Shown piece after piece: positions 1 through 64,000 of a stretch of 64,000 nt of DNA. Positions within the stretch are counted from its first letter, which is position 1, and each line of letters opens with the position of its first letter. The notes under the pieces are model-generated. The model made no database searches. It saw only the letters and a list, made by a program, of their open reading frames with translations, and was not told the DNA's origin. Position numbers and translations under genes: made by a program. The stretch comes from Hyphomonadaceae bacterium TMED5 (GTDB lineage Bacteria; Pseudomonadota; Alphaproteobacteria; Caulobacterales; Hyphomonadaceae), in the NCBI GenBank assembly GCA_002173095.1, contig NHBK01000002.1:1-64000 (forward strand), given 5' to 3'.

Positions 1-200
1 CGCCGCCACCACGATAACCGCCGCCACCGCCATCACGGTCGCCGCCGCCACGGTATCCACCGCCGCCACCACGATAGCCGCCGCCACCGCCATCACGGTC
101 GCCGCCGCCACGGTATCCACCGCCGCCGCCACCGCGATAGCCGCCGCCACCGCCATCACGATCGCCACCGCCACGGTATCCACCGCCGCCGCCACCGCGA
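1..200. repeat. 60/63-bp tandem repeats in Gly-rich coding sequence
   Basis: Bases 1-60 and 61-120 differ at one position; 121-183 is a 63-bp variant with one extra glycine codon, and a partial unit follows. All changes are in-frame or silent, so the array is a coding repeat of about 20 residues rather than a noncoding satellite. The array continues beyond the left edge. Copy number probably varies by slippage (inference). Confidence 0.9.
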
Positions 201-394
201 TAACCACCGCCGCTATTGTCACTGCTATAACCGGAATTCCCATAGCCGCTGCTCGGCTGAGGGTTATCATATGGATCAGAGAAAGGACTGCCAAATTCGT
301 TGTCGCTGCCGAACTCTCTGCGCCCCCCTCGTTTGGGGCGGCGCCCACGACCACCGTCACGCTCGCGGCGTGGTTCGTCGTCGTCAAAACTCAT
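1..394 (-). CDS. Gly/Arg-rich protein, N-terminal part (possible cold-shock/RNA-binding protein)
   Basis: The frame starts at ATG (392-394, minus), with GAGAGGA about 12 nt upstream, and runs open off the left edge, so only about 131 residues are visible. The first 60 residues are charged and polar (starts MSFDDDEPRRER, then RGRRPKRGGRR). After that the protein is almost only Gly, Arg, Tyr and Asp in repeated GGYRGGG and GDRDGGGG units, typical of RGG-type nucleic-acid-binding tails. No folded domain is visible. My recollection is that alphaproteobacterial cold-shock proteins can carry this kind of N-terminal extension before the CSD, but the CSD would lie outside the window, so that identity is inference. 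An RNA helicase or single-strand-binding protein remains possible. Confidence 0.6.
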   Translation of the reverse strand, partial: MSFDDDEPRRERDGGRGRRPKRGGRREFGSDNEFGSPFSDPYDNPQPSSGYGNSGYSSDNSGGGYRGGGGGGYRGGGDRDGGGGGYRGGGGGGYRGGGDRDGGGGGYRGGGGGYRGGGDRDGGGGGYRGGG

Positions 395-479
395 ATCTGT
401 ATGCTGTCCTCTCTCGCAAAGTGAGTAGTTCTCGCTTCATTCACACTTCGCATATCCATCTGCGTGCTGACTAGTTCAT

Positions 480-512
480 AGGTCCTGATCATCGCAGTTT
501 ACTTCAGGACCT
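480..512. other. Inverted repeat in the 395-748 gap
   Basis: AGGTCCTGA (480-488) and TCAGGACCT (504-512) form a perfect 9-bp stem with a 15-nt loop. No T-run follows on either strand, so it is not a typical terminator. It is the only clear structure I see in the roughly 350-bp gap between the Gly-rich gene and the receiver gene, which are divergent; it could be an operator or an RNA element. Nothing else in this gap looks coding. Confidence 0.5.
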
Positions 513-734
513 TGAGAATATGCCTGAAAAACCAGAATTCAGCAACGAGAAATGCATTTCCGCAAATACCCGGCAGATTGCCCAATATCCAGTATTGACG
601 GGTGTATGTAAGACTTGGGCGGTATCTGTCCCCAGAAACCGTGAACGCGTAGCTGAAAAGATACCAAATTCTGGGTTGAATCAGTCTAAGCCGTGATCAG
701 ATGTTTATTTAAGGATTGCAGGCTTCTGTTTACG

Positions 735-741
735 AAGGAGG
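735..741 (+). promoter_or_regulatory. Strong Shine-Dalgarno that points to an ATT start
   Basis: AAGGAGG at 735-741 lies 7 nt before the in-frame ATT at 749-751. No ATG or GTG lies at a useful distance. The alternative is TTG at 716 preceded by AAGG with very short spacing. Confidence 0.5.
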
Positions 742-748
742 CGGGGCT

Positions 749-1117
749 ATTACCATTTTGCTTATAGATGACAGCGCCTCTGTCGCGCGGCTTTTCAGTC
801 ACATGCTGCAGATTTCCGACTATGCTAATGCGCCATTTGTGCATCTGAGTTCGGTTGAGGACGCTGAAGATTTTTTGTCTGGCTCAGAGGAGTTGGGCGT
901 TATTCTTCTTGATAACCGGCTGCCGCCCTTCAGACGTTTCGATATTCCACTTCAACGCCTGAGACGTCTGACATCTGCACCGATCTATCTGTTTACGGCG
1001 ACCGAACTTGAAGAGCTTGGATTCGATGAGCCGCCTGCCGGACTGAACGGCTATTTCAGTAAGAATGAGCTGAAACCTGAGACGCTCAACGCTTTTCTGA
1101 AGCGTGTCCTGGGCTGA
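749..1117 (+). CDS. Single-domain response regulator (receiver only)
   Basis: A CheY-like receiver of 122 residues without an output domain. The visible phosphorylation site is complete: the acidic pair in LLIDDS near the N-terminus, the acceptor Asp in VILLDNRLPP, a Thr in YLFTATE and the conserved Lys in YFSKNE. The translation that best matches other receivers begins I-T-I-L-L-I-D-D at the ATT codon behind a strong SD. Starting at TTG 716 would add 11 residues unlike any receiver. The partner kinase is unknown, because no kinase gene is adjacent. The gene converges on a small membrane-protein gene 10 bp downstream. Receiver identity is firm; the start codon is not. Confidence 0.85.
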   Translation: MTILLIDDSASVARLFSHMLQISDYANAPFVHLSSVEDAEDFLSGSEELGVILLDNRLPPFRRFDIPLQRLRRLTSAPIYLFTATELEELGFDEPPAGLNGYFSKNELKPETLNAFLKRVLG

Positions 1118-1127
1118 GCTATCTGGC

Positions 1128-1289
1128 TTACCAGAATTTCGATATGTCGATCATTGTCCAGAATGTGCCGACGATCGCAAAAATACCGACCCAGAATCCG
1201 AACAATACTCTCAGGCTCGCAAGCCCGACCTGACGCTCTACCGGCGGCCATTCGTCGTGCAATTGTGTCTGTCCCCACAGGTTTTTCAT
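1128..1289 (-). CDS. Small single-TM membrane protein (53 aa)
   Basis: The ATG at 1287-1289 has GAGAGG 8 nt upstream and the frame ends in TAA at 1128. The protein starts MKNLWGQTQLHDEWPP, then has one hydrophobic segment of about 23 residues (roughly 28-50, rich in Phe, Ile, Val, Gly, Trp), and ends KFW. The good SD, the clean TM and the compact fit between neighbours argue for a real gene. I do not recognise the family. A cytoplasmic-in N-terminus is likely from the charged residues before the TM (inference). It converges with the receiver gene. Confidence 0.65.
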   Translation of the reverse strand: MKNLWGQTQLHDEWPPVERQVGLASLRVLFGFWVGIFAIVGTFWTMIDISKFW

Positions 1290-1508
1290 GCAAAAGCCCT
1301 CTCATCCTGCCCTTGCTGGTCTTGGCAGTGTGTCGTGTGAAATTAGCGATGATCGGGGCCCGCTTTCTCGCTGGACCACGCGTTAATATTCTGCTGGAGA
1401 CCTTAGAGATGAGTAGCCGGAAACCAGCGGATTTCAGCTAAGTTTCATTGAAATCCACACAGCTGGTGCAATGGACTGAAATCACTGGGGCATTGTTTTT
1501 TTCGACAC

Positions 1509-1540
1509 AAAAAAATTAACGGAGCGCGTGGCTCCGTTAA
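1509..1540 (-). terminator. Rho-independent terminator of the zinc-uptake operon
   Basis: TTAACGGAGC (1516-1525) and GCTCCGTTAA (1531-1540) make a perfect 10-bp stem with a 5-nt loop. On the minus strand it is followed by a run of seven T (1515-1509). It sits 34 bp after the stop of the DUF3299 gene. Confidence 0.9.
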
Positions 1541-1573
1541 CATTTGTCTCAGATGTCGAGGCAGCTGAAAGCT

Positions 1574-2164
1574 TTAACGCGTACGGTAATTATATTCAGT
1601 CACGTCATCCAGAATGATAGTGTAGGCCGCATCCGCGAGGTCTGTGCTTTGCGTCGTCGCGACCAGCGTACCGCGCAGCCAGACAGCCTGCGCCAGATCA
1701 CGAATAGCGATGGGCTCGTCCGTTTCGACATAAACCGTCTGATTTGGAGGTGGCGGAGGCACATGCACGCATGCGCCCAGCGTTGGCACGAGCAGGAATT
1801 CCTCAATCTGTGCGCCCGGGCTGAAGTCGAAGGTCACAGTGTAACCCGGCAGGCGGACTTTCTGGCCGTCGAGTTCCGCCACGGTGTTATACGTGCCAAT
1901 CTGAACGCCCACATCATTCGGGCCGCCTTCAGCGATGAACTGACCATTGCGCAGCATTTCCTGAGCCTGGAGCGCATACATTTCACGCAGACGATCTTCT
2001 TCGCCCTCTGGCATGAGATCCTGCCAGGTCAGCTCAAGATATCCATCTTCGTCGACCTCACCTTCCCAGACGGACTGGTTTGGCTCACTTGCTTGTGCGT
2101 GCGCGCCCATCACCAGAAGTGAAGCGGACAAAGCCAGGAGCAGTGATTTCGTCGAGAGAGTCAT
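1574..2164 (-). CDS. DUF3299 periplasmic protein of zinc-uptake operon
   Basis: 196 residues with a Sec signal peptide (about 1-25, ending AHAQA). The mature part has the DUF3299 hallmarks: LTWQDLMPEGE early, LPGYTVTFDF in the middle, and EEFLLVP...GACVHVPPPPPNQ with a short proline run and the conserved Cys-x-His. It is the last gene of the minus-strand operon, 12 bp after the FtsX-like permease, and is followed by a strong terminator. DUF3299 proteins often accompany this type of ABC transporter and DUF2796 in the zinc-regulated zrg locus of Vibrio (known context, recalled). Its biochemical role is not established; Cys and His suggest metal contact (inference). Confidence 0.85.
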   Translation of the reverse strand: MTLSTKSLLLALSASLLVMGAHAQASEPNQSVWEGEVDEDGYLELTWQDLMPEGEEDRLREMYALQAQEMLRNGQFIAEGGPNDVGVQIGTYNTVAELDGQKVRLPGYTVTFDFSPGAQIEEFLLVPTLGACVHVPPPPPNQTVYVETDEPIAIRDLAQAVWLRGTLVATTQSTDLADAAYTIILDDVTEYNYRTR

Positions 2165-2176
2165 TTACGTCGCCTT

Positions 2177-3439
2177 TCAAAGTTTGATGGACAGACCATC
2201 AGCGAGTGAATTCTTGAGCGCCTGCAGGGCGGGGATCAGGCCCAGCAGTCCGGCTGAGGCTGTAACGACGGCAAAAACAATCATGTCCGTCGAACCAAAC
2301 TCGCTCTGTGCCAGTGCAATACCGAATTGGGCTTCAAACATGGGCGCTGCAAGAGCGATCATGAGATAAACCAGTCCGATACCGATAGCCGATCCGATCG
2401 CGGCCAGAAAGATCGCTTCGCATATGAGTAACAGCACAATGTGGTGAGGTCCGGCCCCGACGGCGCGCAAGACGGCCATTTCCCGGCGGCGTTCGCGTAG
2501 GCTGGTCAGGATGGAGGTGAGGATGGAGACCAATCCCACTACAATCACAAACCCGGATACAGCCAGAAGCGCTTTGCCGGCGACACCTACAAGCTCCCAG
2601 ATTTCGGCGATGGCTTGCGCGGGACGCGCTGCGAGCAGGGCTTCTTCCGGATAGGTGTTCACTGCACGCATGGCGAGAAGTGACCGGCGACGGTCGGTCA
2701 GTCCAACCAAGGCAGATGAGATGACGTGAGGTGTCAGATCGAGCTGACGAACGTCATCTGCTGTAAGAATGTTTGCGAGTGGGGAGGGGGCACCGCTCTG
2801 CCAGCCGACATGAATTGCCTCAATGGCTGGAAGGGATACCAGCACCGACCCGTCAATGGGCGTGCCGGTCGGGTTCAGAATACCGGTAATGGTGAACGGG
2901 CGGTTGTCGTGAGACTGAAAGCTGACAGGCCCCGTGCCATGTGACAGCGTGATCTCGTCGCCCAGCGCATATTCAAGCTCTTCAGCGACGCCTGCGCCAA
3001 TCACAACGTCATATAAATCATCAAAGGCTGTGCCTTCAGCAAAGGTCACATCCTGACCGTCACGGTATTTATAATGTTCAAAGAAGTCGGTCGTGGTGCC
3101 GACCACGCGATGACCAAGGTGGGAATCACCAAGAGAAATCGGAACGGTCCATGCAACATCTTCGCGGTCTGCAAGCCACTCATAGCTTTCCCATGTCATG
3201 CCGGCTGCCGGGTCGCCAATATGAAAAATGCTGAACAGGACGAGACTGACCGGGCTGGTGCGCGCACCAACAATCATGTCCGTACCCGAAATGGTCTGGC
3301 TGAAGCTTTCCTCAGACGAGGTGCGCAGTTTATCGACGCCAACAAATAAAAGGACACTGACAGCGACGGCCAGAATGGTCAGAAGGGCTGAGCCTCTGCG
3401 GTTCCAGAGACTAGCCCATGCCAGAGCAAGAAGTGTCAT
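2177..3439 (-). CDS. FtsX-like ABC transporter permease
   Basis: 420 residues with the MacB/LolC topology: one TM near residues 15-35, a periplasmic domain of about 240 residues, then three TMs in the C-terminal 130 residues (VIVVGLVSILTSIL..., LICEAIFLAAIGSAIGIG, FAVVTASAGLLGLIP). The cytoplasmic loop LRERRREMAVLRAVGA is the typical FtsX coupling region. It overlaps the ATPase gene by 4 bp, so the two form one transporter. Such permeases usually act mechanically on periplasmic or lipid substrates rather than forming a channel. Placement with ZrgA and a Zur-like site suggests zinc-related function (inference). Confidence 0.88.
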   Translation of the reverse strand: MTLLALAWASLWNRRGSALLTILAVAVSVLLFVGVDKLRTSSEESFSQTISGTDMIVGARTSPVSLVLFSIFHIGDPAAGMTWESYEWLADREDVAWTVPISLGDSHLGHRVVGTTTDFFEHYKYRDGQDVTFAEGTAFDDLYDVVIGAGVAEELEYALGDEITLSHGTGPVSFQSHDNRPFTITGILNPTGTPIDGSVLVSLPAIEAIHVGWQSGAPSPLANILTADDVRQLDLTPHVISSALVGLTDRRRSLLAMRAVNTYPEEALLAARPAQAIAEIWELVGVAGKALLAVSGFVIVVGLVSILTSILTSLRERRREMAVLRAVGAGPHHIVLLLICEAIFLAAIGSAIGIGLVYLMIALAAPMFEAQFGIALAQSEFGSTDMIVFAVVTASAGLLGLIPALQALKNSLADGLSIKL

Positions 3440-4137
3440 GCTGGCACCTCCGCAAGTGTGTTGATTTGCGTCAGGTCCACGCGGCGGTGAAAGGCATCTC
3501 CCAGTCCGTCATCATGACTGACGAATAATAAGGCGGAACCGGCATGTTCGCTTTCTTCTTTCAGAAGCGCCAGAAACGCGTCACGTGCACGTGTATCAAG
3601 AGCAGAAGTCGGTTCGTCTGCAATGATCAGCTTTGGCGCACCGATAAGTGCGCGCGCTGCGGCAACGCGCTGTTGCTGTCCGACAGAGAGATTGGTGACC
3701 GGACTGTTGAGCAGTTTTTCGTCTGTCAGCCCCAGGCGTTCCAGCAAGCGACGCGCTTCTGTCTCAAGGTCATCGCCCCCATTCGTGACCCGGTTTCGGC
3801 GGGCGGCTGACAATTTGCAGGGCAGGGTCACATTAGACATGACGCTCAGATAGGGCAGCAGATTAAACAGCTGGAAGACGACGCCCATATCAGTGGCGCG
3901 CACACGGTCGCGCGCGCCGCCGGACAGTTTGGCGAGGTCCTGACCATCGAAACTGATTTCACCCTTCTGCGCGCTCAATACGCCAGAGATAAGGCCCAGC
4001 AGCGTACTTTTCCCGGAACCGCTTGGCCCTTTGAGAAAGACGTGCTCGCCGGGCGCGATTTCAAAACTGGCAATATTCAAGAACGGAGCTGAATTCGGCC
4101 AGGCGAACTCAACGTCTTTCAGTGTCAGAAGGGACAC
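3436..4137 (-). CDS. ABC transporter ATP-binding protein (LolD/MacB type)
   Basis: 233 residues with all ABC motifs: Walker A GPSGSGKS near residue 37, Q-loop in VVFQLFNLLPYLSV, signature LSVGQQQR, Walker B LIIADEPTSALD and the switch His in LLFVSHD. The protein is of the small energy-coupling type used with FtsX-like permeases. It lies between the DUF2796 gene (18 bp upstream) and the permease (4-bp overlap), so the operon order is zrgA-ATPase-permease-DUF3299. The order resembles the zrg zinc-import locus. Confidence 0.92.
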   Translation of the reverse strand: MSLLTLKDVEFAWPNSAPFLNIASFEIAPGEHVFLKGPSGSGKSTLLGLISGVLSAQKGEISFDGQDLAKLSGGARDRVRATDMGVVFQLFNLLPYLSVMSNVTLPCKLSAARRNRVTNGGDDLETEARRLLERLGLTDEKLLNSPVTNLSVGQQQRVAAARALIGAPKLIIADEPTSALDTRARDAFLALLKEESEHAGSALLFVSHDDGLGDAFHRRVDLTQINTLAEVPA

Positions 4138-4155
4138 ATGAATCTCCTGCTTTGG

Positions 4156-4812
4156 TTATGGGCGGGAAATGGAAGATGTATCAGGTGTGAGGGTCGTCGC
4201 TGTCGCACTATTAACGGTTACGAAAGTCGTTTGCAGGGAGTCAAATCCTGAGAAGGTTTCGAACAGGGTGAAATCCACGTCGCGCAGGCGGTCCGGGTGA
4301 TCGCAAACGGCGTCGAGCGACATCAGTATATTGGAATGGCCCGCATGTTCGTCTTCTTCATGGTCATGATGATGTTCATCGTCTTCATGTGTTTCACCGT
4401 GATGCTCTGCATGATGTTCGGCATGTTCATCAGACTCGTGGTCGTGATGCTCGGCGTGAGCGTCATGTTCATGGTCTTCATCGTGGTGGTCATGATCGTG
4501 CTCTGCCGATTCTTCCAGCTCTTCGATTTCAAATTCAACCGAGGTGAAGGCACAGCCCGCTGCAGAGTTTGGTGAGATGAGCTGATCCATCAGATCAGCG
4601 GTCTGAAGCCCCTCAAGACCGAGGGGGCCCGCATCTTCTGTCGCGAAATTTGCAGCAGGCGCAACCACTTGCAGGAAAAGTGTGTCGCTCTCCTGAAGGA
4701 GAAAGGCTTCGCCGACACCGTGAACATGGGCGCGCGCCTGTCTGGGCGCATCATCGTGCGCGCCGCTGAGTGCCAGTGCAAGAATAGGGAGGCTGATCAA
4801 ACCGAAGGTCAT
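4156..4812 (-). CDS. zrgA: DUF2796/ZrgA-family zinc uptake protein, very His-rich
   Basis: 218 residues with a signal peptide (about 1-20). The N-terminal part carries the motif ARAHVHGVGEA, which opens DUF2796 proteins. The middle (about residues 102-160) is an extraordinary His/Asp/Glu tract with dozens of histidines, as expected for periplasmic zinc capture. The tail includes a conserved segment CDHPDRLRDVDFTLFETF. DUF2796 includes ZrgA, a zinc uptake component described in Vibrio (recalled). It is the first gene of the operon and its start lies about 34 bp from a Zur-like palindrome, so repression by zinc-loaded Zur is likely (inference). It probably hands zinc to the linked ABC transporter or to the divergently encoded ZIP protein. 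Confidence 0.88.
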   Translation of the reverse strand: MTFGLISLPILALALSGAHDDAPRQARAHVHGVGEAFLLQESDTLFLQVVAPAANFATEDAGPLGLEGLQTADLMDQLISPNSAAGCAFTSVEFEIEELEESAEHDHDHHDEDHEHDAHAEHHDHESDEHAEHHAEHHGETHEDDEHHHDHEEDEHAGHSNILMSLDAVCDHPDRLRDVDFTLFETFSGFDSLQTTFVTVNSATATTLTPDTSSISRP

Positions 4813-4845
4813 TGGAAAAGTCTTTCGCCGTCATATATGGACTTG

Positions 4846-4864
4846 ATTGTATATTATAACATAA
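4846..4864. promoter_or_regulatory. Zur-like operator between zrgA operon and ZIP gene
   Basis: On the minus strand the sequence reads ATGTTATAATATACAAT, close to the alphaproteobacterial Zur box core TGTTATAATATAACA. It is an AT-rich near-palindrome centred in the 110-bp divergent intergenic region, so one repressor could control both transcription units. The match is by eye and from memory of the consensus. Confidence 0.65.
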
Positions 4865-4922
4865 GGCATAAGCGCCTGCTCGCAACGGCTTAGCGCCGAA
4901 TACTCCGGAGATATTCCAAACC

Positions 4923-5714
4923 GTGTTTTCTAACCCCCTACTGGCCACGTTCTTTCTGACCGGTCTGGCCGCCTTTGTGGCGACGATTGGTCTGATAACG
5001 GTCGCCATTCGAAGCGACTGGAGCCAGAAACACGCGCCTGTTTTTGCGTTGATTGCGAGCGGCCTTTTGCTGACAATGGTGCTGACCCATCTTGCACCGG
5101 AGGCATTGTTAGGCAATCCGAACGCGCCGCTTTTCATGCTGGCGGGATTTTTCCTTGGCCTGTTCGTTCATGATATCCTGCGCATGCTGTTGCCAGTGCC
5201 GGACGCTAAGACGCTGGCCGCCGGCATTACGCCGCTCATCGCAATCGGCATTCACTCGTTTCTGGATGGGATGATCTATTCGGTCACTTTCGCGCGTGGC
5301 GTGGAAACGGGCGTGCATGCGACGCCGGGTCTTGTGCTTCATGAATTCCCCGAAGCCGTGATCGCTTTTGCGCTTTTACGCGGGGCCGGGGTCAGCAACC
5401 GCCTGTCCTTCATTCTGGCGTTTGTCGCAGCCGCGCTTACGACGCCGCTTGGAACGCTCGTTGCGCTGCCGCTCACCTATTCTGTCGGTGCTGATGGCTT
5501 GTCGCTCATGTTCGCGGTATCGGCTGGGCTTTTGCTCTTTGTTTCGACCGGACCATTGATGGCTCATATGAAAGAAGAGCGGCCGATCAGGAGTATTCCG
5601 GCGCTGGCATTTGGTGTGCTGCTCGCTGTGATTATTGCAAATTTCGGCATATCACATGGTCATCTTCAGGAAGAAGACAGCCATGCGGGACACGAGCATA
5701 TATCTTTTCGTTAA
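4923..5714 (+). CDS. ZIP-family metal transporter
   Basis: 263 residues, GTG start, about seven or eight hydrophobic segments. The two ZIP metal-site motifs are present: GIHSFLDGMIY (TM4 His-Ser-x-x-Asp-Gly) and VLHEFPEA (TM5 His-Glu-Phe-Pro-Glu). The C-terminus ends in a short His-rich tail (SHGHLQEEDSHAGHEH), matching metal binding. ZIP proteins move Zn2+ or related ions into the cytoplasm. Divergence from the zrgA operon over a Zur-like site supports zinc as substrate. It converges with the response regulator gene, with stop codons 1 bp apart. Confidence 0.9.
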   Translation: MFSNPLLATFFLTGLAAFVATIGLITVAIRSDWSQKHAPVFALIASGLLLTMVLTHLAPEALLGNPNAPLFMLAGFFLGLFVHDILRMLLPVPDAKTLAAGITPLIAIGIHSFLDGMIYSVTFARGVETGVHATPGLVLHEFPEAVIAFALLRGAGVSNRLSFILAFVAAALTTPLGTLVALPLTYSVGADGLSLMFAVSAGLLLFVSTGPLMAHMKEERPIRSIPALAFGVLLAVIIANFGISHGHLQEEDSHAGHEHISFR

Positions 5715-5715
5715 A

Positions 5716-6114
5716 TCAGGCTGAGTGCGCAGCGGTCAGTTGCTTGCCTTTAATGGCCAGCACATTGGACATGGTTTCCATGAGATTGCGGAAATTTACC
5801 GGCTTGCTTTCAAAGGCGTCGCAACCCGCTTCAAAACAGGCATCTCGATCTTTTTTGGCCACATGAGCCGTAAGAGCGATGATTGGCAGGCCGCGTGTTT
5901 CGGGTCGGTCGCGCAATTCGCGTGTCGCGTCCAGACCTGACATGACGGGCATTGAAATGTCCATCAAAACGATGTCGGGGGCCTCTGTAGCGGCTTTGTC
6001 CAGCGCTATTGCGCCGTCATGGGCGCCAATCACAACGAATCCCTGACGCGTCAGACGGCGTTCCAGCATGTTGAAATTATCATCATTGTCTTCGACGAGG
6101 AGGATGCGTGTCAT
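5716..6114 (-). CDS. Single-domain response regulator
   Basis: 132 residues, all receiver: acidic pair in LLVEDNDDN, acceptor Asp in IVLMDISMPVMSG (about residue 51), Thr in IIALTAHV, Lys in FESKPVN. It has no output domain, so it probably acts in a phosphorelay or by protein contact, as DivK and CheY do. It lies about 120 bp downstream of the hybrid histidine kinase in the same direction, making it the natural partner (inference). The intervening AT-rich stretch may hold its own promoter. Confidence 0.92.
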   Translation of the reverse strand: MTRILLVEDNDDNFNMLERRLTRQGFVVIGAHDGAIALDKAATEAPDIVLMDISMPVMSGLDATRELRDRPETRGLPIIALTAHVAKKDRDACFEAGCDAFESKPVNFRNLMETMSNVLAIKGKQLTAAHSA

Positions 6115-6235
6115 GATTTGTGCTCTGGTTTTGCCCCCGAAGTACCGATTTTCCCGGCAATTATTTTGATATCCGTAAAGATTACATTTCGACTGTCTCT
6201 AAAGTCTTAATCTGAGTGCTTTCAATTTTAAGGAA

Positions 6236-8107
6236 TTACGCGGATTTTGACTGCGGAGTATTTCGTGCTGAATGCGAGTTCTTTACCTGCGTTTCAGCGC
6301 CCGGTGCGCGCCGCGCATATCTTATCAGTTCGGCGATTAAATCTTCGCGTCGGGCGGGTTTTTGAAGGCAGGTAACAGCCCCCTTCTGGATAGACGTTTG
6401 GCGGTCGCAGTCGGCCGAATGGATGATCACTGGAATGCCGGAGGTTTCCGGATCGCACTTTAACTGTTCCAGAAATTCATATCCGGATTTGCCGGGCAGA
6501 TGCAGGTCGAGAACGATGACCGATGGGCTGTTCTGACAGAGTTTGTCATAGCCGTCTTCGGCAGACAGGGCGTGTTCCAGATTGAATCCCATGGATTTGA
6601 GGTCGCGCGACAATAGCTCGTGTACATCCGCATCATCATCAATAATCATGACCAGCGGCGCATCTTTTCGGATTGGCGTTTGGGTATCGGTCTCGCTGAG
6701 AGCGGATTGCGTCATCACCGGGAATTTCAAACTGAAGATGGAGCCCTTGCCTGGCATGCTCTCTACGTCAATGCTGCCTTCCAGTAGTCCCATCAGATGC
6801 TTGGTAATCACCAGGCCGAGGCCCGTTCCGCCATATTCACGGGTAAGAGATTCATCAGCCTGAACGAACGGGCTGAAGATTTTCGACAATTGGTCTTCGC
6901 TCATCCCTATACCGGTGTCCCGGATTTCCAGAACGAATTCCCCCACGGCTGAGTCCGATTCAAAATACCCCCGAACCTCAATCTCGCCTTCATGGGTGAA
7001 TTTAACGGCATTGGAGAGCAGGTTCAGGAGACATTGTTCCAGTCGGTGCCGGTCTGACCAGAATGGTGGCAAATCTTCGGGCAGCGTAACCCTGATTTGG
7101 ACGGGCTTCTCAGCGATCATTGGGAAGACGGCATCTACAGCGTCTTGTATCATGTCTCGAAGATCGAATTGCCCAATCTCGGTATCGAGGCGTCCGGCTT
7201 CAATTTTGGAGAAGTCGAGAATGTCGTTGATGTTCAAGAGCAGGCGTTGTGCAGCCATGATGATGCGGCGATGGTCTGCCGTATCGGACAGACGATGTTC
7301 GTCCTCTGCGTCCTCCATCATCATTTCACTATAGCCGATGATGGCGTTGAGTGGTGTGCGCAATTCATGGCTCATATTTGCGAGGAACACAGATTTCGCC
7401 GTATTGGCTTCATCCGCAATCTGGCGCGCGACGGCTTCGTTCTCGGCTTTCCGGGTGGAGTAGACGAGGTTGCGTTGCGCCCGAACGCCTGACAGCGTAA
7501 TTGAAAGCGTTTGCACGAGAAAGCTGGCTGCGATGGCCATGATTAGCCAGAAATTTTCGGGCGTCGACATGGCCCATGCACACCCGATCAGGCCAATGGC
7601 CGGAATGGGGATGGTGATAAATGGCATAGACGGTCGGAAGGTGTGCTGTGCAGCGATGTTGAGCATCAGAACTGCCGCATTGAGAAAGCCTAGAATTGGT
7701 CCGGGCGCGGGCAAAAACATCAAGAACAGGCTTGGGGCCGCATTGGCAACCGTCATGAAAAAGGTCGGGACCAGTATTTCAATATAGATTGCGAGCCGGA
7801 CTTGTTTGCGGGTCACCGGTTTCCCGTCAATCTGGCCATCCTCACTGAGTGGAGCCGGGCCTTTTTTGAAGCAGGACTGGGTACGTTTGTAGGCCAGCAG
7901 CTCCAGGCCCAGTACTATGGCGGCCCAGATCGCAATTTCGACGCCATAATGCCCGCGAAAGGCATAGGTTACCGCAGCAATCATCACCACAATGCCCATC
8001 AGGCGGATGATGGCGTGGAATGTGCTCGTGCGCTGAAGATACTGTTCAAGCGCTTCGATTTCGGTGCGATAACTGTCGCGATCTATTGGTTTTGGTGCGT
8101 TTTGCAC
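6236..8107 (-). CDS. Membrane hybrid histidine kinase
   Basis: 623 residues from a GTG at 8105-8107, chosen because AGGAGG lies exactly 7 nt upstream; an ATG at 8174-8176 would add 23 unlikely residues. The N-terminal 200 residues hold about six hydrophobic segments without a clear periplasmic sensor loop. Next come the H-box (ANMSHELRTPLNAI), N-box (LNLLSNAVKFT), G1 (DTGIGM) and G2 (GGTGLGL), and a C-terminal receiver with acceptor Asp in IVLDLHLPGKSG and Lys in LQKPAR. The stimulus is unknown. The downstream single-domain regulator probably works with it. Confidence 0.92.
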   Translation of the reverse strand: MQNAPKPIDRDSYRTEIEALEQYLQRTSTFHAIIRLMGIVVMIAAVTYAFRGHYGVEIAIWAAIVLGLELLAYKRTQSCFKKGPAPLSEDGQIDGKPVTRKQVRLAIYIEILVPTFFMTVANAAPSLFLMFLPAPGPILGFLNAAVLMLNIAAQHTFRPSMPFITIPIPAIGLIGCAWAMSTPENFWLIMAIAASFLVQTLSITLSGVRAQRNLVYSTRKAENEAVARQIADEANTAKSVFLANMSHELRTPLNAIIGYSEMMMEDAEDEHRLSDTADHRRIIMAAQRLLLNINDILDFSKIEAGRLDTEIGQFDLRDMIQDAVDAVFPMIAEKPVQIRVTLPEDLPPFWSDRHRLEQCLLNLLSNAVKFTHEGEIEVRGYFESDSAVGEFVLEIRDTGIGMSEDQLSKIFSPFVQADESLTREYGGTGLGLVITKHLMGLLEGSIDVESMPGKGSIFSLKFPVMTQSALSETDTQTPIRKDAPLVMIIDDDADVHELLSRDLKSMGFNLEHALSAEDGYDKLCQNSPSVIVLDLHLPGKSGYEFLEQLKCDPETSGIPVIIHSADCDRQTSIQKGAVTCLQKPARREDLIAELIRYARRAPGAETQVKNSHSARNTPQSKSA

Positions 8108-8252
8108 GGGCCTGCCTCCTGCAGTCAGGCAAAACCTTAGGCAGAAAGGTCTTTTGATCTCGTTATCCGGATGCATGAAATAAGCAGGGCTGACGGTAAT
8201 TTTCTATCGACGAGCGCTCGCCGACTCACAGGCCTGTGCTATGGAAATGGTT

Positions 8253-9821
8253 ATGTCTGACTTCTTTCCATCTGAACGCCCCTCCAGCGCGAACCTGCCT
8301 GAATTGTCTGTTTCCGAGCTTGCGGGCTCCATCAAGCGCACGATTGAGACGACCTATGACCGCGTCCGGGTGAGGGGCGAGCTGGGCCGTGTGACCATTG
8401 CGAAGTCGGGCCATATGTATGCTGATCTGAAGGACGATAAGGCGGTCATCAACACCATTATGTGGAAGGGCTCGGTCGGGCGCCTTCCTTTTCGCCCGGA
8501 AGAGGGGCTGGAAGTGGTCGCTGAAGGTAAGTTGTCGACCTATCCGGGGCGGTCCAACTATCAGCTGATTGCCGATACGATGAACCCGGCGGGAGCCGGC
8601 GCACTTATGGCGCTTCTTGAGGAGCGTAAGAAAAAGCTCGCCGCTGAAGGCTTGTTCGAGGCATCGCGCAAAAAGCCTCTTCCTGCCTTTCCGAAGGTCA
8701 TTGGTGTGGTGACCAGCCCGACTGGCGCCGTTATTCGTGATATTCTCCACCGGCTGACGGAACGGTTTCCTGTGCATGTGCTGGTCTGGCCTGCTCTGGT
8801 GCAGGGAGATCGCGCTGCAGCGCAGATCACAGAAGGCATTGAAGGCTTTAACGCCCTTCAGCCGGGCGGACCTATACCGCGCCCGGATCTCATTATTGTC
8901 GCTCGTGGTGGTGGCTCGATAGAGGATCTCTGGCCGTTCAACGAGGAGAATGTCGTGCGCGCTACGGCTGCGTCCGGCATCCCTCTGATTTCAGCTGTAG
9001 GGCATGAAACTGACACCACGCTGATCGACTATGCCTCAGACCGGCGCGCGCCAACGCCGACGGGCGCAGCAGAGATCGCTGTACCGGTCAGAAGCGAGCT
9101 GGTTCAGGCCGTGACAGGACAGGGTGAGCGGTTGATGCGTGGACTGACGCAAACCACGCGTCGTCATGATCGTGAGCTGACAGCAATCGCTGCACGTCTT
9201 CCAAAGCCTATGGTGCTGCTCGAAGCGCGGCAGCAGCGCTTTGATTATGCTGAAAGTCGGCTGTCAAAGGCATTGCAGACCGCAGTTCTGAAAAAACGCT
9301 CGGCTTTTGATCAGGTGGGGCCGCGTCTACGCCCGCGGGCATTGGAAACAGGTCTGCGCCAACTCACTGAAAAGCTGGACCAGTCCGGTAAGCGTCTGTC
9401 CTCCGGTCTGTTGCGTCAGAAAAGTGTTCAGCAGTCGAAACTTGAAACCGTATCGCGTCGTCTTGAAGCGCGCGGGGAACAACTGCGCCGCAGGGTGGGT
9501 GATACGAGCGCAACGGATCAGGCCGCGGACCGACTTGAGCGTGCAATGGCTCAACGCCTGTCTCGAATGGATGACAGGCTGTCTCGCGCAGGGAATTTGC
9601 TGGAAGCCCTGTCATATCAGGCTACGCTTCAGCGGGGCTTTGCTGTCGTGAAAACCCGCAATGGTGAGCTGGTGCGTGCGAGTGCCCCCGCGCGATCTGC
9701 TGGGGAGCTGACCATTCAGTTTGCGGATGGTGAAGTAGAGGTCTCTACCGGTAAGGCACGTTCAGCACCTTCGACCCCGAAGCCCTCATCCAAAAAAGGC
9801 GAGCAGGGCAGCCTGTTCTGA
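8253..9821 (+). CDS. xseA: Exodeoxyribonuclease VII large subunit
   Basis: About 522 residues. The N-terminal OB-fold begins LSVSELAGSIKRTIE and contains GHMYADLKDD. The catalytic region shows GVVTSPTGAVIRDI, RGGGSIEDLWPFN and GHETDTTLIDYASDRRAPTPTGAAE, all diagnostic for XseA. A long coiled-coil follows. With the small subunit XseB it degrades single-stranded DNA into oligonucleotides; xseB is not in the window. ATG codons also occur at 8241 and 8247; 8253 is preferred because a GGAA lies just upstream and homologues start with a short Met-Ser-Asp. The C-terminus is a low-complexity Ser/Lys tail. Confidence 0.95.
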   Translation: MSDFFPSERPSSANLPELSVSELAGSIKRTIETTYDRVRVRGELGRVTIAKSGHMYADLKDDKAVINTIMWKGSVGRLPFRPEEGLEVVAEGKLSTYPGRSNYQLIADTMNPAGAGALMALLEERKKKLAAEGLFEASRKKPLPAFPKVIGVVTSPTGAVIRDILHRLTERFPVHVLVWPALVQGDRAAAQITEGIEGFNALQPGGPIPRPDLIIVARGGGSIEDLWPFNEENVVRATAASGIPLISAVGHETDTTLIDYASDRRAPTPTGAAEIAVPVRSELVQAVTGQGERLMRGLTQTTRRHDRELTAIAARLPKPMVLLEARQQRFDYAESRLSKALQTAVLKKRSAFDQVGPRLRPRALETGLRQLTEKLDQSGKRLSSGLLRQKSVQQSKLETVSRRLEARGEQLRRRVGDTSATDQAADRLERAMAQRLSRMDDRLSRAGNLLEALSYQATLQRGFAVVKTRNGELVRASAPARSAGELTIQFADGEVEVSTGKARSAPSTPKPSSKKGEQGSLF

Positions 9822-9848
9822 TCTGACTTTCTCTTTCTCTGGAAGCGC

Positions 9849-9965
9849 GTCGAAAGATGCGACCGTCTCCCGGTCGGGGGGGGAGGAGGGAGACGGCCGC
9901 TTGTACCAGGACGTGTTGGGGAGGGAGGGGGATACGCCACGTCCAGGACCACTTCGTCTTTCGAC
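9849..9965 (-). ncRNA. Candidate small RNA with anti-Shine-Dalgarno loops
   Basis: Read on the minus strand, 9957-9965 pairs with 9849-9857 (9 bp) and encloses two hairpins: 9938-9947 with 9906-9915 (9 of 10 pairs) and 9888-9896 with 9863-9871 (9 of 9). The two loops are C-rich, reading CCCCCTCCCTCCCC and TCCTCCCCCCCCGACC; the second hairpin contains CCTCCTCCC, an exact anti-SD motif. Known alphaproteobacterial sRNAs (the CCUCCUCCC cuckoo RNAs of Rhodobacter, the alpha-r14 family of rhizobia) expose such loops. No clear poly-U terminator follows. On the opposite strand the loops would be G-rich. Confidence 0.5.
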
Positions 9966-10245
9966 ACTATCTGTTTTACACGGATAGATTGAAAGAAGGT
10001 TAACAAATCGGGCCTGCTCGTTTATACTTAAGTTTTGTTCTGCGACATTTTGGGCTTTACATTTGAGATCGCATAAACAAGTTCAATTCTACATTTGGCT
10101 GGTAACTTTAAAGTTATTTCTAATGGGTTAAAGTTAAAGTCATTCGTAGTTGTGGGTCAGTATATATGGGGCGCTATTCGTGAGCTTTACAGGTATTAGA
10201 TTTGTGCGCTGCAGCGAACTTGAATAAAAGTTCTGCATGCTCGTA

Positions 10246-10276
10246 AACAAAAAACCCCGCCTTTCGGGCGGGGTTT
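10246..10276 (-). terminator. Rho-independent terminator of the globin-coupled transducer
   Basis: AAACCCCGCC (10252-10261) pairs with GGCGGGGTTT (10267-10276) around a short loop. On the minus strand a T-rich run follows (10254 down to 10246). It ends 24 bp beyond the stop of the transducer gene. Between 9966 and 10246 I see only AT-rich sequence without a gene. Confidence 0.9.
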
Positions 10277-10299
10277 ACAGTGTTTGTTTGTGAGGCGGC

Positions 10300-11670
10300 T
10301 TACGAGGCGCGTATGTATTGCAGGAAGTCCTGTACCTGTGTGCGCAATACCGTTGCCTGTTGGCCGAGTTCTGACGAGGCTGTCACCACTTCGGCTGAAA
10401 CGTCCTTTGTCCGTTCGGCGCTGGAGGCAACTTCGGTGATGGCTTCTCCCACCGCTTTAGCGCCCTGGGCGGCTTCGTGGGTGTTGCGCGCAATTTCGCG
10501 CGTGGAGGAGGTTTGTTCTTCAATCGCTGCGTTGATCGAGAGTGATACGGAGTTCATCTCTGTAACGGACGCCTGAATGGCGCTGATTGCCTGTACAGCC
10601 CGATTGGTGGTTTCCAGCATTTCCTGGATATGAACTGTGATTTCCTCGGTGGCTTTCGCGGTTTCGTTCGCAAGCGCTTTCACTTCCGAGGCGACCACGG
10701 CGAATCCTTTGCCAGCTTCGCCGGCTCGTGCGCTCTCAATGGTCGCGTTCAGCGCCAGCAGGTTCGTCTGTGCGGCAATATCAGAAATGAGTGAGACCAC
10801 TTCGCTGACCTTGTCGGCGGATGTCGACAGGCGCTGAATGGTTTCGCTCGCGTCATTAGCTGTGCCGGAACTTTGCGCTGACATTTCGTGCGCCTGCGCT
10901 GTCCGCTCTGAAATCTCGGCAACCGCTTTGCCGAGTTCGTCTGCAGAAATAGCTGCATGCTCAACGCCATTGCTGGCCTGAAGTATGGAGGATGAAGCAT
11001 CTGCAGAGCCCTTGAAGGTTCGCTCCGCAATTTCCGTCATGGAGCGCGCGCTCGCTTCAAGCTCATAAGAGGCAGAAGACACGATCTCGCTGATGCCCAG
11101 AACCTCTTTCTCAAAATGGTCTGCCATATCGAGAATTTTTTGCTGAGCTTCTTTCTTGCGGGTCTCGTTGAAGAAGTAAATGGCCAGATCCATGTCCAGC
11201 ATGGCTGCCCGAAGAAAGGCGCTCTGGAATTTTGTGAACTCTTCGATGTTCTTGGTGCTCAGGCCTTTACGGTCTGAGAGCTTTTTCATGACCAGCTTCA
11301 TGGTTTCGTCGATGAGGTATGTATAGCCGGCCAGATAATATTGTGGTTCGAGGCCGATGCGCGCGTGAACGGAGCCGATCTGCTGAACTGAGCTGATATA
11401 GTCTTCCGAGAACGTACCTTTCAGAATCATTTTCCAGTGTTCGGTCTGGCGGTTGGCGGCGAATTTTATCCGATCACTGGAATCGAAGAATTGGGCGACT
11501 TCCGGGTGCTGCGCAACGTGTGTATAAAACTGCTCCAGCACGCCAGGCAGGATTTCCTGAACGGTAGCACTCATCTTGTGCAGGGTGGCGATCGCAGTTG
11601 TGTCGAGTCGCAGAAACTTAAGGCGGCTCACAAGTTGTACATTCGGGGACATAGGCGTCGTCTTTCCCAT
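10300..11670 (-). CDS. Globin-coupled methyl-accepting chemotaxis transducer
   Basis: 456 residues from the ATG at 11668-11670, which has GGAAG 8 nt upstream; a TTG 15 nt further up is less likely. Residues 1-170 form a sensor globin with the proximal-His segment SVHARIGLEPQYYLAGY. Residues about 180-456 are the cytoplasmic signalling domain with the conserved hairpin tip ISDIAAQTNLLALNATIESA and RAGEAGKGFAVVASEVK. There is no TM segment, so the protein is soluble like HemAT. The family senses O2 or other diatomic gases through haem and signals to CheA. It stands alone; no che genes are nearby. Confidence 0.93.
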   Translation of the reverse strand: MGKTTPMSPNVQLVSRLKFLRLDTTAIATLHKMSATVQEILPGVLEQFYTHVAQHPEVAQFFDSSDRIKFAANRQTEHWKMILKGTFSEDYISSVQQIGSVHARIGLEPQYYLAGYTYLIDETMKLVMKKLSDRKGLSTKNIEEFTKFQSAFLRAAMLDMDLAIYFFNETRKKEAQQKILDMADHFEKEVLGISEIVSSASYELEASARSMTEIAERTFKGSADASSSILQASNGVEHAAISADELGKAVAEISERTAQAHEMSAQSSGTANDASETIQRLSTSADKVSEVVSLISDIAAQTNLLALNATIESARAGEAGKGFAVVASEVKALANETAKATEEITVHIQEMLETTNRAVQAISAIQASVTEMNSVSLSINAAIEEQTSSTREIARNTHEAAQGAKAVGEAITEVASSAERTKDVSAEVVTASSELGQQATVLRTQVQDFLQYIRAS

Positions 11671-11817
11671 CTGGTTATCTTCCAATCCGATGGCAACGCA
11701 ACGGCTCCCTGGCCCATTCGTTACCGTACGGTTGTGTTTTGATAAATCAAATAGATTACCAATTCCCTATCTATCCTTAATTAACAATTATACAGTGTAA
11801 TTTATTCTTGTATCACG

Positions 11818-11837
11818 ATGTATACAATAGTATACAT
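11818..11837. promoter_or_regulatory. Perfect palindrome upstream of the transducer gene
   Basis: ATGTATAC (11818-11825) and GTATACAT (11830-11837) are perfect 8-bp arms around AATA, in a strongly AT-rich stretch (about 11740-11900) between two minus-strand genes. It lies about 150 bp upstream of the transducer start and resembles a dimeric repressor site. The regulator is unknown. Confidence 0.45.
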
Positions 11838-11906
11838 TTATGTATATTGTAATCCACTAAGTAAAAAAACTTAATCTAAACTATACTCTAGGTAGAGTTT
11901 TATATT

Positions 11907-12362
11907 TCACCAAAATATCGAAGGTTTCTTGCCCAATTGCCATTCATCAATTCTGCGGCGGGTTGCTGGAGTTGTTTCGCTGGGGAGGCTTTCCGGGCTG
12001 AAAAAGCCCGCTTCTGCTATCTCACCTTTGGAAGTCGCTACTGTCTGGCTCCAGTATTCAATGCGGTAGAGAAGAACATGGTCATTTGGAAAGTTTGAGT
12101 GGTTGGAAAATACACCACACAGAATGGGGGTGCCCTCAATAACTATTCCGGCCTCTTCCACGAGCTCGCGTTCCAGTGACAGTTCTGCATATTCCTTTTT
12201 TTCCACACCGCCGCCCGGCAAGTGCCATCCCGGCGTGTAAGTGTGCCGTATGAGAAGGCATTGCCCTTCAGCGTTGATAACCAGTCCGCGCACGCCAAGC
12301 GTCATTGGGCGGGTTATCCTGAAAATTGTCTGGAAAAGACGTGTGCGGAGATTTTTTGGCAT
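11907..12362 (-). CDS. NUDIX hydrolase
   Basis: 151 residues. The NUDIX box is complete (GGVEKKE...ELSLERELVEEAGI, about residues 51-73, fitting G-x5-E-x7-REUxEExGU). It follows the usual beta strand WHLPGGG. The C-terminal half has FSNHSNFPNDHVLLYRIEYW. Family members hydrolyse nucleoside diphosphates linked to other groups; the exact substrate cannot be read from sequence. Its stop codon lies only about 70 bp before the AT-rich regulatory region of the transducer gene. Confidence 0.92.
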   Translation of the reverse strand: MPKNLRTRLFQTIFRITRPMTLGVRGLVINAEGQCLLIRHTYTPGWHLPGGGVEKKEYAELSLERELVEEAGIVIEGTPILCGVFSNHSNFPNDHVLLYRIEYWSQTVATSKGEIAEAGFFSPESLPSETTPATRRRIDEWQLGKKPSIFW

Positions 12363-12445
12363 GAAACATCCGTGTGTGGCATGGCGTCCACTCGTATTTT
12401 ATGACAAGTCGGGCTAAATGCGGACTGAATATAAGGAGTCGGACA

Positions 12446-12526
12446 ATGTATGCACTTGTCGCTATTGGTATTGCTGTTGGTATTTTCGCAATTCTGAACC
12501 TGATTGATATGAAGCGCCTCGACTAG
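12446..12526 (+). CDS. Very small membrane peptide (26 aa)
   Basis: The ATG at 12446 has AAGGAG upstream (12433-12438, 7-nt spacing) and TAG ends at 12526. The peptide is MYALVAIGIAVGIFAILNLI followed by DMKRLD: one TM helix with a short charged cytoplasmic-type tail. It lies 18 bp before the antiporter start, in the same direction, and is probably cotranscribed. I do not recognise a family. The strong SD and clear TM make chance unlikely. Confidence 0.6.
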   Translation: MYALVAIGIAVGIFAILNLIDMKRLD

Positions 12527-12544
12527 AGAACCTTCTGGTCCTTT

Positions 12545-13522
12545 ATGCTTTTTGATTTCGGTATTCTTGTGGCGGGGCTGGTGTTTCTGGTCTTCGCAGG
12601 GGATTTTCTTGTGCGCGGAGCGGTATCAGCCGCTCTGAAGCTTGGCGTTTCTCACGTTCTGGCCAGTGTCTTTATCGTGGGGTTTGGGACGTCAGCGCCT
12701 GAAATGCTGGTCGCCATTGATGCGACTATGGAAGGCGCCCCCGGCATGGCCATGGGGAATATTGTTGGATCAAATATCGCCAATGTGTTTCTGGTGCTCG
12801 GTGTGCCGGCCCTCATCATGGGGTTGAAGACGACGGGCACGGGCATGTTCCGCGCCATGACAGTGACGGCGCTGGCGACGATCGCCTGGTTGGTCGTCAC
12901 GCCACGTTTCGGCCTGTCTCCGCTCATTGGCTTATGCTTTGTCGGCGCGCTGGTGCTTTATATTGTCGGCTCTCTCCTTTTTCCGCCGGGCGGAAATGTA
13001 GATGAACTTGTTGCCGATGAAGCAAAAGAGCCGCCTCCGGGCTGGGCTCAGACTGCTCTGTTTATTGCGCTTGGTATTGTTGGTCTTCCTGCTGGCTCGC
13101 ATCTGGCAATTGGTGGGGCGACGAATATCGCGACGGAGTTTGGGGTTAGTAACGAGCTGGTTGGATTGACGCTGCTTGCTGTCGGCACGTCGCTGCCAGA
13201 GTTCGCTGCAGCTATGGCCGCCGCCTTTCGCAAGGAAGCCGATGTGGTTCTGGGCAATGTCGCAGGCTCCATCATGTTCAATATTCTGGGCGCGGGCGGT
13301 ATAATCGCATTCTTCGGTCCATTTGCGTTGCCGGAGATTTTCCTCACATTTGATCACTGGTTCATGGGGGCGTCCTGTGGCCTGTTATTCCTCTACACCC
13401 TGTTCCGGCGGTCTATCGGCTGGGCGACCGGTCTGGTCTTCATCGCGGCCTATGCCTTCTATCTGTTTGGTCTGCATCACTTCTATGTTCTGGCGGGTGA
13501 CTGGAGCGGGTTATGGGGTTAG
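12545..13522 (+). CDS. Calcium/sodium antiporter (CaCA family, YrbG-like)
   Basis: 325 residues with about ten TM segments arranged as two homologous halves. Alpha repeat 1 has GFGTSAPEMLVA and GNIVGSNIANVFLVLG; alpha repeat 2 has AVGTSLPEFAAAM and GNVAGSIMFNILGAGG. These acidic motifs bind Ca2+ and Na+. The acidic central loop (VDELVADEAKEPP) separates the halves. It probably exports Ca2+ in exchange for Na+ across the inner membrane. Its 3' end overlaps the SDR gene by 10 bp, so the two are likely cotranscribed, with a 26-aa peptide gene just upstream. Confidence 0.92.
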   Translation: MLFDFGILVAGLVFLVFAGDFLVRGAVSAALKLGVSHVLASVFIVGFGTSAPEMLVAIDATMEGAPGMAMGNIVGSNIANVFLVLGVPALIMGLKTTGTGMFRAMTVTALATIAWLVVTPRFGLSPLIGLCFVGALVLYIVGSLLFPPGGNVDELVADEAKEPPPGWAQTALFIALGIVGLPAGSHLAIGGATNIATEFGVSNELVGLTLLAVGTSLPEFAAAMAAAFRKEADVVLGNVAGSIMFNILGAGGIIAFFGPFALPEIFLTFDHWFMGASCGLLFLYTLFRRSIGWATGLVFIAAYAFYLFGLHHFYVLAGDWSGLWG

Positions 13523-14283
13523 CTCCCGCTAAACGCGCTCTGGTGACGGGTGCCGGACAGCGCCTGGGCCAGGCAATCGCTATTGCGCTTGCGCAGGATG
13601 GATATGATGTCGCCATCCATTATCGCAGTTCTGAGGCCGGCGCGGAAAAGACCGCTCAAAAGGTTAGGGCAGAGGGGCGTCATGCCGTTCTTGTGCAGGC
13701 TGATCTGGCGAGCGAGGCAGATGTGTCTTCTCTCGTCAGGAAAGCGGAAGACAGGCTTGGCGGACCTCTTGGCGTATTGATCAACAATGCTTCCGTTTTT
13801 GTGGATGATGACGCTGCCAGTCACACGCGTGATGACTGGGATTTGCATATGGACGTGAATTTGAGGGCGCCGATCCGATTGTCTCAGGCGTTTTTCAAGT
13901 CACTGCCGGAAGGCGAGCGAGGCGCAATCATCAATATGATTGATCAGCGTGTCTGGAAGCTGAACCCGAACTTCTTCACCTATACGCTTTCTAAGTCTGC
14001 GCTGTGGAGTGCGACGAAGACGCTTGCTCAGGCTTTTGCGCCAAATGTCCGTGTGAATGGAATCGGCCCGGGACCGACTCTGCAGAATGAGCGTCAGTCG
14101 GCCGACGATTTTCGCAAGCAGGTCGAGGCGACATTGACTGAGCGCGGAGCGAACCCGGCGGAAATCGTGAAAGCTCTGCGCTTTCTTCTGGAGTCGGATG
14201 CCGTCACGGGCCAGATGATTGCTGTTGATGGTGGGCAGCATCTTATCTGGCAAACACCTGATATTATTGATGTGATTGAGTGA
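13513..14283 (+). CDS. Short-chain dehydrogenase/reductase (pteridine-reductase-like)
   Basis: 256 residues. The Rossmann motif is RALVTGAGQRLGQAIAIAL near the N-terminus, followed by NNAS (about residue 92) and the Tyr-x-x-x-Lys catalytic pair in YTLSKSALW. The stretch INMIDQRVWKLNPNFFTY is typical of the FolM/pteridine reductase branch in which Asp replaces the usual Ser region (recalled). It ends with the cofactor-binding VDGGQHL. The gene overlaps the antiporter gene by 10 bp and is followed 9 bp later by the threonine-aldolase-like gene. It probably reduces dihydropterins with NADPH; that assignment is inference. Confidence 0.85.
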   Translation: MGLAPAKRALVTGAGQRLGQAIAIALAQDGYDVAIHYRSSEAGAEKTAQKVRAEGRHAVLVQADLASEADVSSLVRKAEDRLGGPLGVLINNASVFVDDDAASHTRDDWDLHMDVNLRAPIRLSQAFFKSLPEGERGAIINMIDQRVWKLNPNFFTYTLSKSALWSATKTLAQAFAPNVRVNGIGPGPTLQNERQSADDFRKQVEATLTERGANPAEIVKALRFLLESDAVTGQMIAVDGGQHLIWQTPDIIDVIE

Positions 14284-14292
14284 GATAAGGTT

Positions 14293-15327
14293 TTGGATTT
14301 CTCTTCTGATACGTCTGCGAGCGCGCACCCCGCGGTTCTGGAGGCGCTGGCGCGTATCAATCATGGCTCGCAACCGAGTTATGGGGCTGATGAAATCACA
14401 GCGCAGCTTCGACAGCGACTAAGCGTAATCTTCGAATGTGATGTTGAAATACTGCCTGTTGTTTCCGGAACGGCGGCGAATGCGTTGTGCCTGTCGCTCC
14501 TTTACGGTCCGCTTCAGAGTGTGATCTGCCATGAGGAGGCGCATATTGAGCGCGATGAGCGCGGGGCGCCCGAATTCTTTTCTGCAGGCGGGAAACTGTC
14601 TTGCGTTTCAGGACAGCACGCACGCATTGACCCTGTTCACCTGAAGGCTCTATGCGAGAAAGCGGATCCTGAATTTGTTCATGAGACACCGCCAGCAGCT
14701 GTGTCGCTGACCAATCTGACGGAGAGCGGAACGCGATATTCACTGGATCAGGTCGCGGAGATTTGTGATCTGGCCAAAGCGTTTGGTCTGAATGTGCACA
14801 TGGATGGTGCGCGGTTCGCGAACGCTATCGTGAATACTGGCTGGAGCCCGGCACAGATCACCTGGAAATCTGGTGTGCAGTGCATGTCGTTGGGCTTCAC
14901 CAAGAATGGTGCAATTGGCTGCGATATTATTGTGCTTTTTGGTGATATGCGCCAGCGAATTGGCGAGTTACGGGCGCGGGCCAAACGGGCGGGGCATTTG
15001 CCGCCAAAAATGCGGTTTATATCCGTTCAGGCGCTGGCGCTTCTGGAGGGTGACCTTTGGTTATCGCTGGCCGAACACGCAAATCAGTGTGCAACAGAGG
15101 TTTCGCGAATTCTGCTTAATGGCGAGTTGGGCGTGTTGGCGCACCCCGTAGAGGGGAATGAGGTTTTTGCAAAACTGCCGGAGACTATTTTTGACCAGCT
15201 GCGGCAAATGGGACTGAAAGCGTATCCGTGGCTTGACGGATCAATTCGTTTCGTTTGTCACTGGGCAACGCAAAAAACTGAACTAGTTCAGCTAGATAAG
15301 GCGTCAAGCAGTGTAAGTATAACTTAA
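14293..15327 (+). CDS. Low-specificity threonine aldolase-like PLP enzyme
   Basis: 344 residues from a TTG start (MDFSSDTSASAHPAVLEAL), the usual N-terminus of this family. PLP-site features are VSGTAANALCL, HMDGARFANA and the Lys-bearing segment SLGFTKNGAIGCDII. It belongs to the beta-eliminating lyase/threonine aldolase fold and would cleave L-threonine or L-allo-threonine to glycine and acetaldehyde. It lies 9 bp behind the SDR gene. The SD is weak. The following 180 bp (15328-15506) is AT-rich and holds no gene; it probably carries the promoter of the TetR gene. Confidence 0.88.
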   Translation: MDFSSDTSASAHPAVLEALARINHGSQPSYGADEITAQLRQRLSVIFECDVEILPVVSGTAANALCLSLLYGPLQSVICHEEAHIERDERGAPEFFSAGGKLSCVSGQHARIDPVHLKALCEKADPEFVHETPPAAVSLTNLTESGTRYSLDQVAEICDLAKAFGLNVHMDGARFANAIVNTGWSPAQITWKSGVQCMSLGFTKNGAIGCDIIVLFGDMRQRIGELRARAKRAGHLPPKMRFISVQALALLEGDLWLSLAEHANQCATEVSRILLNGELGVLAHPVEGNEVFAKLPETIFDQLRQMGLKAYPWLDGSIRFVCHWATQKTELVQLDKASSSVSIT

Positions 15328-15506
15328 GGTAACTATACTTTTGCTCGCGTGACTGGACTTATTAACCATTGGGCAGTTGGAATCAGTTTTATTCTGCTTA
15401 AGTCTAGTTTGTGTATTTATGGGCTGGATTTTTGGAATAATTTTTGGTTGTAGATGCGTAAAACAAAAACGACCGAAAAGGTCTGACTAGAGGCTACACT
15501 GGGATT

Positions 15507-16124
15507 ATGACGAGCACTCAGAATAATAGTTCAGAGAAAAAATCTGATGATACGCGGATGCGTATTTTTTCCTGTACGCTTTCTCTCATCGAAAAAATTG
15601 GCGCAGAACAGGTCACTATCCGGAAGATTGCGGAAGAGGCGGGTGTTTCGCCTGCGCTGATTATTCAGTATTTCGGGAGCAAGGGCGATCTGTTGCAGCA
15701 GGCATTTGAGCTGCGCAATGATGAATTGGTCGATACGATCAAAGCGCTCAAAACCTCCAGCTTTACTTCCCCTTGCGACTTGCTGCTGGATTTTGCCCGC
15801 ATTCAGATGAGCCGGGACATGTCTTACCCGACACTGACATTGCAGGTTCTGGCGAACGCCTTCAGCTGGGAAACGGATGGGTATGTGCAGGTGGATGAGC
15901 GCTTAGCTCCATTTCACAATGCTCAGCGCGAAGTCCTGAGCGCGCTTATGCCGTCTCTGCCAGATGAGTATCTACGTACGCTTCCGCTGACCTTCTTCCT
16001 GATTTACGCACAAGGCCTGCGTCGCATGCTGAAACAAGGTATGACGAGCGAAGAAGGGCTCGGATATCTGCGTCCGCACTTCCAGATTCTGGCTGACGCG
16101 ATTTCGTCCAAAACCAATGGCTGA
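15507..16124 (+). CDS. TetR-family transcriptional regulator
   Basis: 205 residues. The N-terminal HTH (about 17-63) is typical: RMRIFSCTLSLIEKIG, then VTIRKIAEEAGVSPALIIQYFGSKGDLL. The C-terminal ligand-binding part is divergent and helical. It lies between the threonine-aldolase-like gene and uvrB on the same strand, so its target is not evident from context. An AT-rich 180-bp region precedes it. Ligand is unknown. Confidence 0.93.
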   Translation: MTSTQNNSSEKKSDDTRMRIFSCTLSLIEKIGAEQVTIRKIAEEAGVSPALIIQYFGSKGDLLQQAFELRNDELVDTIKALKTSSFTSPCDLLLDFARIQMSRDMSYPTLTLQVLANAFSWETDGYVQVDERLAPFHNAQREVLSALMPSLPDEYLRTLPLTFFLIYAQGLRRMLKQGMTSEEGLGYLRPHFQILADAISSKTNG

Positions 16125-16130
16125 TCCCCA

Positions 16131-16147
16131 CTGACAGATACTGTCAG
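16131..16147. promoter_or_regulatory. Palindrome between tetR-like gene and uvrB
   Basis: CTGACAG (16131-16137) and CTGTCAG (16141-16147) are perfect 7-bp arms around ATA. No T-run follows. It could be an operator for the TetR-like regulator or uvrB. I found no alphaproteobacterial LexA box (GTTC-N7-GTTC) in this 77-bp gap. Confidence 0.35.
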
Positions 16148-16201
16148 GAGAACAGCATTGCATGACTGGTAAACCGGGTATCCTGCCGCCATACTACTGA
16201 C

Positions 16202-18391
16202 ATGGCAGGATCATCTCGAAATCGGGGCATGCAAGAAGCTCCAGCATCGCAATTCATCATGGACGGCGCCGTGGAAGTGCTCACTCCGACGGAGTGGACG
16301 CCGCACCGTCCTGAGCGCGCCTGGGACAAGTCCGAAGGCGGCGTCACCTTTAAGCTGGAGTCGAAATATAAGCCCGCTGGCGATCAGCCAACGGCCATTG
16401 ACGAGCTAGTGACGGGGTTATCCGACGAGGACGAATTCGATCAGGTCCTTCTGGGCGTGACCGGGTCGGGTAAAACCTTCACAATGGCGAATATTATCGA
16501 ACGCACCCAACGCCCAGCACTAATATTAGCTCCGAACAAAACCCTCGCAGCTCAGCTCTACGGCGAATTCAAGGAATTTTTTCCGGAGAATGCGGTAGAA
16601 TTTTTTGTAAGCTATTACGATTACTACCAGCCCGAAGCCTATGTCCCGCGCTCGGACACCTATATCGAGAAAGAAAGCTCTATCAACGAAGCGATCGACC
16701 GGATGCGCCCCTCCGCCACCCGGTCCTTGCTGGAGCGCGATGACGTCATCATTATTGCCTCGGTCTCCTGCATTTACGGTATCGGCTCGGTCGAGACCTA
16801 CACCGCCATGACCTTCAAGCTCGAAGTCGGAGAGCGCCGCGACCCGCGAGACGTCGCCAAAGACCTCGTCGCCCTGCAATACAAGCGCAATGACCAGGCC
16901 TTCGGCCGCGGCACCTTCCGCGTCAAAGGCGACATAATCGACATCTTCCCCACCCACTATGAAGACCGCGCCTGGAAAGTCTCCTTCTTCGGCGACGAGA
17001 TCGAGGACATCTCCGAATTCGACCCGCTCACCGGCAAGAAAATCCAGCGCCTTGAGAAGATCAAAGTCTACGCCAACTCGCACTATGTCACCCCGCGCCC
17101 GACCCTCAATCAGGCCGTCGACAAGATCCAGGACGAGCTCCAGCAGACCATCGCCACCTTCAAGGAACAGGGCAAACTCCTCGAAGCCCAGCGCATTGAA
17201 CAGCGCGTCCAGTTCGACCTTGAAATGCTTCAGGCCACCGGCAGCTGTAACGGCATTGAGAACTATTCCCGCTATCTCACCGGCCGCAAACCCGGCGAGC
17301 CGCCGCCAACCCTGTTCGAATACCTGCCCGACAATGCCATCGTCTTCACCGACGAGTCCCACCAGACCGTGCCCCAGCTCGGCGCCATGTATCGCGGCGA
17401 CTTCAGCCGCAAGCGCACCCTCGCCGAATATGGCTTCCGCCTGCCAAGCTGTATGGATAACCGCCCCCTCAAATTCGAGGAATGGGATGCCATGCGCCCG
17501 CAAACCATCCACGTCTCGGCCACGCCCGGCCCGTGGGAGATGGAGCGCACAGGCGGCGTCTTCTCAGAACAGGTCATCCGCCCGACCGGGCTTGTCGACC
17601 CGCCGGTCGAGGTCCGCCCCGTCTCAACTGAGGGCGCCAATCAGGTCGATGATGTCATTGCCGAGGTGAAGGCCACGGCAGAGCGCGGCTTTCGCTCGCT
17701 CGTCACCACGCTCACCAAGAAAATGGCCGAAGACCTCACCGAATACATGACGGAACAGGGCGTCAAAGTGCGCTATATGCACTCCGATATCGACACGGTG
17801 GAACGCATTGAGATCATTCGCGATCTGCGCATGGGCGTGTTTGATGTGCTCATCGGCATCAACCTTCTGCGTGAAGGCCTCGACATTCCTGAATGCGCCT
17901 TTGTCGGCATTCTGGATGCCGATAAGGAAGGCTTTCTGCGCAGTGAAACCTCAATGGTGCAAACCATTGGCCGCGCCGCCCGTAACGCAGAGGCCAAAGT
18001 CGTCCTCTATGCCGATAAGGTCACCGGCTCCATGGCCCGGGCCATGGAAGAGACAGAGCGCCGCCGCGCCAAGCAAATGGCGCATAACGAAGAACACGGC
18101 ATCACCCCGCAAACCGTCTATTCCGGCATTAAAGATGTTTTGGAAGGCTTTGTGCCGAACGACCAGCGCGGCTCCGGCACGCAACTGGGCGGTGGCAAGA
18201 CGCGCAAGCGCGGCGTGCAGGAGGAAAGTGTTGCAATCTCAGGCGGCTCTGGCCACAATCTCCCGGCTGTCATCGCGGATATCGAGAAGAGAATGCGCGA
18301 TGCAGCAGCCGACCTCGAATTCGAAGAGGCGGCAAGACTACGTGATGAACTCAAGAAGCTCCGCGAGGACAATCTTGATTTAATCAAATAA
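16202..18391 (+). CDS. uvrB: UvrABC system protein B
   Basis: Up to 729 residues. Visible motifs: Walker A GVTGSGKT, the damage-verifying beta-hairpin region [22 protein letters not shown], helicase motif [13 protein letters not shown], and the C-terminal UVR motif [19 protein letters not shown] that contacts UvrC/UvrA. The protein unwinds and verifies damaged DNA in nucleotide excision repair. Starts at 16229 and 16259 are also possible, because the first 50 residues are not conserved in the family. The middle (about 16800-17700) is markedly C-rich at third positions. Its 3' end is followed by two diverged copies of its own tail. Confidence 0.96.
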
Positions 18392-18406
18392 TTCGAGGTC
18401 GGCTGA

Positions 18407-18544
18407 GCAGATCTGGAGTTTGAAGGTGAGGGGTGTCCGGCATCGCCGGTGAATTGATCCAGTGAATCAATTCAAATCCCGAACGCAAAACTCCGGGACC
18501 AGCTCAAAAAACTGCGAGAAGAATCGCTGGATATGTTGAGCTAA
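18407..18544 (+). pseudogene. Displaced uvrB 3'-end fragment, copy 1 (with palindromic insert)
   Basis: GCAGATCTGGAGTTTGAAG (18407-18425) encodes ADLEFE, matching the uvrB tail. After about 59 bp of unrelated sequence, 18485-18544 encodes AKLRDQLKKLREESLDMLS and a stop, aligning codon for codon with uvr[20 protein letters not shown]-stop. Most differences are silent or conservative, so the piece evolved as a functional UvrB tail before it was displaced. It cannot be translated as part of UvrB now. Confidence 0.8.
18451..18473. repeat. Palindromic element inside uvrB-tail copy 1
   Basis: Arms GAATTGAT and ATCAATTC flank the loop CCAGTGA. It is preceded by a second small palindrome, CCGGCATCGCCGG (18437-18449). 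The same loop occurs in copy 2 with different, compensating arms. Confidence 0.85.
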
Positions 18545-18561
18545 CGAAAGATTTGCGTAGC

Positions 18562-18680
18562 GAACTTGAGTTTGAGGCTGAGAGCTTAAATTTTGATCCA
18601 GTGAATCAAAATTAGCTCGAAGGGCGCGCAGGGATGAGCTTAAGAAGCTGCGAGAAGAGAACTTGGATATGATTGGGTGA
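18562..18680 (+). pseudogene. Displaced uvrB 3'-end fragment, copy 2 (with palindromic insert)
   Basis: 18562 onward encodes ELEFEAE; after an insert, 18624-18680 encodes [18 protein letters not shown] and a stop, again the UVR-motif tail of UvrB. It differs from both the functional tail and copy 1. It is separated from copy 1 by 17 bp. Its last codons overlap the beginning of the next open frame. Confidence 0.8.
18589..18613. repeat. Palindromic element inside uvrB-tail copy 2
   Basis: Arms AATTTTGAT and ATCAAAATT flank the loop CCAGTGA, identical to the loop of the element at 18451-18473. The arm sequences differ between the two elements but each pair is fully complementary, so the hairpin is what is conserved. 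Confidence 0.85.
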
Positions 18681-18690
18681 GGGGAGTCGT

Positions 18691-19065
18691 TTGCAGCAGA
18701 AGAATGGAACAAATACGCTCGTAATTGTCATATTAGCGATTGTTTGCTTCGCTCAATTTTGTGCGATCATGTGGTTCGGGCTGCGTGGGCAGACATTTGG
18801 TTTGTCAGCTCTTACATATCAAGATTTCCTCACGGCCATTTTTACCGCGGTTACGCTGATTCTTTCGATGCTGGCGATCATGCTTGGAATCATGGCGTTT
18901 GTGGGTTGGCAAGGGTTTCAGTCCAACGTGCAAAGATTGACGCACAAGTTCATAAGAGAGGGATTCGACCAAGGCGGAGAATTTAGAGAGATACTCAAAG
19001 ATGAAGTTGATGCTATTGCAACAAGCGGAATTAGCACGATATATGACGAAGAAGAACAAAAGTAG
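18691..19065 (+). CDS. Small two-TM membrane protein, first gene of ImmA/Beta cassette
   Basis: About 124 residues from a TTG at 18691 with GGGGAG just upstream; a TTG at 18673 is possible but lies inside the uvrB-tail remnant. Two hydrophobic segments are clear (about 8-28 and 43-72). The C-terminal half is soluble and charged (THKFIREGFDQGGEFREILKDEVDAIATSG). I do not recognise a family. The ImmA/IrrE gene starts 15-18 bp downstream, so the genes form an operon. In membrane-effector defence modules a two-TM protein of this size can be the killing part; here that is only a suggestion. Confidence 0.65.
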   Translation: MQQKNGTNTLVIVILAIVCFAQFCAIMWFGLRGQTFGLSALTYQDFLTAIFTAVTLILSMLAIMLGIMAFVGWQGFQSNVQRLTHKFIREGFDQGGEFREILKDEVDAIATSGISTIYDEEEQK

Positions 19066-19083
19066 AACTTATGGAGGCGTGTG

Positions 19084-19581
19084 TTGACGTCTAAAGAGTG
19101 GCGCCAACTATCTGCAGAACAGCTTGAAACCATCGAAGGTTTCCAGCAGAGCTATCCGGTGAAGGTCGGCGGATTGGCGAAGGCATTTGGACTGCGCGTT
19201 CTGCTTAAGCCTTTGCCTGCGAAGATATCTGGGGAAATTCGACCCTCCACCGAATCTGAAGCTGGTTTCGACATCGGTGTGAACCGGTTCGAAAAGAACA
19301 CGAGGCAGCGCTTCACGATCGCTCATGAGATTGGTCATTTTCTTCTGCATTCTCATCTGATCGGCGGTGGCATCACCGATACAGTTCTATATCGGTCACG
19401 ATTGAGCAACAGGATGGAGGCGGAAGCGAACAGAATGGCGGCAGATATCCTGATGCCAGCCAAACTGATCCGGAAGATATCCAGCGATCTTAAAATTCCA
19501 CTTACCGAGGAATTCGTAGATGAATTTGCCGAGGCGTTGCAAGTTTCCGTTCAAGCAATGAAGATTCGTCTGGGTGTGTGA
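19084..19581 (+). CDS. ImmA/IrrE-family metallopeptidase
   Basis: About 165 residues. GGAGG at 19073-19077 serves either GTG 19081 or TTG 19084. The zinc motif is clear: RFTIAHEIGHFLLH (HExxH) and the downstream Glu in EAEANRMAADILMP. ImmA and IrrE cleave or inactivate partner repressors, controlling mobile-element excision or stress responses. No HTH partner is fused or next to it. It overlaps the Beta-family gene by 1 bp (TGATG), which indicates translational coupling. It probably acts on, or senses, one of its operon partners (inference). Confidence 0.92.
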   Translation: MTSKEWRQLSAEQLETIEGFQQSYPVKVGGLAKAFGLRVLLKPLPAKISGEIRPSTESEAGFDIGVNRFEKNTRQRFTIAHEIGHFLLHSHLIGGGITDTVLYRSRLSNRMEAEANRMAADILMPAKLIRKISSDLKIPLTEEFVDEFAEALQVSVQAMKIRLGV

Positions 19582-20648
19582 TGGCTATTGAAATCGACAA
19601 GTTAAAATACAGCCCGACTCTTCGCTTGAGAGCACTTGAAATGCGGGCTGTTGAACAACTGTTCGATCTTGAAAAGAGCCAGTTTCTTCCGACCTTTTTA
19701 CTTCGACCATGGACTACCGCGACTACAATCGAGAAAGCTTTGGACCGCATCGATTTAGCGATGGCGAACGGCCCTTATTGCCTTAATTTTGATCCGCTTT
19801 ATTTCGGAGAGACGGGTCACGCGGACGCTGTAGCCCAGTATGAGAATTTGAAAAATCACGCTGCAGCTTGGTACGATTTTGTGGAGAGGCGCGAAAACTG
19901 CATACCGTATCTTCGATCTGAAGGTGGGTTCCCAAATTTGAACGCGCCCAACATGCGTTGGCTCCAAGAGCGTGGATTTGGCATTTCGCTAATGTATCCG
20001 TTCCATGAATTGAGTAGTGTTGCAGCTTTTATCTCTCAGCGCGAAGATTCAAACTTTTTCGTCAATGTTGATGCTGGTTGGGATTTGGAAGTTCTCAACA
20101 AACAGTTGGCAGTAAACGGTGTTGTGCGTGCGCTTATTCAAGCGAACGAGAATGTGAACATTGTTGTTACTTCCAGCACCTTTCCGAATTCATTCGATGG
20201 AGTTGGATTAGACTATCGTCATTCGCTTGCGGAACGCACTCTTTTTGAGAATGCTCAGTTGGAAGCTCGTTCGATCTCGAATCGAGCAAACATATTTTAT
20301 GGGGACTGGGCGACGACGCGCCCGCCTTCAAATACACCGATGCCAAATTTCTGGCCTCGGATCGATGTACCATTGACCTCCGAAATCAGAATGTTCCGTG
20401 AAAAAGGCAATGACGTTCGTGCCACATATGAAGAGCTTGCCGAAGAAATAGTGCAAGGGCCCTACTGGGACCAGATACCAGATTGCTGGGGCAAATATTT
20501 GATCGACATCACTTCATCTGGCGGAACGGGGGGGATTTTTTTACCCACTCAAAATGTACCACCTAGAATTAACATGCACCTTCATACACAAATTTCCGCC
20601 GCTCACGGAGGGCCCCAGGATTCCGGTGTTGAGGAATACGAAGACTAG
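19581..20648 (+). CDS. Beta-family protein (T4 beta protein-like)
   Basis: 355 residues starting at the ATG that overlaps the ImmA stop. The opening KYSPTLRLRALEMRAVEQLF...FLPTFLLRP and the later TTIEKALDRIDLAM fit the Beta_protein family (PF14350), named after a phage T4 protein and common in phages and defence regions (recalled). No catalytic motif can be read with confidence. The C-terminus has PDCWGKYLIDITSSGGTGG. It is the third gene of the cassette and probably a target-recognition or effector component; function is unknown. Confidence 0.72.
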   Translation: MAIEIDKLKYSPTLRLRALEMRAVEQLFDLEKSQFLPTFLLRPWTTATTIEKALDRIDLAMANGPYCLNFDPLYFGETGHADAVAQYENLKNHAAAWYDFVERRENCIPYLRSEGGFPNLNAPNMRWLQERGFGISLMYPFHELSSVAAFISQREDSNFFVNVDAGWDLEVLNKQLAVNGVVRALIQANENVNIVVTSSTFPNSFDGVGLDYRHSLAERTLFENAQLEARSISNRANIFYGDWATTRPPSNTPMPNFWPRIDVPLTSEIRMFREKGNDVRATYEELAEEIVQGPYWDQIPDCWGKYLIDITSSGGTGGIFLPTQNVPPRINMHLHTQISAAHGGPQDSGVEEYED

Positions 20649-20659
20649 CCAGGCAGTTG

Positions 20660-20710
20660 GCGTCACTCCGTGACGCGTAGGTCGGCTCAAGTCGGAACGA
20701 CAGAGCCGAC
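20660..20710. repeat. Two hairpins after the Beta gene and a 15-bp repeat family
   Basis: GCGTCAC/GTGACGC (20660-20676) and GTCGGCTC/GAGCCGAC (20681-20710) are perfect stems directly behind the Beta gene stop; neither has a T-run. GTAGGTCGGCTCAAG at 20678-20692 reappears inverted as CTTGAACCGACCTAC near 20761 and 20816. The stretch 20711-20867 holds only these repeats. Confidence 0.6.
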
Positions 20711-20867
20711 ATGGATGGTTGCGGTTATTCTTCGGATTGGTGTCGGATCCACGCTGCGCGCTTGAACCGACCTACAGGTGGTCTCGGTGAAACATTTTCG
20801 GTTCCGGGCTGCGCCCTTGAACCGACCTACGCCTCAATGTCACCCTACAATTTGGGCACCACTTTAG

Positions 20868-21033
20868 AAACTCTGTTTCGCGGTAGCGCGTACTGAGGGA
20901 CGAAGTGCGCCAGAATAACTTCAATCCTTTTAGCGGGTATCCCCCGGATTAAATCCGGGGTTCAACACCACCCTACATTCTGCGTTTTATTTTAAACGGT
21001 CGCTTCGCGTGGTTCTCTCTGGTGCAATTCGGG
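20868..21033. repeat. 140-bp direct repeat, copy A (extended to 166 bp)
   Basis: 20868-21007 matches 21301-21440 over equal length (140 bp) with about 20 substitutions. It contains the hairpin CCCCGGAT/ATCCGGGG. Copy A runs on through a segment ending CTGGTGCAATTCGGG (to 21033), which copy B lacks but copy C has. Confidence 0.85.
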
Positions 21034-21078
21034 TGTAGATTGATATGGTGCTCTGCGAACGGACGAAAGACATTGATC

Positions 21079-21288
21079 ATGACTGTAATCGAGAGAGTGG
21101 CCGAACTACTTGAAAAAGTCCGTCCAGATACGCTTTGCGACGATTGCATTGCGACGAAGTTGAAAATTACACCTCGGCAACACGCGAACCACAAAACTCG
21201 AGAGTTGGCAAAATCGCCTCACTTTCAACGAATAAAAGCGGAATGTAGTTCTTGCGGCAGCCTTAAATTGGTGTCCTCCCGAAAATAA
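21079..21288 (+). CDS. Small protein with two Cys-x-x-Cys pairs
   Basis: 69 residues from ATG 21079 (MTVIERVAELLEKVRPD). It has TLCDDCIATKL and ECSSCGSLKLV, two CxxC pairs spaced for a zinc ribbon, with an HTH-like middle (ITPRQHANHKTREL). The SD is weak. It lies between copies A and B of the 140-bp repeat, like a gene in a cassette. I do not recognise a named family; DNA or RNA binding is a guess. Confidence 0.65.
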   Translation: MTVIERVAELLEKVRPDTLCDDCIATKLKITPRQHANHKTRELAKSPHFQRIKAECSSCGSLKLVSSRK

Positions 21289-21300
21289 CCGCATCATGCC

Positions 21301-21440
21301 AAACTCCGTTTCGCGGTAGGGCGTATTATGAGGCGAAGTGTGCCAGAATAACTTTAATCCGTTCGGCGGATATCCCCCGGATTAAATCCGGGGTTCAACA
21401 CCGCCCTACATTCCGCGTTTTATTTCAAACGGTCGCTTCG
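21301..21440. repeat. 140-bp direct repeat, copy B
   Basis: This is the second copy of the repeat, starting 13 bp after the stop of the CxxC protein gene. The internal hairpin CCCCGGAT/ATCCGGGG is unchanged while flanks have diverged. The next small gene starts 27 bp after it. Confidence 0.85.
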
Positions 21441-21466
21441 TTGGCACTTGTGAGGGAGGGTAGTTT

Positions 21467-21760
21467 ATGGAGGTTACCTTAAACGATCCGTCGTACTTCG
21501 GTCCCGGTTTGGTTGGCGGGATTATCGTTTTCATTTGGGGCGTCCTTGAGAACTTCAAAAAGAAAGCTTTCGGATACGAGTATTGGGTCTCGGCCTTGAT
21601 GGGGGTGACTGCTTTTCTTTTTTGGCCACTTTTCGCACTTATACTTTTTTTTGGATTTATCTGGTTCTTGTTTACCCGCGTAAGGAAACTCACAGATAAG
21701 ATTTTTGGCGCTAAAAGTAAGCGAAACTCCGTCTCGCACCAGAATAAACGCCATCAATAA
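21467..21760 (+). CDS. Small membrane protein (97 aa) between repeats
   Basis: ATG 21467 is preceded by GAGGGAGGG at good distance. Two hydrophobic segments are seen: about 12-29 (GLVGGIIVFIWGVLENF) and 40-70 (VSALMGVTAFLFWPLFALILFFGFIWFLF). The basic C-terminus (about the last 13 residues) is encoded by the first arm of repeat copy C, so the repeat supplies the end of this protein. No known family is recognised. Confidence 0.6.
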   Translation: MEVTLNDPSYFGPGLVGGIIVFIWGVLENFKKKAFGYEYWVSALMGVTAFLFWPLFALILFFGFIWFLFTRVRKLTDKIFGAKSKRNSVSHQNKRHQ

Positions 21761-21800
21761 AACGGTCGCTTCGCGCGGTTTTTTCTGGTGCATTTCGGGC
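21724..21800. repeat. Partial repeat, copy C, with 14-bp inverted arms
   Basis: GCACCAGAATAAAC (21736-21749) pairs with GTTTTTTCTGGTGC (21778-21791) with one mismatch. The ends match copy A, but the middle (including the internal hairpin) is deleted. This shows the whole element is a large imperfect palindrome. Confidence 0.75.
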
Positions 21801-21908
21801 GGGAGTGCTCTCGCTCTCGATGACACCTTACGGTTTGCGCACCGCACTCTCATCAAGAAATCCCGGTTTGCGTGAGCAGGACTGGGACCCAGCCTGAGAG
21901 ATAATTGG

Positions 21909-21952
21909 ACCCCGGCTCGTCGCGCTGAGACGTCCGGGGTTTCTGGTTTTTT
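21909..21952 (+). terminator. Probable terminator after the repeat-associated genes
   Basis: ACCCCGG (21909-21915) pairs with CCGGGGT (21934-21940), followed by TTCTGGTTTTTT. The stem is 7 bp with an 18-nt loop, so strength is uncertain. Confidence 0.55.
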
Positions 21953-22006
21953 GGGGGGACGCCGCGCTCAATTACTCCCCACAATTTGCGCACCGCTGTA
22001 TCTGCC

Positions 22007-22096
22007 GGTTCCAGCGCAGGCTGGAACCCATGCCTTAGCGTTGGTGGGTTGCCGGGTGTTAAGTCTCAGGCTTGGATACCTGCCTTCGCAGGTATC
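22007..22096. repeat. Pair of REP-like hairpins
   Basis: GGTTCCAGC/GCTGGAACC (22007-22028, 4-nt loop) and GATACCTGC/GCAGGTATC (22075-22096, 4-nt loop) are two perfect 9-bp stems 46 bp apart. They look like the short extragenic palindromes of many Proteobacteria. The rest of 21841-22291 has no credible gene. Confidence 0.75.
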
Positions 22097-22291
22097 TACG
22101 GGAAATGATGTCTCGGCTTGTCTCTGGCATGTCTTTTTTGATTGCTCGCCTATGCGGATCGCCTCCGGCTCACCCCGGCTGCGCCTGCGCGCTTGCTTGT
22201 GTTGAGCACCCAACAGCCCGACCGGGCTGGGCGCAGGGCGAGCGAAGCGACACGCCCGAGCAAACTCATAAAAAACCCAAACTTATCCAAC

Positions 22292-22319
22292 GGTGAGAGT
22301 CTCAAGCCATACTCTCACC
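22292..22319. promoter_or_regulatory. Inverted repeat directly before the HTH gene
   Basis: GGTGAGAGT (22292-22300) and ACTCTCACC (22311-22319) are perfect 9-bp arms, 10 nt apart, ending 1 nt before the ATG. As DNA it could be an autoregulatory operator; as RNA it would fold over the ribosome-binding position. Confidence 0.55.
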
Positions 22320-22320
22320 C

Positions 22321-22983
22321 ATGAGCAAGAATACAAAGAGAGCGCCTTACTCTGACAAGGTGAAGGCCCGGTGCCGCGAGATGCGCGAGCAGGGCTATTC
22401 CAACGTACAAATCACCGAGGCGACCAGCGTGCCCGGCTCCACCATCGCCCGATGGGCGGCCGAGGGCGGCTGGCGGGTAAGGGATTTGATTGAGGAGCCG
22501 GCGTTTAACGCCCCGGAGACACCGCCTGACGGCCTGCTGCCCGGACTGGGCGGTGAGGGGTGGGGGGAGCCCCCCTCTCCCTCTGAGGGAGAGGGGCTGG
22601 GGGGGAGGGAAACTATTCGTCCTCAAACCAGCGAGTCTGAGGCCGCGTCGGAGCTACCCCTCAACCCAAACCCTTCTTCCCTTGAAGGGGAGAAGGGCTC
22701 TTCCACAAAATCTCGACAGCAACAGCTGGAAGACGCGCTGGAAAAAGCCGCGATTGCCGCCGAAGACGCTATTCTGAAGGCCAATTTTGCCGCCGCGGGC
22801 AAAGCCACGCAAATGGCAGATACGCTGTCGCGCGCACTGGAGCGCGTGCGCAATTCTGCCGTGGAAGAAAAGCCTGACGGCGTGTTCTACACGCAGGAGG
22901 ATATCCAGTCCGCCCGCGAGGAATTGATGCACCGGTTCAACCGCCTCGCCCGGGTGATGGGCGAAGAGCATCTGACGGAGTAG
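22321..22983 (+). CDS. HTH protein with in-frame palindromic inserts (terminase-small-subunit-like N-terminus)
   Basis: 220 residues. Residues 1-60 form a helix-turn-helix region (VKARCREMREQGYSNVQITE, then VPGSTIARWAAEGGWRVRDL) of the kind seen in phage terminase small subunits and transposase-like HTH proteins. Residues about 72-130 are low-complexity and encoded by palindromic DNA: CCCCTCTCCCTC/GAGGGAGAGGGG (22572-22596) and a second one at 22671-22697. Residues 137-220 are helical (EDALEKAAIAAEDAILKAN). No large-subunit gene follows, so phage packaging is unlikely to be the current role. The palindromic inserts keep the frame open. Confidence 0.65.
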   Translation: MSKNTKRAPYSDKVKARCREMREQGYSNVQITEATSVPGSTIARWAAEGGWRVRDLIEEPAFNAPETPPDGLLPGLGGEGWGEPPSPSEGEGLGGRETIRPQTSESEAASELPLNPNPSSLEGEKGSSTKSRQQQLEDALEKAAIAAEDAILKANFAAAGKATQMADTLSRALERVRNSAVEEKPDGVFYTQEDIQSAREELMHRFNRLARVMGEEHLTE

Positions 22984-22998
22984 GGCAGGCGCGCCGGG

Positions 22999-24315
<1,317 letters not shown>

Positions 24316-24324
24316 GTGTGTGCC

Positions 24325-24441
24325 CCGGACTGCATGTCCGGACTAACGCTTCAAATGGAAGGTCGGTTCCGTTGGCTATGCGCTGAAAGTCGAATGCGCG
24401 CGCTTTGTGACTGATAAAATTTTATCCTTCACCTGCAGGTG
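24325..24441. repeat. Short palindromes in the DUF2254/YCII gap
   Basis: CCGGAC/GTCCGG (24325-24341) is a REP-like hairpin. CACCTGCAGGTG (24430-24441) is a perfect 12-bp palindrome about 60 bp before the YCII start and may be an operator. Nothing else is seen in this 186-bp divergent gap. Confidence 0.4.
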
Positions 24442-24501
24442 GCGTTTACACATACGGCGTAAAACGGCGGCAATAACAAAAAGAAGCAAATGGAGGCCAG
24501 A

Positions 24502-24903
24502 ATGCGCTTCATGTTTGTCCTCAACATGCCGGAAGGCACCTGGATCAGCAAAGAGATCGTCACTCGTATTGTCGAGTGGAAACGCCGCATGGCTGCGGAA
24601 GGCGTTCATCTGACAGGTAACCCGCTCAAACCACCCGGCATGACGACGACCATTTACCGTCGAACAGACGGTAGTTTCTGTATCAGTGAGGCACCCCTTG
24701 AGGATGCCACCCGGATTTTCTACGCCTTCGAGATTATCGACTGCGCAAACATGGATGAAGCCGTGCGAATTGCGCGCGGTCATCCGGCGTTGGAATTCGA
24801 TCATTGTTTTCTGGAGGTCCGTGAGATCTGGGATTCCATGGGCGAAGACGTGATGGGCGAGGAATATTACCTCAAAGCAGAAGAAGAAAAGCTCGACTGC
24901 TAA
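24502..24903 (+). CDS. YCII/DGPF-family protein
   Basis: 133 residues from the ATG at 24502, which has GGAGG upstream; an ATG at 24490 overlaps that SD and is rejected. The start MRFMFVLNMPEG and the pattern DGSFCISEAPLEDA...YAFEIIDCANMDEAVRIARGHPAL match YCII-related proteins of the ferredoxin-like fold, often called PhnB-like or DGPF. Many are linked to ECF sigma factors, but none is next to it here. Enzyme activity is unknown. Confidence 0.85.
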   Translation: MRFMFVLNMPEGTWISKEIVTRIVEWKRRMAAEGVHLTGNPLKPPGMTTTIYRRTDGSFCISEAPLEDATRIFYAFEIIDCANMDEAVRIARGHPALEFDHCFLEVREIWDSMGEDVMGEEYYLKAEEEKLDC

Positions 24904-24974
24904 GGCGGCAAGGCTTGAATTTTCGTAATTCAACAATAAATTATCGTTATTCAATATTCTGAAGGACGGTAATC

Positions 24975-25148
24975 ATGTTTCTATTTGTGCTTTGGTGGTG
25001 TGTGGACGACCATCTGGCTGCGGCGCTTGAGGCGCCGGGGCTGGGTGAGCTTCCGATCTGGGTTCCACTCATCCTTTCGCTCGCCTTTTCTTTCACGCTT
25101 GAGTCTACCGTGAAAAACCGCGTCGGACGTCGTCGCGGCAGCTGCTAG
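24975..25148 (+). CDS. Small membrane protein (57 aa)
   Basis: ATG 24975 has AAGGA upstream; TAG ends at 25148. It starts with MFLFVLWWCVDDHLAAALE, then has a second hydrophobic stretch (LPIWVPLILSLAFSFTLES), and ends with a basic tail NRVGRRRGSC. No family is recognised. It lies between the YCII gene and two lipoprotein genes on the same strand. Confidence 0.55.
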   Translation: MFLFVLWWCVDDHLAAALEAPGLGELPIWVPLILSLAFSFTLESTVKNRVGRRRGSC

Positions 25149-25222
25149 GCGAAGTTTTATCGGAACCCGGTCTCATCTCTGGCGTTAGGGCTGCAACGTT
25201 AATGCCCTGAAAGGATGGGACC

Positions 25223-25384
25223 ATGGACAAGAAAAAAGCTGCGCTTCTGGCGCTAATGCTCGCTGGATTTTCCTCACTGGGTGGCTGTGTAGCTGCCGCT
25301 GTTGCCGGTGCTTATGTTGTCGGTGAAGAGCTTAACGAGAATGACGGTGATTTCGATCCGCTGGACGAAATTGTTGACGGTTAA
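25223..25384 (+). CDS. Tiny lipoprotein, first of a tandem pair (53 aa)
   Basis: ATG 25223 is preceded by AAGGATGGG. A lipoprotein signal peptide ends in LGGC (Cys about residue 22). The mature peptide is only about 32 residues: VAAAVAGAYVVGEELNENDG, then DFDPLDEIVDG. It is acidic. The next gene encodes a close paralogue, so the pair arose by duplication. Function is unknown; anchoring in the inner or outer membrane depends on Lol sorting (Val at +2). Confidence 0.75.
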   Translation: MDKKKAALLALMLAGFSSLGGCVAAAVAGAYVVGEELNENDGDFDPLDEIVDG

Positions 25385-25414
25385 TTCCCCTAAACTCACC
25401 TGGAGAAAAATCCT

Positions 25415-25564
25415 ATGAAAAAGAACGCACTTCTGCTCGCTATGATGCTTGGTATTCTGCCAACACTTGGTGGTTGCCTGCTTGGCGCGGCTTATGTCGC
25501 CGGTGAAGAAATCAACGAAAATGACGGTGATTTTGACCCGCTGGACGAAGTGATTGACGGCTAA
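25415..25564 (+). CDS. Tiny lipoprotein, second of a tandem pair (49 aa)
   Basis: ATG 25415 is preceded by TGGAGA. The signal peptide ends LGGC (Cys 21); the tail GEEINENDGDFDPLDEVIDG matches its neighbour at 17 of 20 positions with only Leu/Ile/Val exchanges. The hydrophobic part before it differs more, so the acidic tail is the conserved functional part. A strong terminator follows 30 bp downstream. Confidence 0.75.
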   Translation: MKKNALLLAMMLGILPTLGGCLLGAAYVAGEEINENDGDFDPLDEVIDG

Positions 25565-25593
25565 ACGCTGCTCACTTTCGAACTTAAAAGATG

Positions 25594-25624
25594 ACGGCAT
25601 CGGACCTTTCCGGTGCCGTTTTTC
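25594..25624 (+). terminator. Terminator of the lipoprotein pair
   Basis: ACGGCATCGG (25594-25603) pairs with CCGGTGCCGT (25610-25619) with a G-T pair, followed by TTTTTCTTTG. It lies between convergent genes. Confidence 0.85.
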
Positions 25625-25629
25625 TTTGT

Positions 25630-25815
25630 TCAGTCCACAAAGCACCATAAGCCGGTGCAGACGCCGAACAGAAACTGCATGGCCAGGTCCAGAAGCCCGC
25701 CAATCAGTAGAATTGGCAGTCCGATCCAGAGAAAGACAAGCCAGACCGCCGTTAAGGTGATGCGCGGTTCAGGCAGTGTCTCACCGGAAATGGTCTGAGT
25801 TTTTGTACGGGCCAT
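25630..25815 (-). CDS. Small membrane protein (61 aa)
   Basis: The polar N-terminus MARTKTQTISGETLPEPRIT is followed by two adjacent hydrophobic segments (about 21-42 and 44-58: LTAVWLVFLWIGLPILLIGGLL, DLAMQFLFGVCTGLWCFV). SD is weak. It converges with the lipoprotein genes and diverges from the FemAB-like gene by 72 bp. No family is recognised. Confidence 0.6.
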   Translation of the reverse strand: MARTKTQTISGETLPEPRITLTAVWLVFLWIGLPILLIGGLLDLAMQFLFGVCTGLWCFVD

Positions 25816-25887
25816 GTTTGCGGTCTCGGACTAAGGCAAATCTCACGTCCAGTAAGTGTTAACCAGAAAGAGCTAATTCTTTCTTTC

Positions 25888-26826
25888 ATGAGTCAGCACT
25901 GGACCATTTCCGTAGATGATGTGCCGCGCCAGCGATGGGATGCGGCCCTGAACGCTGTGCCTGCGGCCTATCAGCAGGACTGGTCTTATGGCGAAGCCAT
26001 GCGCCGCATCGGAGCAGATGTGATGCGCGTCGCGCTTCATGACCCCACAGGCAATATTTGCGGTCTCGCACAATTCATTGTCCGCCCGTTTGCGCTCATC
26101 GCGAAGTTCGCATTGTGCACTTACGGGCCGGTCTGGGTGAAACCCTTGTCAGAGCCTGAACAGCAGGCGGCGCTTGGCGTTCTGCGTCGGGAGATGAAGC
26201 TTCGCTGGCCGCGACTAATCACGCTGACACCGGATGCGCCGATTGAACTCAAAAAGTATAATCGTGTCATGACGGGGGATGCGACGGTTCGACTTGATCT
26301 GACGCAGGATGAAGAAACGTTGCGCGCCGCATTGGATGGCAAATGGCGCAATCGTCTGGTCGCGGCAGAAAAGTCCAATCTGAAGTTTACGTCTGCGGGC
26401 CAGAAGGCGGGTCAGTATCAATGGCTGCTGGAAGAAGAACGCAAACAGCGGACAAAAAAAGGATATCACGGTCTGCCACCTGCACTGGTCGAGCTTTGGC
26501 AGGATGATAAAGCCCGCGCTAAGGGCGCAGACAAACGTGCAGGCCTTCGCATTTTCCGCGCAGACTTCGGCAAGGATGCTGCTGGCGCGATGATGTTTCT
26601 CACTCATGGCGCTATGACGACCTATCATATCGGTTGGTCGAGTGATGACGGTCGCAAAGCGGGCGCACATAACCTGATTTTGTGGAATGCGATGCTTGCA
26701 TTGAAGGCAGAAGGGTATTCGGTTCTGGACCTTGGCGGCGTGAATACGGCCTCAGGCGCAGGTATTGCGCGCTTCAAGCTGGGCACGGGCGGCGAGATTG
26801 TACGGCGCCCTGGAAGCTTCGTCTGA
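25888..26826 (+). CDS. FemAB/GNAT-like peptidyl or acyl transferase
   Basis: 312 residues. The N-terminal half has QQDWSYGEAMRRIGADV, a typical FemAB-like beginning, and LRAALDGKWRNRLVAAEKSNL, the W-R-N motif of that family. The C-terminal half has AGAMMFLTHGAMTTYHIGWSS and LDLGGVN...GIARFKLGTGG, the second GNAT-fold subdomain. FemAB proteins transfer amino acids from aminoacyl-tRNA to peptidoglycan precursors; the wider family includes exopolysaccharide enzymes. Substrate here is unknown. Its stop abuts the CPBP gene stop (convergent). Confidence 0.82.
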   Translation: MSQHWTISVDDVPRQRWDAALNAVPAAYQQDWSYGEAMRRIGADVMRVALHDPTGNICGLAQFIVRPFALIAKFALCTYGPVWVKPLSEPEQQAALGVLRREMKLRWPRLITLTPDAPIELKKYNRVMTGDATVRLDLTQDEETLRAALDGKWRNRLVAAEKSNLKFTSAGQKAGQYQWLLEEERKQRTKKGYHGLPPALVELWQDDKARAKGADKRAGLRIFRADFGKDAAGAMMFLTHGAMTTYHIGWSSDDGRKAGAHNLILWNAMLALKAEGYSVLDLGGVNTASGAGIARFKLGTGGEIVRRPGSFV

Positions 26827-27588
26827 TCAGTCAGACGGGGCTTCGGTTTCACCTGTATTCAGAATTCCAAGCGCCCAGGGCAGCAGTATAAGCCCGCGCA
26901 AATCAACCAGAATATGGATGAGAATGACCAGCCAGAGCTGGGCTGTCAGCACATAAATGAGCGTGAAGAGCAGACCAAGGACGCCCGTTACGATAATCCC
27001 ACCAATCCCCTGATAGGCGTGCGCAATACCGAAATACAGCGCAGCTATTCCGAACGAAATCAGTATGTTGCCGGTCAGGTGGAATGCGGCCAACGGCAGC
27101 ATCAGGCGGAAGAAAATTTCTTCTGAAACACCCGCATTGATGGATAGCAGCGTCGACCATTTCGCCTCTTTCCAATTGCGCGCCAGCATGGCCATGACGC
27201 CATCCTGAGGCAGGTCTTCCGCCTTCATATAGAAGGGCAGAATGGTGATAATGGTGAAGAGGATAAAGACAATGCCCGCCAGACCGTACCCAAACAGATA
27301 AAGCTGGTCGGGGTTGGGTGTCAGCCAGGCGAAGGTCAGCGCGCGTCCGGGCTCGAAAATTGCCGGAAAAGCAATCAGCCCTGAGAGTTCGCCAAGTACG
27401 TAAAGACCGACCACGCCCAGAACGCCGTAACGAAAGGCAGAATCCAGAACTGAGGTTCGGAAATAGTCTCTGCGCTCCTGACTCGTTTCGAGCGCGACAA
27501 ATTTTGGAAACTGTGTCCGGTCCTTCAAAATCTGATAGACCACCAGCAGGGATGCGATGGCCAATATAGCCAGACTTTGGATGAGCAT
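26827..27588 (-). CDS. CPBP-family intramembrane metalloprotease
   Basis: 253 residues, about seven TM segments. CPBP motifs are present: SEEIFFRLMLPL (EE-x3-R), FGIAHAYQG (F-x3-H) and ILIHILVDLRGL (H-x3-D). The family includes CAAX-type endopeptidases and bacteriocin-immunity proteins. It has no neighbouring bacteriocin-like gene. The stop codon is directly next to the stop of the FemAB-like gene. Confidence 0.9.
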   Translation of the reverse strand: MLIQSLAILAIASLLVVYQILKDRTQFPKFVALETSQERRDYFRTSVLDSAFRYGVLGVVGLYVLGELSGLIAFPAIFEPGRALTFAWLTPNPDQLYLFGYGLAGIVFILFTIITILPFYMKAEDLPQDGVMAMLARNWKEAKWSTLLSINAGVSEEIFFRLMLPLAAFHLTGNILISFGIAALYFGIAHAYQGIGGIIVTGVLGLLFTLIYVLTAQLWLVILIHILVDLRGLILLPWALGILNTGETEAPSD

Positions 27589-27655
27589 TCAGAACCTCTC
27601 TCAGCACGGGTGCAGACTAGCTGCCTTTACCCATTGAGTGAAGTTCGAACGCAAA

Positions 27656-27796
27656 TCATGCTGCGTTAAGGACAGCGACGCAAATGCCGAGCGCAATGAC
27701 CGCCAGACCAGTGGAGGCTGCCAGTACGGCAAACATGCCTGGCATGCGTTCGCCCTGACGTGCGTCATTTGTTTTAAGCTCTTCTGAATAGCTCAT
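27656..27796 (-). CDS. Small single-TM protein (46 aa)
   Basis: ATG at 27794-27796 has CGGAGA 5 nt upstream; TGA ends at 27656. It begins MSYSEELKTNDARQGERMPG, then has one TM (FAVLAASTGLAVIALGICVAVL). No family is recognised. It lies 67 bp before the CPBP gene in the same direction and may be cotranscribed with it. Confidence 0.65.
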   Translation of the reverse strand: MSYSEELKTNDARQGERMPGMFAVLAASTGLAVIALGICVAVLNAA

Positions 27797-27937
27797 AAGT
27801 GTCTCCGTTTTTTGCGTACACTCAACCAACGCGTATTCGGACTTTTGGTTCAGAATTTACCCAAATCTTCCTGAAATCCCGCGTTGACACCGGTGTCACA
27901 AGCGGCTGTCATTGCAGCATAAATGAGGGAGAAGAGA

Positions 27938-28762
27938 GTGATCAGAGTTTCTATACTGGCGATATGCGCCGCGTTTGCATGCTCGGCCTGCGCGCAGAAT
28001 TCAGCTGAAGAGGCGGCAGCGCCAGCGCACCGTTTGCTGATTGCGGGGGATTCTACTGCTGCAGACTATCCGGTTGAGCGCGCGCCTCAGATCGGTTGGG
28101 GGCAGGTGATTGACTATTATCTGAGTGACGATGTGGTCGTTCTGAACCGCGCGGTGAACGGCCGAAGCACGAAAAGCTATATTGATGAAGGCCGCTGGGA
28201 CAGCCTGATGGAAGAGCTTCAGCCGGGCGACTTTGTGATCATCAGCTTTGGGCACAATGATTCGCGTGACGACGCACCGGAGCGTTACGGCGCGCCGGAT
28301 GGGGCTTACCGTGATAACATGGCGGCGTTTGCCGAAGCTGTCGAAGCAGCTGGTGGCACGGCTATCCTCATGTCTCCGCCTGCGCGTCGGCTCTGGGAAG
28401 GTCCGGCCATGGTGGAAACGCATGGGCTGTATCGCCTCAATGCGGGTATAGCGGCCGAGCAGGCGGGTGTGGAGTTCATCGATTTGTCCCAGCTGTCGAT
28501 CGACTATTTCGAAAGCATTGGACAAGAGCAGACGAAAACAGATTTCCTCTGGTTATCACCTGAAACTGCCAATGAGCGTTTTCCTGATGGCGTCGAGGAC
28601 AACACCCATTTTACAGAGATTGGCGCATGTGGCGTTGCGCGCCTTATTGCTGAACGTCTGCCGGAAGACCTGGTGGAAACCGCAAACTTTGATGAAGCCG
28701 ACGCCGATGAAGACGGCCGACCAGATGACGTTCCAGCCTGCGCAGCGCTCGCCTGGGACTAG
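27938..28762 (+). CDS. SGNH-hydrolase lipoprotein (rhamnogalacturonan acetylesterase-like)
   Basis: 274 residues from GTG 27938 (GGGAG 6 nt upstream). A lipoprotein signal peptide ends FACSAC. The SGNH blocks are in order: IAGDSTAADYP (Ser), NRAVNGRSTKS (Gly/Asn block), ISFGHNDSRDD (Asn) and VEDNTHFTEIGA (Asp-x-x-His). The order and the long loops match carbohydrate-esterase family 12, which deacetylates pectic polysaccharides. In a marine bacterium the target may be algal polysaccharide (inference). No PUL genes are adjacent. A C-terminal acidic segment (DEADADEDGRPDD) precedes the end. Confidence 0.88.
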   Translation: MIRVSILAICAAFACSACAQNSAEEAAAPAHRLLIAGDSTAADYPVERAPQIGWGQVIDYYLSDDVVVLNRAVNGRSTKSYIDEGRWDSLMEELQPGDFVIISFGHNDSRDDAPERYGAPDGAYRDNMAAFAEAVEAAGGTAILMSPPARRLWEGPAMVETHGLYRLNAGIAAEQAGVEFIDLSQLSIDYFESIGQEQTKTDFLWLSPETANERFPDGVEDNTHFTEIGACGVARLIAERLPEDLVETANFDEADADEDGRPDDVPACAALAWD

Positions 28763-28783
28763 TTTGCCCCCGGTGCGGGCTTA

Positions 28784-29176
28784 CTACTGAGCCTGCGCCG
28801 GAACCTCTGTCTGAATAGATTGAAGGTAAGCGATGAGCGCTTCAGTGCCGAGTGGGCCGAAGTCGAAGTCAGGCATGTCTGGTGCGCCGACATGGATGCC
28901 TTCGCGGAAGTCTGCGCTGATGGCTTCAGGGTCAAATTCGCGAAATACGGTGCGCAGCTCTGGTGCGTCTGTGCGAGGGCTGGCGCCGGTTGCGCCAATC
29001 GCATGGCAGCTCGTGCAGTTTTCTTCCGCAATCGCGCGGCCTTCTGTGATCAGATTGGCCATTTCATCATTCACCGCCGGCGTTTCAGCTGTTGGCTCTT
29101 CAGCAGGCTCAGTCGCTGGCGAGCAAGCCGCAGCGAAGCTTAGAATGGCTGGGATAATGAGAGCTCGGAAATGCAT
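28784..29176 (-). CDS. Cytochrome c lipoprotein
   Basis: 130 residues from ATG 29174-29176, chosen because AAGGCGG lies just upstream and a lipoprotein signal peptide (MHFRALIIPAILSFAAAC) begins there. The haem motif is NCTSCHAIG (CxxCH); the distal Met is probably in VGAPDMPDFDFG. A Thr/Glu/Pro-rich linker follows the lipid anchor. A small class I c-type cytochrome anchored in the membrane, donor or acceptor unknown. It converges with the SGNH hydrolase gene. Confidence 0.9.
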   Translation of the reverse strand: MHFRALIIPAILSFAAACSPATEPAEEPTAETPAVNDEMANLITEGRAIAEENCTSCHAIGATGASPRTDAPELRTVFREFDPEAISADFREGIHVGAPDMPDFDFGPLGTEALIAYLQSIQTEVPAQAQ

Positions 29177-29306
29177 TAAAAGCCGCCTTATTGCAGAATC
29201 TGACATCAGTGTAGCACGATGAGGTGAGGGGCATGCAAGGCAAGACTCATCTCTTCAGTGTGGCAAATCGCTTGACGTAAGCAGAGCAGTTTTTCATGTG
29301 GAAGTC

Positions 29307-30590
29307 ATGAATATTCTCGTCATTGGCTCGGGCGGCCGCGAACATGCCCTCGCTTGGAAAATCAACCAGTCTGCGCTGGTGGATGAAGTGTGGTCTGCGC
29401 CGGGCAATCCGGGCATGCATGATGTTGGTCCGTGCTTCGATGTGAAAGCCGATGACATTGACGGGCTGGAAAAGCTCGCGCGTCAGCTGGACCCTGATCT
29501 TGTCATTGTCGGGCCAGAGCAGCCATTGGCTGACGGTCTGGCGGATCGCTTGCGCAGTGCGGGCTATGACGTGTTCGGGCCGAGTGCTGCAGCCGCTCAG
29601 ATTGAGGCGTCCAAGGGCTTCTCCAAAGACCTGATGGCAAAATACAATATTCCGACGGCGCGCTATCAGCGCGTGACAACTGTTGAGGCGGGCAAGGCCT
29701 TTCTGGACACACTGGAAGCGCCATTCGTGCTGAAAGCCGATGGTCTTGCCGCGGGTAAGGGCGTTGTCATCGCTGAAACCCGTGAGGTCGCAGATAAAGC
29801 TGTTGAAGATATGCTGGCCGGTCAGTTCGGTGCGGCGTCTGCTGAGCTTGTCATTGAAGAATTCATGCAGGGTGAAGAGGCGAGCGTTTTTGCCATTACT
29901 GATGGTGAGAACTTTATCTGTCTGCCAGCCGCGCAGGACCATAAGCGCGCCTATGATGGCGATGAAGGCCCGAATACAGGTGGTATGGGCGCCTATGCGC
30001 CAGCGCCGGTGATTTCTGACGCGCTGATGTCGCAGGTGAAAGAAACCATTGTGACACCGTCTCTCAAAGGACTTGAGGCGGAAGGCGCGAAGTTTCAGGG
30101 CGTGCTTTATGTCGGCCTGATGATCAGCTCTGAAGGTCCGAAAGTGGTGGAGTATAACTGCCGTTTTGGCGACCCTGAGTGTCAGGTTCTGATGATGGGG
30201 CTTGAAGGCGATATTGTGCCTCTGCTTCTGGCGAGCTCAACCGGCGGATATTCTGAGCGCGACTTTGAAAAGCTCGCGCCGGAAGGCGGCTTTCAGCCTA
30301 GCGTGACGGTTGTTATGGCCAGTGAAGGTTATCCCGGCTCATATGAAAAAGGCACGGTGATTGAAGGCGTGAAAACCGCTGACCGGCTTGAGGGCGTGAA
30401 GGTTTTCCATGCCGGTACGGATGTGCGCGACGATGGTGAGCTGGTGGCTGTCGGTGGCCGGGTGCTGAATGTCACCGCGACGGGGCCGACCCTGGAACAA
30501 GCTTTCCAGCGCGCGTATTCCGGCATTAATGCGATTGACTGGCCGAAAGGCTTTTACCGGTCTGACATTGGCTGGCGGGTGAGGGACTGA
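29307..30590 (+). CDS. purD: Phosphoribosylamine-glycine ligase
   Basis: 427 residues from ATG 29307 (MNILVIGSGGREHALAWK), with GGAAG upstream; a GTG 9 nt earlier is less likely. ATP-grasp features include FVLKADGLAAGKGVV, GEEASVFAITDG, AQDHKRAYDGDEGPNTGGMGAYAP and EYNCRFGDPE. It catalyses the second step of de novo purine synthesis (PRA plus glycine to GAR). The 3' end overlaps the convergent DHp-protein gene by 37 bp. Confidence 0.97.
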   Translation: MNILVIGSGGREHALAWKINQSALVDEVWSAPGNPGMHDVGPCFDVKADDIDGLEKLARQLDPDLVIVGPEQPLADGLADRLRSAGYDVFGPSAAAAQIEASKGFSKDLMAKYNIPTARYQRVTTVEAGKAFLDTLEAPFVLKADGLAAGKGVVIAETREVADKAVEDMLAGQFGAASAELVIEEFMQGEEASVFAITDGENFICLPAAQDHKRAYDGDEGPNTGGMGAYAPAPVISDALMSQVKETIVTPSLKGLEAEGAKFQGVLYVGLMISSEGPKVVEYNCRFGDPECQVLMMGLEGDIVPLLLASSTGGYSERDFEKLAPEGGFQPSVTVVMASEGYPGSYEKGTVIEGVKTADRLEGVKVFHAGTDVRDDGELVAVGGRVLNVTATGPTLEQAFQRAYSGINAIDWPKGFYRSDIGWRVRD

Positions 30591-30997
30591 ACGTCGATCG
30601 GCATGATCGTGTCACCGCGATCATCGCCAAAGCCCTGAAGCGAGCGCTCAATGAGCTGTGTCAGATTGTGAACAGCCCGTTTGATCTGAGAGCATTTTTC
30701 CAGAACGCCTTCGCGACTCTCGCCGGTTGCGATTTTCTCAATACGGGTCGTTGCGCCATCGACAACTGTCAGCGGCGTTCGGAATTCGTGATTGATTGAT
30801 GTGATCAGCGCATATTGAAGCGCGACCAGCTTCTGTTCTTTTTCGAGTGACGCAGAGAGGCTGCGATTGGCTTCGTAAAGTTCGCGGCTTCGAGCTTCCA
30901 GCATGCGCTCTGCTTCCAGACGCGCCTCTTTCTCACGGTTGAACCGCTCGCGCGAAACCGTTTCTGAGGTGTTGGTCTGTTGCAGAGGAGCGACCAT
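30554..30997 (-). CDS. Histidine-kinase dimerisation (DHp) protein lacking the ATPase domain
   Basis: 147 residues from ATG 30995-30997, whose A overlaps the H-NOX stop (TAATG), so translation is coupled. Residues 10-65 form a coiled coil (EKEARLEAERMLEARSRELYEANRSL). Residues 66-130 are a HisKA domain with H-box SINHEFRTPLTVVDGA. The protein then ends; there is no N-, G1- or G2-box and no room before purD. It cannot autophosphorylate alone. It may be a phosphotransfer or phosphatase partner, or a dominant-negative regulator, of another kinase, controlled by H-NOX. Degeneration of a full H-NOX-associated kinase is the other explanation. Confidence 0.85.
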   Translation of the reverse strand: MVAPLQQTNTSETVSRERFNREKEARLEAERMLEARSRELYEANRSLSASLEKEQKLVALQYALITSINHEFRTPLTVVDGATTRIEKIATGESREGVLEKCSQIKRAVHNLTQLIERSLQGFGDDRGDTIMPIDVQSLTRQPMSDR

Positions 30998-31545
30998 TAG
31001 CTGGGATCCCGGACTATAGTGAAGCACGCCACAGTGAAGTGTCCTTCGGTCGAAACGGTGCGGCTGATGGAGGCCGTCTCACCATAATGGGCGAGTGTGG
31101 CTTCTATCAGACCCTCACAGAAATCGACCAGGCCACGCCGTGAGCGATAGGTAAGACGCATTGTGTGTTCATCCGGAAACTCCGACTGGAAGGTCGGAAG
31201 ATCTGTGTCTGGATGAAGTTTCTTCACTTCAACATGGATTTCCTCTTCGACCGAGGCCAGCAGCTCGAAAGCATCTGACTTAGCAGTGAAGAAGTGCGGG
31301 TATCCCGTGGAAAACACGCTGAGCATGTGATGTCCAAAGGCATTCTGGAGGGCTTCCACCGTCAGTCCTGTTTCGCGGGAAAAGCCTTTGACGAGCGCAA
31401 ACAGGTCAGCGCTCGGATAGTTTCCGACAGTGCTATAAGCGCCATTTCCGGACAGCGGGCATCGCTGAATGACGGAGTCCACGCGGTCTTCACCAACTTC
31501 CTTGTCTGCCATGGCAAGAAGCTCAGTAAAAATCAGGCCCTTCAC
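30997..31545 (-). CDS. H-NOX haem-NO/O2-binding protein
   Basis: 182 residues from a GTG with GGAGG 5 nt upstream. The proximal His is in QNAFGHHMLSVF (about residue 73-74), and the haem-propionate motif Tyr-x-Ser-x-Arg is in LTYRSRRGL. H-NOX proteins sense nitric oxide (facultative aerobes) and usually pair with a histidine kinase or cyclic-di-GMP enzyme to control biofilm or motility. Here the partner is the DHp-only protein in the same operon. The region up to the plus-strand phosphotransferase gene (31546-31725) holds the promoters. Confidence 0.93.
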   Translation of the reverse strand: MKGLIFTELLAMADKEVGEDRVDSVIQRCPLSGNGAYSTVGNYPSADLFALVKGFSRETGLTVEALQNAFGHHMLSVFSTGYPHFFTAKSDAFELLASVEEEIHVEVKKLHPDTDLPTFQSEFPDEHTMRLTYRSRRGLVDFCEGLIEATLAHYGETASISRTVSTEGHFTVACFTIVRDPS

Positions 31546-31725
31546 GCTGTCCTCCGTGTGTTACGTATCTGAGGTTGTATCCCGTAAGCGTTAAGAGACT
31601 TGCCTCCTCGGTGATGAAATTCATCTTTGAGACTCAGCTATACGCAAATCATTGCGTTCGCCGACGTAATCAGTAAGTTCTCCGACAAAGATACAAAACA
31701 GGCAGTCAGCAGGGGAGAGGCGCAC

Positions 31726-32814
31726 ATGTCAGTTCATGGCGCATCAGCGCAAGAAATGTTCAGCGGCACCAAAGAGGTCGCCGACACCCATAAGTTCAAC
31801 GAAGATAATCTCTTTCAGTGGATGACAGAGAATGTTGAGGGATTTGAAGGCCCTATGGATGTTCGCCAGTTCAAGGGCGGCCAGTCCAACCCGACATTCA
31901 AACTCATCACGCCGAAAAAAGCCTATGTCATGCGCCGCAAGCCGCCGGGCAAACTTCTGCCATCGGCGCACGCAGTGGATCGCGAATTCCGCGTGATCAA
32001 CGCGCTCTATCCGTTAGGTTTTCCGGTCGCGCGCCCTTATGGCCTGTGCGAAGATGATTCCGTCGTCGGCACCATGTTTTATGTGATGGACCATGTTGAA
32101 GGGCGCATTCTCTGGGACGGTACGCTGCCGGACTATGAGCCAGCCGAACGCCGCGCCATTTACGAAGCAAAGGTGAAAACCTTTGCAGACCTCCACAATG
32201 TGGACTGGAAAGCTGCGGGGCTTGAGGGTTTCGGCAAGGAAGGCGATTACGTCGCCCGCCAGATCCACCGCTGGACGAAGCAATATGTTGCTTCAGAAAC
32301 CAAGAAAATCCCGGAAATGGATCGCCTGATCGAATGGCTGCCTAAGAACATTCCAGCGGGCGAGACGACCACGATTGTTCATGGCGATTACCGCCTCGAC
32401 AATATGATTCTTCACCCGACAGAGCCAAAAGTCATTGCGGTTCTGGATTGGGAGCTCTCTACGCTGGGCGACCCGCTGGCGGACTTCACCTATCACCTGA
32501 TGAACTGGGTGATGCCGAGTTCTGATGCGCGCGGTGCCATCATCAATATTCCGGACCTGAATGCTTACGGCATTCCGACTATGGAAGAATATGTCGACAT
32601 GTATTGCGCGCATCGCGGGCTGAGCGGCATGCCAGACGTGCACTATTACTTCGCCTATAACGGCTTCCGCCTGGCGGGTATCTGTCAGGGGATTGTCGGC
32701 CGGGTGCGTGATGGAACGGCGTCCAACGCAAATGCGGCAGCCATGGAAGAACGCGTGCCGCTTCTGGCAAAATTCGCTTATGGCGAAGCTCAGAAAGCCG
32801 GTCTGGTCGACTAG
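31726..32814 (+). CDS. Phosphotransferase family protein (ACAD10/APH-like)
   Basis: 362 residues from ATG 31726 with GGAGAGG 5 nt upstream. It has FKGGQSNPTFKL near the N-terminus, YVMRRKPPGKLLPSAHAVDREF (ATP-Lys region), TTIVHGDYRLDNMI (Brenner-type H-G-D-x-x-x-x-N) and VLDWELSTLGDPLADF (Asp-Trp-Glu). This set is the ACAD10/11-type kinase branch, often linked to acyl-CoA dehydrogenases acting on hydroxy-fatty-acids (recalled). No dehydrogenase is adjacent. Not an aminoglycoside-resistance gene. Confidence 0.9.
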   Translation: MSVHGASAQEMFSGTKEVADTHKFNEDNLFQWMTENVEGFEGPMDVRQFKGGQSNPTFKLITPKKAYVMRRKPPGKLLPSAHAVDREFRVINALYPLGFPVARPYGLCEDDSVVGTMFYVMDHVEGRILWDGTLPDYEPAERRAIYEAKVKTFADLHNVDWKAAGLEGFGKEGDYVARQIHRWTKQYVASETKKIPEMDRLIEWLPKNIPAGETTTIVHGDYRLDNMILHPTEPKVIAVLDWELSTLGDPLADFTYHLMNWVMPSSDARGAIINIPDLNAYGIPTMEEYVDMYCAHRGLSGMPDVHYYFAYNGFRLAGICQGIVGRVRDGTASNANAAAMEERVPLLAKFAYGEAQKAGLVD

Positions 32815-32844
32815 GGCTGCCCGTAAGCTTCAAGACAAAACATC

Positions 32845-32871
32845 AAGGCGAGGGACGACCTCGCCTTTTTT
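32845..32871 (+). terminator. Rho-independent terminator
   Basis: AAGGCGAGG (32845-32853) pairs with CCTCGCCTT (32859-32867), followed by six T. It serves the phosphotransferase gene. Confidence 0.93.
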
Positions 32872-32881
32872 GCATTCAGGC

Positions 32882-33529
32882 TTAGCTGCGTTCGATTTCG
32901 CGTGCGGCTGTGTCCAGCGCATCTGCGATTGTTTGAGCAGCTTCATCGGTCAGATCGCCCGCGCGCAGGCGAAGGCGCATAGCCGTACGCACATTCTCCA
33001 GCGCGCGGGTGACGACCGGTGGTGGGCCTGAAGGGCGCTGTGCACCTTCGGCTGCAACAGATCGGGCTTTAATGTCTTCGGCAGCGGCTTTGTTTGCTTC
33101 AAGAAAGCTGCGGCCTTCATCTGTCGCGGAGTATTGCTTGCGACCTGTCGGTCCCTGTTCCACGACGGCATAGCCCATATCTTCCAGCCAGGTGAGCGTC
33201 GGGTAGATTACGCCCGGGCTTGGCGAGTACGCACCGCCAGAGGTTTCTTCAATAATCTTGATCAGCTCATAGCCATGGCTTGGATGTTCAGCGATCAGGC
33301 CGAGGATGAGCAGGCGCAGTTCGCCATAGTCAAACAGGCGTGATCCACGTCGTCCGCGTCCCGGGCCACCGCGTCCGCGCCCCCGGTCAGCACCTTCTGG
33401 TCTGCCTTCGGGTGGTCCGCCGCGACGTCCGCCACCGCGTCCGCCATGACCGCCGGGTCCACGCATCATTCTGCGCTGGCCGCGGCCTTCAGTTCTGAAT
33501 TCTGAAAATTTCAATTCATAAGTCTCCAT
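32882..33529 (-). CDS. PadR-family regulator with Arg/Gly-rich N-terminus
   Basis: 215 residues. Residues 16-62 are an RG-rich extension (GPGGHGGRGGGRRGG and RGRGRGGPGRGRRG). Residues 66-135 form the winged helix: LRLLILGLIAEHPSHGYELIK, GAYSPSPGVIYPTLTWLEDMGY and the wing TGRKQYSATDEG. The C-terminal helix is for dimerisation. PadR proteins repress genes, often their own, in response to small phenolics or metals. A palindrome lies 16 bp upstream of the start. The RG-rich extension could add nonspecific nucleic-acid contact. Confidence 0.92.
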   Translation of the reverse strand: METYELKFSEFRTEGRGQRRMMRGPGGHGGRGGGRRGGPPEGRPEGADRGRGRGGPGRGRRGSRLFDYGELRLLILGLIAEHPSHGYELIKIIEETSGGAYSPSPGVIYPTLTWLEDMGYAVVEQGPTGRKQYSATDEGRSFLEANKAAAEDIKARSVAAEGAQRPSGPPPVVTRALENVRTAMRLRLRAGDLTDEAAQTIADALDTAAREIERS

Positions 33530-33544
33530 TTGGATTATTTCGAT

Positions 33545-33563
33545 ATATCTAAATTTTAGATAT
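33545..33563. promoter_or_regulatory. PadR operator candidate
   Basis: ATATCTAAA and TTTAGATAT are perfect 9-bp arms around a single T, just upstream of the PadR start. GATATATCTAAA recurs as GATATATATCTAAA at 33569-33582. Position and symmetry suggest autorepression; the mtgA gene diverges on the other side. Confidence 0.7.
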
Positions 33564-33689
33564 GTTTCGATATATATCTAAAAATGCATTCCACAAGGTT
33601 TGGGGGAACATTTTTGCAGCAAAGGCGTCTTAATTCTGCCGATATGGCGGCGCATAAGCCTGCCGCTTTCATCAGCCAGAGGGGCTTTT

Positions 33690-34484
33690 GTGGATACACC
33701 GACTTCAGATTTTTCCGATGATAACGCCGGGAAAACAGGGCAGACATCTTACTGGCAGACATCTTACTGGCAGGCGCATGACTGGCGGAATATTCGCAGC
33801 TTCATCTGGCGCTGGGTAAAGCGCGGCGCGCTGGCGCTATGCGGACTGGTATTTCTGGTTCATGTCTATGCTATTCTGACCGTCATCATGCTGCCGCCAA
33901 CCACGCTCAACATGCTTGGCTCGACACTGGTAGGGCGCGATGTTCAGCGCGATGGCGTCTCACTGGAACGCATATCTCCTAACCTCGTGCGTGCGGTGAT
34001 TGCCGCAGAGGATTCCCGTTTCTGTCAGCATGACGGCATTGATTTTGATGCGATCAATCAGGCGATCCGTGAACGCAATGCCGGTGGTCGTCTTCGCGGC
34101 GCATCGACCATCTCTCAGCAAACAGCGAAGAATGTCTTCTTGTGGAATGGCGGTGGTTTTGCGCGCAAGGGCGCTGAGGCCTGGATGACGATTGTTATTG
34201 AAAGCTTCTGGGGCAAGGCTCGCATTATGGAAACCTATCTCAATGTCGCCGAATGGGGTGATGGGATTTACGGTGCGGAGGCTGCGGCGCAGGCTCGTTT
34301 TGGTGTGTCCGCATCGGAGCTGACATCCAGACAAGCCGCGCTTCTCGCTGCGGTTCTGCCAAACCCAAATGAATGGCGTCTCGACCCGGCGGGCAATTAT
34401 GTGTCGGGGCGCGCATCAACCATTCAGCAGCGTATGGGTGTCGTGCAGCGTGATGGATTGGATGCCTGCGTTCTCGGCGAGTAG
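33690..34484 (+). CDS. mtgA: Monofunctional peptidoglycan glycosyltransferase
   Basis: 264 residues from GTG 33690, preceded by GAGGGG. One TM lies at about residues 44-65 (LALCGLVFLVHVYAILTVI). The GT51 motifs are clear: AAEDSRFCQHDGIDFDAI, GASTISQQTAKNVFLW, RKGAEAWMTIVIE and ETYLNVAEWGDGIYG. It polymerises lipid II glycan strands in the periplasm. A 15-bp tandem duplication near the N-terminus encodes TSYWQ twice. Confidence 0.94.
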   Translation: MDTPTSDFSDDNAGKTGQTSYWQTSYWQAHDWRNIRSFIWRWVKRGALALCGLVFLVHVYAILTVIMLPPTTLNMLGSTLVGRDVQRDGVSLERISPNLVRAVIAAEDSRFCQHDGIDFDAINQAIRERNAGGRLRGASTISQQTAKNVFLWNGGGFARKGAEAWMTIVIESFWGKARIMETYLNVAEWGDGIYGAEAAAQARFGVSASELTSRQAALLAAVLPNPNEWRLDPAGNYVSGRASTIQQRMGVVQRDGLDACVLGE

Positions 34485-34490
34485 ATAGGT

Positions 34491-35285
34491 CTACAGATCC
34501 ACCTTCAGATAGCGTGCCTGCACCAGTGAATAGAAGCCATAGCTTGCAATCGAAATGGCGCTCAGCGTGTAAAGCCAAAGGCCGAAGGGTTGTTCACGAA
34601 GCCAGCCGAGCAAGCTCGCAATACCGCGCGCTTCATCAGCATCACCAACCCAGCCTGCCCAGATGAGAAACACGCCGACCAGAGCGATCAGAATGCCACG
34701 TCCTGCGATGGCCGCTGTGATCAGGCGGCAGACAGTCTCACTGTCATAAGGCAGGTACAGACCGCTCTTCCAGCGTCCAGAAATGCCGCGCCAGACCTGT
34801 ACGCCGCCAATAGCGCCGACAGCCAATCCGGATGCGATAAGGATGAAGCGACCAAAGGTTTGGTTCAGGGCCAGTTCTGCGAGGCTTTCCGTCGTGCCGC
34901 CACCAGAACCGGAATTTTGGCCCATCATGACGAGGGCCGCTGCAATGCCCACGGTGAAATAGCTGATGCCTGAAGCGAGCATACCGAGTCGGGCGAAATA
35001 TCCGCTGGCATCATCGCCTTCATCGGACGTATCGAGAAAGGCCTGTACTCCGCGCCACAGCGCATAGAGCCAGAGCCCTGCTGCCAGCATGGCCAGCACT
35101 AAGAGACCAGATTCTTCGGCTTCCAGACGTCGAAATGTATCTCCCGGTGAGTATCCTTCTTCTCCCGAGCCTGGAGCAATGATCGCTGCCAATAAGAGTG
35201 ACGCGACCAGCGCATATACGACAGCGCGGCCAAATAAGCCCGCACGTGCAGTAAAATCAAAAAGGGCGTTGAGGGATTTGATCAT
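34491..35285 (-). CDS. DUF1206 membrane protein
   Basis: 264 residues from the ATG at 35283-35285; an ORF start 12 nt further up is weaker. The protein has six TM segments as three repeats of two, each with an ARxGxxxxGVVY-like opening (TARAGLFGRAVVYALVAS, FARLGMLASGISYFTVGI, ITAAIAGRGILIALVGVF). This repeat pattern is DUF1206. Function is unknown. It converges with mtgA (6 bp between stops). Confidence 0.9.
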   Translation of the reverse strand: MIKSLNALFDFTARAGLFGRAVVYALVASLLLAAIIAPGSGEEGYSPGDTFRRLEAEESGLLVLAMLAAGLWLYALWRGVQAFLDTSDEGDDASGYFARLGMLASGISYFTVGIAAALVMMGQNSGSGGGTTESLAELALNQTFGRFILIASGLAVGAIGGVQVWRGISGRWKSGLYLPYDSETVCRLITAAIAGRGILIALVGVFLIWAGWVGDADEARGIASLLGWLREQPFGLWLYTLSAISIASYGFYSLVQARYLKVDL

Positions 35286-35416
35286 CAGAAATTGCAACGC
35301 CGCAAACCGCAGAATTGTTCAATAGAAAATGAAAAAAGAAATCGGCTTGTTGTTCTGAGTGTCCCTTGGCAGTATCGCGCCACACAAGATGACAGATAAA
35401 AAAAAGGACGCAGGGG

Positions 35417-36361
35417 ATGTTTGAAACGCCTATTACTCAAGACGGTAACGTGATCTCGGGGCCATTGCGCGCGCCGAAGCAAATGCTCGAAGATCAGAGC
35501 TATGACGGGTCCGGTGCCGGCTCAATCCATGATGATTCCATGGCCGAAAAACTGGGCTTTAAAGCTGGCCCGATTGAGGGCCCGACCCATTTTTCACTGT
35601 TTGACCCGCTTCTGGTGAAAATCTGGGGCAAGGAATGGTTCGAAAAGGGCTGTTTCTCATCTCACTTCAAGAACATGGTTGTTGAAGGCGAAGAAACGAA
35701 AGCCTTTGTTGAACTGCCAAAAGATGAAAACCAGACACGCGTGCGCTGCTGGGCAGAAAAGGCTGATGGTACGCAGGTTCTTGAAGCCAGCGCGACTCTG
35801 GGGCCGGGCAAGACTGTTCTGGAAGAACGTCTCGAAACACTGAAGCCGCTCGACCATTTCATCATTCTTGAAGACATGTATGTCGGCATGAAAGGCGCAA
35901 TCGATGAGATGGCGACCATGGCGCCGGACCAGCATATGGGCGCGCTCTATCCGTTCTCTCTGAACCAGAAACTGGCGGCCATTACGGAAAACTCACCAGC
36001 TTATTCTGACGATGCTGCTTCACCCTGGGGCCGCGCAATCATCCCAACTGAGATGATGTCGGTGCTGGCTGAATACACCGTGCATGATGCAAAGTTTCCG
36101 CTGAAGCGCCCGGCAATTGGTCTGTTTGCGGACCTTGAGGTTCGCTATATCAACGGTCCTTTGTTTGTGGGTGAGGAATATCTGATCCGCCGCGAGATTG
36201 TCGCGCTGTCTGGCAGCCGCCGGACAGAGAGCTATTGGACGCGCTCAAAAATTTTCGACAAGACGGGAACAACCCAGATTGCCGAAACGCTTCTGAACCA
36301 TGCGGTCATGAAGAACTCATATCCGACGTATGAGGAAGAACTTGCCGCGAAAATGGCTTAA
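35417..36361 (+). CDS. MaoC-like/hot-dog-fold protein
   Basis: 314 residues with an SD AGGACGCAGGGG directly before ATG. The segment SIHDDSMAEKLGFKAGPIEGPTHFSLF is the MaoC/acyl-dehydratase hot-dog core motif (similar to GPIVHG). A second hot-dog half follows (FADLEVRYINGPLFVGEEYLIRREIVAL). Such proteins hydrate enoyl-CoA or hold acyl-thioesters; the substrate cannot be named. A terminator follows. Confidence 0.75.
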   Translation: MFETPITQDGNVISGPLRAPKQMLEDQSYDGSGAGSIHDDSMAEKLGFKAGPIEGPTHFSLFDPLLVKIWGKEWFEKGCFSSHFKNMVVEGEETKAFVELPKDENQTRVRCWAEKADGTQVLEASATLGPGKTVLEERLETLKPLDHFIILEDMYVGMKGAIDEMATMAPDQHMGALYPFSLNQKLAAITENSPAYSDDAASPWGRAIIPTEMMSVLAEYTVHDAKFPLKRPAIGLFADLEVRYINGPLFVGEEYLIRREIVALSGSRRTESYWTRSKIFDKTGTTQIAETLLNHAVMKNSYPTYEEELAAKMA

Positions 36362-36377
36362 GTCTTAATCGATCAGG

Positions 36378-36400
36378 TGCCCGCGAAAGCGGGCATTTTT
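36378..36400 (+). terminator. Rho-independent terminator
   Basis: TGCCCGC (36378-36384) pairs with GCGGGCA (36389-36395) across a GAAA tetraloop, followed by five T. Confidence 0.92.
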
Positions 36401-36528
36401 GCATTTGAACGTTCAGCCTGCATCTAAGAGACCGCACGATCTCCACCACGCGAAGGATATCTTAAAATACATTTGTAGTGGCGCGCTGCTCGTCTAGTCT
36501 CATGCCGAATTCCACTGGGAGAGAAACC

Positions 36529-37053
36529 ATGTCTTTCACACTTTATGACGCGACCGTTCCGGGCTTCATCCGAGTCTGCGAATCTACGCTCCATGCTATG
36601 AAGCTCGGGCGAGACTATTGCCGCGAGAATGCACTCAATCTTGAAGACATTCTGGATGAGCGACTTTGCGGCGATATGTTGCCGTTTTCCTTCCAGATCA
36701 AATCTGTCTGCACCCACACAATTGGTGCCATCAACGGCGCGACCGAAGGTGTGTTCAGCCCGATCCCGCCAATGTCTCAGCCGGATTATACGCAGCTGGA
36801 AGAGATGCTTGCGGTGACCATTAGCGAACTGAAAGCGCTGGACCCATCCGAAGTGAATTCGCTCGGTGGCGGCGATGTGATGTTCTCTATGAAAGAGATC
36901 AAAATCCCGTTCACGGTGGAAGGCTTCTTCATGTCGTTTTCTATTCCGAATATGCATTTCCACGCGACCACAGCCTATGATATTTTGCGTATGAAGGGCG
37001 TTCCGCTCGGCAAGCGTGTGTATCTGGGCAATCTGGATATCAAGCAGAGCTGA
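36529..37053 (+). CDS. DUF1993 family protein
   Basis: 174 residues from ATG 36529 (MSFTLYDATVPGF), with GGGAGAG upstream; an earlier ATG at 36478 has no SD and gives a non-conserved extension. It matches DUF1993, a DinB-like four-helix fold, with ESTLHAMKLGRDYC, LCGDMLPFSFQIKSVC and IPNMHFHATTAYDILRMKG. The His residues may bind metal as in DinB proteins. Physiological role is unknown. Confidence 0.88.
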   Translation: MSFTLYDATVPGFIRVCESTLHAMKLGRDYCRENALNLEDILDERLCGDMLPFSFQIKSVCTHTIGAINGATEGVFSPIPPMSQPDYTQLEEMLAVTISELKALDPSEVNSLGGGDVMFSMKEIKIPFTVEGFFMSFSIPNMHFHATTAYDILRMKGVPLGKRVYLGNLDIKQS

Positions 37054-37159
37054 TCAGTTTCGCTGCAGCTCACAACATAGATTTTTACAACGTATCAGCG
37101 CCGCTTGACCGGCGCTGAACATCACGTCCCACTAAGGTTTCCGACCAGAGGAGTGGGCG

Positions 37160-38287
37160 ATGCGCAGACGTGATTTCCTGACAGGCATGGGGGCGGCGAG
37201 CCTTGCCGGATGTGCGACCACGGGAAGCGTCGCTGCGCCTGAAACCAGCCAGGCCCCATATTGGACCCAGTTCGCCCCGGTGAGATCCAGCATGAACCGG
37301 GTCACGCGGACGCTTGTCGGACTTCGGCCTTATCGCCCTCAGGGCTATCGGCTCGGCTGGGAGTATATGGGCGACAAGACGGTCGTGCATTCCTATGGGC
37401 ATGGCGGCTGTGGGGTGACCATGTCCTGGGGCACGGCCGTGGTCGCGGCGGACTATGCCAGCGAAGCAGGCCATGAGGATGTCGCCATTCTTGGCTGCGG
37501 CGTTCAGGGGCTGACTACGGCGCTGACGCTCGCCCGGCGCGGGCACAAGGTCACTATGTATGCCGCCGAACTGCCGCCGCACACCACGTCGAACATTGCA
37601 GGCGTTCTCTGGATGCCGACGACTTATTTTGATCGTGAAGTTGCGACGCCGGAATGGCAGGCATGGGACCGTGCGCTGGTCCGCATGGCCTGGCTCGGCT
37701 TCATTCCGTATGTGAACCGTCCGGGCTATGGCGTCTATTGGGCCGACCATCATAATCTGGGGCCGCGTGAGCCGCGTGCCTGGACGCAAGGGCTTCCGGG
37801 CGGCGATGATATCTATCCAGAGCTTACGCGCACGATTGGGCCGGGCAATCTGTTTGCCTATGACTACCAGCAACGCTTCAAGGCGATGATCATTGACCCG
37901 GACTACTATCTGGATGCTATTTTGCAGGACGCGCAAACGGCCGGGGCCCGCATTGTTCAGCGCGAGTTTTCCGATCTGAGCGAGGTTCTGGCCCTGCCTG
38001 AGCGGACCATTGTGAACTGTACTGGCCTTGGCGCAGGGGCACTGTTCGGGGATGAAAGCATGTATCCTGTACGCGGCCAGCTCACCCATCTCCTGCCACA
38101 GGAAGACATCAATTATTCCTATGTCGCGCCGACTGAGAACGGCGTGCTCTACATGTTCCCGCGCAATACGGGCATCGTTCTCGGCGGGACGACGGATTAC
38201 CATGAATGGGACCGCACACCGAACCCGGCTGAGATTACTCGCATGGTGGAAGGCCATGCCGAGCTCGCCGGTCGTCTGTCGGTCTGA
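37160..38287 (+). CDS. Circularly permuted D-amino-acid-oxidase-like flavoprotein (Tat-exported)
   Basis: 375 residues. A Tat signal (RRRDFLTGM) runs into a lipobox LAGC at residue 18. Residues 54-60 (GLRPYRP) and 77-83 (HSYGHGG) match the very end of normal D-amino-acid oxidases, but here they precede the FAD dinucleotide motif AILGCGVQGLTTAL (about 109-122). The rest follows in usual order: AGVLWMPTTYF, IVNCTGLGAGAL, PVRGQLTHL and VLGGTTDYHEW. The protein stops exactly where the C-terminal GLRP segment would normally come. It would oxidise D-amino acids or similar imines with FAD in the periplasm. The amidohydrolase gene follows 69 bp later. Confidence 0.88.
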   Translation: MRRRDFLTGMGAASLAGCATTGSVAAPETSQAPYWTQFAPVRSSMNRVTRTLVGLRPYRPQGYRLGWEYMGDKTVVHSYGHGGCGVTMSWGTAVVAADYASEAGHEDVAILGCGVQGLTTALTLARRGHKVTMYAAELPPHTTSNIAGVLWMPTTYFDREVATPEWQAWDRALVRMAWLGFIPYVNRPGYGVYWADHHNLGPREPRAWTQGLPGGDDIYPELTRTIGPGNLFAYDYQQRFKAMIIDPDYYLDAILQDAQTAGARIVQREFSDLSEVLALPERTIVNCTGLGAGALFGDESMYPVRGQLTHLLPQEDINYSYVAPTENGVLYMFPRNTGIVLGGTTDYHEWDRTPNPAEITRMVEGHAELAGRLSV

Positions 38288-38356
38288 CGATAAACAATCA
38301 TAATTGACCGCGTGTGAGGGCCATGGTCCAGTCACCGCAAACGGGAAGGACACGCC

Positions 38357-39640
38357 ATGATCAGAACTCTTATCGCCTCGACCATGTTGATGACCGGGGT
38401 GCTCGCAAGCGCTGCTCATGCTGAAACGACGTATATCCACGCGGGTCACCTCATGGCTGTGCCGGGTGAGGGCTATGCGACAGAGCAAACTGTGATCATT
38501 GAAGATGGTCGCATTCTGTCCGTTGAGGATGGCTATATCGCGCCGGAAGAGGGCGTAGAGCTGATCGATCTGAGCGAGGGGTATGTCCTGCCGGGTCTGA
38601 TCGATTCCCATGTCCATCTGACCTCTGAATTTTCGCCGGATATGCGCGTCATGATGCTGTCCGAGTCGGAAGTCGATGAAGCGCTCGATGGCGCCATGTA
38701 TGCGCGCCGCACTGTCGAGGCGGGCTTTACGACCGTGCAGGATGTGGGCTCATCGCCCGAGGCGATTTTCTCGCTGCGTGACGCCATTATGGAGGGCGAT
38801 CTGACCGGTCCCCGTATTCGAGCGGCGGGTGCATCCATCTCTCCAACCGGTGGGCATGGCGATGTAAACGGGCTGTCGCCTGCACTGATGAATGTTTTTG
38901 AAAGCGAGTTTGCGTGCAATGGTGCCGACGATTGCCGTCGCTCTGTACGTCTCGCCATTCGTGGCGGAGCTGATGTGATCAAGATCACCGCGACGGGCGG
39001 CGTTTTGTCGAACACACGTGCCGGCCTTGGTCAGCAATTCTTTGATGATGAGCTGGTCGCGATTGTAGAGGCCGCTGAGAGCATGGGCCGCCGGGTGACG
39101 GCGCACGCTCACGGTGTTGAGGGCATTAATGCGGCGCTTCGCGCCGGTGTGCATTCCATCGAACATGGCTCATATCTGAATGACGAGACCATCGCGCTCT
39201 TCCTGGAACATGACGCAGTTCTGGTGCCCACCGTGATCGCGGGCATTACCGTGACGGGATGGGTGGAAGAGCCATGGCTGCCTGCACCATCTCGCGAAAA
39301 GGCAGCAATTGTCGGCCCACTCATGCTGGATATGCTGCGCCGGGCCCATGACGGTGGCGTGCGCATCGCCTTCGGAACCGATACGGGCGTCTCTCGCCAT
39401 GGCGAGAATGCGCAGGAATTCCTCTATATGGTCGAGGCTGGCTTTGAGCCGGAAGAGGCTATTCGCGCGGCGACCGTCGTGGCCGCTGAGCATGTCGAAC
39501 TTGAGAGCGAGATTGGCACTATCGAATCGGGCAAATCTGCGGACATCATCGCGGTGATGGGTGACCCGGTTGAAGACATTTCTGAACTTCTGGATGTGGA
39601 CTTCGTGATGGCTCGCGGAGCGGTATATGTCGCGCCCTGA
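38357..39640 (+). CDS. Exported amidohydrolase (imidazolonepropionase/prolidase-like)
   Basis: 427 residues with a Sec signal peptide ending AAHA. The metal-dependent hydrolase motifs are in order: LPGLIDSHVHLT (His-x-His), VIKITATGGV (metal-bridging Lys), VTAHAHG and SIEHGSYL (metal His pair), AFGTDTGVS (catalytic Asp), and a C-terminal beta-sandwich ending GKSADIIAVMGDP. Related secreted enzymes hydrolyse dipeptides such as Xaa-Pro or Xaa-Arg. Cotranscription with the permuted oxidase is likely, hinting at joint use of peptides and amino acids in the periplasm (inference). Confidence 0.88.
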   Translation: MIRTLIASTMLMTGVLASAAHAETTYIHAGHLMAVPGEGYATEQTVIIEDGRILSVEDGYIAPEEGVELIDLSEGYVLPGLIDSHVHLTSEFSPDMRVMMLSESEVDEALDGAMYARRTVEAGFTTVQDVGSSPEAIFSLRDAIMEGDLTGPRIRAAGASISPTGGHGDVNGLSPALMNVFESEFACNGADDCRRSVRLAIRGGADVIKITATGGVLSNTRAGLGQQFFDDELVAIVEAAESMGRRVTAHAHGVEGINAALRAGVHSIEHGSYLNDETIALFLEHDAVLVPTVIAGITVTGWVEEPWLPAPSREKAAIVGPLMLDMLRRAHDGGVRIAFGTDTGVSRHGENAQEFLYMVEAGFEPEEAIRAATVVAAEHVELESEIGTIESGKSADIIAVMGDPVEDISELLDVDFVMARGAVYVAP

Positions 39641-39769
39641 TCGGGGCGGAACGGACTATCGCGTCCGGGCATGAATTTTATCATACAGCGAAGACCGACT
39701 GAATTCGGTCTTGGTTGGACGTGTGTATATAGTGTAAGACTCCCATAAATAATAATAAGGGAGCATTTA

Positions 39770-40666
39770 ATGCCTCACATAACTGCGAACGGTGTCGGCA
39801 TCGAATACGAAGAATTCGGGCCAAATTTCGGAACACCGTTTCTCCTGATTTCTGGATATACCGGGCAAATGATCAACTGGCCGATGAGCTTCATCGAAGG
39901 CCTGGTTGATGAGGGCTTTCGCGTTATCCGCTTTGACAATCGCGATATTGGCCTGTCTCAGCAGTTTGACGATAAGGGTATTCCAGACCTCAAAAAAGTT
40001 GTTGAGGGCCTGCAAGATGGCACCGCGACAGACCATGCGCCTTACACGTTGGAAGATATGGCTGCAGATGCGGCGGGCCTTCTGGACGCGCTGAACGCCA
40101 AACCTGCAATCGTTATGGGCGTCAGCATGGGCGGAATGATCACGCAATTGCTGGCCCTGAACCATCCAGACGCTGTGAAAGCCATTATCCCGACCATGAC
40201 CTGGTCGAGCGACCCGGCACTGGAGCGGTCAACGCCCGAAGCGCAGGCCATGCTGACCGAGCGCCCAAATCCGCCAAGCCGCGCAAACATCATTCAGAAT
40301 GCGATCAAAGCGAACCGTGTGTTCGGGTCTGGCATCAGTCTTCAGGATGATGACGCTGCGCTCGCAGAAAAAGCAGGTGCCGCCTATGACCGAGCCTATC
40401 GCCCGGCGGGTGCTGCGCGCCAGTATGCAGCCATTCTGGCTCAACCGCTCTGGCATGAGCGCCTGTCTGAAGTGCGTGCACCGACACTGGTTCTGCATGG
40501 CGAGCGAGACACGCTGATCCTGCCGCACTGCGGGCGCGATGTGGCGGCGCGCATTCCGAATGCCAGTTTCATGGAAATTCCTGATTGGGGGCACGACCTG
40601 CCAGCGCGAGCAGTGCCGGTCGTGCTGGGCCATGTCATCCCATTCGCGAAACAGTATGCGGGCTAA
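39770..40666 (+). CDS. Alpha/beta hydrolase
   Basis: 298 residues. Nucleophile elbow GVSMGGMI (Ser about residue 122), acid in GERDTLIL, and His in WGHDLP give a complete triad. The opening (ANGVGIEYEEFG...LLISGYTGQM) is the common esterase/epoxide-hydrolase style. No signal peptide. Substrate unknown. It follows the amidohydrolase by about 130 bp, so it probably has its own promoter. Confidence 0.9.
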   Translation: MPHITANGVGIEYEEFGPNFGTPFLLISGYTGQMINWPMSFIEGLVDEGFRVIRFDNRDIGLSQQFDDKGIPDLKKVVEGLQDGTATDHAPYTLEDMAADAAGLLDALNAKPAIVMGVSMGGMITQLLALNHPDAVKAIIPTMTWSSDPALERSTPEAQAMLTERPNPPSRANIIQNAIKANRVFGSGISLQDDDAALAEKAGAAYDRAYRPAGAARQYAAILAQPLWHERLSEVRAPTLVLHGERDTLILPHCGRDVAARIPNASFMEIPDWGHDLPARAVPVVLGHVIPFAKQYAG

Positions 40667-40683
40667 ACCGGCACGCTGTCAGT

Positions 40684-41781
40684 TCAGAGATTGAAGCTCA
40701 GAATAAATCCCTCGCTTGGCAGTGTGCTGCCAGCGAGGACGCGGTCATAACATTCCTGAACAGCTTCGCCGCCAAGGCCACGGGCAGTTTTCACCCAACG
40801 TGACGCACTCGGATAGAACTCGATGAGTTCATTCGTCATGCGGTGTCGCAACTCGTTTTCACCGAGGTCTTCATCGCGGAGTTCAGAGTATTTCGATACG
40901 ACAAAAAACTTTGGTTTCGGGCCGCGTATATCGTCCAGACCGCTCCCCGAGCTGGCTGCTTTCCAGTCCGTTTCTCCGGCTGAAATGCTCTCGCACAAAT
41001 CATACCCTAGCGTATCGAACAGACGGGTGAAAATGTCGGCCTTGCCGGAAAAGTCTATGAAAACAGATCGTTTGACAGGTAGTTCGGCTTCGATGTCGTC
41101 ATAGAGAATGACTTTTTCAAAGTTCTGACTGTTCTTCGCAAAGGCGCGCCCATTGGGCGAGGTGAGGCCGATGACGGGAATGTTTTTCTTTCCGAGCAGC
41201 CATGCAAGCGCCATGGCGGTCTTGCAGGATGCGCTGGACACAATCACCTGATCAGCATCGAAATATGAGCTGCCTTTCAGCAGATCGACGAGCAGATAGG
41301 CCGAATAAAACAATGGCCGGAACAGCAATTGCTGGTTCTCATAATCGGCCCGATAGGCCGCGTCATTTGCGATCCGGATATAGCGATTATAGACGGCAGG
41401 CAGGTAATCCCGATTACTGGCGGCATCGACAAAACCCATTTCGTCGACTGTGTCGGGTTTGAATATCCAGCCGCTGGCAGACGGGAAAAACCCGTAAAAG
41501 CGTTCGCCTTCTTCAATATCGTCATTGCGGCTGTCTTCTACCGTCGCAAACCCCCATGCGGGAATGCAGCCCCATCCGGCTTGCGGCATGGGAAAGAAGT
41601 TCCAGTATTTTCGGCTCTCTCCGTGGAGGGCGTAGGCGATGTTACTGGCCGTGAACGCGAAAGCTTCAATGCTGAGCAGGACTTCGCCTGTCTTGAGCTC
41701 ACGTTCTGGCAACTTCACCAAGCGGGAGTGCTGGAAGTCGGTCTTGTCGACCTCCAGACATTCGATCTGGCCAATTGTCAT
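40684..41781 (-). CDS. DUF2855 family protein
   Basis: 365 residues from ATG 41779-41781. The order KTGEVLLSIEAFAFTASNIAYAL, GESRKYWNFFP and IVSSASCKTAMALAWLL resembles medium-chain dehydrogenase/reductase proteins, and the whole fits DUF2855. The usual GroES-like catalytic zinc ligands are not visible. A GGAG lies 11 nt upstream. It converges with the hydrolase gene. Function is not known. Confidence 0.85.
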   Translation of the reverse strand: MTIGQIECLEVDKTDFQHSRLVKLPERELKTGEVLLSIEAFAFTASNIAYALHGESRKYWNFFPMPQAGWGCIPAWGFATVEDSRNDDIEEGERFYGFFPSASGWIFKPDTVDEMGFVDAASNRDYLPAVYNRYIRIANDAAYRADYENQQLLFRPLFYSAYLLVDLLKGSSYFDADQVIVSSASCKTAMALAWLLGKKNIPVIGLTSPNGRAFAKNSQNFEKVILYDDIEAELPVKRSVFIDFSGKADIFTRLFDTLGYDLCESISAGETDWKAASSGSGLDDIRGPKPKFFVVSKYSELRDEDLGENELRHRMTNELIEFYPSASRWVKTARGLGGEAVQECYDRVLAGSTLPSEGFILSFNL

Positions 41782-41917
41782 TCGGCTGCAATTCTCCTGC
41801 AATCCATGCCCAAATTATTCCCCTTAGAAGAGAGGATATATTGGTGAGAACTATCTGCCAATGCGCATTAGTCGAACAGATGTTGAAACATTTTTCTGCG
41901 CATTGGAGGCGAGGAGA

Positions 41918-42841
41918 TTATTTCTTGCGGCGCGGCGGTCCGGAACGTGGTCCGTTCGGGCGCGAAGGGCGACCATTCGAGCGATTGCCCGGACGACGTG
42001 AGCCCTGACGTTGAGATGGACGCGACATACGCTGAGTTTCCATACCATCGCCGAGAATGTGGACCAGTTTATCGGCGGGCACTTCTTCCAGTGCGCCAGA
42101 CGCGAGTTCTGCCAGCTCAAACGGACCATATTTGATACGGATAAGACGGTTCACAGTGAGGCCAACGGCCGCGAGTGCTTTACGAACCTCGCGGTTTTTG
42201 CCCTCGCGCAGTACAACATGCAGCCAGTTATTGGTGCCGGTTGTCCGCTCCAGCGTTGCATCAATGCTGGCATATTCAACGCCATCAACAACGACGCCGG
42301 TTTTCAGGTCTTTCAGGGCCTCATCGGTCACGCGGCCATGTGCACGCGCGCGATAATGGCGTTCCAACCCGGTGGCAGGCAGCTCCATTTTGCGCGCCAG
42401 TTCGCCATCATTGGTGAGAAGCAGCAGGCCTTCTGTGGTCAGGTCGAGACGACCAACCGTCACGACGCGCGGCAGCGATTTCGGCAAATGGTCGAAAATG
42501 GTGGACCGGCCTTCAGGGTCACGGGTTGCGGTGATCAGGCCGGCGGGCTTGTGATACATCCACATCCGGGTCGCTTCCGGCGGGCGCACGATCTGGCCGC
42601 GGACTTTGATCTGGTCGCGTGCGGTGACCTTTACGGCAGGGCTATCCAGCCTTTCGCCATTCACCATGACCTTACCTTCGCTGATCAGCGTTTCCGCTTC
42701 GCGGCGTGAATAGATGCCGGCATGTGCGAGATATTTCGCAATGCGTTCGCCATCTTCCAATTTTGTTTCGGGCTTTGCTGGTGGTCTGCCACGCGATTGC
42801 GTGTCTCTGCGACCCCGGCCCGTCTCCCGACGCTCCGTCAT
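41918..42841 (-). CDS. Pseudouridine synthase, RluB/RsuA family
   Basis: 307 residues: a basic N-terminus, an S4 RNA-binding domain (about 33-75, RIAKYLAHAGIYSRREAETLI), then the catalytic domain with VGRLDLTTEGLLLLTNDG (catalytic Asp in GRLD) and REGKNREVRK. The C-terminal tail is Arg/Pro/Gly-rich. RluB acts on 23S rRNA U2605 and RsuA on 16S U516; the long basic tails and S4 domain favour RluB. The 115-bp gap to the DUF2855 gene holds no gene. Confidence 0.92.
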   Translation of the reverse strand: MTERRETGRGRRDTQSRGRPPAKPETKLEDGERIAKYLAHAGIYSRREAETLISEGKVMVNGERLDSPAVKVTARDQIKVRGQIVRPPEATRMWMYHKPAGLITATRDPEGRSTIFDHLPKSLPRVVTVGRLDLTTEGLLLLTNDGELARKMELPATGLERHYRARAHGRVTDEALKDLKTGVVVDGVEYASIDATLERTTGTNNWLHVVLREGKNREVRKALAAVGLTVNRLIRIKYGPFELAELASGALEEVPADKLVHILGDGMETQRMSRPSQRQGSRRPGNRSNGRPSRPNGPRSGPPRRKK

Positions 42842-42893
42842 CGTCTATCCTTTCGATATCCAGCCGGCTCAATATCACGCCAATAAGCTGGCG

Positions 42894-43304
42894 TCACCTG
42901 AATATGCTGATCATCCTTAGCATCATCAGAAATGGCAGAATGATGAGAAGGCCCATGCCCATCTCAAATGCAACCCAAATCATGTTCTGGCGTGTGCGGG
43001 CGCCTGCATCTTTCAGAATGGAAATGACCCGGCCAAAGCCCGCGCCGCCCCAGGCAAAGGCCAGAGGAATGGTGATGATGGGGGCGCTCATCTGATCCAA
43101 TTCCCAGAGGAAGAACACGGTGATCAGATGTCCGAATAGGAACATGCCGCCAAAGGTGGCGCGGAATTCAGAAATACCTTCGCGATGGCCCTCAATCGGC
43201 TTCAGGCCGACCGTCTTTGACCCCCAGCTGGGCTTCAGCATGGAATAGAGCCCCATCCATGCGCCAAAAAGCAGGGCGGCTGTTGAGATAAGCTGGCTGA
43301 TCAA
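42894..43304 (-). CDS. DUF4345 membrane protein
   Basis: 136 residues with four TM segments: about 4-20, 52-70, 76-95 and 112-132. The motif FRATFGGMFLFGHLI and FAWGGAGFGRVISI fit DUF4345, a family of small four-TM proteins of unknown role. It precedes the rluB-like gene by about 50 bp on the same strand. Confidence 0.82.
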   Translation of the reverse strand: MISQLISTAALLFGAWMGLYSMLKPSWGSKTVGLKPIEGHREGISEFRATFGGMFLFGHLITVFFLWELDQMSAPIITIPLAFAWGGAGFGRVISILKDAGARTRQNMIWVAFEMGMGLLIILPFLMMLRMISIFR

Positions 43305-43471
43305 GCGGGGTATCCTTCTGTCCTGTCCCTAAACTGGAACGGAATGAGAGGATTTCAAACCCTTTGATGGGAACTCAGGCCCGTATTGCGGATTTCAGAA
43401 ACTAGCAGCTCTGTCCATCTGAGGTTCAGGCAGGGCGCAACAGACTGAGTTCATAGACGGAGCGAAACATC

Positions 43472-43618
43472 ATGACTCTTATGGAAAGCCCGGAAACCTT
43501 CGCCAGCAAGCCAGTTGGCTTGCTTGACCAGTTTGCGTCTCTGCCCATTGCGGTTCACATTCTGGTTGGTCTGGCCACCGGAATTCTGATCGGTACGGCA
43601 GGGTTTTACGCCTTTTAG
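43472..43618 (+). CDS. Small single-TM protein (48 aa)
   Basis: ATG 43472 has GGAG 9 nt upstream; TAG ends at 43618. MTLMESPETFASKPVG precedes one TM (AVHILVGLATGILIGTAGFY). It sits alone between minus-strand genes and converges with the acyltransferase gene (8 bp). No family is recognised. Confidence 0.65.
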   Translation: MTLMESPETFASKPVGLLDQFASLPIAVHILVGLATGILIGTAGFYAF

Positions 43619-43626
43619 AAGGTTGA

Positions 43627-44586
43627 TCAGATAAGGCCGGCCTCGCGCCACGCCTCTTTCGGCCAGCGGCGGTGCATCCAGAACCATTGGCCGGGTTCTT
43701 CGCGCACACGTGCCTCCATGAACTCATTTATGTGTTCGACAGTGGCGCGAATATCAGCCTCGGTATCGCCCGTGCGAACCATTTCGATTGGTTCGTGAAT
43801 GGTGACGCGGAAGCGAGCCGGTCCGGTGCGAACCGTTGAGAACGGCACAATCGGCACGTCATATTTCATGGCCAGACGGGTCGGGCCCGGTGCGGTCATG
43901 GCGTCATGTCCGAAAAACGGAACGGCAATACCCTGATTGAACTTCTGATCATTCATCAGGCCGACAGCCTTATGATTTTTCAGCGCATTCATAATCTCTT
44001 TTGTGCCAAGCCCCTTGGGTGCAAGCACCGCGGTTCCATAGTCATGCCGAACCTTGTTGAGCTTGCGGTCGATATGCGGGTTATTCAGCGCACGATAGGT
44101 GATGTAGGCGTCTTTGACACGATTGCAGATGGTTGCGGCCATCACCTCGAAATTCGCAAAATGACCTGAGATGAGCACGGCGCCTTTGTCGGAATCGCGG
44201 ATGGCATCCAGACGTTCGAGGCCGACGATCTCAACGCGACCATTCTCTTCATAAGGATCAATGCTCGGCAGATGTGGCAGCTCACCAGCCGTACGGCCAA
44301 AGCACTCCCACGCCTCTTTCGCGGTTTCTTCAATGCGCGCATCATCCCAGTCCGGGAAGGCGAGCTTGAGATTGCGCCGGGCAGTTTTGTGCGTGCTGGT
44401 CAATGGGCCAGCCTTGCGGAAGAACCAGCCTCCAAAGTCTGAGGCGCGGTCCACCCCCATCAGTTTGAAGGGCGTCCAATAGATGACATCCCACGCAATA
44501 GATTCGATGCGCCAGAGGAGTTTCTGGCGCCAGCCCGCACGGTTTTCTACGTCTTTTGAGCGGATGTATTGCTGCTCGGATGTCAT
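43627..44586 (-). CDS. LpxL/HtrB-like lipid A acyltransferase
   Basis: 319 residues. The HxxxxE/D active-site motif is in LISGHFANFEVMA, with the typical PKGLGTKEIMNALKNHKAVGLMNDQK and PVPFFGHDAMTAPGP substrate segments. It adds a secondary acyl chain to Kdo2-lipid IV-A at the inner membrane. It overlaps the lpxK gene by 4 bp and is the last gene of the lpxK-waaA-DUF374 operon. Confidence 0.9.
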   Translation of the reverse strand: MTSEQQYIRSKDVENRAGWRQKLLWRIESIAWDVIYWTPFKLMGVDRASDFGGWFFRKAGPLTSTHKTARRNLKLAFPDWDDARIEETAKEAWECFGRTAGELPHLPSIDPYEENGRVEIVGLERLDAIRDSDKGAVLISGHFANFEVMAATICNRVKDAYITYRALNNPHIDRKLNKVRHDYGTAVLAPKGLGTKEIMNALKNHKAVGLMNDQKFNQGIAVPFFGHDAMTAPGPTRLAMKYDVPIVPFSTVRTGPARFRVTIHEPIEMVRTGDTEADIRATVEHINEFMEARVREEPGQWFWMHRRWPKEAWREAGLI

Positions 44587-45572
44587 GTCGTTTTCCCATT
44601 GAGCGGCTGGAATAAGCGCTCTAACGCGGAAAGGTCAAACACCGCATGCACGGGGTGGGTCAAAATATCTTTTCGCTGGTCTTCGTTCAGCCGGACATAA
44701 TCCTTCTCCGTCGTGATGAGACGGGCGTTTCGCTCGCCTGCAAGACGGGTCAGATATTCAATATCCGATGCGCTGAAACTGTGGTGGTCCGGGAAGGGGA
44801 TAGCATCGACCAGCTCTGCGCCTTCAGACGTTAGCGTGTCGAAGAATTTCTGAGGTCGCCCAATGCCTGCAAAAGCGACGAGTGGGCCGTGAGGCGGCGG
44901 ACCATTTGAAACGGTCTGACCTTTCAGAACGGGGCCGTTGAAGGCGCGAACTTCTGGAATGTCATGGGCGGGCTCGCCCATAATGATCACGGCATCGGCG
45001 CGTGAGAGGCCAGGTTCGACAGGTTCTCGCAGCGGTCCTTTCGGAAACACCATGCCATTGCCGACCGGGTTGCCGCCATCAATGATGATGATGGACAGAT
45101 CCTTCTTCAGGGTCGGGTTCTGATGGCCGTCATCCATGATGATGATGTCCACGCCGTCCTGCGTCATGGCTTTGGCGGCCTCGACGCGATCCTTCCCGAT
45201 CCAGGCTTCTCCGGAACAGGCGAGCATAAGCGCTTCATCACCAACGGCTTCAGCCGAATGGTAGGATGGGTCGACTTTGACCGGGCCTTCGAGCTTGCCT
45301 TTATAGCCGCGCGAGAGCGAGGCTGTGCGCAGGCCCTGTTCAGACAGCGCCCGACGAATTGCTGCCACAACGGGTGTTTTGCCCGATCCGCCTACGGTGA
45401 GGTTCCCGATGCAAATGACTTTCGCACCAACGCTTTCAGCTTCGGTTGTGCGGATGCGGCGTTCGCCCGCCCATGCGTAGAGCGCTGAAACTGGCGTGAG
45501 GAGCAGGCGTGTGATGGGTGCAGCGCGGCGTGAATAACGGTCCCGCTCATGCCAGAAGGATGGCTCCTTCAT
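44583..45572 (-). CDS. lpxK: Tetraacyldisaccharide 4'-kinase
   Basis: 329 residues. Walker A is GNLTVGGSGKTPV (about 56-68); SRGYKGKLEGPV and IIIMDDGHQNPTLKKDL follow. It phosphorylates the lipid A disaccharide precursor at the 4' position. The gene overlaps waaA by 1 bp upstream and the acyltransferase gene by 4 bp downstream, a tight LPS operon. Confidence 0.96.
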   Translation of the reverse strand: MKEPSFWHERDRYSRRAAPITRLLLTPVSALYAWAGERRIRTTEAESVGAKVICIGNLTVGGSGKTPVVAAIRRALSEQGLRTASLSRGYKGKLEGPVKVDPSYHSAEAVGDEALMLACSGEAWIGKDRVEAAKAMTQDGVDIIIMDDGHQNPTLKKDLSIIIIDGGNPVGNGMVFPKGPLREPVEPGLSRADAVIIMGEPAHDIPEVRAFNGPVLKGQTVSNGPPPHGPLVAFAGIGRPQKFFDTLTSEGAELVDAIPFPDHHSFSASDIEYLTRLAGERNARLITTEKDYVRLNEDQRKDILTHPVHAVFDLSALERLFQPLNGKTT

Positions 45573-46846
45573 CAGCTGCGCCTCGTCTTCAGGGCGCGTA
45601 GCACGGCATCGCGCGCCATGACGAGCGGCTTCTCACCGGCAAGGTAAGAGACAAGCTTTGTCGGGCTTGGTTTGTATTCAGCCTCATGCTGAAGCCATGG
45701 AAGTGCGGCCTCGGCAAGCTCTGTACTGTTCGAGACGATTGCTGCTGCATCGGCCTCAACCATGTCGGCATATTCAGTCTTGAAATTGTCGACTTCTGGC
45801 AGGGAGAGTACAAATTTTTCGAGCTTGAGCGGTTCGATCGGATTGTGCCCCAGCACGCCGGAGCCGGGCAGCCCGCCGCCCATGAACACGACATCGGCAA
45901 GCCTGATCCAAAGGCCCAGCTCACCCAGCGTATCGCAGATCCAGACGGCATCAGCTGGTGCGGGCTTTCCATCCTGAAAGCGGTGATAGATCGGATGCTC
46001 TGCCAGTGTCATCAACAAGTCGCCGCCCCGTTCAGGATGGCGCGGCGCCACGATGAGAACGGCTTCAGGCAGGACGTTGAGGATTTTGTTATAGGCTTTG
46101 AGCGCCATGTCTTCTTCGCCGGGATGGGTAGAAAGCGCGGCGAATACCGGGCGCTTGCCCAGAACCACTTGCAGCTTTGAAAGCTCAGCCGTGTCCACTG
46201 GGAGTTCCGGGGCGGCATATTTGATATTGCCCGGCATTTTGACCCGGTTGCCTGTGAGGTATTTCAGGCCGTCAGCTGTGCGCATATTCGCGGCGAGGAT
46301 CGGATCAAACCCGCCAAAGACCTTCTTTGCCAGCTTTGGAAAACGTTCCCAGCCTTCAAAGCTTTTCTCGGTCATACGCGCATTGATGAGCATGCGAGGA
46401 ATGCGCTTTTTATCCAGCTTGGCGACCATGTTCGGCCAGACATCGCTCTCAGCAAAGATCGCCACATCGGGTGCCCAATGCTTCAAAAAACGCTCGGTCG
46501 AGAAGGGGGTGTCGATGGCCGCCATCTGATGGATGAGGCCATCCAGATTGCGTCGCTCGATCAGCTCAGTGGAGGTGCGTGTCTGCGTGGTGATGATGGC
46601 ATTGAGGTCTGGCTGTTCCTTGCGCAGGGCTTCGAAGAGCAGCATCAGCACCTGGCTTTCACCAATGCTCGCGCCATGCATCCAGATCAGCTTGCCGGTC
46701 GGGCGCTTGCGGCTTGGATATCCACGACGCTCCTGAAGGCGGGCCGCATCTTCCTTGCCGGATTTGACGCGCTTGTTCAGCACAAAGGGCAGAAACGGGT
46801 CGAGGCCCGACGTGAAAGTACGGTATGCGAACAGGCTGAGCGTCAT
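45572..46846 (-). CDS. waaA: 3-deoxy-D-manno-octulosonic acid transferase
   Basis: 424 residues with an N-terminal membrane anchor. HGASIGESQVL holds the catalytic Glu of GT30 transferases; TTQTRTSTEL, FAESDVWPN and FMGGGL...GHNPIEPLKL are the other family motifs. It transfers Kdo from CMP-Kdo to lipid IV-A. It overlaps the DUF374 gene by 4 bp. Confidence 0.95.
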   Translation of the reverse strand: MTLSLFAYRTFTSGLDPFLPFVLNKRVKSGKEDAARLQERRGYPSRKRPTGKLIWMHGASIGESQVLMLLFEALRKEQPDLNAIITTQTRTSTELIERRNLDGLIHQMAAIDTPFSTERFLKHWAPDVAIFAESDVWPNMVAKLDKKRIPRMLINARMTEKSFEGWERFPKLAKKVFGGFDPILAANMRTADGLKYLTGNRVKMPGNIKYAAPELPVDTAELSKLQVVLGKRPVFAALSTHPGEEDMALKAYNKILNVLPEAVLIVAPRHPERGGDLLMTLAEHPIYHRFQDGKPAPADAVWICDTLGELGLWIRLADVVFMGGGLPGSGVLGHNPIEPLKLEKFVLSLPEVDNFKTEYADMVEADAAAIVSNSTELAEAALPWLQHEAEYKPSPTKLVSYLAGEKPLVMARDAVLRALKTRRS

Positions 46847-47589
46847 GAGGCGGTCTCCTCAGCAAGTGGTTCTGGCGGCTCATATGTGCCGCCAACCAGT
46901 TCCTCTGCGCGCTGCGTCGCGGCGTTCAGAGCAAGCTCTACCTTGAGGCGGATCTCTTCAGCAGGCACATCGCGCGGCGCATCAATAATATCACCAATAA
47001 CTATGGCGCCCTTCGTAAAAGGGAAGGGCAGGACGAAATGGTCCCAGCTATTGAAGCGATGGGCCGGGCTGCTCGCCAGAGCATAAGTGACGATTTTGGC
47101 ATTCTTGCGCTGAGCCAGAAGCGCGACACCAAGGCTGGCGCGCTGACGTGGGCCGCGTGGTCCATCCACGGTAATGCAGACCGCACCGCCCTGACCGAGC
47201 AGATCGCCCGTTTCGCGAATGGCCGCTGCGCCGCCCTTATTCTTGTTCTGCTTCTTCTTATTGCCGGATGAGCCACGAATAACTTTCAGGCCCAGTTTCT
47301 CTGCTGCACGCGCGACGAATTCACCGTCGCGGGAGAGCGAGATCATAATGGCGAGTTTGCCCTTACTGCCTGCACGGTGGCGCATATAGCGGGTCCAGCC
47401 GACAGGGAGCAGAAGAATGCGCGAATGCCAGCTGGCTGCAATAATGCCCTCTTCGCCATCCCACAGCGGAGTAACTTTATCGAGGCCTTCTACAGTCCAT
47501 CTGTTCGTTCGACCGATCAGGGCCATATAAGCCCAGATCAGGAAGGCGAGTGTGGATTGCACTGGTCCTGAGCGCAGAATTGACTTCAT
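46843..47589 (-). CDS. DUF374 lysophospholipid acyltransferase-like protein
   Basis: 248 residues from ATG 47587-47589, with AAGGCG upstream. The frame stays open to 48219 on this strand, but that extension runs against the phosphatase gene and is rejected. The PlsC-like fold is suggested by ASWHSRILLLPVG, SRDGEFVARAAEKLG and TVDGPRGPR. DUF374 proteins commonly sit next to waaA and lpxK in Alphaproteobacteria. It is the first gene of the LPS operon. Confidence 0.88.
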   Translation of the reverse strand: MKSILRSGPVQSTLAFLIWAYMALIGRTNRWTVEGLDKVTPLWDGEEGIIAASWHSRILLLPVGWTRYMRHRAGSKGKLAIMISLSRDGEFVARAAEKLGLKVIRGSSGNKKKQNKNKGGAAAIRETGDLLGQGGAVCITVDGPRGPRQRASLGVALLAQRKNAKIVTYALASSPAHRFNSWDHFVLPFPFTKGAIVIGDIIDAPRDVPAEEIRLKVELALNAATQRAEELVGGTYEPPEPLAEETAS

Positions 47590-47676
47590 CTGTTTCGCCT
47601 TACTCCGTGTTGTTCTTCTGCGCAAACCGGTAAAACGTACATTTACCTCACAAAAGGGCTGGGCTAAGGCGCTCTC

Positions 47677-48396
47677 ATGTTTCGCAAAACACCAGAATCC
47701 AAGGCCAGACGCCGCGCTAAAGAAGCGGCTAAAGGGCCGATTGACCTTGCAACGCCTGAGGGACGCAAACGCGCGAACAATGAACTCTATTGGGGAGATC
47801 ATGGTTTTCTGCGCATGAGGTTCCAGAATTTGCACCAGATCTCGCCGGAGATGTGGCGCGGAAATCAGCCCTCGCCAAAGCAGGTGGAAGAACACGCCCG
47901 ACTGCGGGGGATCAAAACCATCATCAATCTGCGCGGCGAAAGCCCGAAAGGCTATTACCTTCTGGAGAAGGAAGCCTGCGAAGCAAACGGGATTGAGCTG
48001 GTCGATTTTCAGGTCTTCTCGCGCGATACGCCTACGCGGGAAAAAATCCTCGAGGCCAATGAGCTGTTCAAGCGTATTGAGTATCCGGCCTTCATGCACT
48101 GCAAATCCGGGGCGGACCGGGCTGGGCTGATGTCTGTGCTTTACAAACTGTTGCGCGAAGGCGTGAGCGTTGAAGAGGCACAGGAACAGCTCTCGCTGAA
48201 ATACCTGCATGTGAAGCATGGCAAGACAGGCGTGCTGGATGCCGTGTTTGAAGTTTATGCCGCGTTTAATGCGGAGACGCCGATTTCATTCCTCGATTGG
48301 GTCGAAAACCATTACGACCGACTGGCAATCAAGGAGGCATTTCTTGCTTCCGGTCGCGCCAATCTGAAGATAGACGAGCTGATCGGACGGGAATGA
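47677..48396 (+). CDS. Dual-specificity phosphatase-like protein
   Basis: 239 residues. The signature HCKSGADRAG (Cys-x5-Arg) fits the protein tyrosine phosphatase superfamily, with the general-acid loop probably in FQVFSRDTPT and early GIKTIINLRGE. It diverges from the LPS operon. Related bacterial enzymes dephosphorylate lipid A or inositol lipids; LPS-linked placement makes lipid phosphate a plausible target (inference). The highly basic N-terminus has no signal peptide. Confidence 0.86.
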   Translation: MFRKTPESKARRRAKEAAKGPIDLATPEGRKRANNELYWGDHGFLRMRFQNLHQISPEMWRGNQPSPKQVEEHARLRGIKTIINLRGESPKGYYLLEKEACEANGIELVDFQVFSRDTPTREKILEANELFKRIEYPAFMHCKSGADRAGLMSVLYKLLREGVSVEEAQEQLSLKYLHVKHGKTGVLDAVFEVYAAFNAETPISFLDWVENHYDRLAIKEAFLASGRANLKIDELIGRE

Positions 48397-48474
48397 TCTT
48401 GTTTTTCAGCTCTGGCCTGTGGGAGGTCTGAGTTGATTTCGAATTTTGGGATATGCGTGAGTGGGAGACGCTAA

Positions 48475-48753
48475 ATGAAGTATTTTGTCATCAACAGCTT
48501 TCGGCTGATGGTTTACCTGGTCTACCCGGCCTTCATTCTGTACGCGGGTGCGACGGGCTATATTAACGGCGAAGTTTTTGCGGACCGCCTCGGCTCAGAC
48601 ATCTTCCTCAACAAATATGTGTCCGCTGCATTTGGCCTGTTTCTGGGCTGGGTGATCGCGACACTGGCGGCGGGCCTCATCATCACGCTTCTGGATATTC
48701 GTGACGATGTGAACGACCTTCTGCGCATTGCAGAAGACAAATTCGACAAATAA
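48475..48753 (+). CDS. Small membrane protein (92 aa)
   Basis: Start ATG 48475; GGGAGACG just upstream. Two TMs: about 10-28 (LMVYLVYPAFILYAGATG) and 49-73 (SAAFGLFLGWVIATLAAGLIITLL); C-terminus is acidic (DIRDDVNDLLRIAEDKFDK). No named family is recognised. It follows the phosphatase by 78 bp. Confidence 0.7.
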   Translation: MKYFVINSFRLMVYLVYPAFILYAGATGYINGEVFADRLGSDIFLNKYVSAAFGLFLGWVIATLAAGLIITLLDIRDDVNDLLRIAEDKFDK

Positions 48754-48857
48754 TCCTGTCCTCAGAGTTCAGCGCGCATGGCAATTGGGGCGATAGCGCT
48801 GAACTTTAGACGGTTTGTTGAGTTGCAATTTAGCCAGACGCGGTACATCTCAGTTTT

Positions 48858-50198
48858 ATGAGTGAAATGAATTACGAACAGACGCTCGATCTTGTTATCG
48901 AGAAGGCGCTGAAAGCCGGTGCAACCCAAGCAGACGCCGCAATCGATTCCTCCAATGGTGTAGATGTTTCCGTCCGCAATGGTCAGCTTGAAACCGTTGA
49001 GCGTGATGAATCGCGTGGCATGTCGCTGCGCTGTTTTGTTGGCCAGAAACAGGCGCATGTTTCCGGCTCTGACCTGAGCCCGGATGCGATCGACGCGCTG
49101 ATCGACCGATGTGTCTCCATGGCGAAGATCGCGCCGGAAGACAAATATGCCGGCATCGCTGCACCTGAAGAACTCGCAAAAGACTATCCGGATCTGAAGC
49201 TCTGGGGTGATGACCCTGTTGAAGCTGAAGTCCTGGAAGACGAAGCTATTCGCGCTGAGGCCGCTGCGCGCGCTATTCCGGGCGTTAAAGATGTTCCGGG
49301 TTCTGGCTCCAGCTGGTCGGTGAGCGAAATCTGGCTTGCGGCATCCAATGGTTTTCGCGCTCACAAGCGTGCCTCTCTTTCTGGTGTCGGCCTGTCTGCC
49401 ATCGCTGAGAAAGACGGCGTGATGGAGCGCGACTATGAGAGCTATACCTCGCGTCGCCGCGAAGACCGCCCATCGCCGGAAGAGATTGGCCGCGTTGCCG
49501 GTGAGCGCACCGTTGCGCGTCTGGGCGCTGAAAAGCTCTCCAGCCAGAAAGCGACTGTCTTCTATGATCGCCGCGTCTCTGCCAGCCTGATCGGTTCATT
49601 CATTGGTGCGATTTCCGGTGCCGCGATTGCGCGCGGAACGTCCTTCTTGAAGGATAAAATGGGCGAGCAGGTGTTCGGCAACGGCATTGAGCTTATCGAT
49701 AATCCGTTTCTTGAATATGGCCTTGGCAGCCGCAGCTTTGACGGCGAAGGTCGTCCAGTGCAGCTGACCAAGCTGGTTGAAGACGGTCGCCTCACACAAT
49801 GGCTGCTGAACGGCCCTTCTGCGCGCCAGCTTGGCCTTAAGCCAAATGGATTTGCCTCTGCAGGCTTTGGTGACCCGCCGGGTATCGCCACTTCGAACCT
49901 GCACCTTACGCCGGGCGAGAAATCCCCTGAAGAGCTGATCAGTTCTGCGGGCAAAGTGCTGCAGATCACCGAAATGTTCGGGCCAAGCATCAACGCCAAT
50001 ACGGGCGATTATTCCGTGGGCGTTTCCGGCTATTGGCATGATGGCGAAGGCAATCGCGTTCCGGTGTCTGAGATTACAGTCGCAGATAATCTGATCGATA
50101 TGTTTGCCCGCATGATCCCGGCCAGTGATCTGGAATTCCGCAATCGCACAAATGCGCCAGGTCTTCTCATTGAAGGAATGACGATTGCCGGACGCTGA
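48858..50198 (+). CDS. pmbA: TldD/PmbA family metalloprotease subunit
   Basis: 446 residues. Features include DVSVRNGQLETVERDESRGMSLRCFVGQ near the N-terminus and SGAAIARGTSFLKDKMGEQVF, with a C-terminal segment GVSGYWHDGEGNRVPVSEITVADNL. PmbA (TldE) pairs with TldD to degrade unfolded peptides and mature microcins. tldD is not in the window. It overlaps the cysQ-like gene by 14 bp. Confidence 0.94.
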   Translation: MSEMNYEQTLDLVIEKALKAGATQADAAIDSSNGVDVSVRNGQLETVERDESRGMSLRCFVGQKQAHVSGSDLSPDAIDALIDRCVSMAKIAPEDKYAGIAAPEELAKDYPDLKLWGDDPVEAEVLEDEAIRAEAAARAIPGVKDVPGSGSSWSVSEIWLAASNGFRAHKRASLSGVGLSAIAEKDGVMERDYESYTSRRREDRPSPEEIGRVAGERTVARLGAEKLSSQKATVFYDRRVSASLIGSFIGAISGAAIARGTSFLKDKMGEQVFGNGIELIDNPFLEYGLGSRSFDGEGRPVQLTKLVEDGRLTQWLLNGPSARQLGLKPNGFASAGFGDPPGIATSNLHLTPGEKSPEELISSAGKVLQITEMFGPSINANTGDYSVGVSGYWHDGEGNRVPVSEITVADNLIDMFARMIPASDLEFRNRTNAPGLLIEGMTIAGR

Positions 50199-51003
50199 TC
50201 TGCAGGCTGATCTGAATCTCCTGCGGGACGCCGCCCTTGAGGCCGGCAGTATTGCGATGACCTATTTCCGGACCGAACTGAAGGTCTGGGACAAAGAACC
50301 GGACCACCCCGTCAGTGAAGCCGATCTGGCGGTGAATGATCATCTGGAAAAGAAACTTCGGGGTGCCCGGCCAGACTATGGCTGGCTGTCTGAAGAAACG
50401 GCGGATACGCCAGACCGGCTAATGCGTGATCGTGTCTTCGTTGTTGATCCGATAGATGGCACGCGCGCCTTTTTGCAGGGCCAGCCGCATTTCTGTATCG
50501 CGCTTGCTGTTCTGGAATATGGCCAGACCGTCGCGGCCGCGATCTATGCACCCGTCTTCAATGAAATGTTTCTGGCGGCGGCGGGGCAGGGCGCCACGCT
50601 GAATGGCGAGCCCATTCTGGCCAGCCTTAAAACCTCGCTTGATAAAGCCCGCATTATTGCCGACCGCCGCGTGTTCGAACCTGAACACTGGCCAGACCCG
50701 TGGCCGGATCTGGTCTTTCCGGATGTCACACCAAACGCCACCGCCTATCGCATGGCGCTGGTCGCAGATGGCCGCTGGGACGCGGTTGTTGTCCTGCGTA
50801 ATAAGTTCGATTGGGATGTCGCTGCGGCAGCTCTGATCATCGCAGAAGCGGGCGGCGCAGTGAGTTGTCATATTGGTGACGAATTTCTGTTTAACCAGAA
50901 AGTCGCATTACAACGGAGCTTGATTGCAGGCGGGCCAGTGATACACGAACAAATTGTGGCACGCATGAACCACTTGGTTCTGCCAGAACCCGGCGACTCG
51001 TGA
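50185..51003 (+). CDS. Inositol monophosphatase/CysQ-like phosphatase
   Basis: 272 residues with a TTG-type start inside the pmbA end. Metal sites: WLSEETADT (Glu), VVDPIDGTRAFLQG (Asp-Pro-Ile-Asp-Gly-Thr) and FDWDVAAAALIIAEAGG (Trp-Asp). CysQ hydrolyses 3'-phosphoadenosine 5'-phosphate; the adjacent DUF4170 gene fits the alphaproteobacterial cysQ neighbourhood. An inositol phosphatase is the alternative. Confidence 0.9.
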   Translation: MPDADLQADLNLLRDAALEAGSIAMTYFRTELKVWDKEPDHPVSEADLAVNDHLEKKLRGARPDYGWLSEETADTPDRLMRDRVFVVDPIDGTRAFLQGQPHFCIALAVLEYGQTVAAAIYAPVFNEMFLAAAGQGATLNGEPILASLKTSLDKARIIADRRVFEPEHWPDPWPDLVFPDVTPNATAYRMALVADGRWDAVVVLRNKFDWDVAAAALIIAEAGGAVSCHIGDEFLFNQKVALQRSLIAGGPVIHEQIVARMNHLVLPEPGDS

Positions 51004-51043
51004 TAACGCCAGCCCTGAAGATTTTTGAGCGGAGACAGACCCG

Positions 51044-51298
51044 ATGAGTGACTCAGCCTCGACACAGCCCCAGCTCCTTCACCTCGTAATTGGTGGCGAG
51101 CTGAAAGACGTAACCGATTTCGAATTTGAAGATCTGAGCAAGATTGATTTCGTCGGTGCATTTCCGAATTACAAAACAGCTTACGACGCTTGGAAGAATG
51201 CTGCGCAGCGCACAGTAGACTCTGCTGAAACGCGTTACTTCATTCTGCACGCGCACAAGCTGCTTGATCCCGAAACGGGAGCTCACCATAGCGTCTGA
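51044..51298 (+). CDS. DUF4170 family protein
   Basis: 84 residues. LLHLVIGGELKDV, VGAFPNYKTAYDAWKNAAQRTVD and RYFILHAHKLLDP are the DUF4170 pattern, a small alphaproteobacterial protein found near cysQ, waaA and lpxK (recalled). Its 3' end overlaps the exporter gene frame. Role is unknown. Confidence 0.92.
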   Translation: MSDSASTQPQLLHLVIGGELKDVTDFEFEDLSKIDFVGAFPNYKTAYDAWKNAAQRTVDSAETRYFILHAHKLLDPETGAHHSV

Positions 51299-53084
51299 TA
51301 CGAGTGAGCCCGAAAAGGCGGGGCTGACCCGCCTTTTTCGAAAGTTCTTTGCACCTCATCTGAGATGGTTCCTGGGCGGAACGCTCGCAGCTGTTCTGAC
51401 ATCGCTTGCCGGTGTCTCTCAGATGGTGCTTGTCAAATTTGTCGGCGATGCTCTGCAATCGCTGATCGGTGCTGAGATTGATCCGGAAAGTCTGATCTGC
51501 CGGTTTGGTGTTCCCGGCATCACGCTGATCATCTTTTTGACGGTCGGCATTGTGGTCGCGTCAATTGTGCGATCTATCTCGCTTTATGGCATGACGCTTC
51601 TCAACAATACCGGTGTGCAACGCTCGCTGGTGGATGTGCAGGATGCGCAGTTTGCCAGCCTCACCCATGGTGATTTTGCGCGTCTGAATGCGGCAGCGTC
51701 TGGTGACTTTGTTTCCCGTTTTATCAACGATACGAACGCCATGCGCGATGCGGGCCTGCGCGTTGCGAACAATCTGACCAAGGGCATTGTCTCTGTGGTT
51801 GGTGCATTCATTTCCATGCTGCTCATCGACTGGCAGCTGACACTCATTCTGATCATCGCTTATCCGATTGCATTTGGGCCGGTGATTGCGCTTGGAAATT
51901 CAGTGCGCAAACGGGCCAAGACCGCGCAGAAACAGGTGGGAGAGATTACCTCGCTCCTCTCTGAAGGCTTTCAGTCGGGGCGCGTCGTGAAGGCCTATGG
52001 TCTGGAAGACTATCAGACGGGCCGAATGGGCCGTGGCTTTTCTGAGCGTGCACGGCTCTATTTGAAAGTTCTGGCCGATAAGGCCGCTGTTGACCCTATT
52101 CTTGAAGTGACGGGCGGCATCGCCATTGCGGGCGTGCTTGCATTTTCTGCATGGCGGATTGCGCAGGGCGATTCCACGCTGGGTGATTTTATCGGGTTTC
52201 TTGGGCTGATCGGCCTTGCCGCGCCGGAGATCCGCGCGCTTGGCACGCTGAACGCTGTCGCGCAGGAAGGCGGCGCAGCTGCTGATCGTGTGTTTGAAGT
52301 GTTGGAGGCTGAGACCCGTGTGGAAGACGCTCCGGATGCTGCGCCTCTGGGCGAGGTGAAGGGGGCTATCAGCTTTGAGGATGTGCAGTTCGCCTATCCG
52401 GATGGAAGTCTCGCGCTGAAGGGGCTGAGCTTTGACGTTCAACCGGGTGAGACGGTTGCGATTGTGGGCCCAAGCGGGGCTGGCAAATCAACCATCTTCA
52501 ATCTTCTGCTTCGCCTCTATGACCCGACCAGCGGCGCTGTGAAGCTCGATGGGAAGACTGTGTCCGGCCTGCGCGGCGCGGATGTGCGCGGCGCCATGGC
52601 ATTGGTTGCGCAGGATGCAGCGCTGTTCGACGATACGGTTGCGAATAATATCGGTCTTGGGCGGTTGGGCGCAGACCGCTCTGAGATTGAAGCGGCTGCG
52701 CGCCACGCCAATGCCGCCGACTTTATTGCCAATCTGTCTGATGGCTATGAAACTCAGGTGGGCGAGTTTGGTCGAAACCTTTCCGGCGGACAGCGCCAGC
52801 GCATTGCCCTCGCGCGCGCCATTCTGCGAGATGCACCTATTCTGCTGCTGGATGAGGCGACGTCGGCACTGGATGCAGAAAGCGAAGCGCGCGTTCAGGC
52901 CGCGCTGTCAGACTTTTCAGAAGATCGTACCACGCTGGTCATCGCCCACCGTCTTTCAACGGTACGCAATGCAGATCGTATTCTGGTTCTGGAAGATGGC
53001 CGCGTGGTCGAAAATGGCCGCCATGATGAGTTGATCACTCTGGGCGGGGTCTATGCCCGACTGGCCGAACTTCAGCTCAGCTAG
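51264..53084 (+). CDS. MsbA-like lipid-export ABC transporter
   Basis: About 598-606 residues, half-transporter with a TM domain then an ATPase domain. Six TMs (e.g. FLGGTLAAVLTSLAGVSQMVLV, IISISLYG-type segment near 100) precede Walker A GPSGAGKST, Q-loop VAQDAALFDD, signature LSGGQRQR, Walker B ILLLDEATSALD and H-loop VIAHRLST. Probably flips lipid A core. The start is unclear: TTG 51264 has no SD, while ATA 51288 has GGGAG 6 nt upstream. The 3' end overlaps the DsbA-like gene by 8 bp (convergent). Confidence 0.92.
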   Translation: MIPKRELTIASDTSEPEKAGLTRLFRKFFAPHLRWFLGGTLAAVLTSLAGVSQMVLVKFVGDALQSLIGAEIDPESLICRFGVPGITLIIFLTVGIVVASIVRSISLYGMTLLNNTGVQRSLVDVQDAQFASLTHGDFARLNAAASGDFVSRFINDTNAMRDAGLRVANNLTKGIVSVVGAFISMLLIDWQLTLILIIAYPIAFGPVIALGNSVRKRAKTAQKQVGEITSLLSEGFQSGRVVKAYGLEDYQTGRMGRGFSERARLYLKVLADKAAVDPILEVTGGIAIAGVLAFSAWRIAQGDSTLGDFIGFLGLIGLAAPEIRALGTLNAVAQEGGAAADRVFEVLEAETRVEDAPDAAPLGEVKGAISFEDVQFAYPDGSLALKGLSFDVQPGETVAIVGPSGAGKSTIFNLLLRLYDPTSGAVKLDGKTVSGLRGADVRGAMALVAQDAALFDDTVANNIGLGRLGADRSEIEAAARHANAADFIANLSDGYETQVGEFGRNLSGGQRQRIALARAILRDAPILLLDEATSALDAESEARVQAALSDFSEDRTTLVIAHRLSTVRNADRILVLEDGRVVENGRHDELITLGGVYARLAELQLS

Positions 53085-53760
53085 CCGTTTCCATCGGATA
53101 TTCATTTGCGGCGGTGCGTAGAAAGTTGGCGAGCTTTTCAGCGTCTTCAGCGCCCTGAGCGAGCACCTTACGGTTCGCGATAAAGGTCGGAACGCCCGTA
53201 ATGCCGACCTGGCGGAACATGGCTTCTTCCTGCTGAACATTTTCAAGGTCAGCATCGCCTTTGAGAAGATCTGCTACCAGCGCCCGGTTCAGCCCGATGT
53301 CCTCCCCAATATCTGCGAGCGTTTCCAGGTCGCCAATATCGCGGTGGTCGGTGAAATAGGCTTTGAAGAGCGCTTCCTTGGCCGCCAGCCCGTTATCCTG
53401 CCCCTGTGCCCAGCGTAGCAGGCGGTGCGCATTGATCGTGTTCGGACGCATTGGAATGCCGGAAAAGTGGAAGGGAATGCCCTCCGCCTCGCCATATTGT
53501 TCCAGCGCTTCGCGCATAGCGGAGAACCGGTCTTTCTGCGCGCTGGCCTCGGCTTCGCCGACGCCGCCGAATTTGGCGGTCATATAGTCTTTATAGGGCA
53601 TGCCTTCAGCCGGGACGGTCGGGTCCAGCTGATACGTGCGGAAGATCACTTCCGTTCTGAATTCATCCTGCGTGATGTGCATCGCCTCATAAAGACGACG
53701 CAGGCCCAGCCAGCACCATGGGCAGACGAGATCGGATACCATTTCAACGAGTACAGTCAT
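53077..53760 (-). CDS. DsbA-like (FrnE) thiol oxidoreductase
   Basis: 227 residues from ATG 53758-53760; a GTG 36 nt upstream is possible. The N-terminus MTVLVEMVSDLVCPWCWLG has the CPWC redox motif, and GVPTFIANRKVLAQGAED is the cis-Pro loop. No signal peptide, so it is a cytoplasmic FrnE-type enzyme. Substrate unknown. Confidence 0.93.
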   Translation of the reverse strand: MTVLVEMVSDLVCPWCWLGLRRLYEAMHITQDEFRTEVIFRTYQLDPTVPAEGMPYKDYMTAKFGGVGEAEASAQKDRFSAMREALEQYGEAEGIPFHFSGIPMRPNTINAHRLLRWAQGQDNGLAAKEALFKAYFTDHRDIGDLETLADIGEDIGLNRALVADLLKGDADLENVQQEEAMFRQVGITGVPTFIANRKVLAQGAEDAEKLANFLRTAANEYPMETAS

Positions 53761-53913
53761 GTCCGGCAGGGTGCATGGAAATTTTGCCCCTGTCACTGTG
53801 CTGTACGCAAACGTGATGTATAAGGCGTTTGGTAACCGGTGTCATTTCAGTGATTCCGGGCTATTTTGAAAATCACATAGTCCCCTAATAAGATAAAATC
53901 TGGAGGAAGAGGG

Positions 53914-55344
53914 ATGCGGAATCGCCATTGTAAGATTGTTTCGACGATCGGGCCGGCCAGTTCATCGCCAAGCATGCTGCAGCTCATCCATGAGGCGGGT
54001 GTCGACGTGTTCCGGCTGAATATGAGCCATGGTCAGTATGACAAGCTGCGGGGCGTTGTGACGGCCATTCGTGACATTCAGGAAGAAACGGGCACTGCGA
54101 TGGCCATCTTCGCTGACCTTCAGGGGCCCAAAATCCGCACCGGTACATTTGCGGACGGATCAATCAAACTGCGTTATGGACAGGAATATGATCTGGTGAA
54201 CGCCAAATCCTCTGATGATGAAGGCGTTATTCCCGTGCCGCATCCGGAAGTCTTCGCCGCGCTGGAAGAGGGCGACATGATCAAACTGGATGATGGCAAG
54301 CTTCAGATGAGTGTTGTCTCCAAAGAGGGTGAGCATATCCGCGCGCGTGCAATCTCCAGCGGTACGCTGTCTGACCGGAAGGGGATTAATCTTCCAGGCC
54401 GTTCCCTGCCGATCTCTGCGCTGACAGAGAAAGACCGCGAAGACCTCGATTTCGCCCTGTCGCTCAATGTGGATTATATCGCGCTCTCCTTCGTGCAGCG
54501 CGCGGAAGATGTGAAAGAGGCGCGCGCCCTTATTGGCGATAAAGCGGGCATCATCTCCAAAATTGAAAAGCCTCAGGCTATGGATCATCTGGATGCGATC
54601 ATTGAGGCCTCAGATGCCATTATGGTTGCGCGGGGCGATCTGGGCGTTGAATGCCCGGTGGAAGAGGTGCCGATCATGCAGCGCCGCATTATCCGCGCCT
54701 GCCGCCGTGTGGGTAAGCCGGTCATCGTTGCAACGCATATGCTGGAATCCATGGTGGAATCCTCAGCGCCGACACGTGCGGAAGCCTCCGACATTTCAAC
54801 GGCGGTCAATCAGGGCGCTGATGCGGTCATGTTGTCGGCGGAAACAGCGGTTGGGCGCCACCCTCAGACGGCGGTTGCGATTATGGACCGGATCATCACG
54901 GCCACAGAGAAAGACCCCGAAACCAATTGCTATAACATCTTCCATAGCGAGGAAGACCACCACTCAACGGCCGATGCGGTGAGCCTGTCGGCGCGCCGTA
55001 TCACCGAGGTTCTGGAGTGCCGGTTTGCGATTGCCTACACGAACACAGGCTCTACGGCGCGCAGGCTGTCTCGCGACCGCCCACATGCGCCAATTCTTGC
55101 AGCGACGCCTCATGCAGACGTGGCTCAGTCTCTTTCGCTCTGTTGGGGGGTGAAAGCCCTGGTGACGGAAGACATCTCAGATTTTCGGGAGATGATTGAT
55201 CGCGCAGACAAGCTGGCGGCCCAGAGCGGCGGTGAGAATGGCGAGCGCGTGGTTATTCTTTCGGGCTTTCCGTTCGGTCGGTCTGGCAAGACCAACACGC
55301 TTAAGATCAGTCGCATAGGCACTTTGGAAGACGACGCAGACTAG
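53914..55344 (+). CDS. pyk: Pyruvate kinase
   Basis: 476 residues from ATG 53914, preceded by GGAGG. Motifs: RLNMSHG, FADLQGPKIRTG, ISKIEKPQAMDH (catalytic Lys), MVARGDLGVECP, TRAEASDISTAVNQGADAVMLSAET. It makes pyruvate and ATP from PEP. Behind it, TCCGCTT/AAGCGGA (55354-55370) forms a stem but lacks a T-run, so a terminator is doubtful. Confidence 0.97.
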   Translation: MRNRHCKIVSTIGPASSSPSMLQLIHEAGVDVFRLNMSHGQYDKLRGVVTAIRDIQEETGTAMAIFADLQGPKIRTGTFADGSIKLRYGQEYDLVNAKSSDDEGVIPVPHPEVFAALEEGDMIKLDDGKLQMSVVSKEGEHIRARAISSGTLSDRKGINLPGRSLPISALTEKDREDLDFALSLNVDYIALSFVQRAEDVKEARALIGDKAGIISKIEKPQAMDHLDAIIEASDAIMVARGDLGVECPVEEVPIMQRRIIRACRRVGKPVIVATHMLESMVESSAPTRAEASDISTAVNQGADAVMLSAETAVGRHPQTAVAIMDRIITATEKDPETNCYNIFHSEEDHHSTADAVSLSARRITEVLECRFAIAYTNTGSTARRLSRDRPHAPILAATPHADVAQSLSLCWGVKALVTEDISDFREMIDRADKLAAQSGGENGERVVILSGFPFGRSGKTNTLKISRIGTLEDDAD

Positions 55345-55434
55345 AGTTTCATGTCCGCTTTTTAAGCGGATGAGGATTGCCATTTTCCGTGAGCGTGCGA
55401 GCTTGTCCCCAAAATAATCAGGGAGGAGCCCGTC

Positions 55435-56679
55435 ATGGCATTTGACGATTTCAGCGAACCGGAAACTCTGGGTATGTCGCGTGAGCGACTGGATCGTATT
55501 CCGGAGTTTTATCGCAAGAATTATCTGGATACGAAGAAGCTGCCAAACATCTCAACACTGGTCGCACGCGGTGGTGAGGTTGTGCATCTGTCCTGTCAGG
55601 GCGTGAAAGACTGGGACACGGGCGAGCCTGTCACGGCGGACACGATTTATCGCATTTATTCCATGACAAAGCCGGTGACATCTGTCGCCGCGATGATGTG
55701 TTTTGAAGAAGGCCTTTTGCGCCTCGAACACCCGGTGTCGCGCTATATTCCGTCTTTCAAAAAGCTGAAAGTCTGGAAGGGTGGTACGGCGGACGCGCCG
55801 GAACTCGTCGATTGCGAACAGGAAATGATGGTGAAGGATCTCTTCCTTCATACCTCCGGCCTGACCTATGATTTTCTTGGCCTGCATCCGGTCGAGAAGC
55901 TCTATATCGACAAGAAGGTTATCCGTAAAAATCACAGCCTCGCCGATATGTGCGAGATGCTGTCTGACATTCCTCTGCTCTTCCAGCCGGGCACGCGCTG
56001 GAATTATTCCGTTGCGATTGATGTGCTGGGTCATCTGGTAGAGATCGTCTCCGGGCAGTCGCTGGATGAATTTTTCCGCACCCGAATTTTCGAGCCGCTC
56101 GGCATGGTGGATACGGGCTTCACAATCCCAACCAGCAAGCTGGATCGGTTCGCGAGCTGCTATGCGCGCAACCCGCTGACGAAAGAAATCACGCTCGCTG
56201 ATAAAGGCGATGAAACCTCCAGCTATTGCCGCGAGGGCAAAGACCCGCAGCGTCTGTTGAGCGGTGGCGGCGGGCTGGTGTCCACGCTGAGTGACTATCT
56301 CAATTTCTGCCGCATGCTGGCCGGTGGCGGTGAGCTGAATGATGTGCGCCTGCTAAGCCCGAAAACGGTCGAATACATGATGTCCAACCATCTGCCGGGC
56401 GGATCAACCATGGGCGGTATGGGCGACGAGATGTTCTCTGAAAGCAATATGGCGGGCAATGGTTTTGGACTTGGCGGCGCTGTCGTCGTCGACCCGATTC
56501 TCATGAATCAGCCCTCATCAGAGGGCACGTTCAGCTGGGGTGGTCTGGCGTCTACCTTCTTCTGGATTGACCCGGAAGAGGATATGATCGGCATTCAGAT
56601 GACGCAGATGATCCCATCATCGTCCTATCCGATCCGTCCTCAATTCCAGCAGCTTGCCTATGCGAGCATTATTGTCTGA
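55435..56679 (+). CDS. Serine beta-lactamase-fold hydrolase
   Basis: 414 residues from ATG 55435, preceded by GGGAGGAG. The Ser-x-x-Lys motif is SMTKPVTS (about residue 75), then WNYSVAIDVLGHLVE (Tyr) and a late GGTF/WGG-type motif in FSWGGLASTFFW. The class C/esterase EstB-type fold. No signal peptide, so it is more likely an esterase than an antibiotic-degrading lactamase. Confidence 0.9.
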   Translation: MAFDDFSEPETLGMSRERLDRIPEFYRKNYLDTKKLPNISTLVARGGEVVHLSCQGVKDWDTGEPVTADTIYRIYSMTKPVTSVAAMMCFEEGLLRLEHPVSRYIPSFKKLKVWKGGTADAPELVDCEQEMMVKDLFLHTSGLTYDFLGLHPVEKLYIDKKVIRKNHSLADMCEMLSDIPLLFQPGTRWNYSVAIDVLGHLVEIVSGQSLDEFFRTRIFEPLGMVDTGFTIPTSKLDRFASCYARNPLTKEITLADKGDETSSYCREGKDPQRLLSGGGGLVSTLSDYLNFCRMLAGGGELNDVRLLSPKTVEYMMSNHLPGGSTMGGMGDEMFSESNMAGNGFGLGGAVVVDPILMNQPSSEGTFSWGGLASTFFWIDPEEDMIGIQMTQMIPSSSYPIRPQFQQLAYASIIV

Positions 56680-56720
56680 TGCGTCACGGCATAGCCCGAT
56701 GAGATGATGCCGTTCAGGTT

Positions 56721-57560
56721 TCAGATGTCGGGCTCGCCAGCGAACAAATTCTGATCGGCGGGGCGTACATAATCGCGAAGGTCGGCCTGAGGAATGGTGA
56801 GGATAAACTCTCCCATCTGGATCGGTGCGATACGGCCGGCTGAGACAAACATTGCCACACCGCCAAATTTGTCTGGCTCCGTTGAGGGCAGGAAAATCAG
56901 CGGCGGTCCGCCAAAGAAGGGCAATGGGCCGCCCTGAGAACAATTTAGCCGCGTACCGTTGAGGGTGGCATCGCTCGTCGTCGCGCGAAGGTCGTCCAGA
57001 AGAGCGTTGCAGACGAGCGTCGCAAGCGCCTGTTCGCTTTCTGCATCGTTGAGAAACAGATCTGATGCTGCCGCGCCAAGCCCTTCTTCTGTGTTCACCA
57101 GGGTGGCGGCATATTGAAGAAGCGAGTCTTCATTGCCGACCTGAATATAGTCCGTTCGAAGAATGCTGACATACGGACCGGCCGATGCAGTTCTCTCAAA
57201 GAGTATTTCCACCCATACATCGGCATCGCCAATCTGCTGGGCCTGCGCGCCATATGAGGCGGCAATAGAGGGCTGGCTTGCCATAATGGCATCATGGATG
57301 GCGCTGCCGGGTTCAATGCCTTGCGCATGCGCGCGATAGGTTAGTCGGCCCTGAGTGGCTTCAAAGAGAAGGTGATCATCTGAAGGGGTATCAGTTTCAC
57401 CTCCAGTGAACCGGGCCAGTTCAGTATCGAACTGCTCTAAAAGGTCAGGCGTGAAGATATAGAGCGCGAGCATGGCCGCGCCGCCGACAACAAAACCAAT
57501 AATCCCGGTGAAAATGAGCCCAACAGGGGAGCCGCGTTTGATCTTGTCTCGTCGTGCCAA
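56721..57560 (-). CDS. Hypothetical membrane-anchored periplasmic protein
   Basis: 279 residues. One N-terminal TM (about 12-35, VGLIFTGIIGFVVGGAAMLAL) is followed by a soluble domain with two Cys (LVCNALL, LNCSQGG) and a hydrophobic strand ending PLIFLPS. No known family or catalytic motif is visible. It lies downstream of ubiA on the same strand and 30 bp away. Confidence 0.75.
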   Translation of the reverse strand: MARRDKIKRGSPVGLIFTGIIGFVVGGAAMLALYIFTPDLLEQFDTELARFTGGETDTPSDDHLLFEATQGRLTYRAHAQGIEPGSAIHDAIMASQPSIAASYGAQAQQIGDADVWVEILFERTASAGPYVSILRTDYIQVGNEDSLLQYAATLVNTEEGLGAAASDLFLNDAESEQALATLVCNALLDDLRATTSDATLNGTRLNCSQGGPLPFFGGPPLIFLPSTEPDKFGGVAMFVSAGRIAPIQMGEFILTIPQADLRDYVRPADQNLFAGEPDI

Positions 57561-57590
57561 TGCCCCATCCCCCCGGATATCGTGCCTGCG

Positions 57591-58523
57591 CTATCCTAAA
57601 TTCATCAGGGCAACGGTCACAACGACGCCGAAGACAATCAACAGTCCCGCATCGCGATTTGATTTGAAAATGAACAACGCAACGCCATCGCCCTTGGATT
57701 TGAGCATGACCAATTGCCAGACCAGATGGCAGAGAAAGGCGAGCGTGATCATCACGCCAGGCACGCGTGGTCCGCCATAAGACAGCGCCAGTCCAATCAA
57801 AAGGGCACATAGCCCGTAAATGCCTGCGACAGCTGGAATGGTGTGATCGCCGAACAGGCGTGCTGTGGATTTGATGCCAACCAGAGCGTCGTCTTCTACA
57901 TCCTGACGGGCATAGATCGTGTCATATCCAATCGTCCAGGCGATCAGACCCAGATAGAAAAGTACCGGCCAGAGAAGGTCATTTCCGCCAGCGGTGAGAT
58001 AGCCCACCGGAAAGCCCCAATTGAACGTCATGCCTAGCCATGCCTGTGGCCACCATGTGATGCGCTTCATAAACGGATATGCGATGACCAGCGGCATGGA
58101 CAGCATGGCGACGATCTTCGCGTCCAGCGGCAGGAACAGCCAGACCGCCAGACCGACCAGCAGCTGAACAGCCAGCCAGAGATAGGCCTCGGTCCGGGTG
58201 ACAGCACCGGATGGCAGTGGTCGTTCTGCTGTGCGTGCAACCTGTTTATCAAGGTCCTGATCGGCCAGATCATTGATCGTGCAGCCTGCACCGCGCATGG
58301 CGATAGAGCCAATGGCGAACAGAATGCCATAAAACAGATTGAGCGGTTGCCAGCCCTCGTCGAGCGCGCCGAAGGCAAGTCCCATCCAACACGGTATGGC
58401 AAGCAGCCAGATGCCGATCGGGCGGTCTACGCGTGACAGGCGGGCAAAACCCTGAAATTTCTGCGGCAGACGGTCCACCCATGACGGTGGGGCATCTGCT
58501 GGTCGGGTTGTTTGCGCAGTCAT
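57591..58523 (-). CDS. ubiA: 4-hydroxybenzoate polyprenyltransferase
   Basis: 310 residues, about eight TMs. The first Asp-rich motif is NDLADQDLDKQVARTAERPLPSG; the second is YARQDVEDDALVGIKSTARLFGD. Both bind prenyl diphosphate via Mg2+. It joins 4-hydroxybenzoate to the isoprenoid tail in ubiquinone synthesis, which fits an aerobic alphaproteobacterium. Confidence 0.95.
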   Translation of the reverse strand: MTAQTTRPADAPPSWVDRLPQKFQGFARLSRVDRPIGIWLLAIPCWMGLAFGALDEGWQPLNLFYGILFAIGSIAMRGAGCTINDLADQDLDKQVARTAERPLPSGAVTRTEAYLWLAVQLLVGLAVWLFLPLDAKIVAMLSMPLVIAYPFMKRITWWPQAWLGMTFNWGFPVGYLTAGGNDLLWPVLFYLGLIAWTIGYDTIYARQDVEDDALVGIKSTARLFGDHTIPAVAGIYGLCALLIGLALSYGGPRVPGVMITLAFLCHLVWQLVMLKSKGDGVALFIFKSNRDAGLLIVFGVVVTVALMNLG

Positions 58524-58612
58524 TCTTTCACCTCAGGCGGGTCTGACGAGTCATAGCCACTAGTATATCTGTTTTTCTTGTTATTTATGAAGAGGAATGC
58601 CAAAGGAAACTT

Positions 58613-59410
58613 ATGAGCTCTCGCCCCAGATTGTTTGTTCCGACCGACCTTGCGGCAGGCGGACCCGTAGCCCTCGATGAGGGCCAGTCGAAATACCTGT
58701 TCCGGGTTATGCGCCTTCAGGTTGGCGATGAAGTTCGGGTGTTTAATGGTCGCCATGGCGAATGGCTGGCCAGGGTCTCTGAAATACTCGGTAAATCTGC
58801 GGGTATTCTGAAGGTCGAAGAACAACTTCGACAGCAGAAAAAGCTGACCGATCTGAACCTGTTGTTTGCGCCTTTGAAGAAGACGCGTACCGATTTCGTG
58901 GTCGAAAAGGCTACAGAGCTGGGCGTAGAAGTCATTCAGCCGGTCATCACTGAATACACCCAGTCAGAGCGTGTTCGTACGGATCGCCTGTCAAATCTTG
59001 CGATGGAAGCTGCCGAGCAGACAGAGCGTCTCAACATGCCGCGCGTCCGTGACAGCATGCACCTCATTCAGGCTTTGCAGGATCTGCCTCGTGATGGCCG
59101 ATTGTATTACTGCGATGAGCGGGGTGATGATGAGAATGAAGAATGGGGCGGTGATGAAAACCGCGCGCGCCCTATGGCTGAAGTGCTCATGGAGCACGGC
59201 AAAGGCTCTGCGGCTATTCTGATCGGACCGGAAGGTGGATTCTCACCGAAGGAACGCAAAATGCTTCGCAGTATGGAAGGCGTTTATCCGGTTTCTCTCG
59301 GCCCACGTATCTTGCGGGCAGAGACGGAGGCGATTGCCGCGCTGACCCTGTATCAGGCCATTTGTGGTGACTGGAAAGCGGTTGCAGATGGAACCGGCCT
59401 GGACGAATAG
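58613..59410 (+). CDS. rsmE: 16S rRNA m3U1498 methyltransferase
   Basis: 265 residues. An N-terminal PUA-like part (YLFRVMRLQVGDEVRVFNGRHGEW) precedes the SPOUT domain with KKTRTDFVVEKATELGVEVIQPV and ILIGPEGGFSPKERKML (AdoMet knot). It starts 90 bp beyond the divergent ubiA gene. The stop is 29 bp before the convergent symporter end. Confidence 0.96.
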   Translation: MSSRPRLFVPTDLAAGGPVALDEGQSKYLFRVMRLQVGDEVRVFNGRHGEWLARVSEILGKSAGILKVEEQLRQQKKLTDLNLLFAPLKKTRTDFVVEKATELGVEVIQPVITEYTQSERVRTDRLSNLAMEAAEQTERLNMPRVRDSMHLIQALQDLPRDGRLYYCDERGDDENEEWGGDENRARPMAEVLMEHGKGSAAILIGPEGGFSPKERKMLRSMEGVYPVSLGPRILRAETEAIAALTLYQAICGDWKAVADGTGLDE

Positions 59411-59439
59411 TCCGCCGCTTCCATCCACATATTCCGTTT

Positions 59440-60759
59440 TTAGATGGTTGGCTCTTTGCGGAAGACTTCCTCGTCGAGCTCACCTTCCCATTTCGCAACA
59501 GCTGAAGCGACTGCGGCGTCACCTGTGACGTTTGTCATGGTGCGCATCATGTCGAGCAGACGGTCAAACGGGAAGATCATGGCAATGATCACCAGTGACT
59601 GTTCGGCGCTGACGCCGATCGAGCCTAGAACGGCCGCCGCCAGAAGAAGGCCCGCGCTTGGGATTGCCGCTGCGCCAATAGAGGTAAGTGTCGCGCCCAG
59701 AGCGACTGAGAAGTACATGGCGGGCGTCATGTCGATACCCAGTGCCTGTGCCGCAAACAGGGCGACCAGACCCAGATAGATCGCTGTACCATCCATGTTG
59801 ACGGTCGCGCCGACGGGCAGAACGGACGCGGCAACAGACTTCTTCACGCCAAGGTTCTCAGAGACGTTTTCAATCGTAACCGGAAGCGTACCTGCGCTGG
59901 ACGCGGTAGAATAGGCAACGGCCTGAGCGTCGCGAATGCCGCCGAAGAAGCGCACGAATGGAAGTCCCAGAATGCCTTTGACAATGCCGAGGCCATAAAC
60001 CAGAACCATGTGAATGGCGCAGGCAAGGTAGAGCGCGATTGTAAGCATGCCGAGATTGAACAGGATTTCGACGCCCTTGGTCGCCATGACCCAAGCCATA
60101 AGGAAGAACACGCCGAATGGCGCCAATTCCATCACCATAATGGTGACTTTCATCATGACTTCGGCAGCAGATTCGATCGCGGATTTGATTGGCGTCGCTT
60201 TTTCTTTTGCCATCAGGCAGCCCACGCCGAAAATGATCGCGAAGAAGATAATGCCGAGAACGTCCTGACGGGCGAGAGCCTCAGCTGGGTTCGTCGGGAT
60301 GATCGCCAGAATTTTATCGGCGAAGCTCGCATCAGCCGCAGACGCCGCCGCAATTCGAGAGCTGACAGCGCTCTGAGAGCCTTCGTCGGCCAGAATTTCC
60401 ACACCATTGCCCGGTTGGAAAATCGTGCCCATGAGCAGGCCTATGGTCACAGCAATGAAGGTTGTGCCGAGGTAAAGACCAATCGCGCGGCCACCAAGGC
60501 TGCCGAGCTTTTTCGGGTCGCCCATCGCCGTCACACCCGCAACGAGCGTGGTGAAAATCAGCGGTACGACCAGCATTTTAATGAGGCGGACAAAGCCATC
60601 GCCAAACGGTTTTAGCCAGGTGTTAGCGAAATTCGCGACGCCCTCTGAATTGCCGCTCCATTCGCCAGCCGGATAATAAAGCGCAAGGCCCACAATGAGG
60701 CCGAGTGCCAGACCGAGCATGACCCGTTTCCAGAGCGTGATTTGTGTCCAGGCTTTCAT
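59440..60759 (-). CDS. Dicarboxylate/amino acid:cation symporter (DAACS/SLC1)
   Basis: 439 residues from ATG 60757-60759, with AAGGGGAAG upstream. About eight TMs and two re-entrant loops. Motifs: IKMLVVPLIFTTLVAG, TASSAGTLPVTIENV (serine-rich HP1), GATVNMDGTAIYLG (TM7) and AAIPSAGLLL (HP2). It imports glutamate, aspartate or C4-dicarboxylates with Na+ or H+. It lies about 130 bp downstream of carA. Confidence 0.94.
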   Translation of the reverse strand: MKAWTQITLWKRVMLGLALGLIVGLALYYPAGEWSGNSEGVANFANTWLKPFGDGFVRLIKMLVVPLIFTTLVAGVTAMGDPKKLGSLGGRAIGLYLGTTFIAVTIGLLMGTIFQPGNGVEILADEGSQSAVSSRIAAASAADASFADKILAIIPTNPAEALARQDVLGIIFFAIIFGVGCLMAKEKATPIKSAIESAAEVMMKVTIMVMELAPFGVFFLMAWVMATKGVEILFNLGMLTIALYLACAIHMVLVYGLGIVKGILGLPFVRFFGGIRDAQAVAYSTASSAGTLPVTIENVSENLGVKKSVAASVLPVGATVNMDGTAIYLGLVALFAAQALGIDMTPAMYFSVALGATLTSIGAAAIPSAGLLLAAAVLGSIGVSAEQSLVIIAMIFPFDRLLDMMRTMTNVTGDAAVASAVAKWEGELDEEVFRKEPTI

Positions 60760-60890
60760 CAAGCTTCCCCTTGTGACCAATAAGGGGCTGACACTAATCG
60801 CTGAGTCCCTGAAAGCAACTCACGTCTTGGAGGGCATCAGGCAAGAACATGTCCCTGCCTGATATTTCGCCCTGATGATGGTAAATGAGG

Positions 60891-62087
60891 CTATGCCTTA
60901 ACTTCAGTATTATGAGCAGCCATCAGATCCGCGAAACGGCGGAAGATGTAGAAGCTGTCCTGTGGGCCGGGGGACGCTTCCGGGTGGTGCTGAACTGAGA
61001 TGATCGGCTTGCCTTCTACGCTGAGGCCGGAGTTCGTGCCGTCAAACAGAGAGACGTGAGACTGCTCTACGCCAGCGGGCAGGGTTTCCGGGTTCACGGT
61101 GAAGCCATGGTTCATGGAGACGATCTCTACCTTGCCGGTGGAGAGGTCTTTGACCGGATGGTTCGCGCCATGGTGGCCCTGAGGCATTTTCATAGTCTGC
61201 GCGCCGAGTGATAGTGCCAGAAGCTGGTGGCCGAGGCAGATACCGAGAATAGGCGTGCCCGATTCGATCAGCGCTTTGATGGTTGGAACGGCATATTCGC
61301 CCGTCGCGGCCGGGTCGCCCGGGCCGTTGGACAGCACAATACCATCTGGCTTGAGCGCCAGAACGTCTTCGGCCGTCGAATTGCCCGGCAAAACCGTGCA
61401 ACGCGCGCCAGCCTCAGAGAGGTTGCGCAGAATGTTTTTCTTCACGCCGAAGTCCAGAACCACGACGTGGTGGGCGGCATCATCCAGAGGCGTGAAGCCG
61501 GATTCCCATTTCCAGTTTTGTTCAGAATGGGCATAGCGCGCGAGCGGGCCAACGACTTTGGCAAGGTCAGCGCCTTCAACGCCTTCGAATGCGTCCAGCT
61601 CTTTGCACAGGTCTGCGATGGAGACCGTCTCGTCAGAGGCGATGTTCGCGATAATGCCGTTCACCATGCCGGTTTCACGGATTTTCCGGGTGATGGCGCG
61701 GGTGTCCACGCCAGACAGGCCGACAATGCCTTTGCGGCGCAGCCAGGCATCGAAATGGTCAACAGCGCGCCAGTTTGATGGTGAGGTGATAGGAGCCCGG
61801 AAGATGGCGCCGCGTGCAGCGCGGGCGGCCTGAGGGGAGCTTTCCTCATGGTCGTCAGCATTCGCGCCGACATTGCCAATATGCGGGAAGGTGAAGACGA
61901 TCGTCTGTGAAGCATAGGACGGATCGGTCAGGATTTCCTGATATCCGGTGATCGCCGTGTTGAAGCAGACTTCTGCAGTTGCGGTACCTTCTGCCCCGCT
62001 ACCTCGCCCGAAAAAGACTTCGCCGGTTGCCAGCACCAGTGCGCCGGTGGCTTCAATCAACTCTTGATCATCGGTAAGGAAAGGCAT
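60891..62087 (-). CDS. carA: Carbamoyl-phosphate synthase small subunit
   Basis: 398 residues from ATG 62085-62087 ([20 protein letters not shown]), with AAGG upstream; the frame extends further but without an SD. Motifs: the CPSase small-chain N-domain with [13 protein letters not shown] and [13 protein letters not shown]; glutaminase [14 protein letters not shown] (nucleophile Cys) and [11 protein letters not shown] (His, Glu). It supplies ammonia to CarB for arginine and pyrimidine synthesis. carB is not in the window. Between it and the symporter an ATCAGGCA/TGCCTGAT hairpin (60836-60863) lacks a T-run. Confidence 0.96.
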
Positions 62088-62247
62088 AATACGGCAACCT
62101 TGTTCAGTTAGAGGGCGGTGAGGTCCGCCGGGCAAACGCGCGAGGGGTAGAACTCGTGGGAACAATCGTCAAGCTGGTTACGTAGTACAATTACAACGTT
62201 TTTCGCGTAACCTGACTTGGAAGCCAAAGAGAAGCACTGATTCCTAT

Positions 62248-62733
62248 ATGACAGAGCAGAAGTTACATGCGCCTAAGCTGCGCGCCATGCTGGAAGCTGA
62301 CCTTGCGAAAGCCGAAGCGACGGAAGCTGATTCCGTCGAGGTTTCCACGCTGCGCCTCGTAATGTGCGCCGTACATGACCGTGATGCCGATGCCCGTGCG
62401 CATGACCAGTGCCAGGGCTGTGATGATTCAGTTATTCAGGATGTGCTGAGCCTGATGGTTCGCCAGCGTGAAGAGTCTGCTGATCGCTATGAAAATGCTG
62501 GCCGCATCGAAATGGCTGACCGCGAGCGCGAAGAAGCTGAGGTTATTCAGCGTTATCTTCCTAAGCCTCTCGAAGGTAAAGAGCTTGAAGCGGTGATTGG
62601 CGGCGTGATTGATGATCTTGAAGCGCGAAGCCTCAAAGATCTTGGTCGCTGCATGAACGAGCTGAAAGCGCGCTATCCGGATTGTCTGGACCCGCGCGAA
62701 GCAGGCAAAAAAGTAAAAGCCGCACTGGGCTGA
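62248..62733 (+). CDS. GatB/YqeY domain protein
   Basis: 161 residues. The GatB/YqeY fold is shown by VEVSTLRLVMCAVHDRDADAR, IQDVLSLMVRQREESADRYENAGR, ERE...EVIQRYLPKPL and the C-terminal LKARYPDCLDPREAGKKVKAALG. It diverges from carA. Role is tRNA-dependent amidation accessory (inferred from family); exact function is unknown. Confidence 0.94.
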   Translation: MTEQKLHAPKLRAMLEADLAKAEATEADSVEVSTLRLVMCAVHDRDADARAHDQCQGCDDSVIQDVLSLMVRQREESADRYENAGRIEMADREREEAEVIQRYLPKPLEGKELEAVIGGVIDDLEARSLKDLGRCMNELKARYPDCLDPREAGKKVKAALG

Positions 62734-62748
62734 CAGCAAAAGCGCGTC

Positions 62749-63519
62749 CTACCAGACGCCCTTGCTGATTCCAGTCCACAAATATCCGAATAAGGTTGGT
62801 GCAAAGTACTGCTTTGACGGCATTTCGCGTTTGTATGGCGTGAGTGTGCCATTCAGTGCGTCGCGCATGGCGTTCAGCACAATCTCACGGCTGCCAGAGG
62901 CAATGCGCCAGATATAGGTGTGGAAATTATCGCCCGGGCGGGTTTTGACCTGAGACTGATAGAGAATATCACCTGTATCCACGCCTTCGTCGACAAGATG
63001 TACCGTCGCGCCGAAATGTTCAGGCTCGCCATTGGCCAGTGCGAAATAGCCGCCAAACATGCCGCGATAAGCCGGGTTGATGCCTGAGTGATAGTTGATG
63101 AAAGGCGCGTTCACGCTGCGCAGGGTCTTTTTACCGATCATGCGGCAGTTGATCACAAACACAGCCTTTGGCGCATAGCGAGTGAGGGCCTCACGGGCGG
63201 CCTCACTGTTGACGCTTGGCACTTCGGTGACTTCGAGGCCTTCAGGCATGTCCGGTTCAAGGTCATGCTCTTCAATCATCTGATCAATCAGCTCATGGGT
63301 TTTGCGCTTGGTGAGCTTCATCGGCAGACGCGCAGCCTGCATGCTGGCCACTGTAACAGGGCCAAGCATTTTCAGGCGACGTTTCCAGAAAGTCTTGGAG
63401 GGTTCGCCATCTTCCACAATGACAGGGAAGTCGCCGAATTCCTTGCGCAGGGCATTCACCATGATCCATGCGTGCGGGGCGTCCCCGACCAGTGCAACGA
63501 ATGGGTAGTGTCCAGACAT
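62749..63519 (-). CDS. Formyltransferase-like protein (methionyl-tRNA formyltransferase family)
   Basis: 256 residues. The catalytic Asn-His-Asp set is visible as VINCRMI, NYHSGINPAYRG and VDEGVDTGDILY, the formyltransferase fold. It lacks the C-terminal tRNA-binding domain of Fmt and starts with an atypical MSGHYPFVALVGD segment, so it is not the main fmt. It may act on sugar or nucleotide formylation; the substrate is open. It converges with the yqeY-like gene. Confidence 0.85.
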   Translation of the reverse strand: MSGHYPFVALVGDAPHAWIMVNALRKEFGDFPVIVEDGEPSKTFWKRRLKMLGPVTVASMQAARLPMKLTKRKTHELIDQMIEEHDLEPDMPEGLEVTEVPSVNSEAAREALTRYAPKAVFVINCRMIGKKTLRSVNAPFINYHSGINPAYRGMFGGYFALANGEPEHFGATVHLVDEGVDTGDILYQSQVKTRPGDNFHTYIWRIASGSREIVLNAMRDALNGTLTPYKREMPSKQYFAPTLFGYLWTGISKGVW

Positions 63520-63591
63520 GATACATCTCCAAGTGATTCAATCACAGAGATGCAAAAACCGTGCGGAAGGGTCAGCTAATCTTGATCTGGA

Positions 63592-64000
63592 TCAATAGCC
63601 CGGACCATGTTCGTCCAGACCGATACGAGAAATATCGTATGGCGTCGTCTGGTACATATTGCTGATCCAGTTGCCGAATAGAAGGTGGGCGTGCGAGCGC
63701 CAGCGGTTCATGGGCTTCTTCGCGGGGTCATTATCCGGGAAGTAATTATACGGCATCTGAATAGGCTTACCGGCATCAAGATCGCGGAAATACTCTTCGG
63801 CCAGCGAAGTGGAATCATACTCGATATGATTGAACACATAGAGCCGGTTCTTGTGCCGCTCATGCACGATACAAAGGCCGGTATGAGAGGAATTCATCAG
63901 AATTTCGAGGCCATCGGTGTTGCGCACATCTTCTGCCCGACATTCCGTCCAGCGTGAAACCGGGATCATGAAGTCATCGGAAAAGCCATTCATATAAGGC
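63592..64000 (-). CDS. metA: Homoserine O-acyltransferase, C-terminal part
   Basis: Only the last about 136 residues are in the window; the frame is open at the right edge. The MetA family tail is clear: [36 protein letters not shown] (catalytic His and Glu), [28 protein letters not shown] and [12 protein letters not shown]. It acylates homoserine in methionine synthesis. The residue that tells acetyl- from succinyl-CoA use lies outside the window. Confidence 0.93.

Follow-up and report, generated by a model that had tools for sequence, protein, structure and literature searches.

The gene at positions 37160–38287 of the window (the whole stretch of 64,000 nucleotides analysed, contig NHBK01000002.1 of Hyphomonadaceae bacterium TMED5) is a natural, old circular permutant of the family of D-amino acid oxidase (DAAO, EC 1.4.3.3) and DASPO (EC 1.4.3.1). 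The explanation as a whole, a permuted DAAO/DASPO of single origin that is exported as a Tat lipoprotein and oxidises D-amino acids, is considered likely. DAAO is a much studied flavoenzyme family. A circular permutation within it, common to a broad bacterial group and mostly combined with a Tat-like signal, is described here. No naturally permuted DAAO was found described in the literature covered, a coverage outside which subscription papers and preprints mostly fall. Flavin-binding folds with an altered order of elements have been compared in other proteins (PMC2395249, PMC2916828), in passages that do not describe a permutant inside the DAAO family.

Gene and protein features

An ATG, with AGAGGAG just 5' of it, opens a forward-strand ORF of 375 amino acids, the product of which starts with MRRRDFLTGMGAASLAGC and ends with ...PAEITRMVEGHAELAGRLSV. 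The motifs GLRPYRP (residues 54–60), HSYGHGG (77–83) and GxGxxG (112–117) are exactly at the positions given in the original prediction. The features are listed below, with counts over the 140 distinct permuted and 26 distinct ordinary-order bacterial sequences described in the next section.

37160–38287, + strand: permuted DAAO gene, whole (375 amino acids and stop; PF01266, E 2.9e-34)
37163–37171, + strand: RRR, twin-arginine-like signal, residues 2–4 (from the sequence; for the Tat-like rule see Export signal)
37202–37213, + strand: lipobox LAGC, residues 15–18, with predicted lipidated Cys18 (by pattern; putative processing)
37298–37471, + strand: transposed block, residues 47–104, equivalent to the ordinary DAAO C-terminal block (phmmer, residues 50–105 against 6rkf 281–339)
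37325–37327, + strand: Arg56, equivalent to human DAAO Arg283 (Arg in 140/140 permuted and 26/26 ordinary-order sequences)
37388–37408, + strand: HSYGHGG, residues 77–83, DAAO signature (sequence and phmmer)
37454–37477, + strand: joint between the old C-terminus and the old N-terminus, residues ~99–106 (spacing between signature and GxGxxG)
37478–38284, + strand: body, residues 107–375, from the FAD-binding beta-alpha-beta unit through the substrate domain (PF01266 over 107–364; VIA-align)
37493–37510, + strand: GxGxxG dinucleotide-binding motif (GCGVQG), residues 112–117 (each Gly in 140/140, the first and second partly defining how that set was chosen)
38150–38152, + strand: Tyr331, equivalent to human DAAO Tyr228 (Tyr in 105/140 and His in 20/140 permuted; Tyr in 25/26 ordinary-order sequences)

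The transposed block contains GLRPxRP, HxYGHGG and the final helix. An open frame of 510 amino acids on the opposite strand (window 37085–38617, − strand) spans the entire permuted gene; at a guess, it is probably a by-product of codon use.

Order of the sequence blocks

The profile PF01266 (DAO) matched the protein with 119.6 bits (cut-off 27.9), the match starting at residue 107 and its best stretch ending at profile position 291 of 353. When the PDB sequences were searched with phmmer, the top 17 of 56 rows were all DAAO or DASPO, the best being human DASPO (6rkf, E 1.1e-26), to which two segments aligned in swapped order: residues 107–361 with 14–261 (61.9 bits, i-E 4.2e-16) and residues 50–105 with 281–339 (33.5 bits, i-E 1.8e-7). 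The swap was seen likewise in the phmmer alignments with the D-amino acid oxidases 8hy5 and 5zj9. In the window protein the signature (77–83) comes before GxGxxG (112–117), which is not the ordinary order and marks it as a permuted variant rather than an ordinary family member; a signature near the C-terminus, stated in the original prediction for DAAO, is true of these three solved relatives and also of 9vpf.

For the rotation test, a profile was built from the 26 distinct ordinary-order bacterial DAAOs, residues 35–375 were rotated in 341 single steps and the best one-domain score was taken for each. The unrotated window protein gave two profile matches in swapped order, of 157.3 and 54.4 bits. 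The maximum on rotation was 222.7 bits (median rotation 162.3), and the 12 best rotations, corresponding to cuts at residues 98–109, each gave a single match of 221–223 bits covering 302–307 of the 313 profile positions; one rotation therefore yields a single collinear full-length match, as expected of a circular permutant. The same rotation raised the score of all 140 distinct permuted sequences (by 46.6 to 83.3 bits, median 68.9) and lowered that of all 26 ordinary-order sequences, the latter a friendly control, since the profile had been made from those 26.

The ORFs of 190 loci were sorted into 161 permuted (140 distinct) and 28 ordinary, none was left unclassified, and a single locus (L048) was broken by a frameshift. 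The HxYGHGG-type signature had been used to choose the 140, so that its frequency in the set is no evidence. The claim that the GLRP and HxYGHGG blocks stand ahead of the FAD motif, with the remainder in the usual order, is upheld by the double phmmer match and by the rotation gain, and the protein was confirmed to end where the GLRP block usually starts. The permutation-aware comparison proposed at that time was strongly positive (from 157.3 + 54.4 to ~222 bits), and the recurrence of the order in many genomes was found in the 161 ORFs.

The possibility that misassembly, a frameshift or faulty gene calling produced the swapped order can practically be discarded. Nothing in favour of it was found for the window gene, and an assembly or gene-model error is ruled out by the open ATG-to-stop frame and by the 161 ORFs sharing the order, which was read in isolates and metagenome-assembled genomes (MAGs) alike. 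The original prediction had named as counter-evidence an assembly error together with relatives of ordinary order, or a predicted structure lacking the DAAO fold; a copy from the same genus, 85% identical, has the permuted order, and the structure predicted for the window protein agrees with DAAO and DASPO over residues 104–374. The reading as a natural circular permutation is supported by the rotation test, by the recurrence and by the failure of both objections.

The closest known systems are DAAO and DASPO (PDB 2du8, 1kif, 6rkf and 9vpf). The permuted enzyme shares with them GxGxxG, GLRPxRP with the catalytic Arg, the HxYGHGG-type signature and the fold over residues 104–374; unlike them, it has swapped blocks, new termini and an N-terminal Tat-like signal. 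Other members of the DAO superfamily, glycine oxidase ThiO (TIGR02352), the C-terminal domain of MnmC and monomeric sarcosine oxidase, share the architecture of FAD and substrate domains; these have the ordinary order, and their profile and fold matches were weaker than those of DAAO and DASPO.

Predicted structure

The AlphaFold2 model, obtained with 12 sequences, had a mean pLDDT of 82.7 and a pTM of 0.82, and the sole stretch of at least three residues with pLDDT below 50 was 1–34. The ten-residue blocks over 41–80 and 91–110 had pLDDT values of 88–96, and that over 81–90 of 73. In the model, strands 48–58, 64–70 and 73–79 and helix 86–102 precede the FAD strand.

The first 33 rows of the Foldseek search were DAAO or DASPO entries, with a query TM of only ~0.6, a low value explained by the sequential alignment, which has no means of placing the front block. 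With VIA-align, the top 17 rows were DAAO or DASPO and the first other rows had Z 18.0 or lower; against human DASPO, Z was 21.9 and rmsd 2.6 over 257 residues, model residues 104–374 aligning to chain residues 2–266. Both aligners are sequential and aligned residues 104–374 only. Folded alone, the front block was modelled poorly (pLDDT 66.8) and had no structure matches at E ≤ 0.001, a result that weighs neither for nor against the permutation. Its mostly confident prediction only within the whole protein agrees with a need for the body, and is no proof of its placement.

Cut, joint and probable route of the rearrangement

Between the end of HxYGHGGxG and GxGxxG there are 26 residues in 133 of the 161 permuted ORFs and 24–40 in the others. 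In the ordinary-order ORFs, the old head (from the upstream Met to GxGxxG) and the old tail add up to 25–35 residues in 22 of 26 and to 23, 38, 44 and 70 in the other four; the sum uses the nearest upstream Met, which 2 of the 28 ordinary ORFs lack. Since the permuted spacing matches these sums, the old C-terminus and the N-terminus of the FAD domain, whose joining had been proposed, are joined almost without a linker. The old C-terminal helix runs into what used to be the first FAD-domain strand, and the new termini are in the loop that connects the last substrate-domain helix with the strand bearing the catalytic arginine. In the most distant permuted branch the chain was opened in the same loop, the tail being somewhat longer.

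All permuted enzymes would go back to one event in a DAAO of ordinary order, probably a tandem duplication followed by loss of the outer parts, and would later have spread by vertical descent and transfer. No tandem-duplicate intermediate was found among the 161 permuted chains, in which neither the signature nor the GLRP block ever occurs twice.

Distribution among bacteria

The permuted order is present in eight bacterial phyla. The contig-wide search gave at least 563 relatives, and the best 80, the ones kept, were all permuted and cover Pseudomonadota, Acidobacteriota, Gemmatimonadota (MAGs), Verrucomicrobiota, Bacteroidota (Ekhidna lutea), Myxococcota and Zixibacteria, the last two with one MAG each; the eighth phylum, Actinomycetota, is represented by Nonomuraea. 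In the genome of the window itself no second match was found at E ≤ 1e-3, only the gene itself. Among 200 genomes of the same bacterial order, 91 had some match at E ≤ 1e-3: in 72 (its own genome included) it was collinear with the permuted query and below 1e-28, and in the other 19 it was weak (3.2e-6 or worse) and on or around the FAD half. In the phylum sample, 20 of 398 genomes matched at E ≤ 1e-20.

Further genome samples carry the group names of the loci that supplied their centres. With the centre genome included in each case, matches were obtained in 16 of 149 Acidobacteriota at E ≤ 1e-8 (10 permuted, 6 ordinary), in 20 of 198 Bacteroidota (2 permuted, 18 ordinary) and in 24 of 101 Gemmatimonadota (15 permuted, another 5 with matches collinear with the permuted query, two with a match to the FAD half only and two partial). 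In the gammaproteobacterial class sample (1 of 229) and in the Verrucomicrobiota sample (1 of 96) the only match was the centre genome itself. One genome of the Acidobacteriota sample (G631) has four near full-length matches to the permuted query (C40, C16 twice and C42), and the three copies fetched are all permuted. In an ordinary-order branch of Bacteroidota (L170–L173) the stretch from the FAD motif to the signature is ~50 residues longer (331–334 compared with about 282).

In PLSDB, 59 records matched at E ≤ 1e-5. Eight of them were read: five have an open permuted frame, one has the permuted gene split over two frames (Mesorhizobium) and two are ordinary. The permuted gene of Mesorhizobium onobrychidis plasmid pOM4 (L048, 5953–7016) carries the annotation of two CDS that overlap in different frames, and is either broken by a frameshift or misread. 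The annotated plasmid-borne permuted members, and some ordinary-order ones too, are named only FAD-dependent oxidoreductase, a generic name by which the annotation hides the rearrangement.

Phylogeny

For the trees, the front block of the permuted sequences was moved back. A quick tree contained 90 permuted rows and 26 ordinary ones, the latter including two human sequences, and separated the two types on one branch (SH-aLRT 93). A second tree was built with 43 permuted rows, 25 ordinary rows (two human) and an outgroup of 6 rows retrieved by the ThiO model, of which two scored above the model cut-off. The ThiO-type rows stand far outside, and as this outgroup has the ordinary order, that order was taken as ancestral. 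The permuted sequences formed one clade with moderate support (82/91; 80% of 200 bootstrap trees), placed among or beside the ordinary DAAOs, and a branch of L041, L042, L047, L050 and L051 was sister to the other permuted rows (100/99 and 85/98).

Repeated origin of the permutation, with that sister branch as a conceivable independent case, is improbable. The support for one clade, broken in 20% of the bootstrap trees, leaves some room for it, five permuted ORFs have a spacing of 30 instead of 26, as in the sister branch, and the gene neighbours of that branch differ. Against this, all permuted rows stand together in both trees, and in both branches the same ends are joined and the same loop is opened, the tail being longer in the sister branch.

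Export signal

The Tat-like rule consisted of RR followed, at most 12 residues on, by a 12-residue uncharged stretch that is hydrophobic on average. It was satisfied by 133 of the 140 permuted N-terminal regions, compared with 1 of the 28 ordinary ORFs (two of which duplicate others in the set) and with 4 of 280 internal segments; the lipobox pattern was present in 95 of the 140. The window protein passes for RR, the short hydrophobic stretch and the lipobox Cys. Among the seven misses, L071 and L079 have RR by eye and L045 is interrupted by an in-frame stop. L042, L047, L050 and L051 are permuted and yet have no Tat-like signal, and since they belong to the permuted clade, permutation and export are separable. 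TatC was found in 10 of 10 genomes tried, including that of the window (G000, E 3.2e-70).

Judging from their sequences, most permuted members are probably exported and many are probably lipoproteins. The enzyme would fold and take up FAD in the cytosol, would then be exported by Tat and would be anchored in the periplasm by a lipid at Cys18. According to the sorting rule, lipoproteins in which the residue after the lipidated Cys is not Asp go to the outer membrane; as the residue following Cys18 is not Asp, the anchor would probably be on that membrane.

A broader scenario, which we regard as speculative and rather doubtful, is that ordinary and permuted DAAOs diverged early within bacteria, and that the permutation made the enzyme exportable, giving an envelope-anchored D-amino acid oxidase or respiratory dehydrogenase. 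If true, the N-terminal FAD strand would have moved inside the chain, leaving a surface N-terminus able to bear a Tat lipoprotein signal, and the envelope-anchored enzyme would work on D-amino acids derived from the peptidoglycan of its own cell or of its neighbours.

Active site, gene neighbourhood and predicted function

Arg56 and Tyr331 are equivalent to human DAAO Arg283, which binds the substrate carboxylate, and to Tyr228, an active-site residue. The equivalent of Arg286 (R59) is kept in 139 of the 140 permuted sequences, and that of Thr45 (S144) is Ser in 140/140. Several pocket residues are unlike those of human DAAO: Gln53, Asp46 and Tyr224 are mostly not kept, in the permuted and in the 26 ordinary bacterial sequences alike, and the Tyr228 equivalent is replaced in 35 of the 140 permuted. 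From these changes, substrate use may differ from that of human DAAO.

The genes that flank the permuted gene in the window are the following:

36478–37053, + strand: DUF1993 protein, upstream neighbour (start according to the ORF tool; also in G160 and Ponticaulis koreensis)
38357–39640, + strand: amidohydrolase, downstream neighbour (NCBIfam; also adjoins the gene in G160 and Ponticaulis koreensis)

The nearest NCBIfam model of the amidohydrolase is Xaa-Pro dipeptidase (368.9 bits, below the model cut-off of 500), and a neighbour of this type would fit peptide use. In the search over the loci it adjoins the permuted gene, besides the window, only in two close relatives, Ponticaulis koreensis and G160, the latter a single genome that supplied both L002 and L201; relatives elsewhere lie several kb off on the other strand (L046) or are weak (L110). 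Gene calling on 82 loci gave a same-strand neighbour within 150 bp in 42 of them and missed the annotated ThDP genes directly downstream in L047 and L050. The neighbourhood is not conserved: each Pfam family was present in at most 2 of the 51 close same-strand neighbours scanned (51 of 52 with at least 100 amino acids, that of L100, which has the same size and place as that of L097, being left out). As no fixed partner gene was present among the neighbours scanned, the enzyme may work by itself.

Of 6 sister-branch loci examined, 4 (Rhizobium, Bradyrhizobium, Mesorhizobium and Nonomuraea) have a gene for a ThDP enzyme after the permuted gene; its nearest model is indolepyruvate/phenylpyruvate decarboxylase, below the model cut-off. 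Such genes were noted at permuted loci that lack an export signal:

L047, 7041–8744: ThDP keto-acid-decarboxylase-like gene, directly downstream
L048, 7067–8812: ThDP keto-acid-decarboxylase-like gene, directly downstream
L050, 6990–8687: ThDP keto-acid-decarboxylase-like gene, directly downstream
L051, 7066–8679: ThDP keto-acid-decarboxylase-like gene, directly downstream

By eye, an acetolactate-synthase-like ORF was recognised nearby in G354, on the opposite strand and not as the adjoining gene, and no ThDP-type neighbour in G308. A keto-acid decarboxylase beside an amino acid oxidase would make a sensible pathway, since it could use the DAAO product, and is a hint that backs oxidative deamination. 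At two Gemmatimonadota loci (L119, 9075–10283, and L129, 9054–10289), a gene with a GcvT-type aminomethyltransferase domain follows within 27 and 6 bp of the permuted gene, respectively, and on a Kozakia baliensis plasmid (L049, 7233–7658) a cytochrome c gene lies 5 bp after it on the same strand, which hints at a respiratory electron acceptor.

The permuted DAAO fold might serve another function, the oxidation of another amine, an N-alkyl amino acid or a 2-hydroxy acid. The differences of the pocket from human DAAO (Gln53, Asp46 and Tyr224, and Tyr at the Tyr228 position in 105/140) and the two GcvT-domain neighbours, of which that of L119 has a demethylase as its nearest model without reaching the model cut-off, point in this direction. 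We consider it unlikely, as the equivalents of Arg283 and Arg286 are kept throughout and in all but one sequence, respectively, the ordinary-order bacterial relatives also lack Gln53 and mostly Asp46 and Tyr224, DAAO and DASPO are the best matches by sequence and by fold, above glycine and sarcosine oxidases, and the ThDP keto-acid-decarboxylase-like neighbours suit amino acid oxidation. A somewhat better chance, still clearly below even, is given to a dehydrogenase that passes electrons in the periplasm to cytochrome c or quinone instead of oxygen, in agreement with the predicted location and with the cytochrome c gene of Kozakia baliensis. That is, however, one such locus only; no Pfam cytochrome c family recurred in 2 of the 51 scanned neighbours, and the genes flanking the permuted gene in the window are not of this kind. 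In the preferred reading, an exported D-amino acid oxidase, D-amino acids would be oxidised in the periplasm to imino acids, which would be hydrolysed to 2-keto acids and ammonia, and the electrons would be passed to oxygen or to a respiratory carrier.

Additionally, a berberine-bridge-type FAD oxidoreductase is encoded directly upstream of the permuted gene in L047 and L050.
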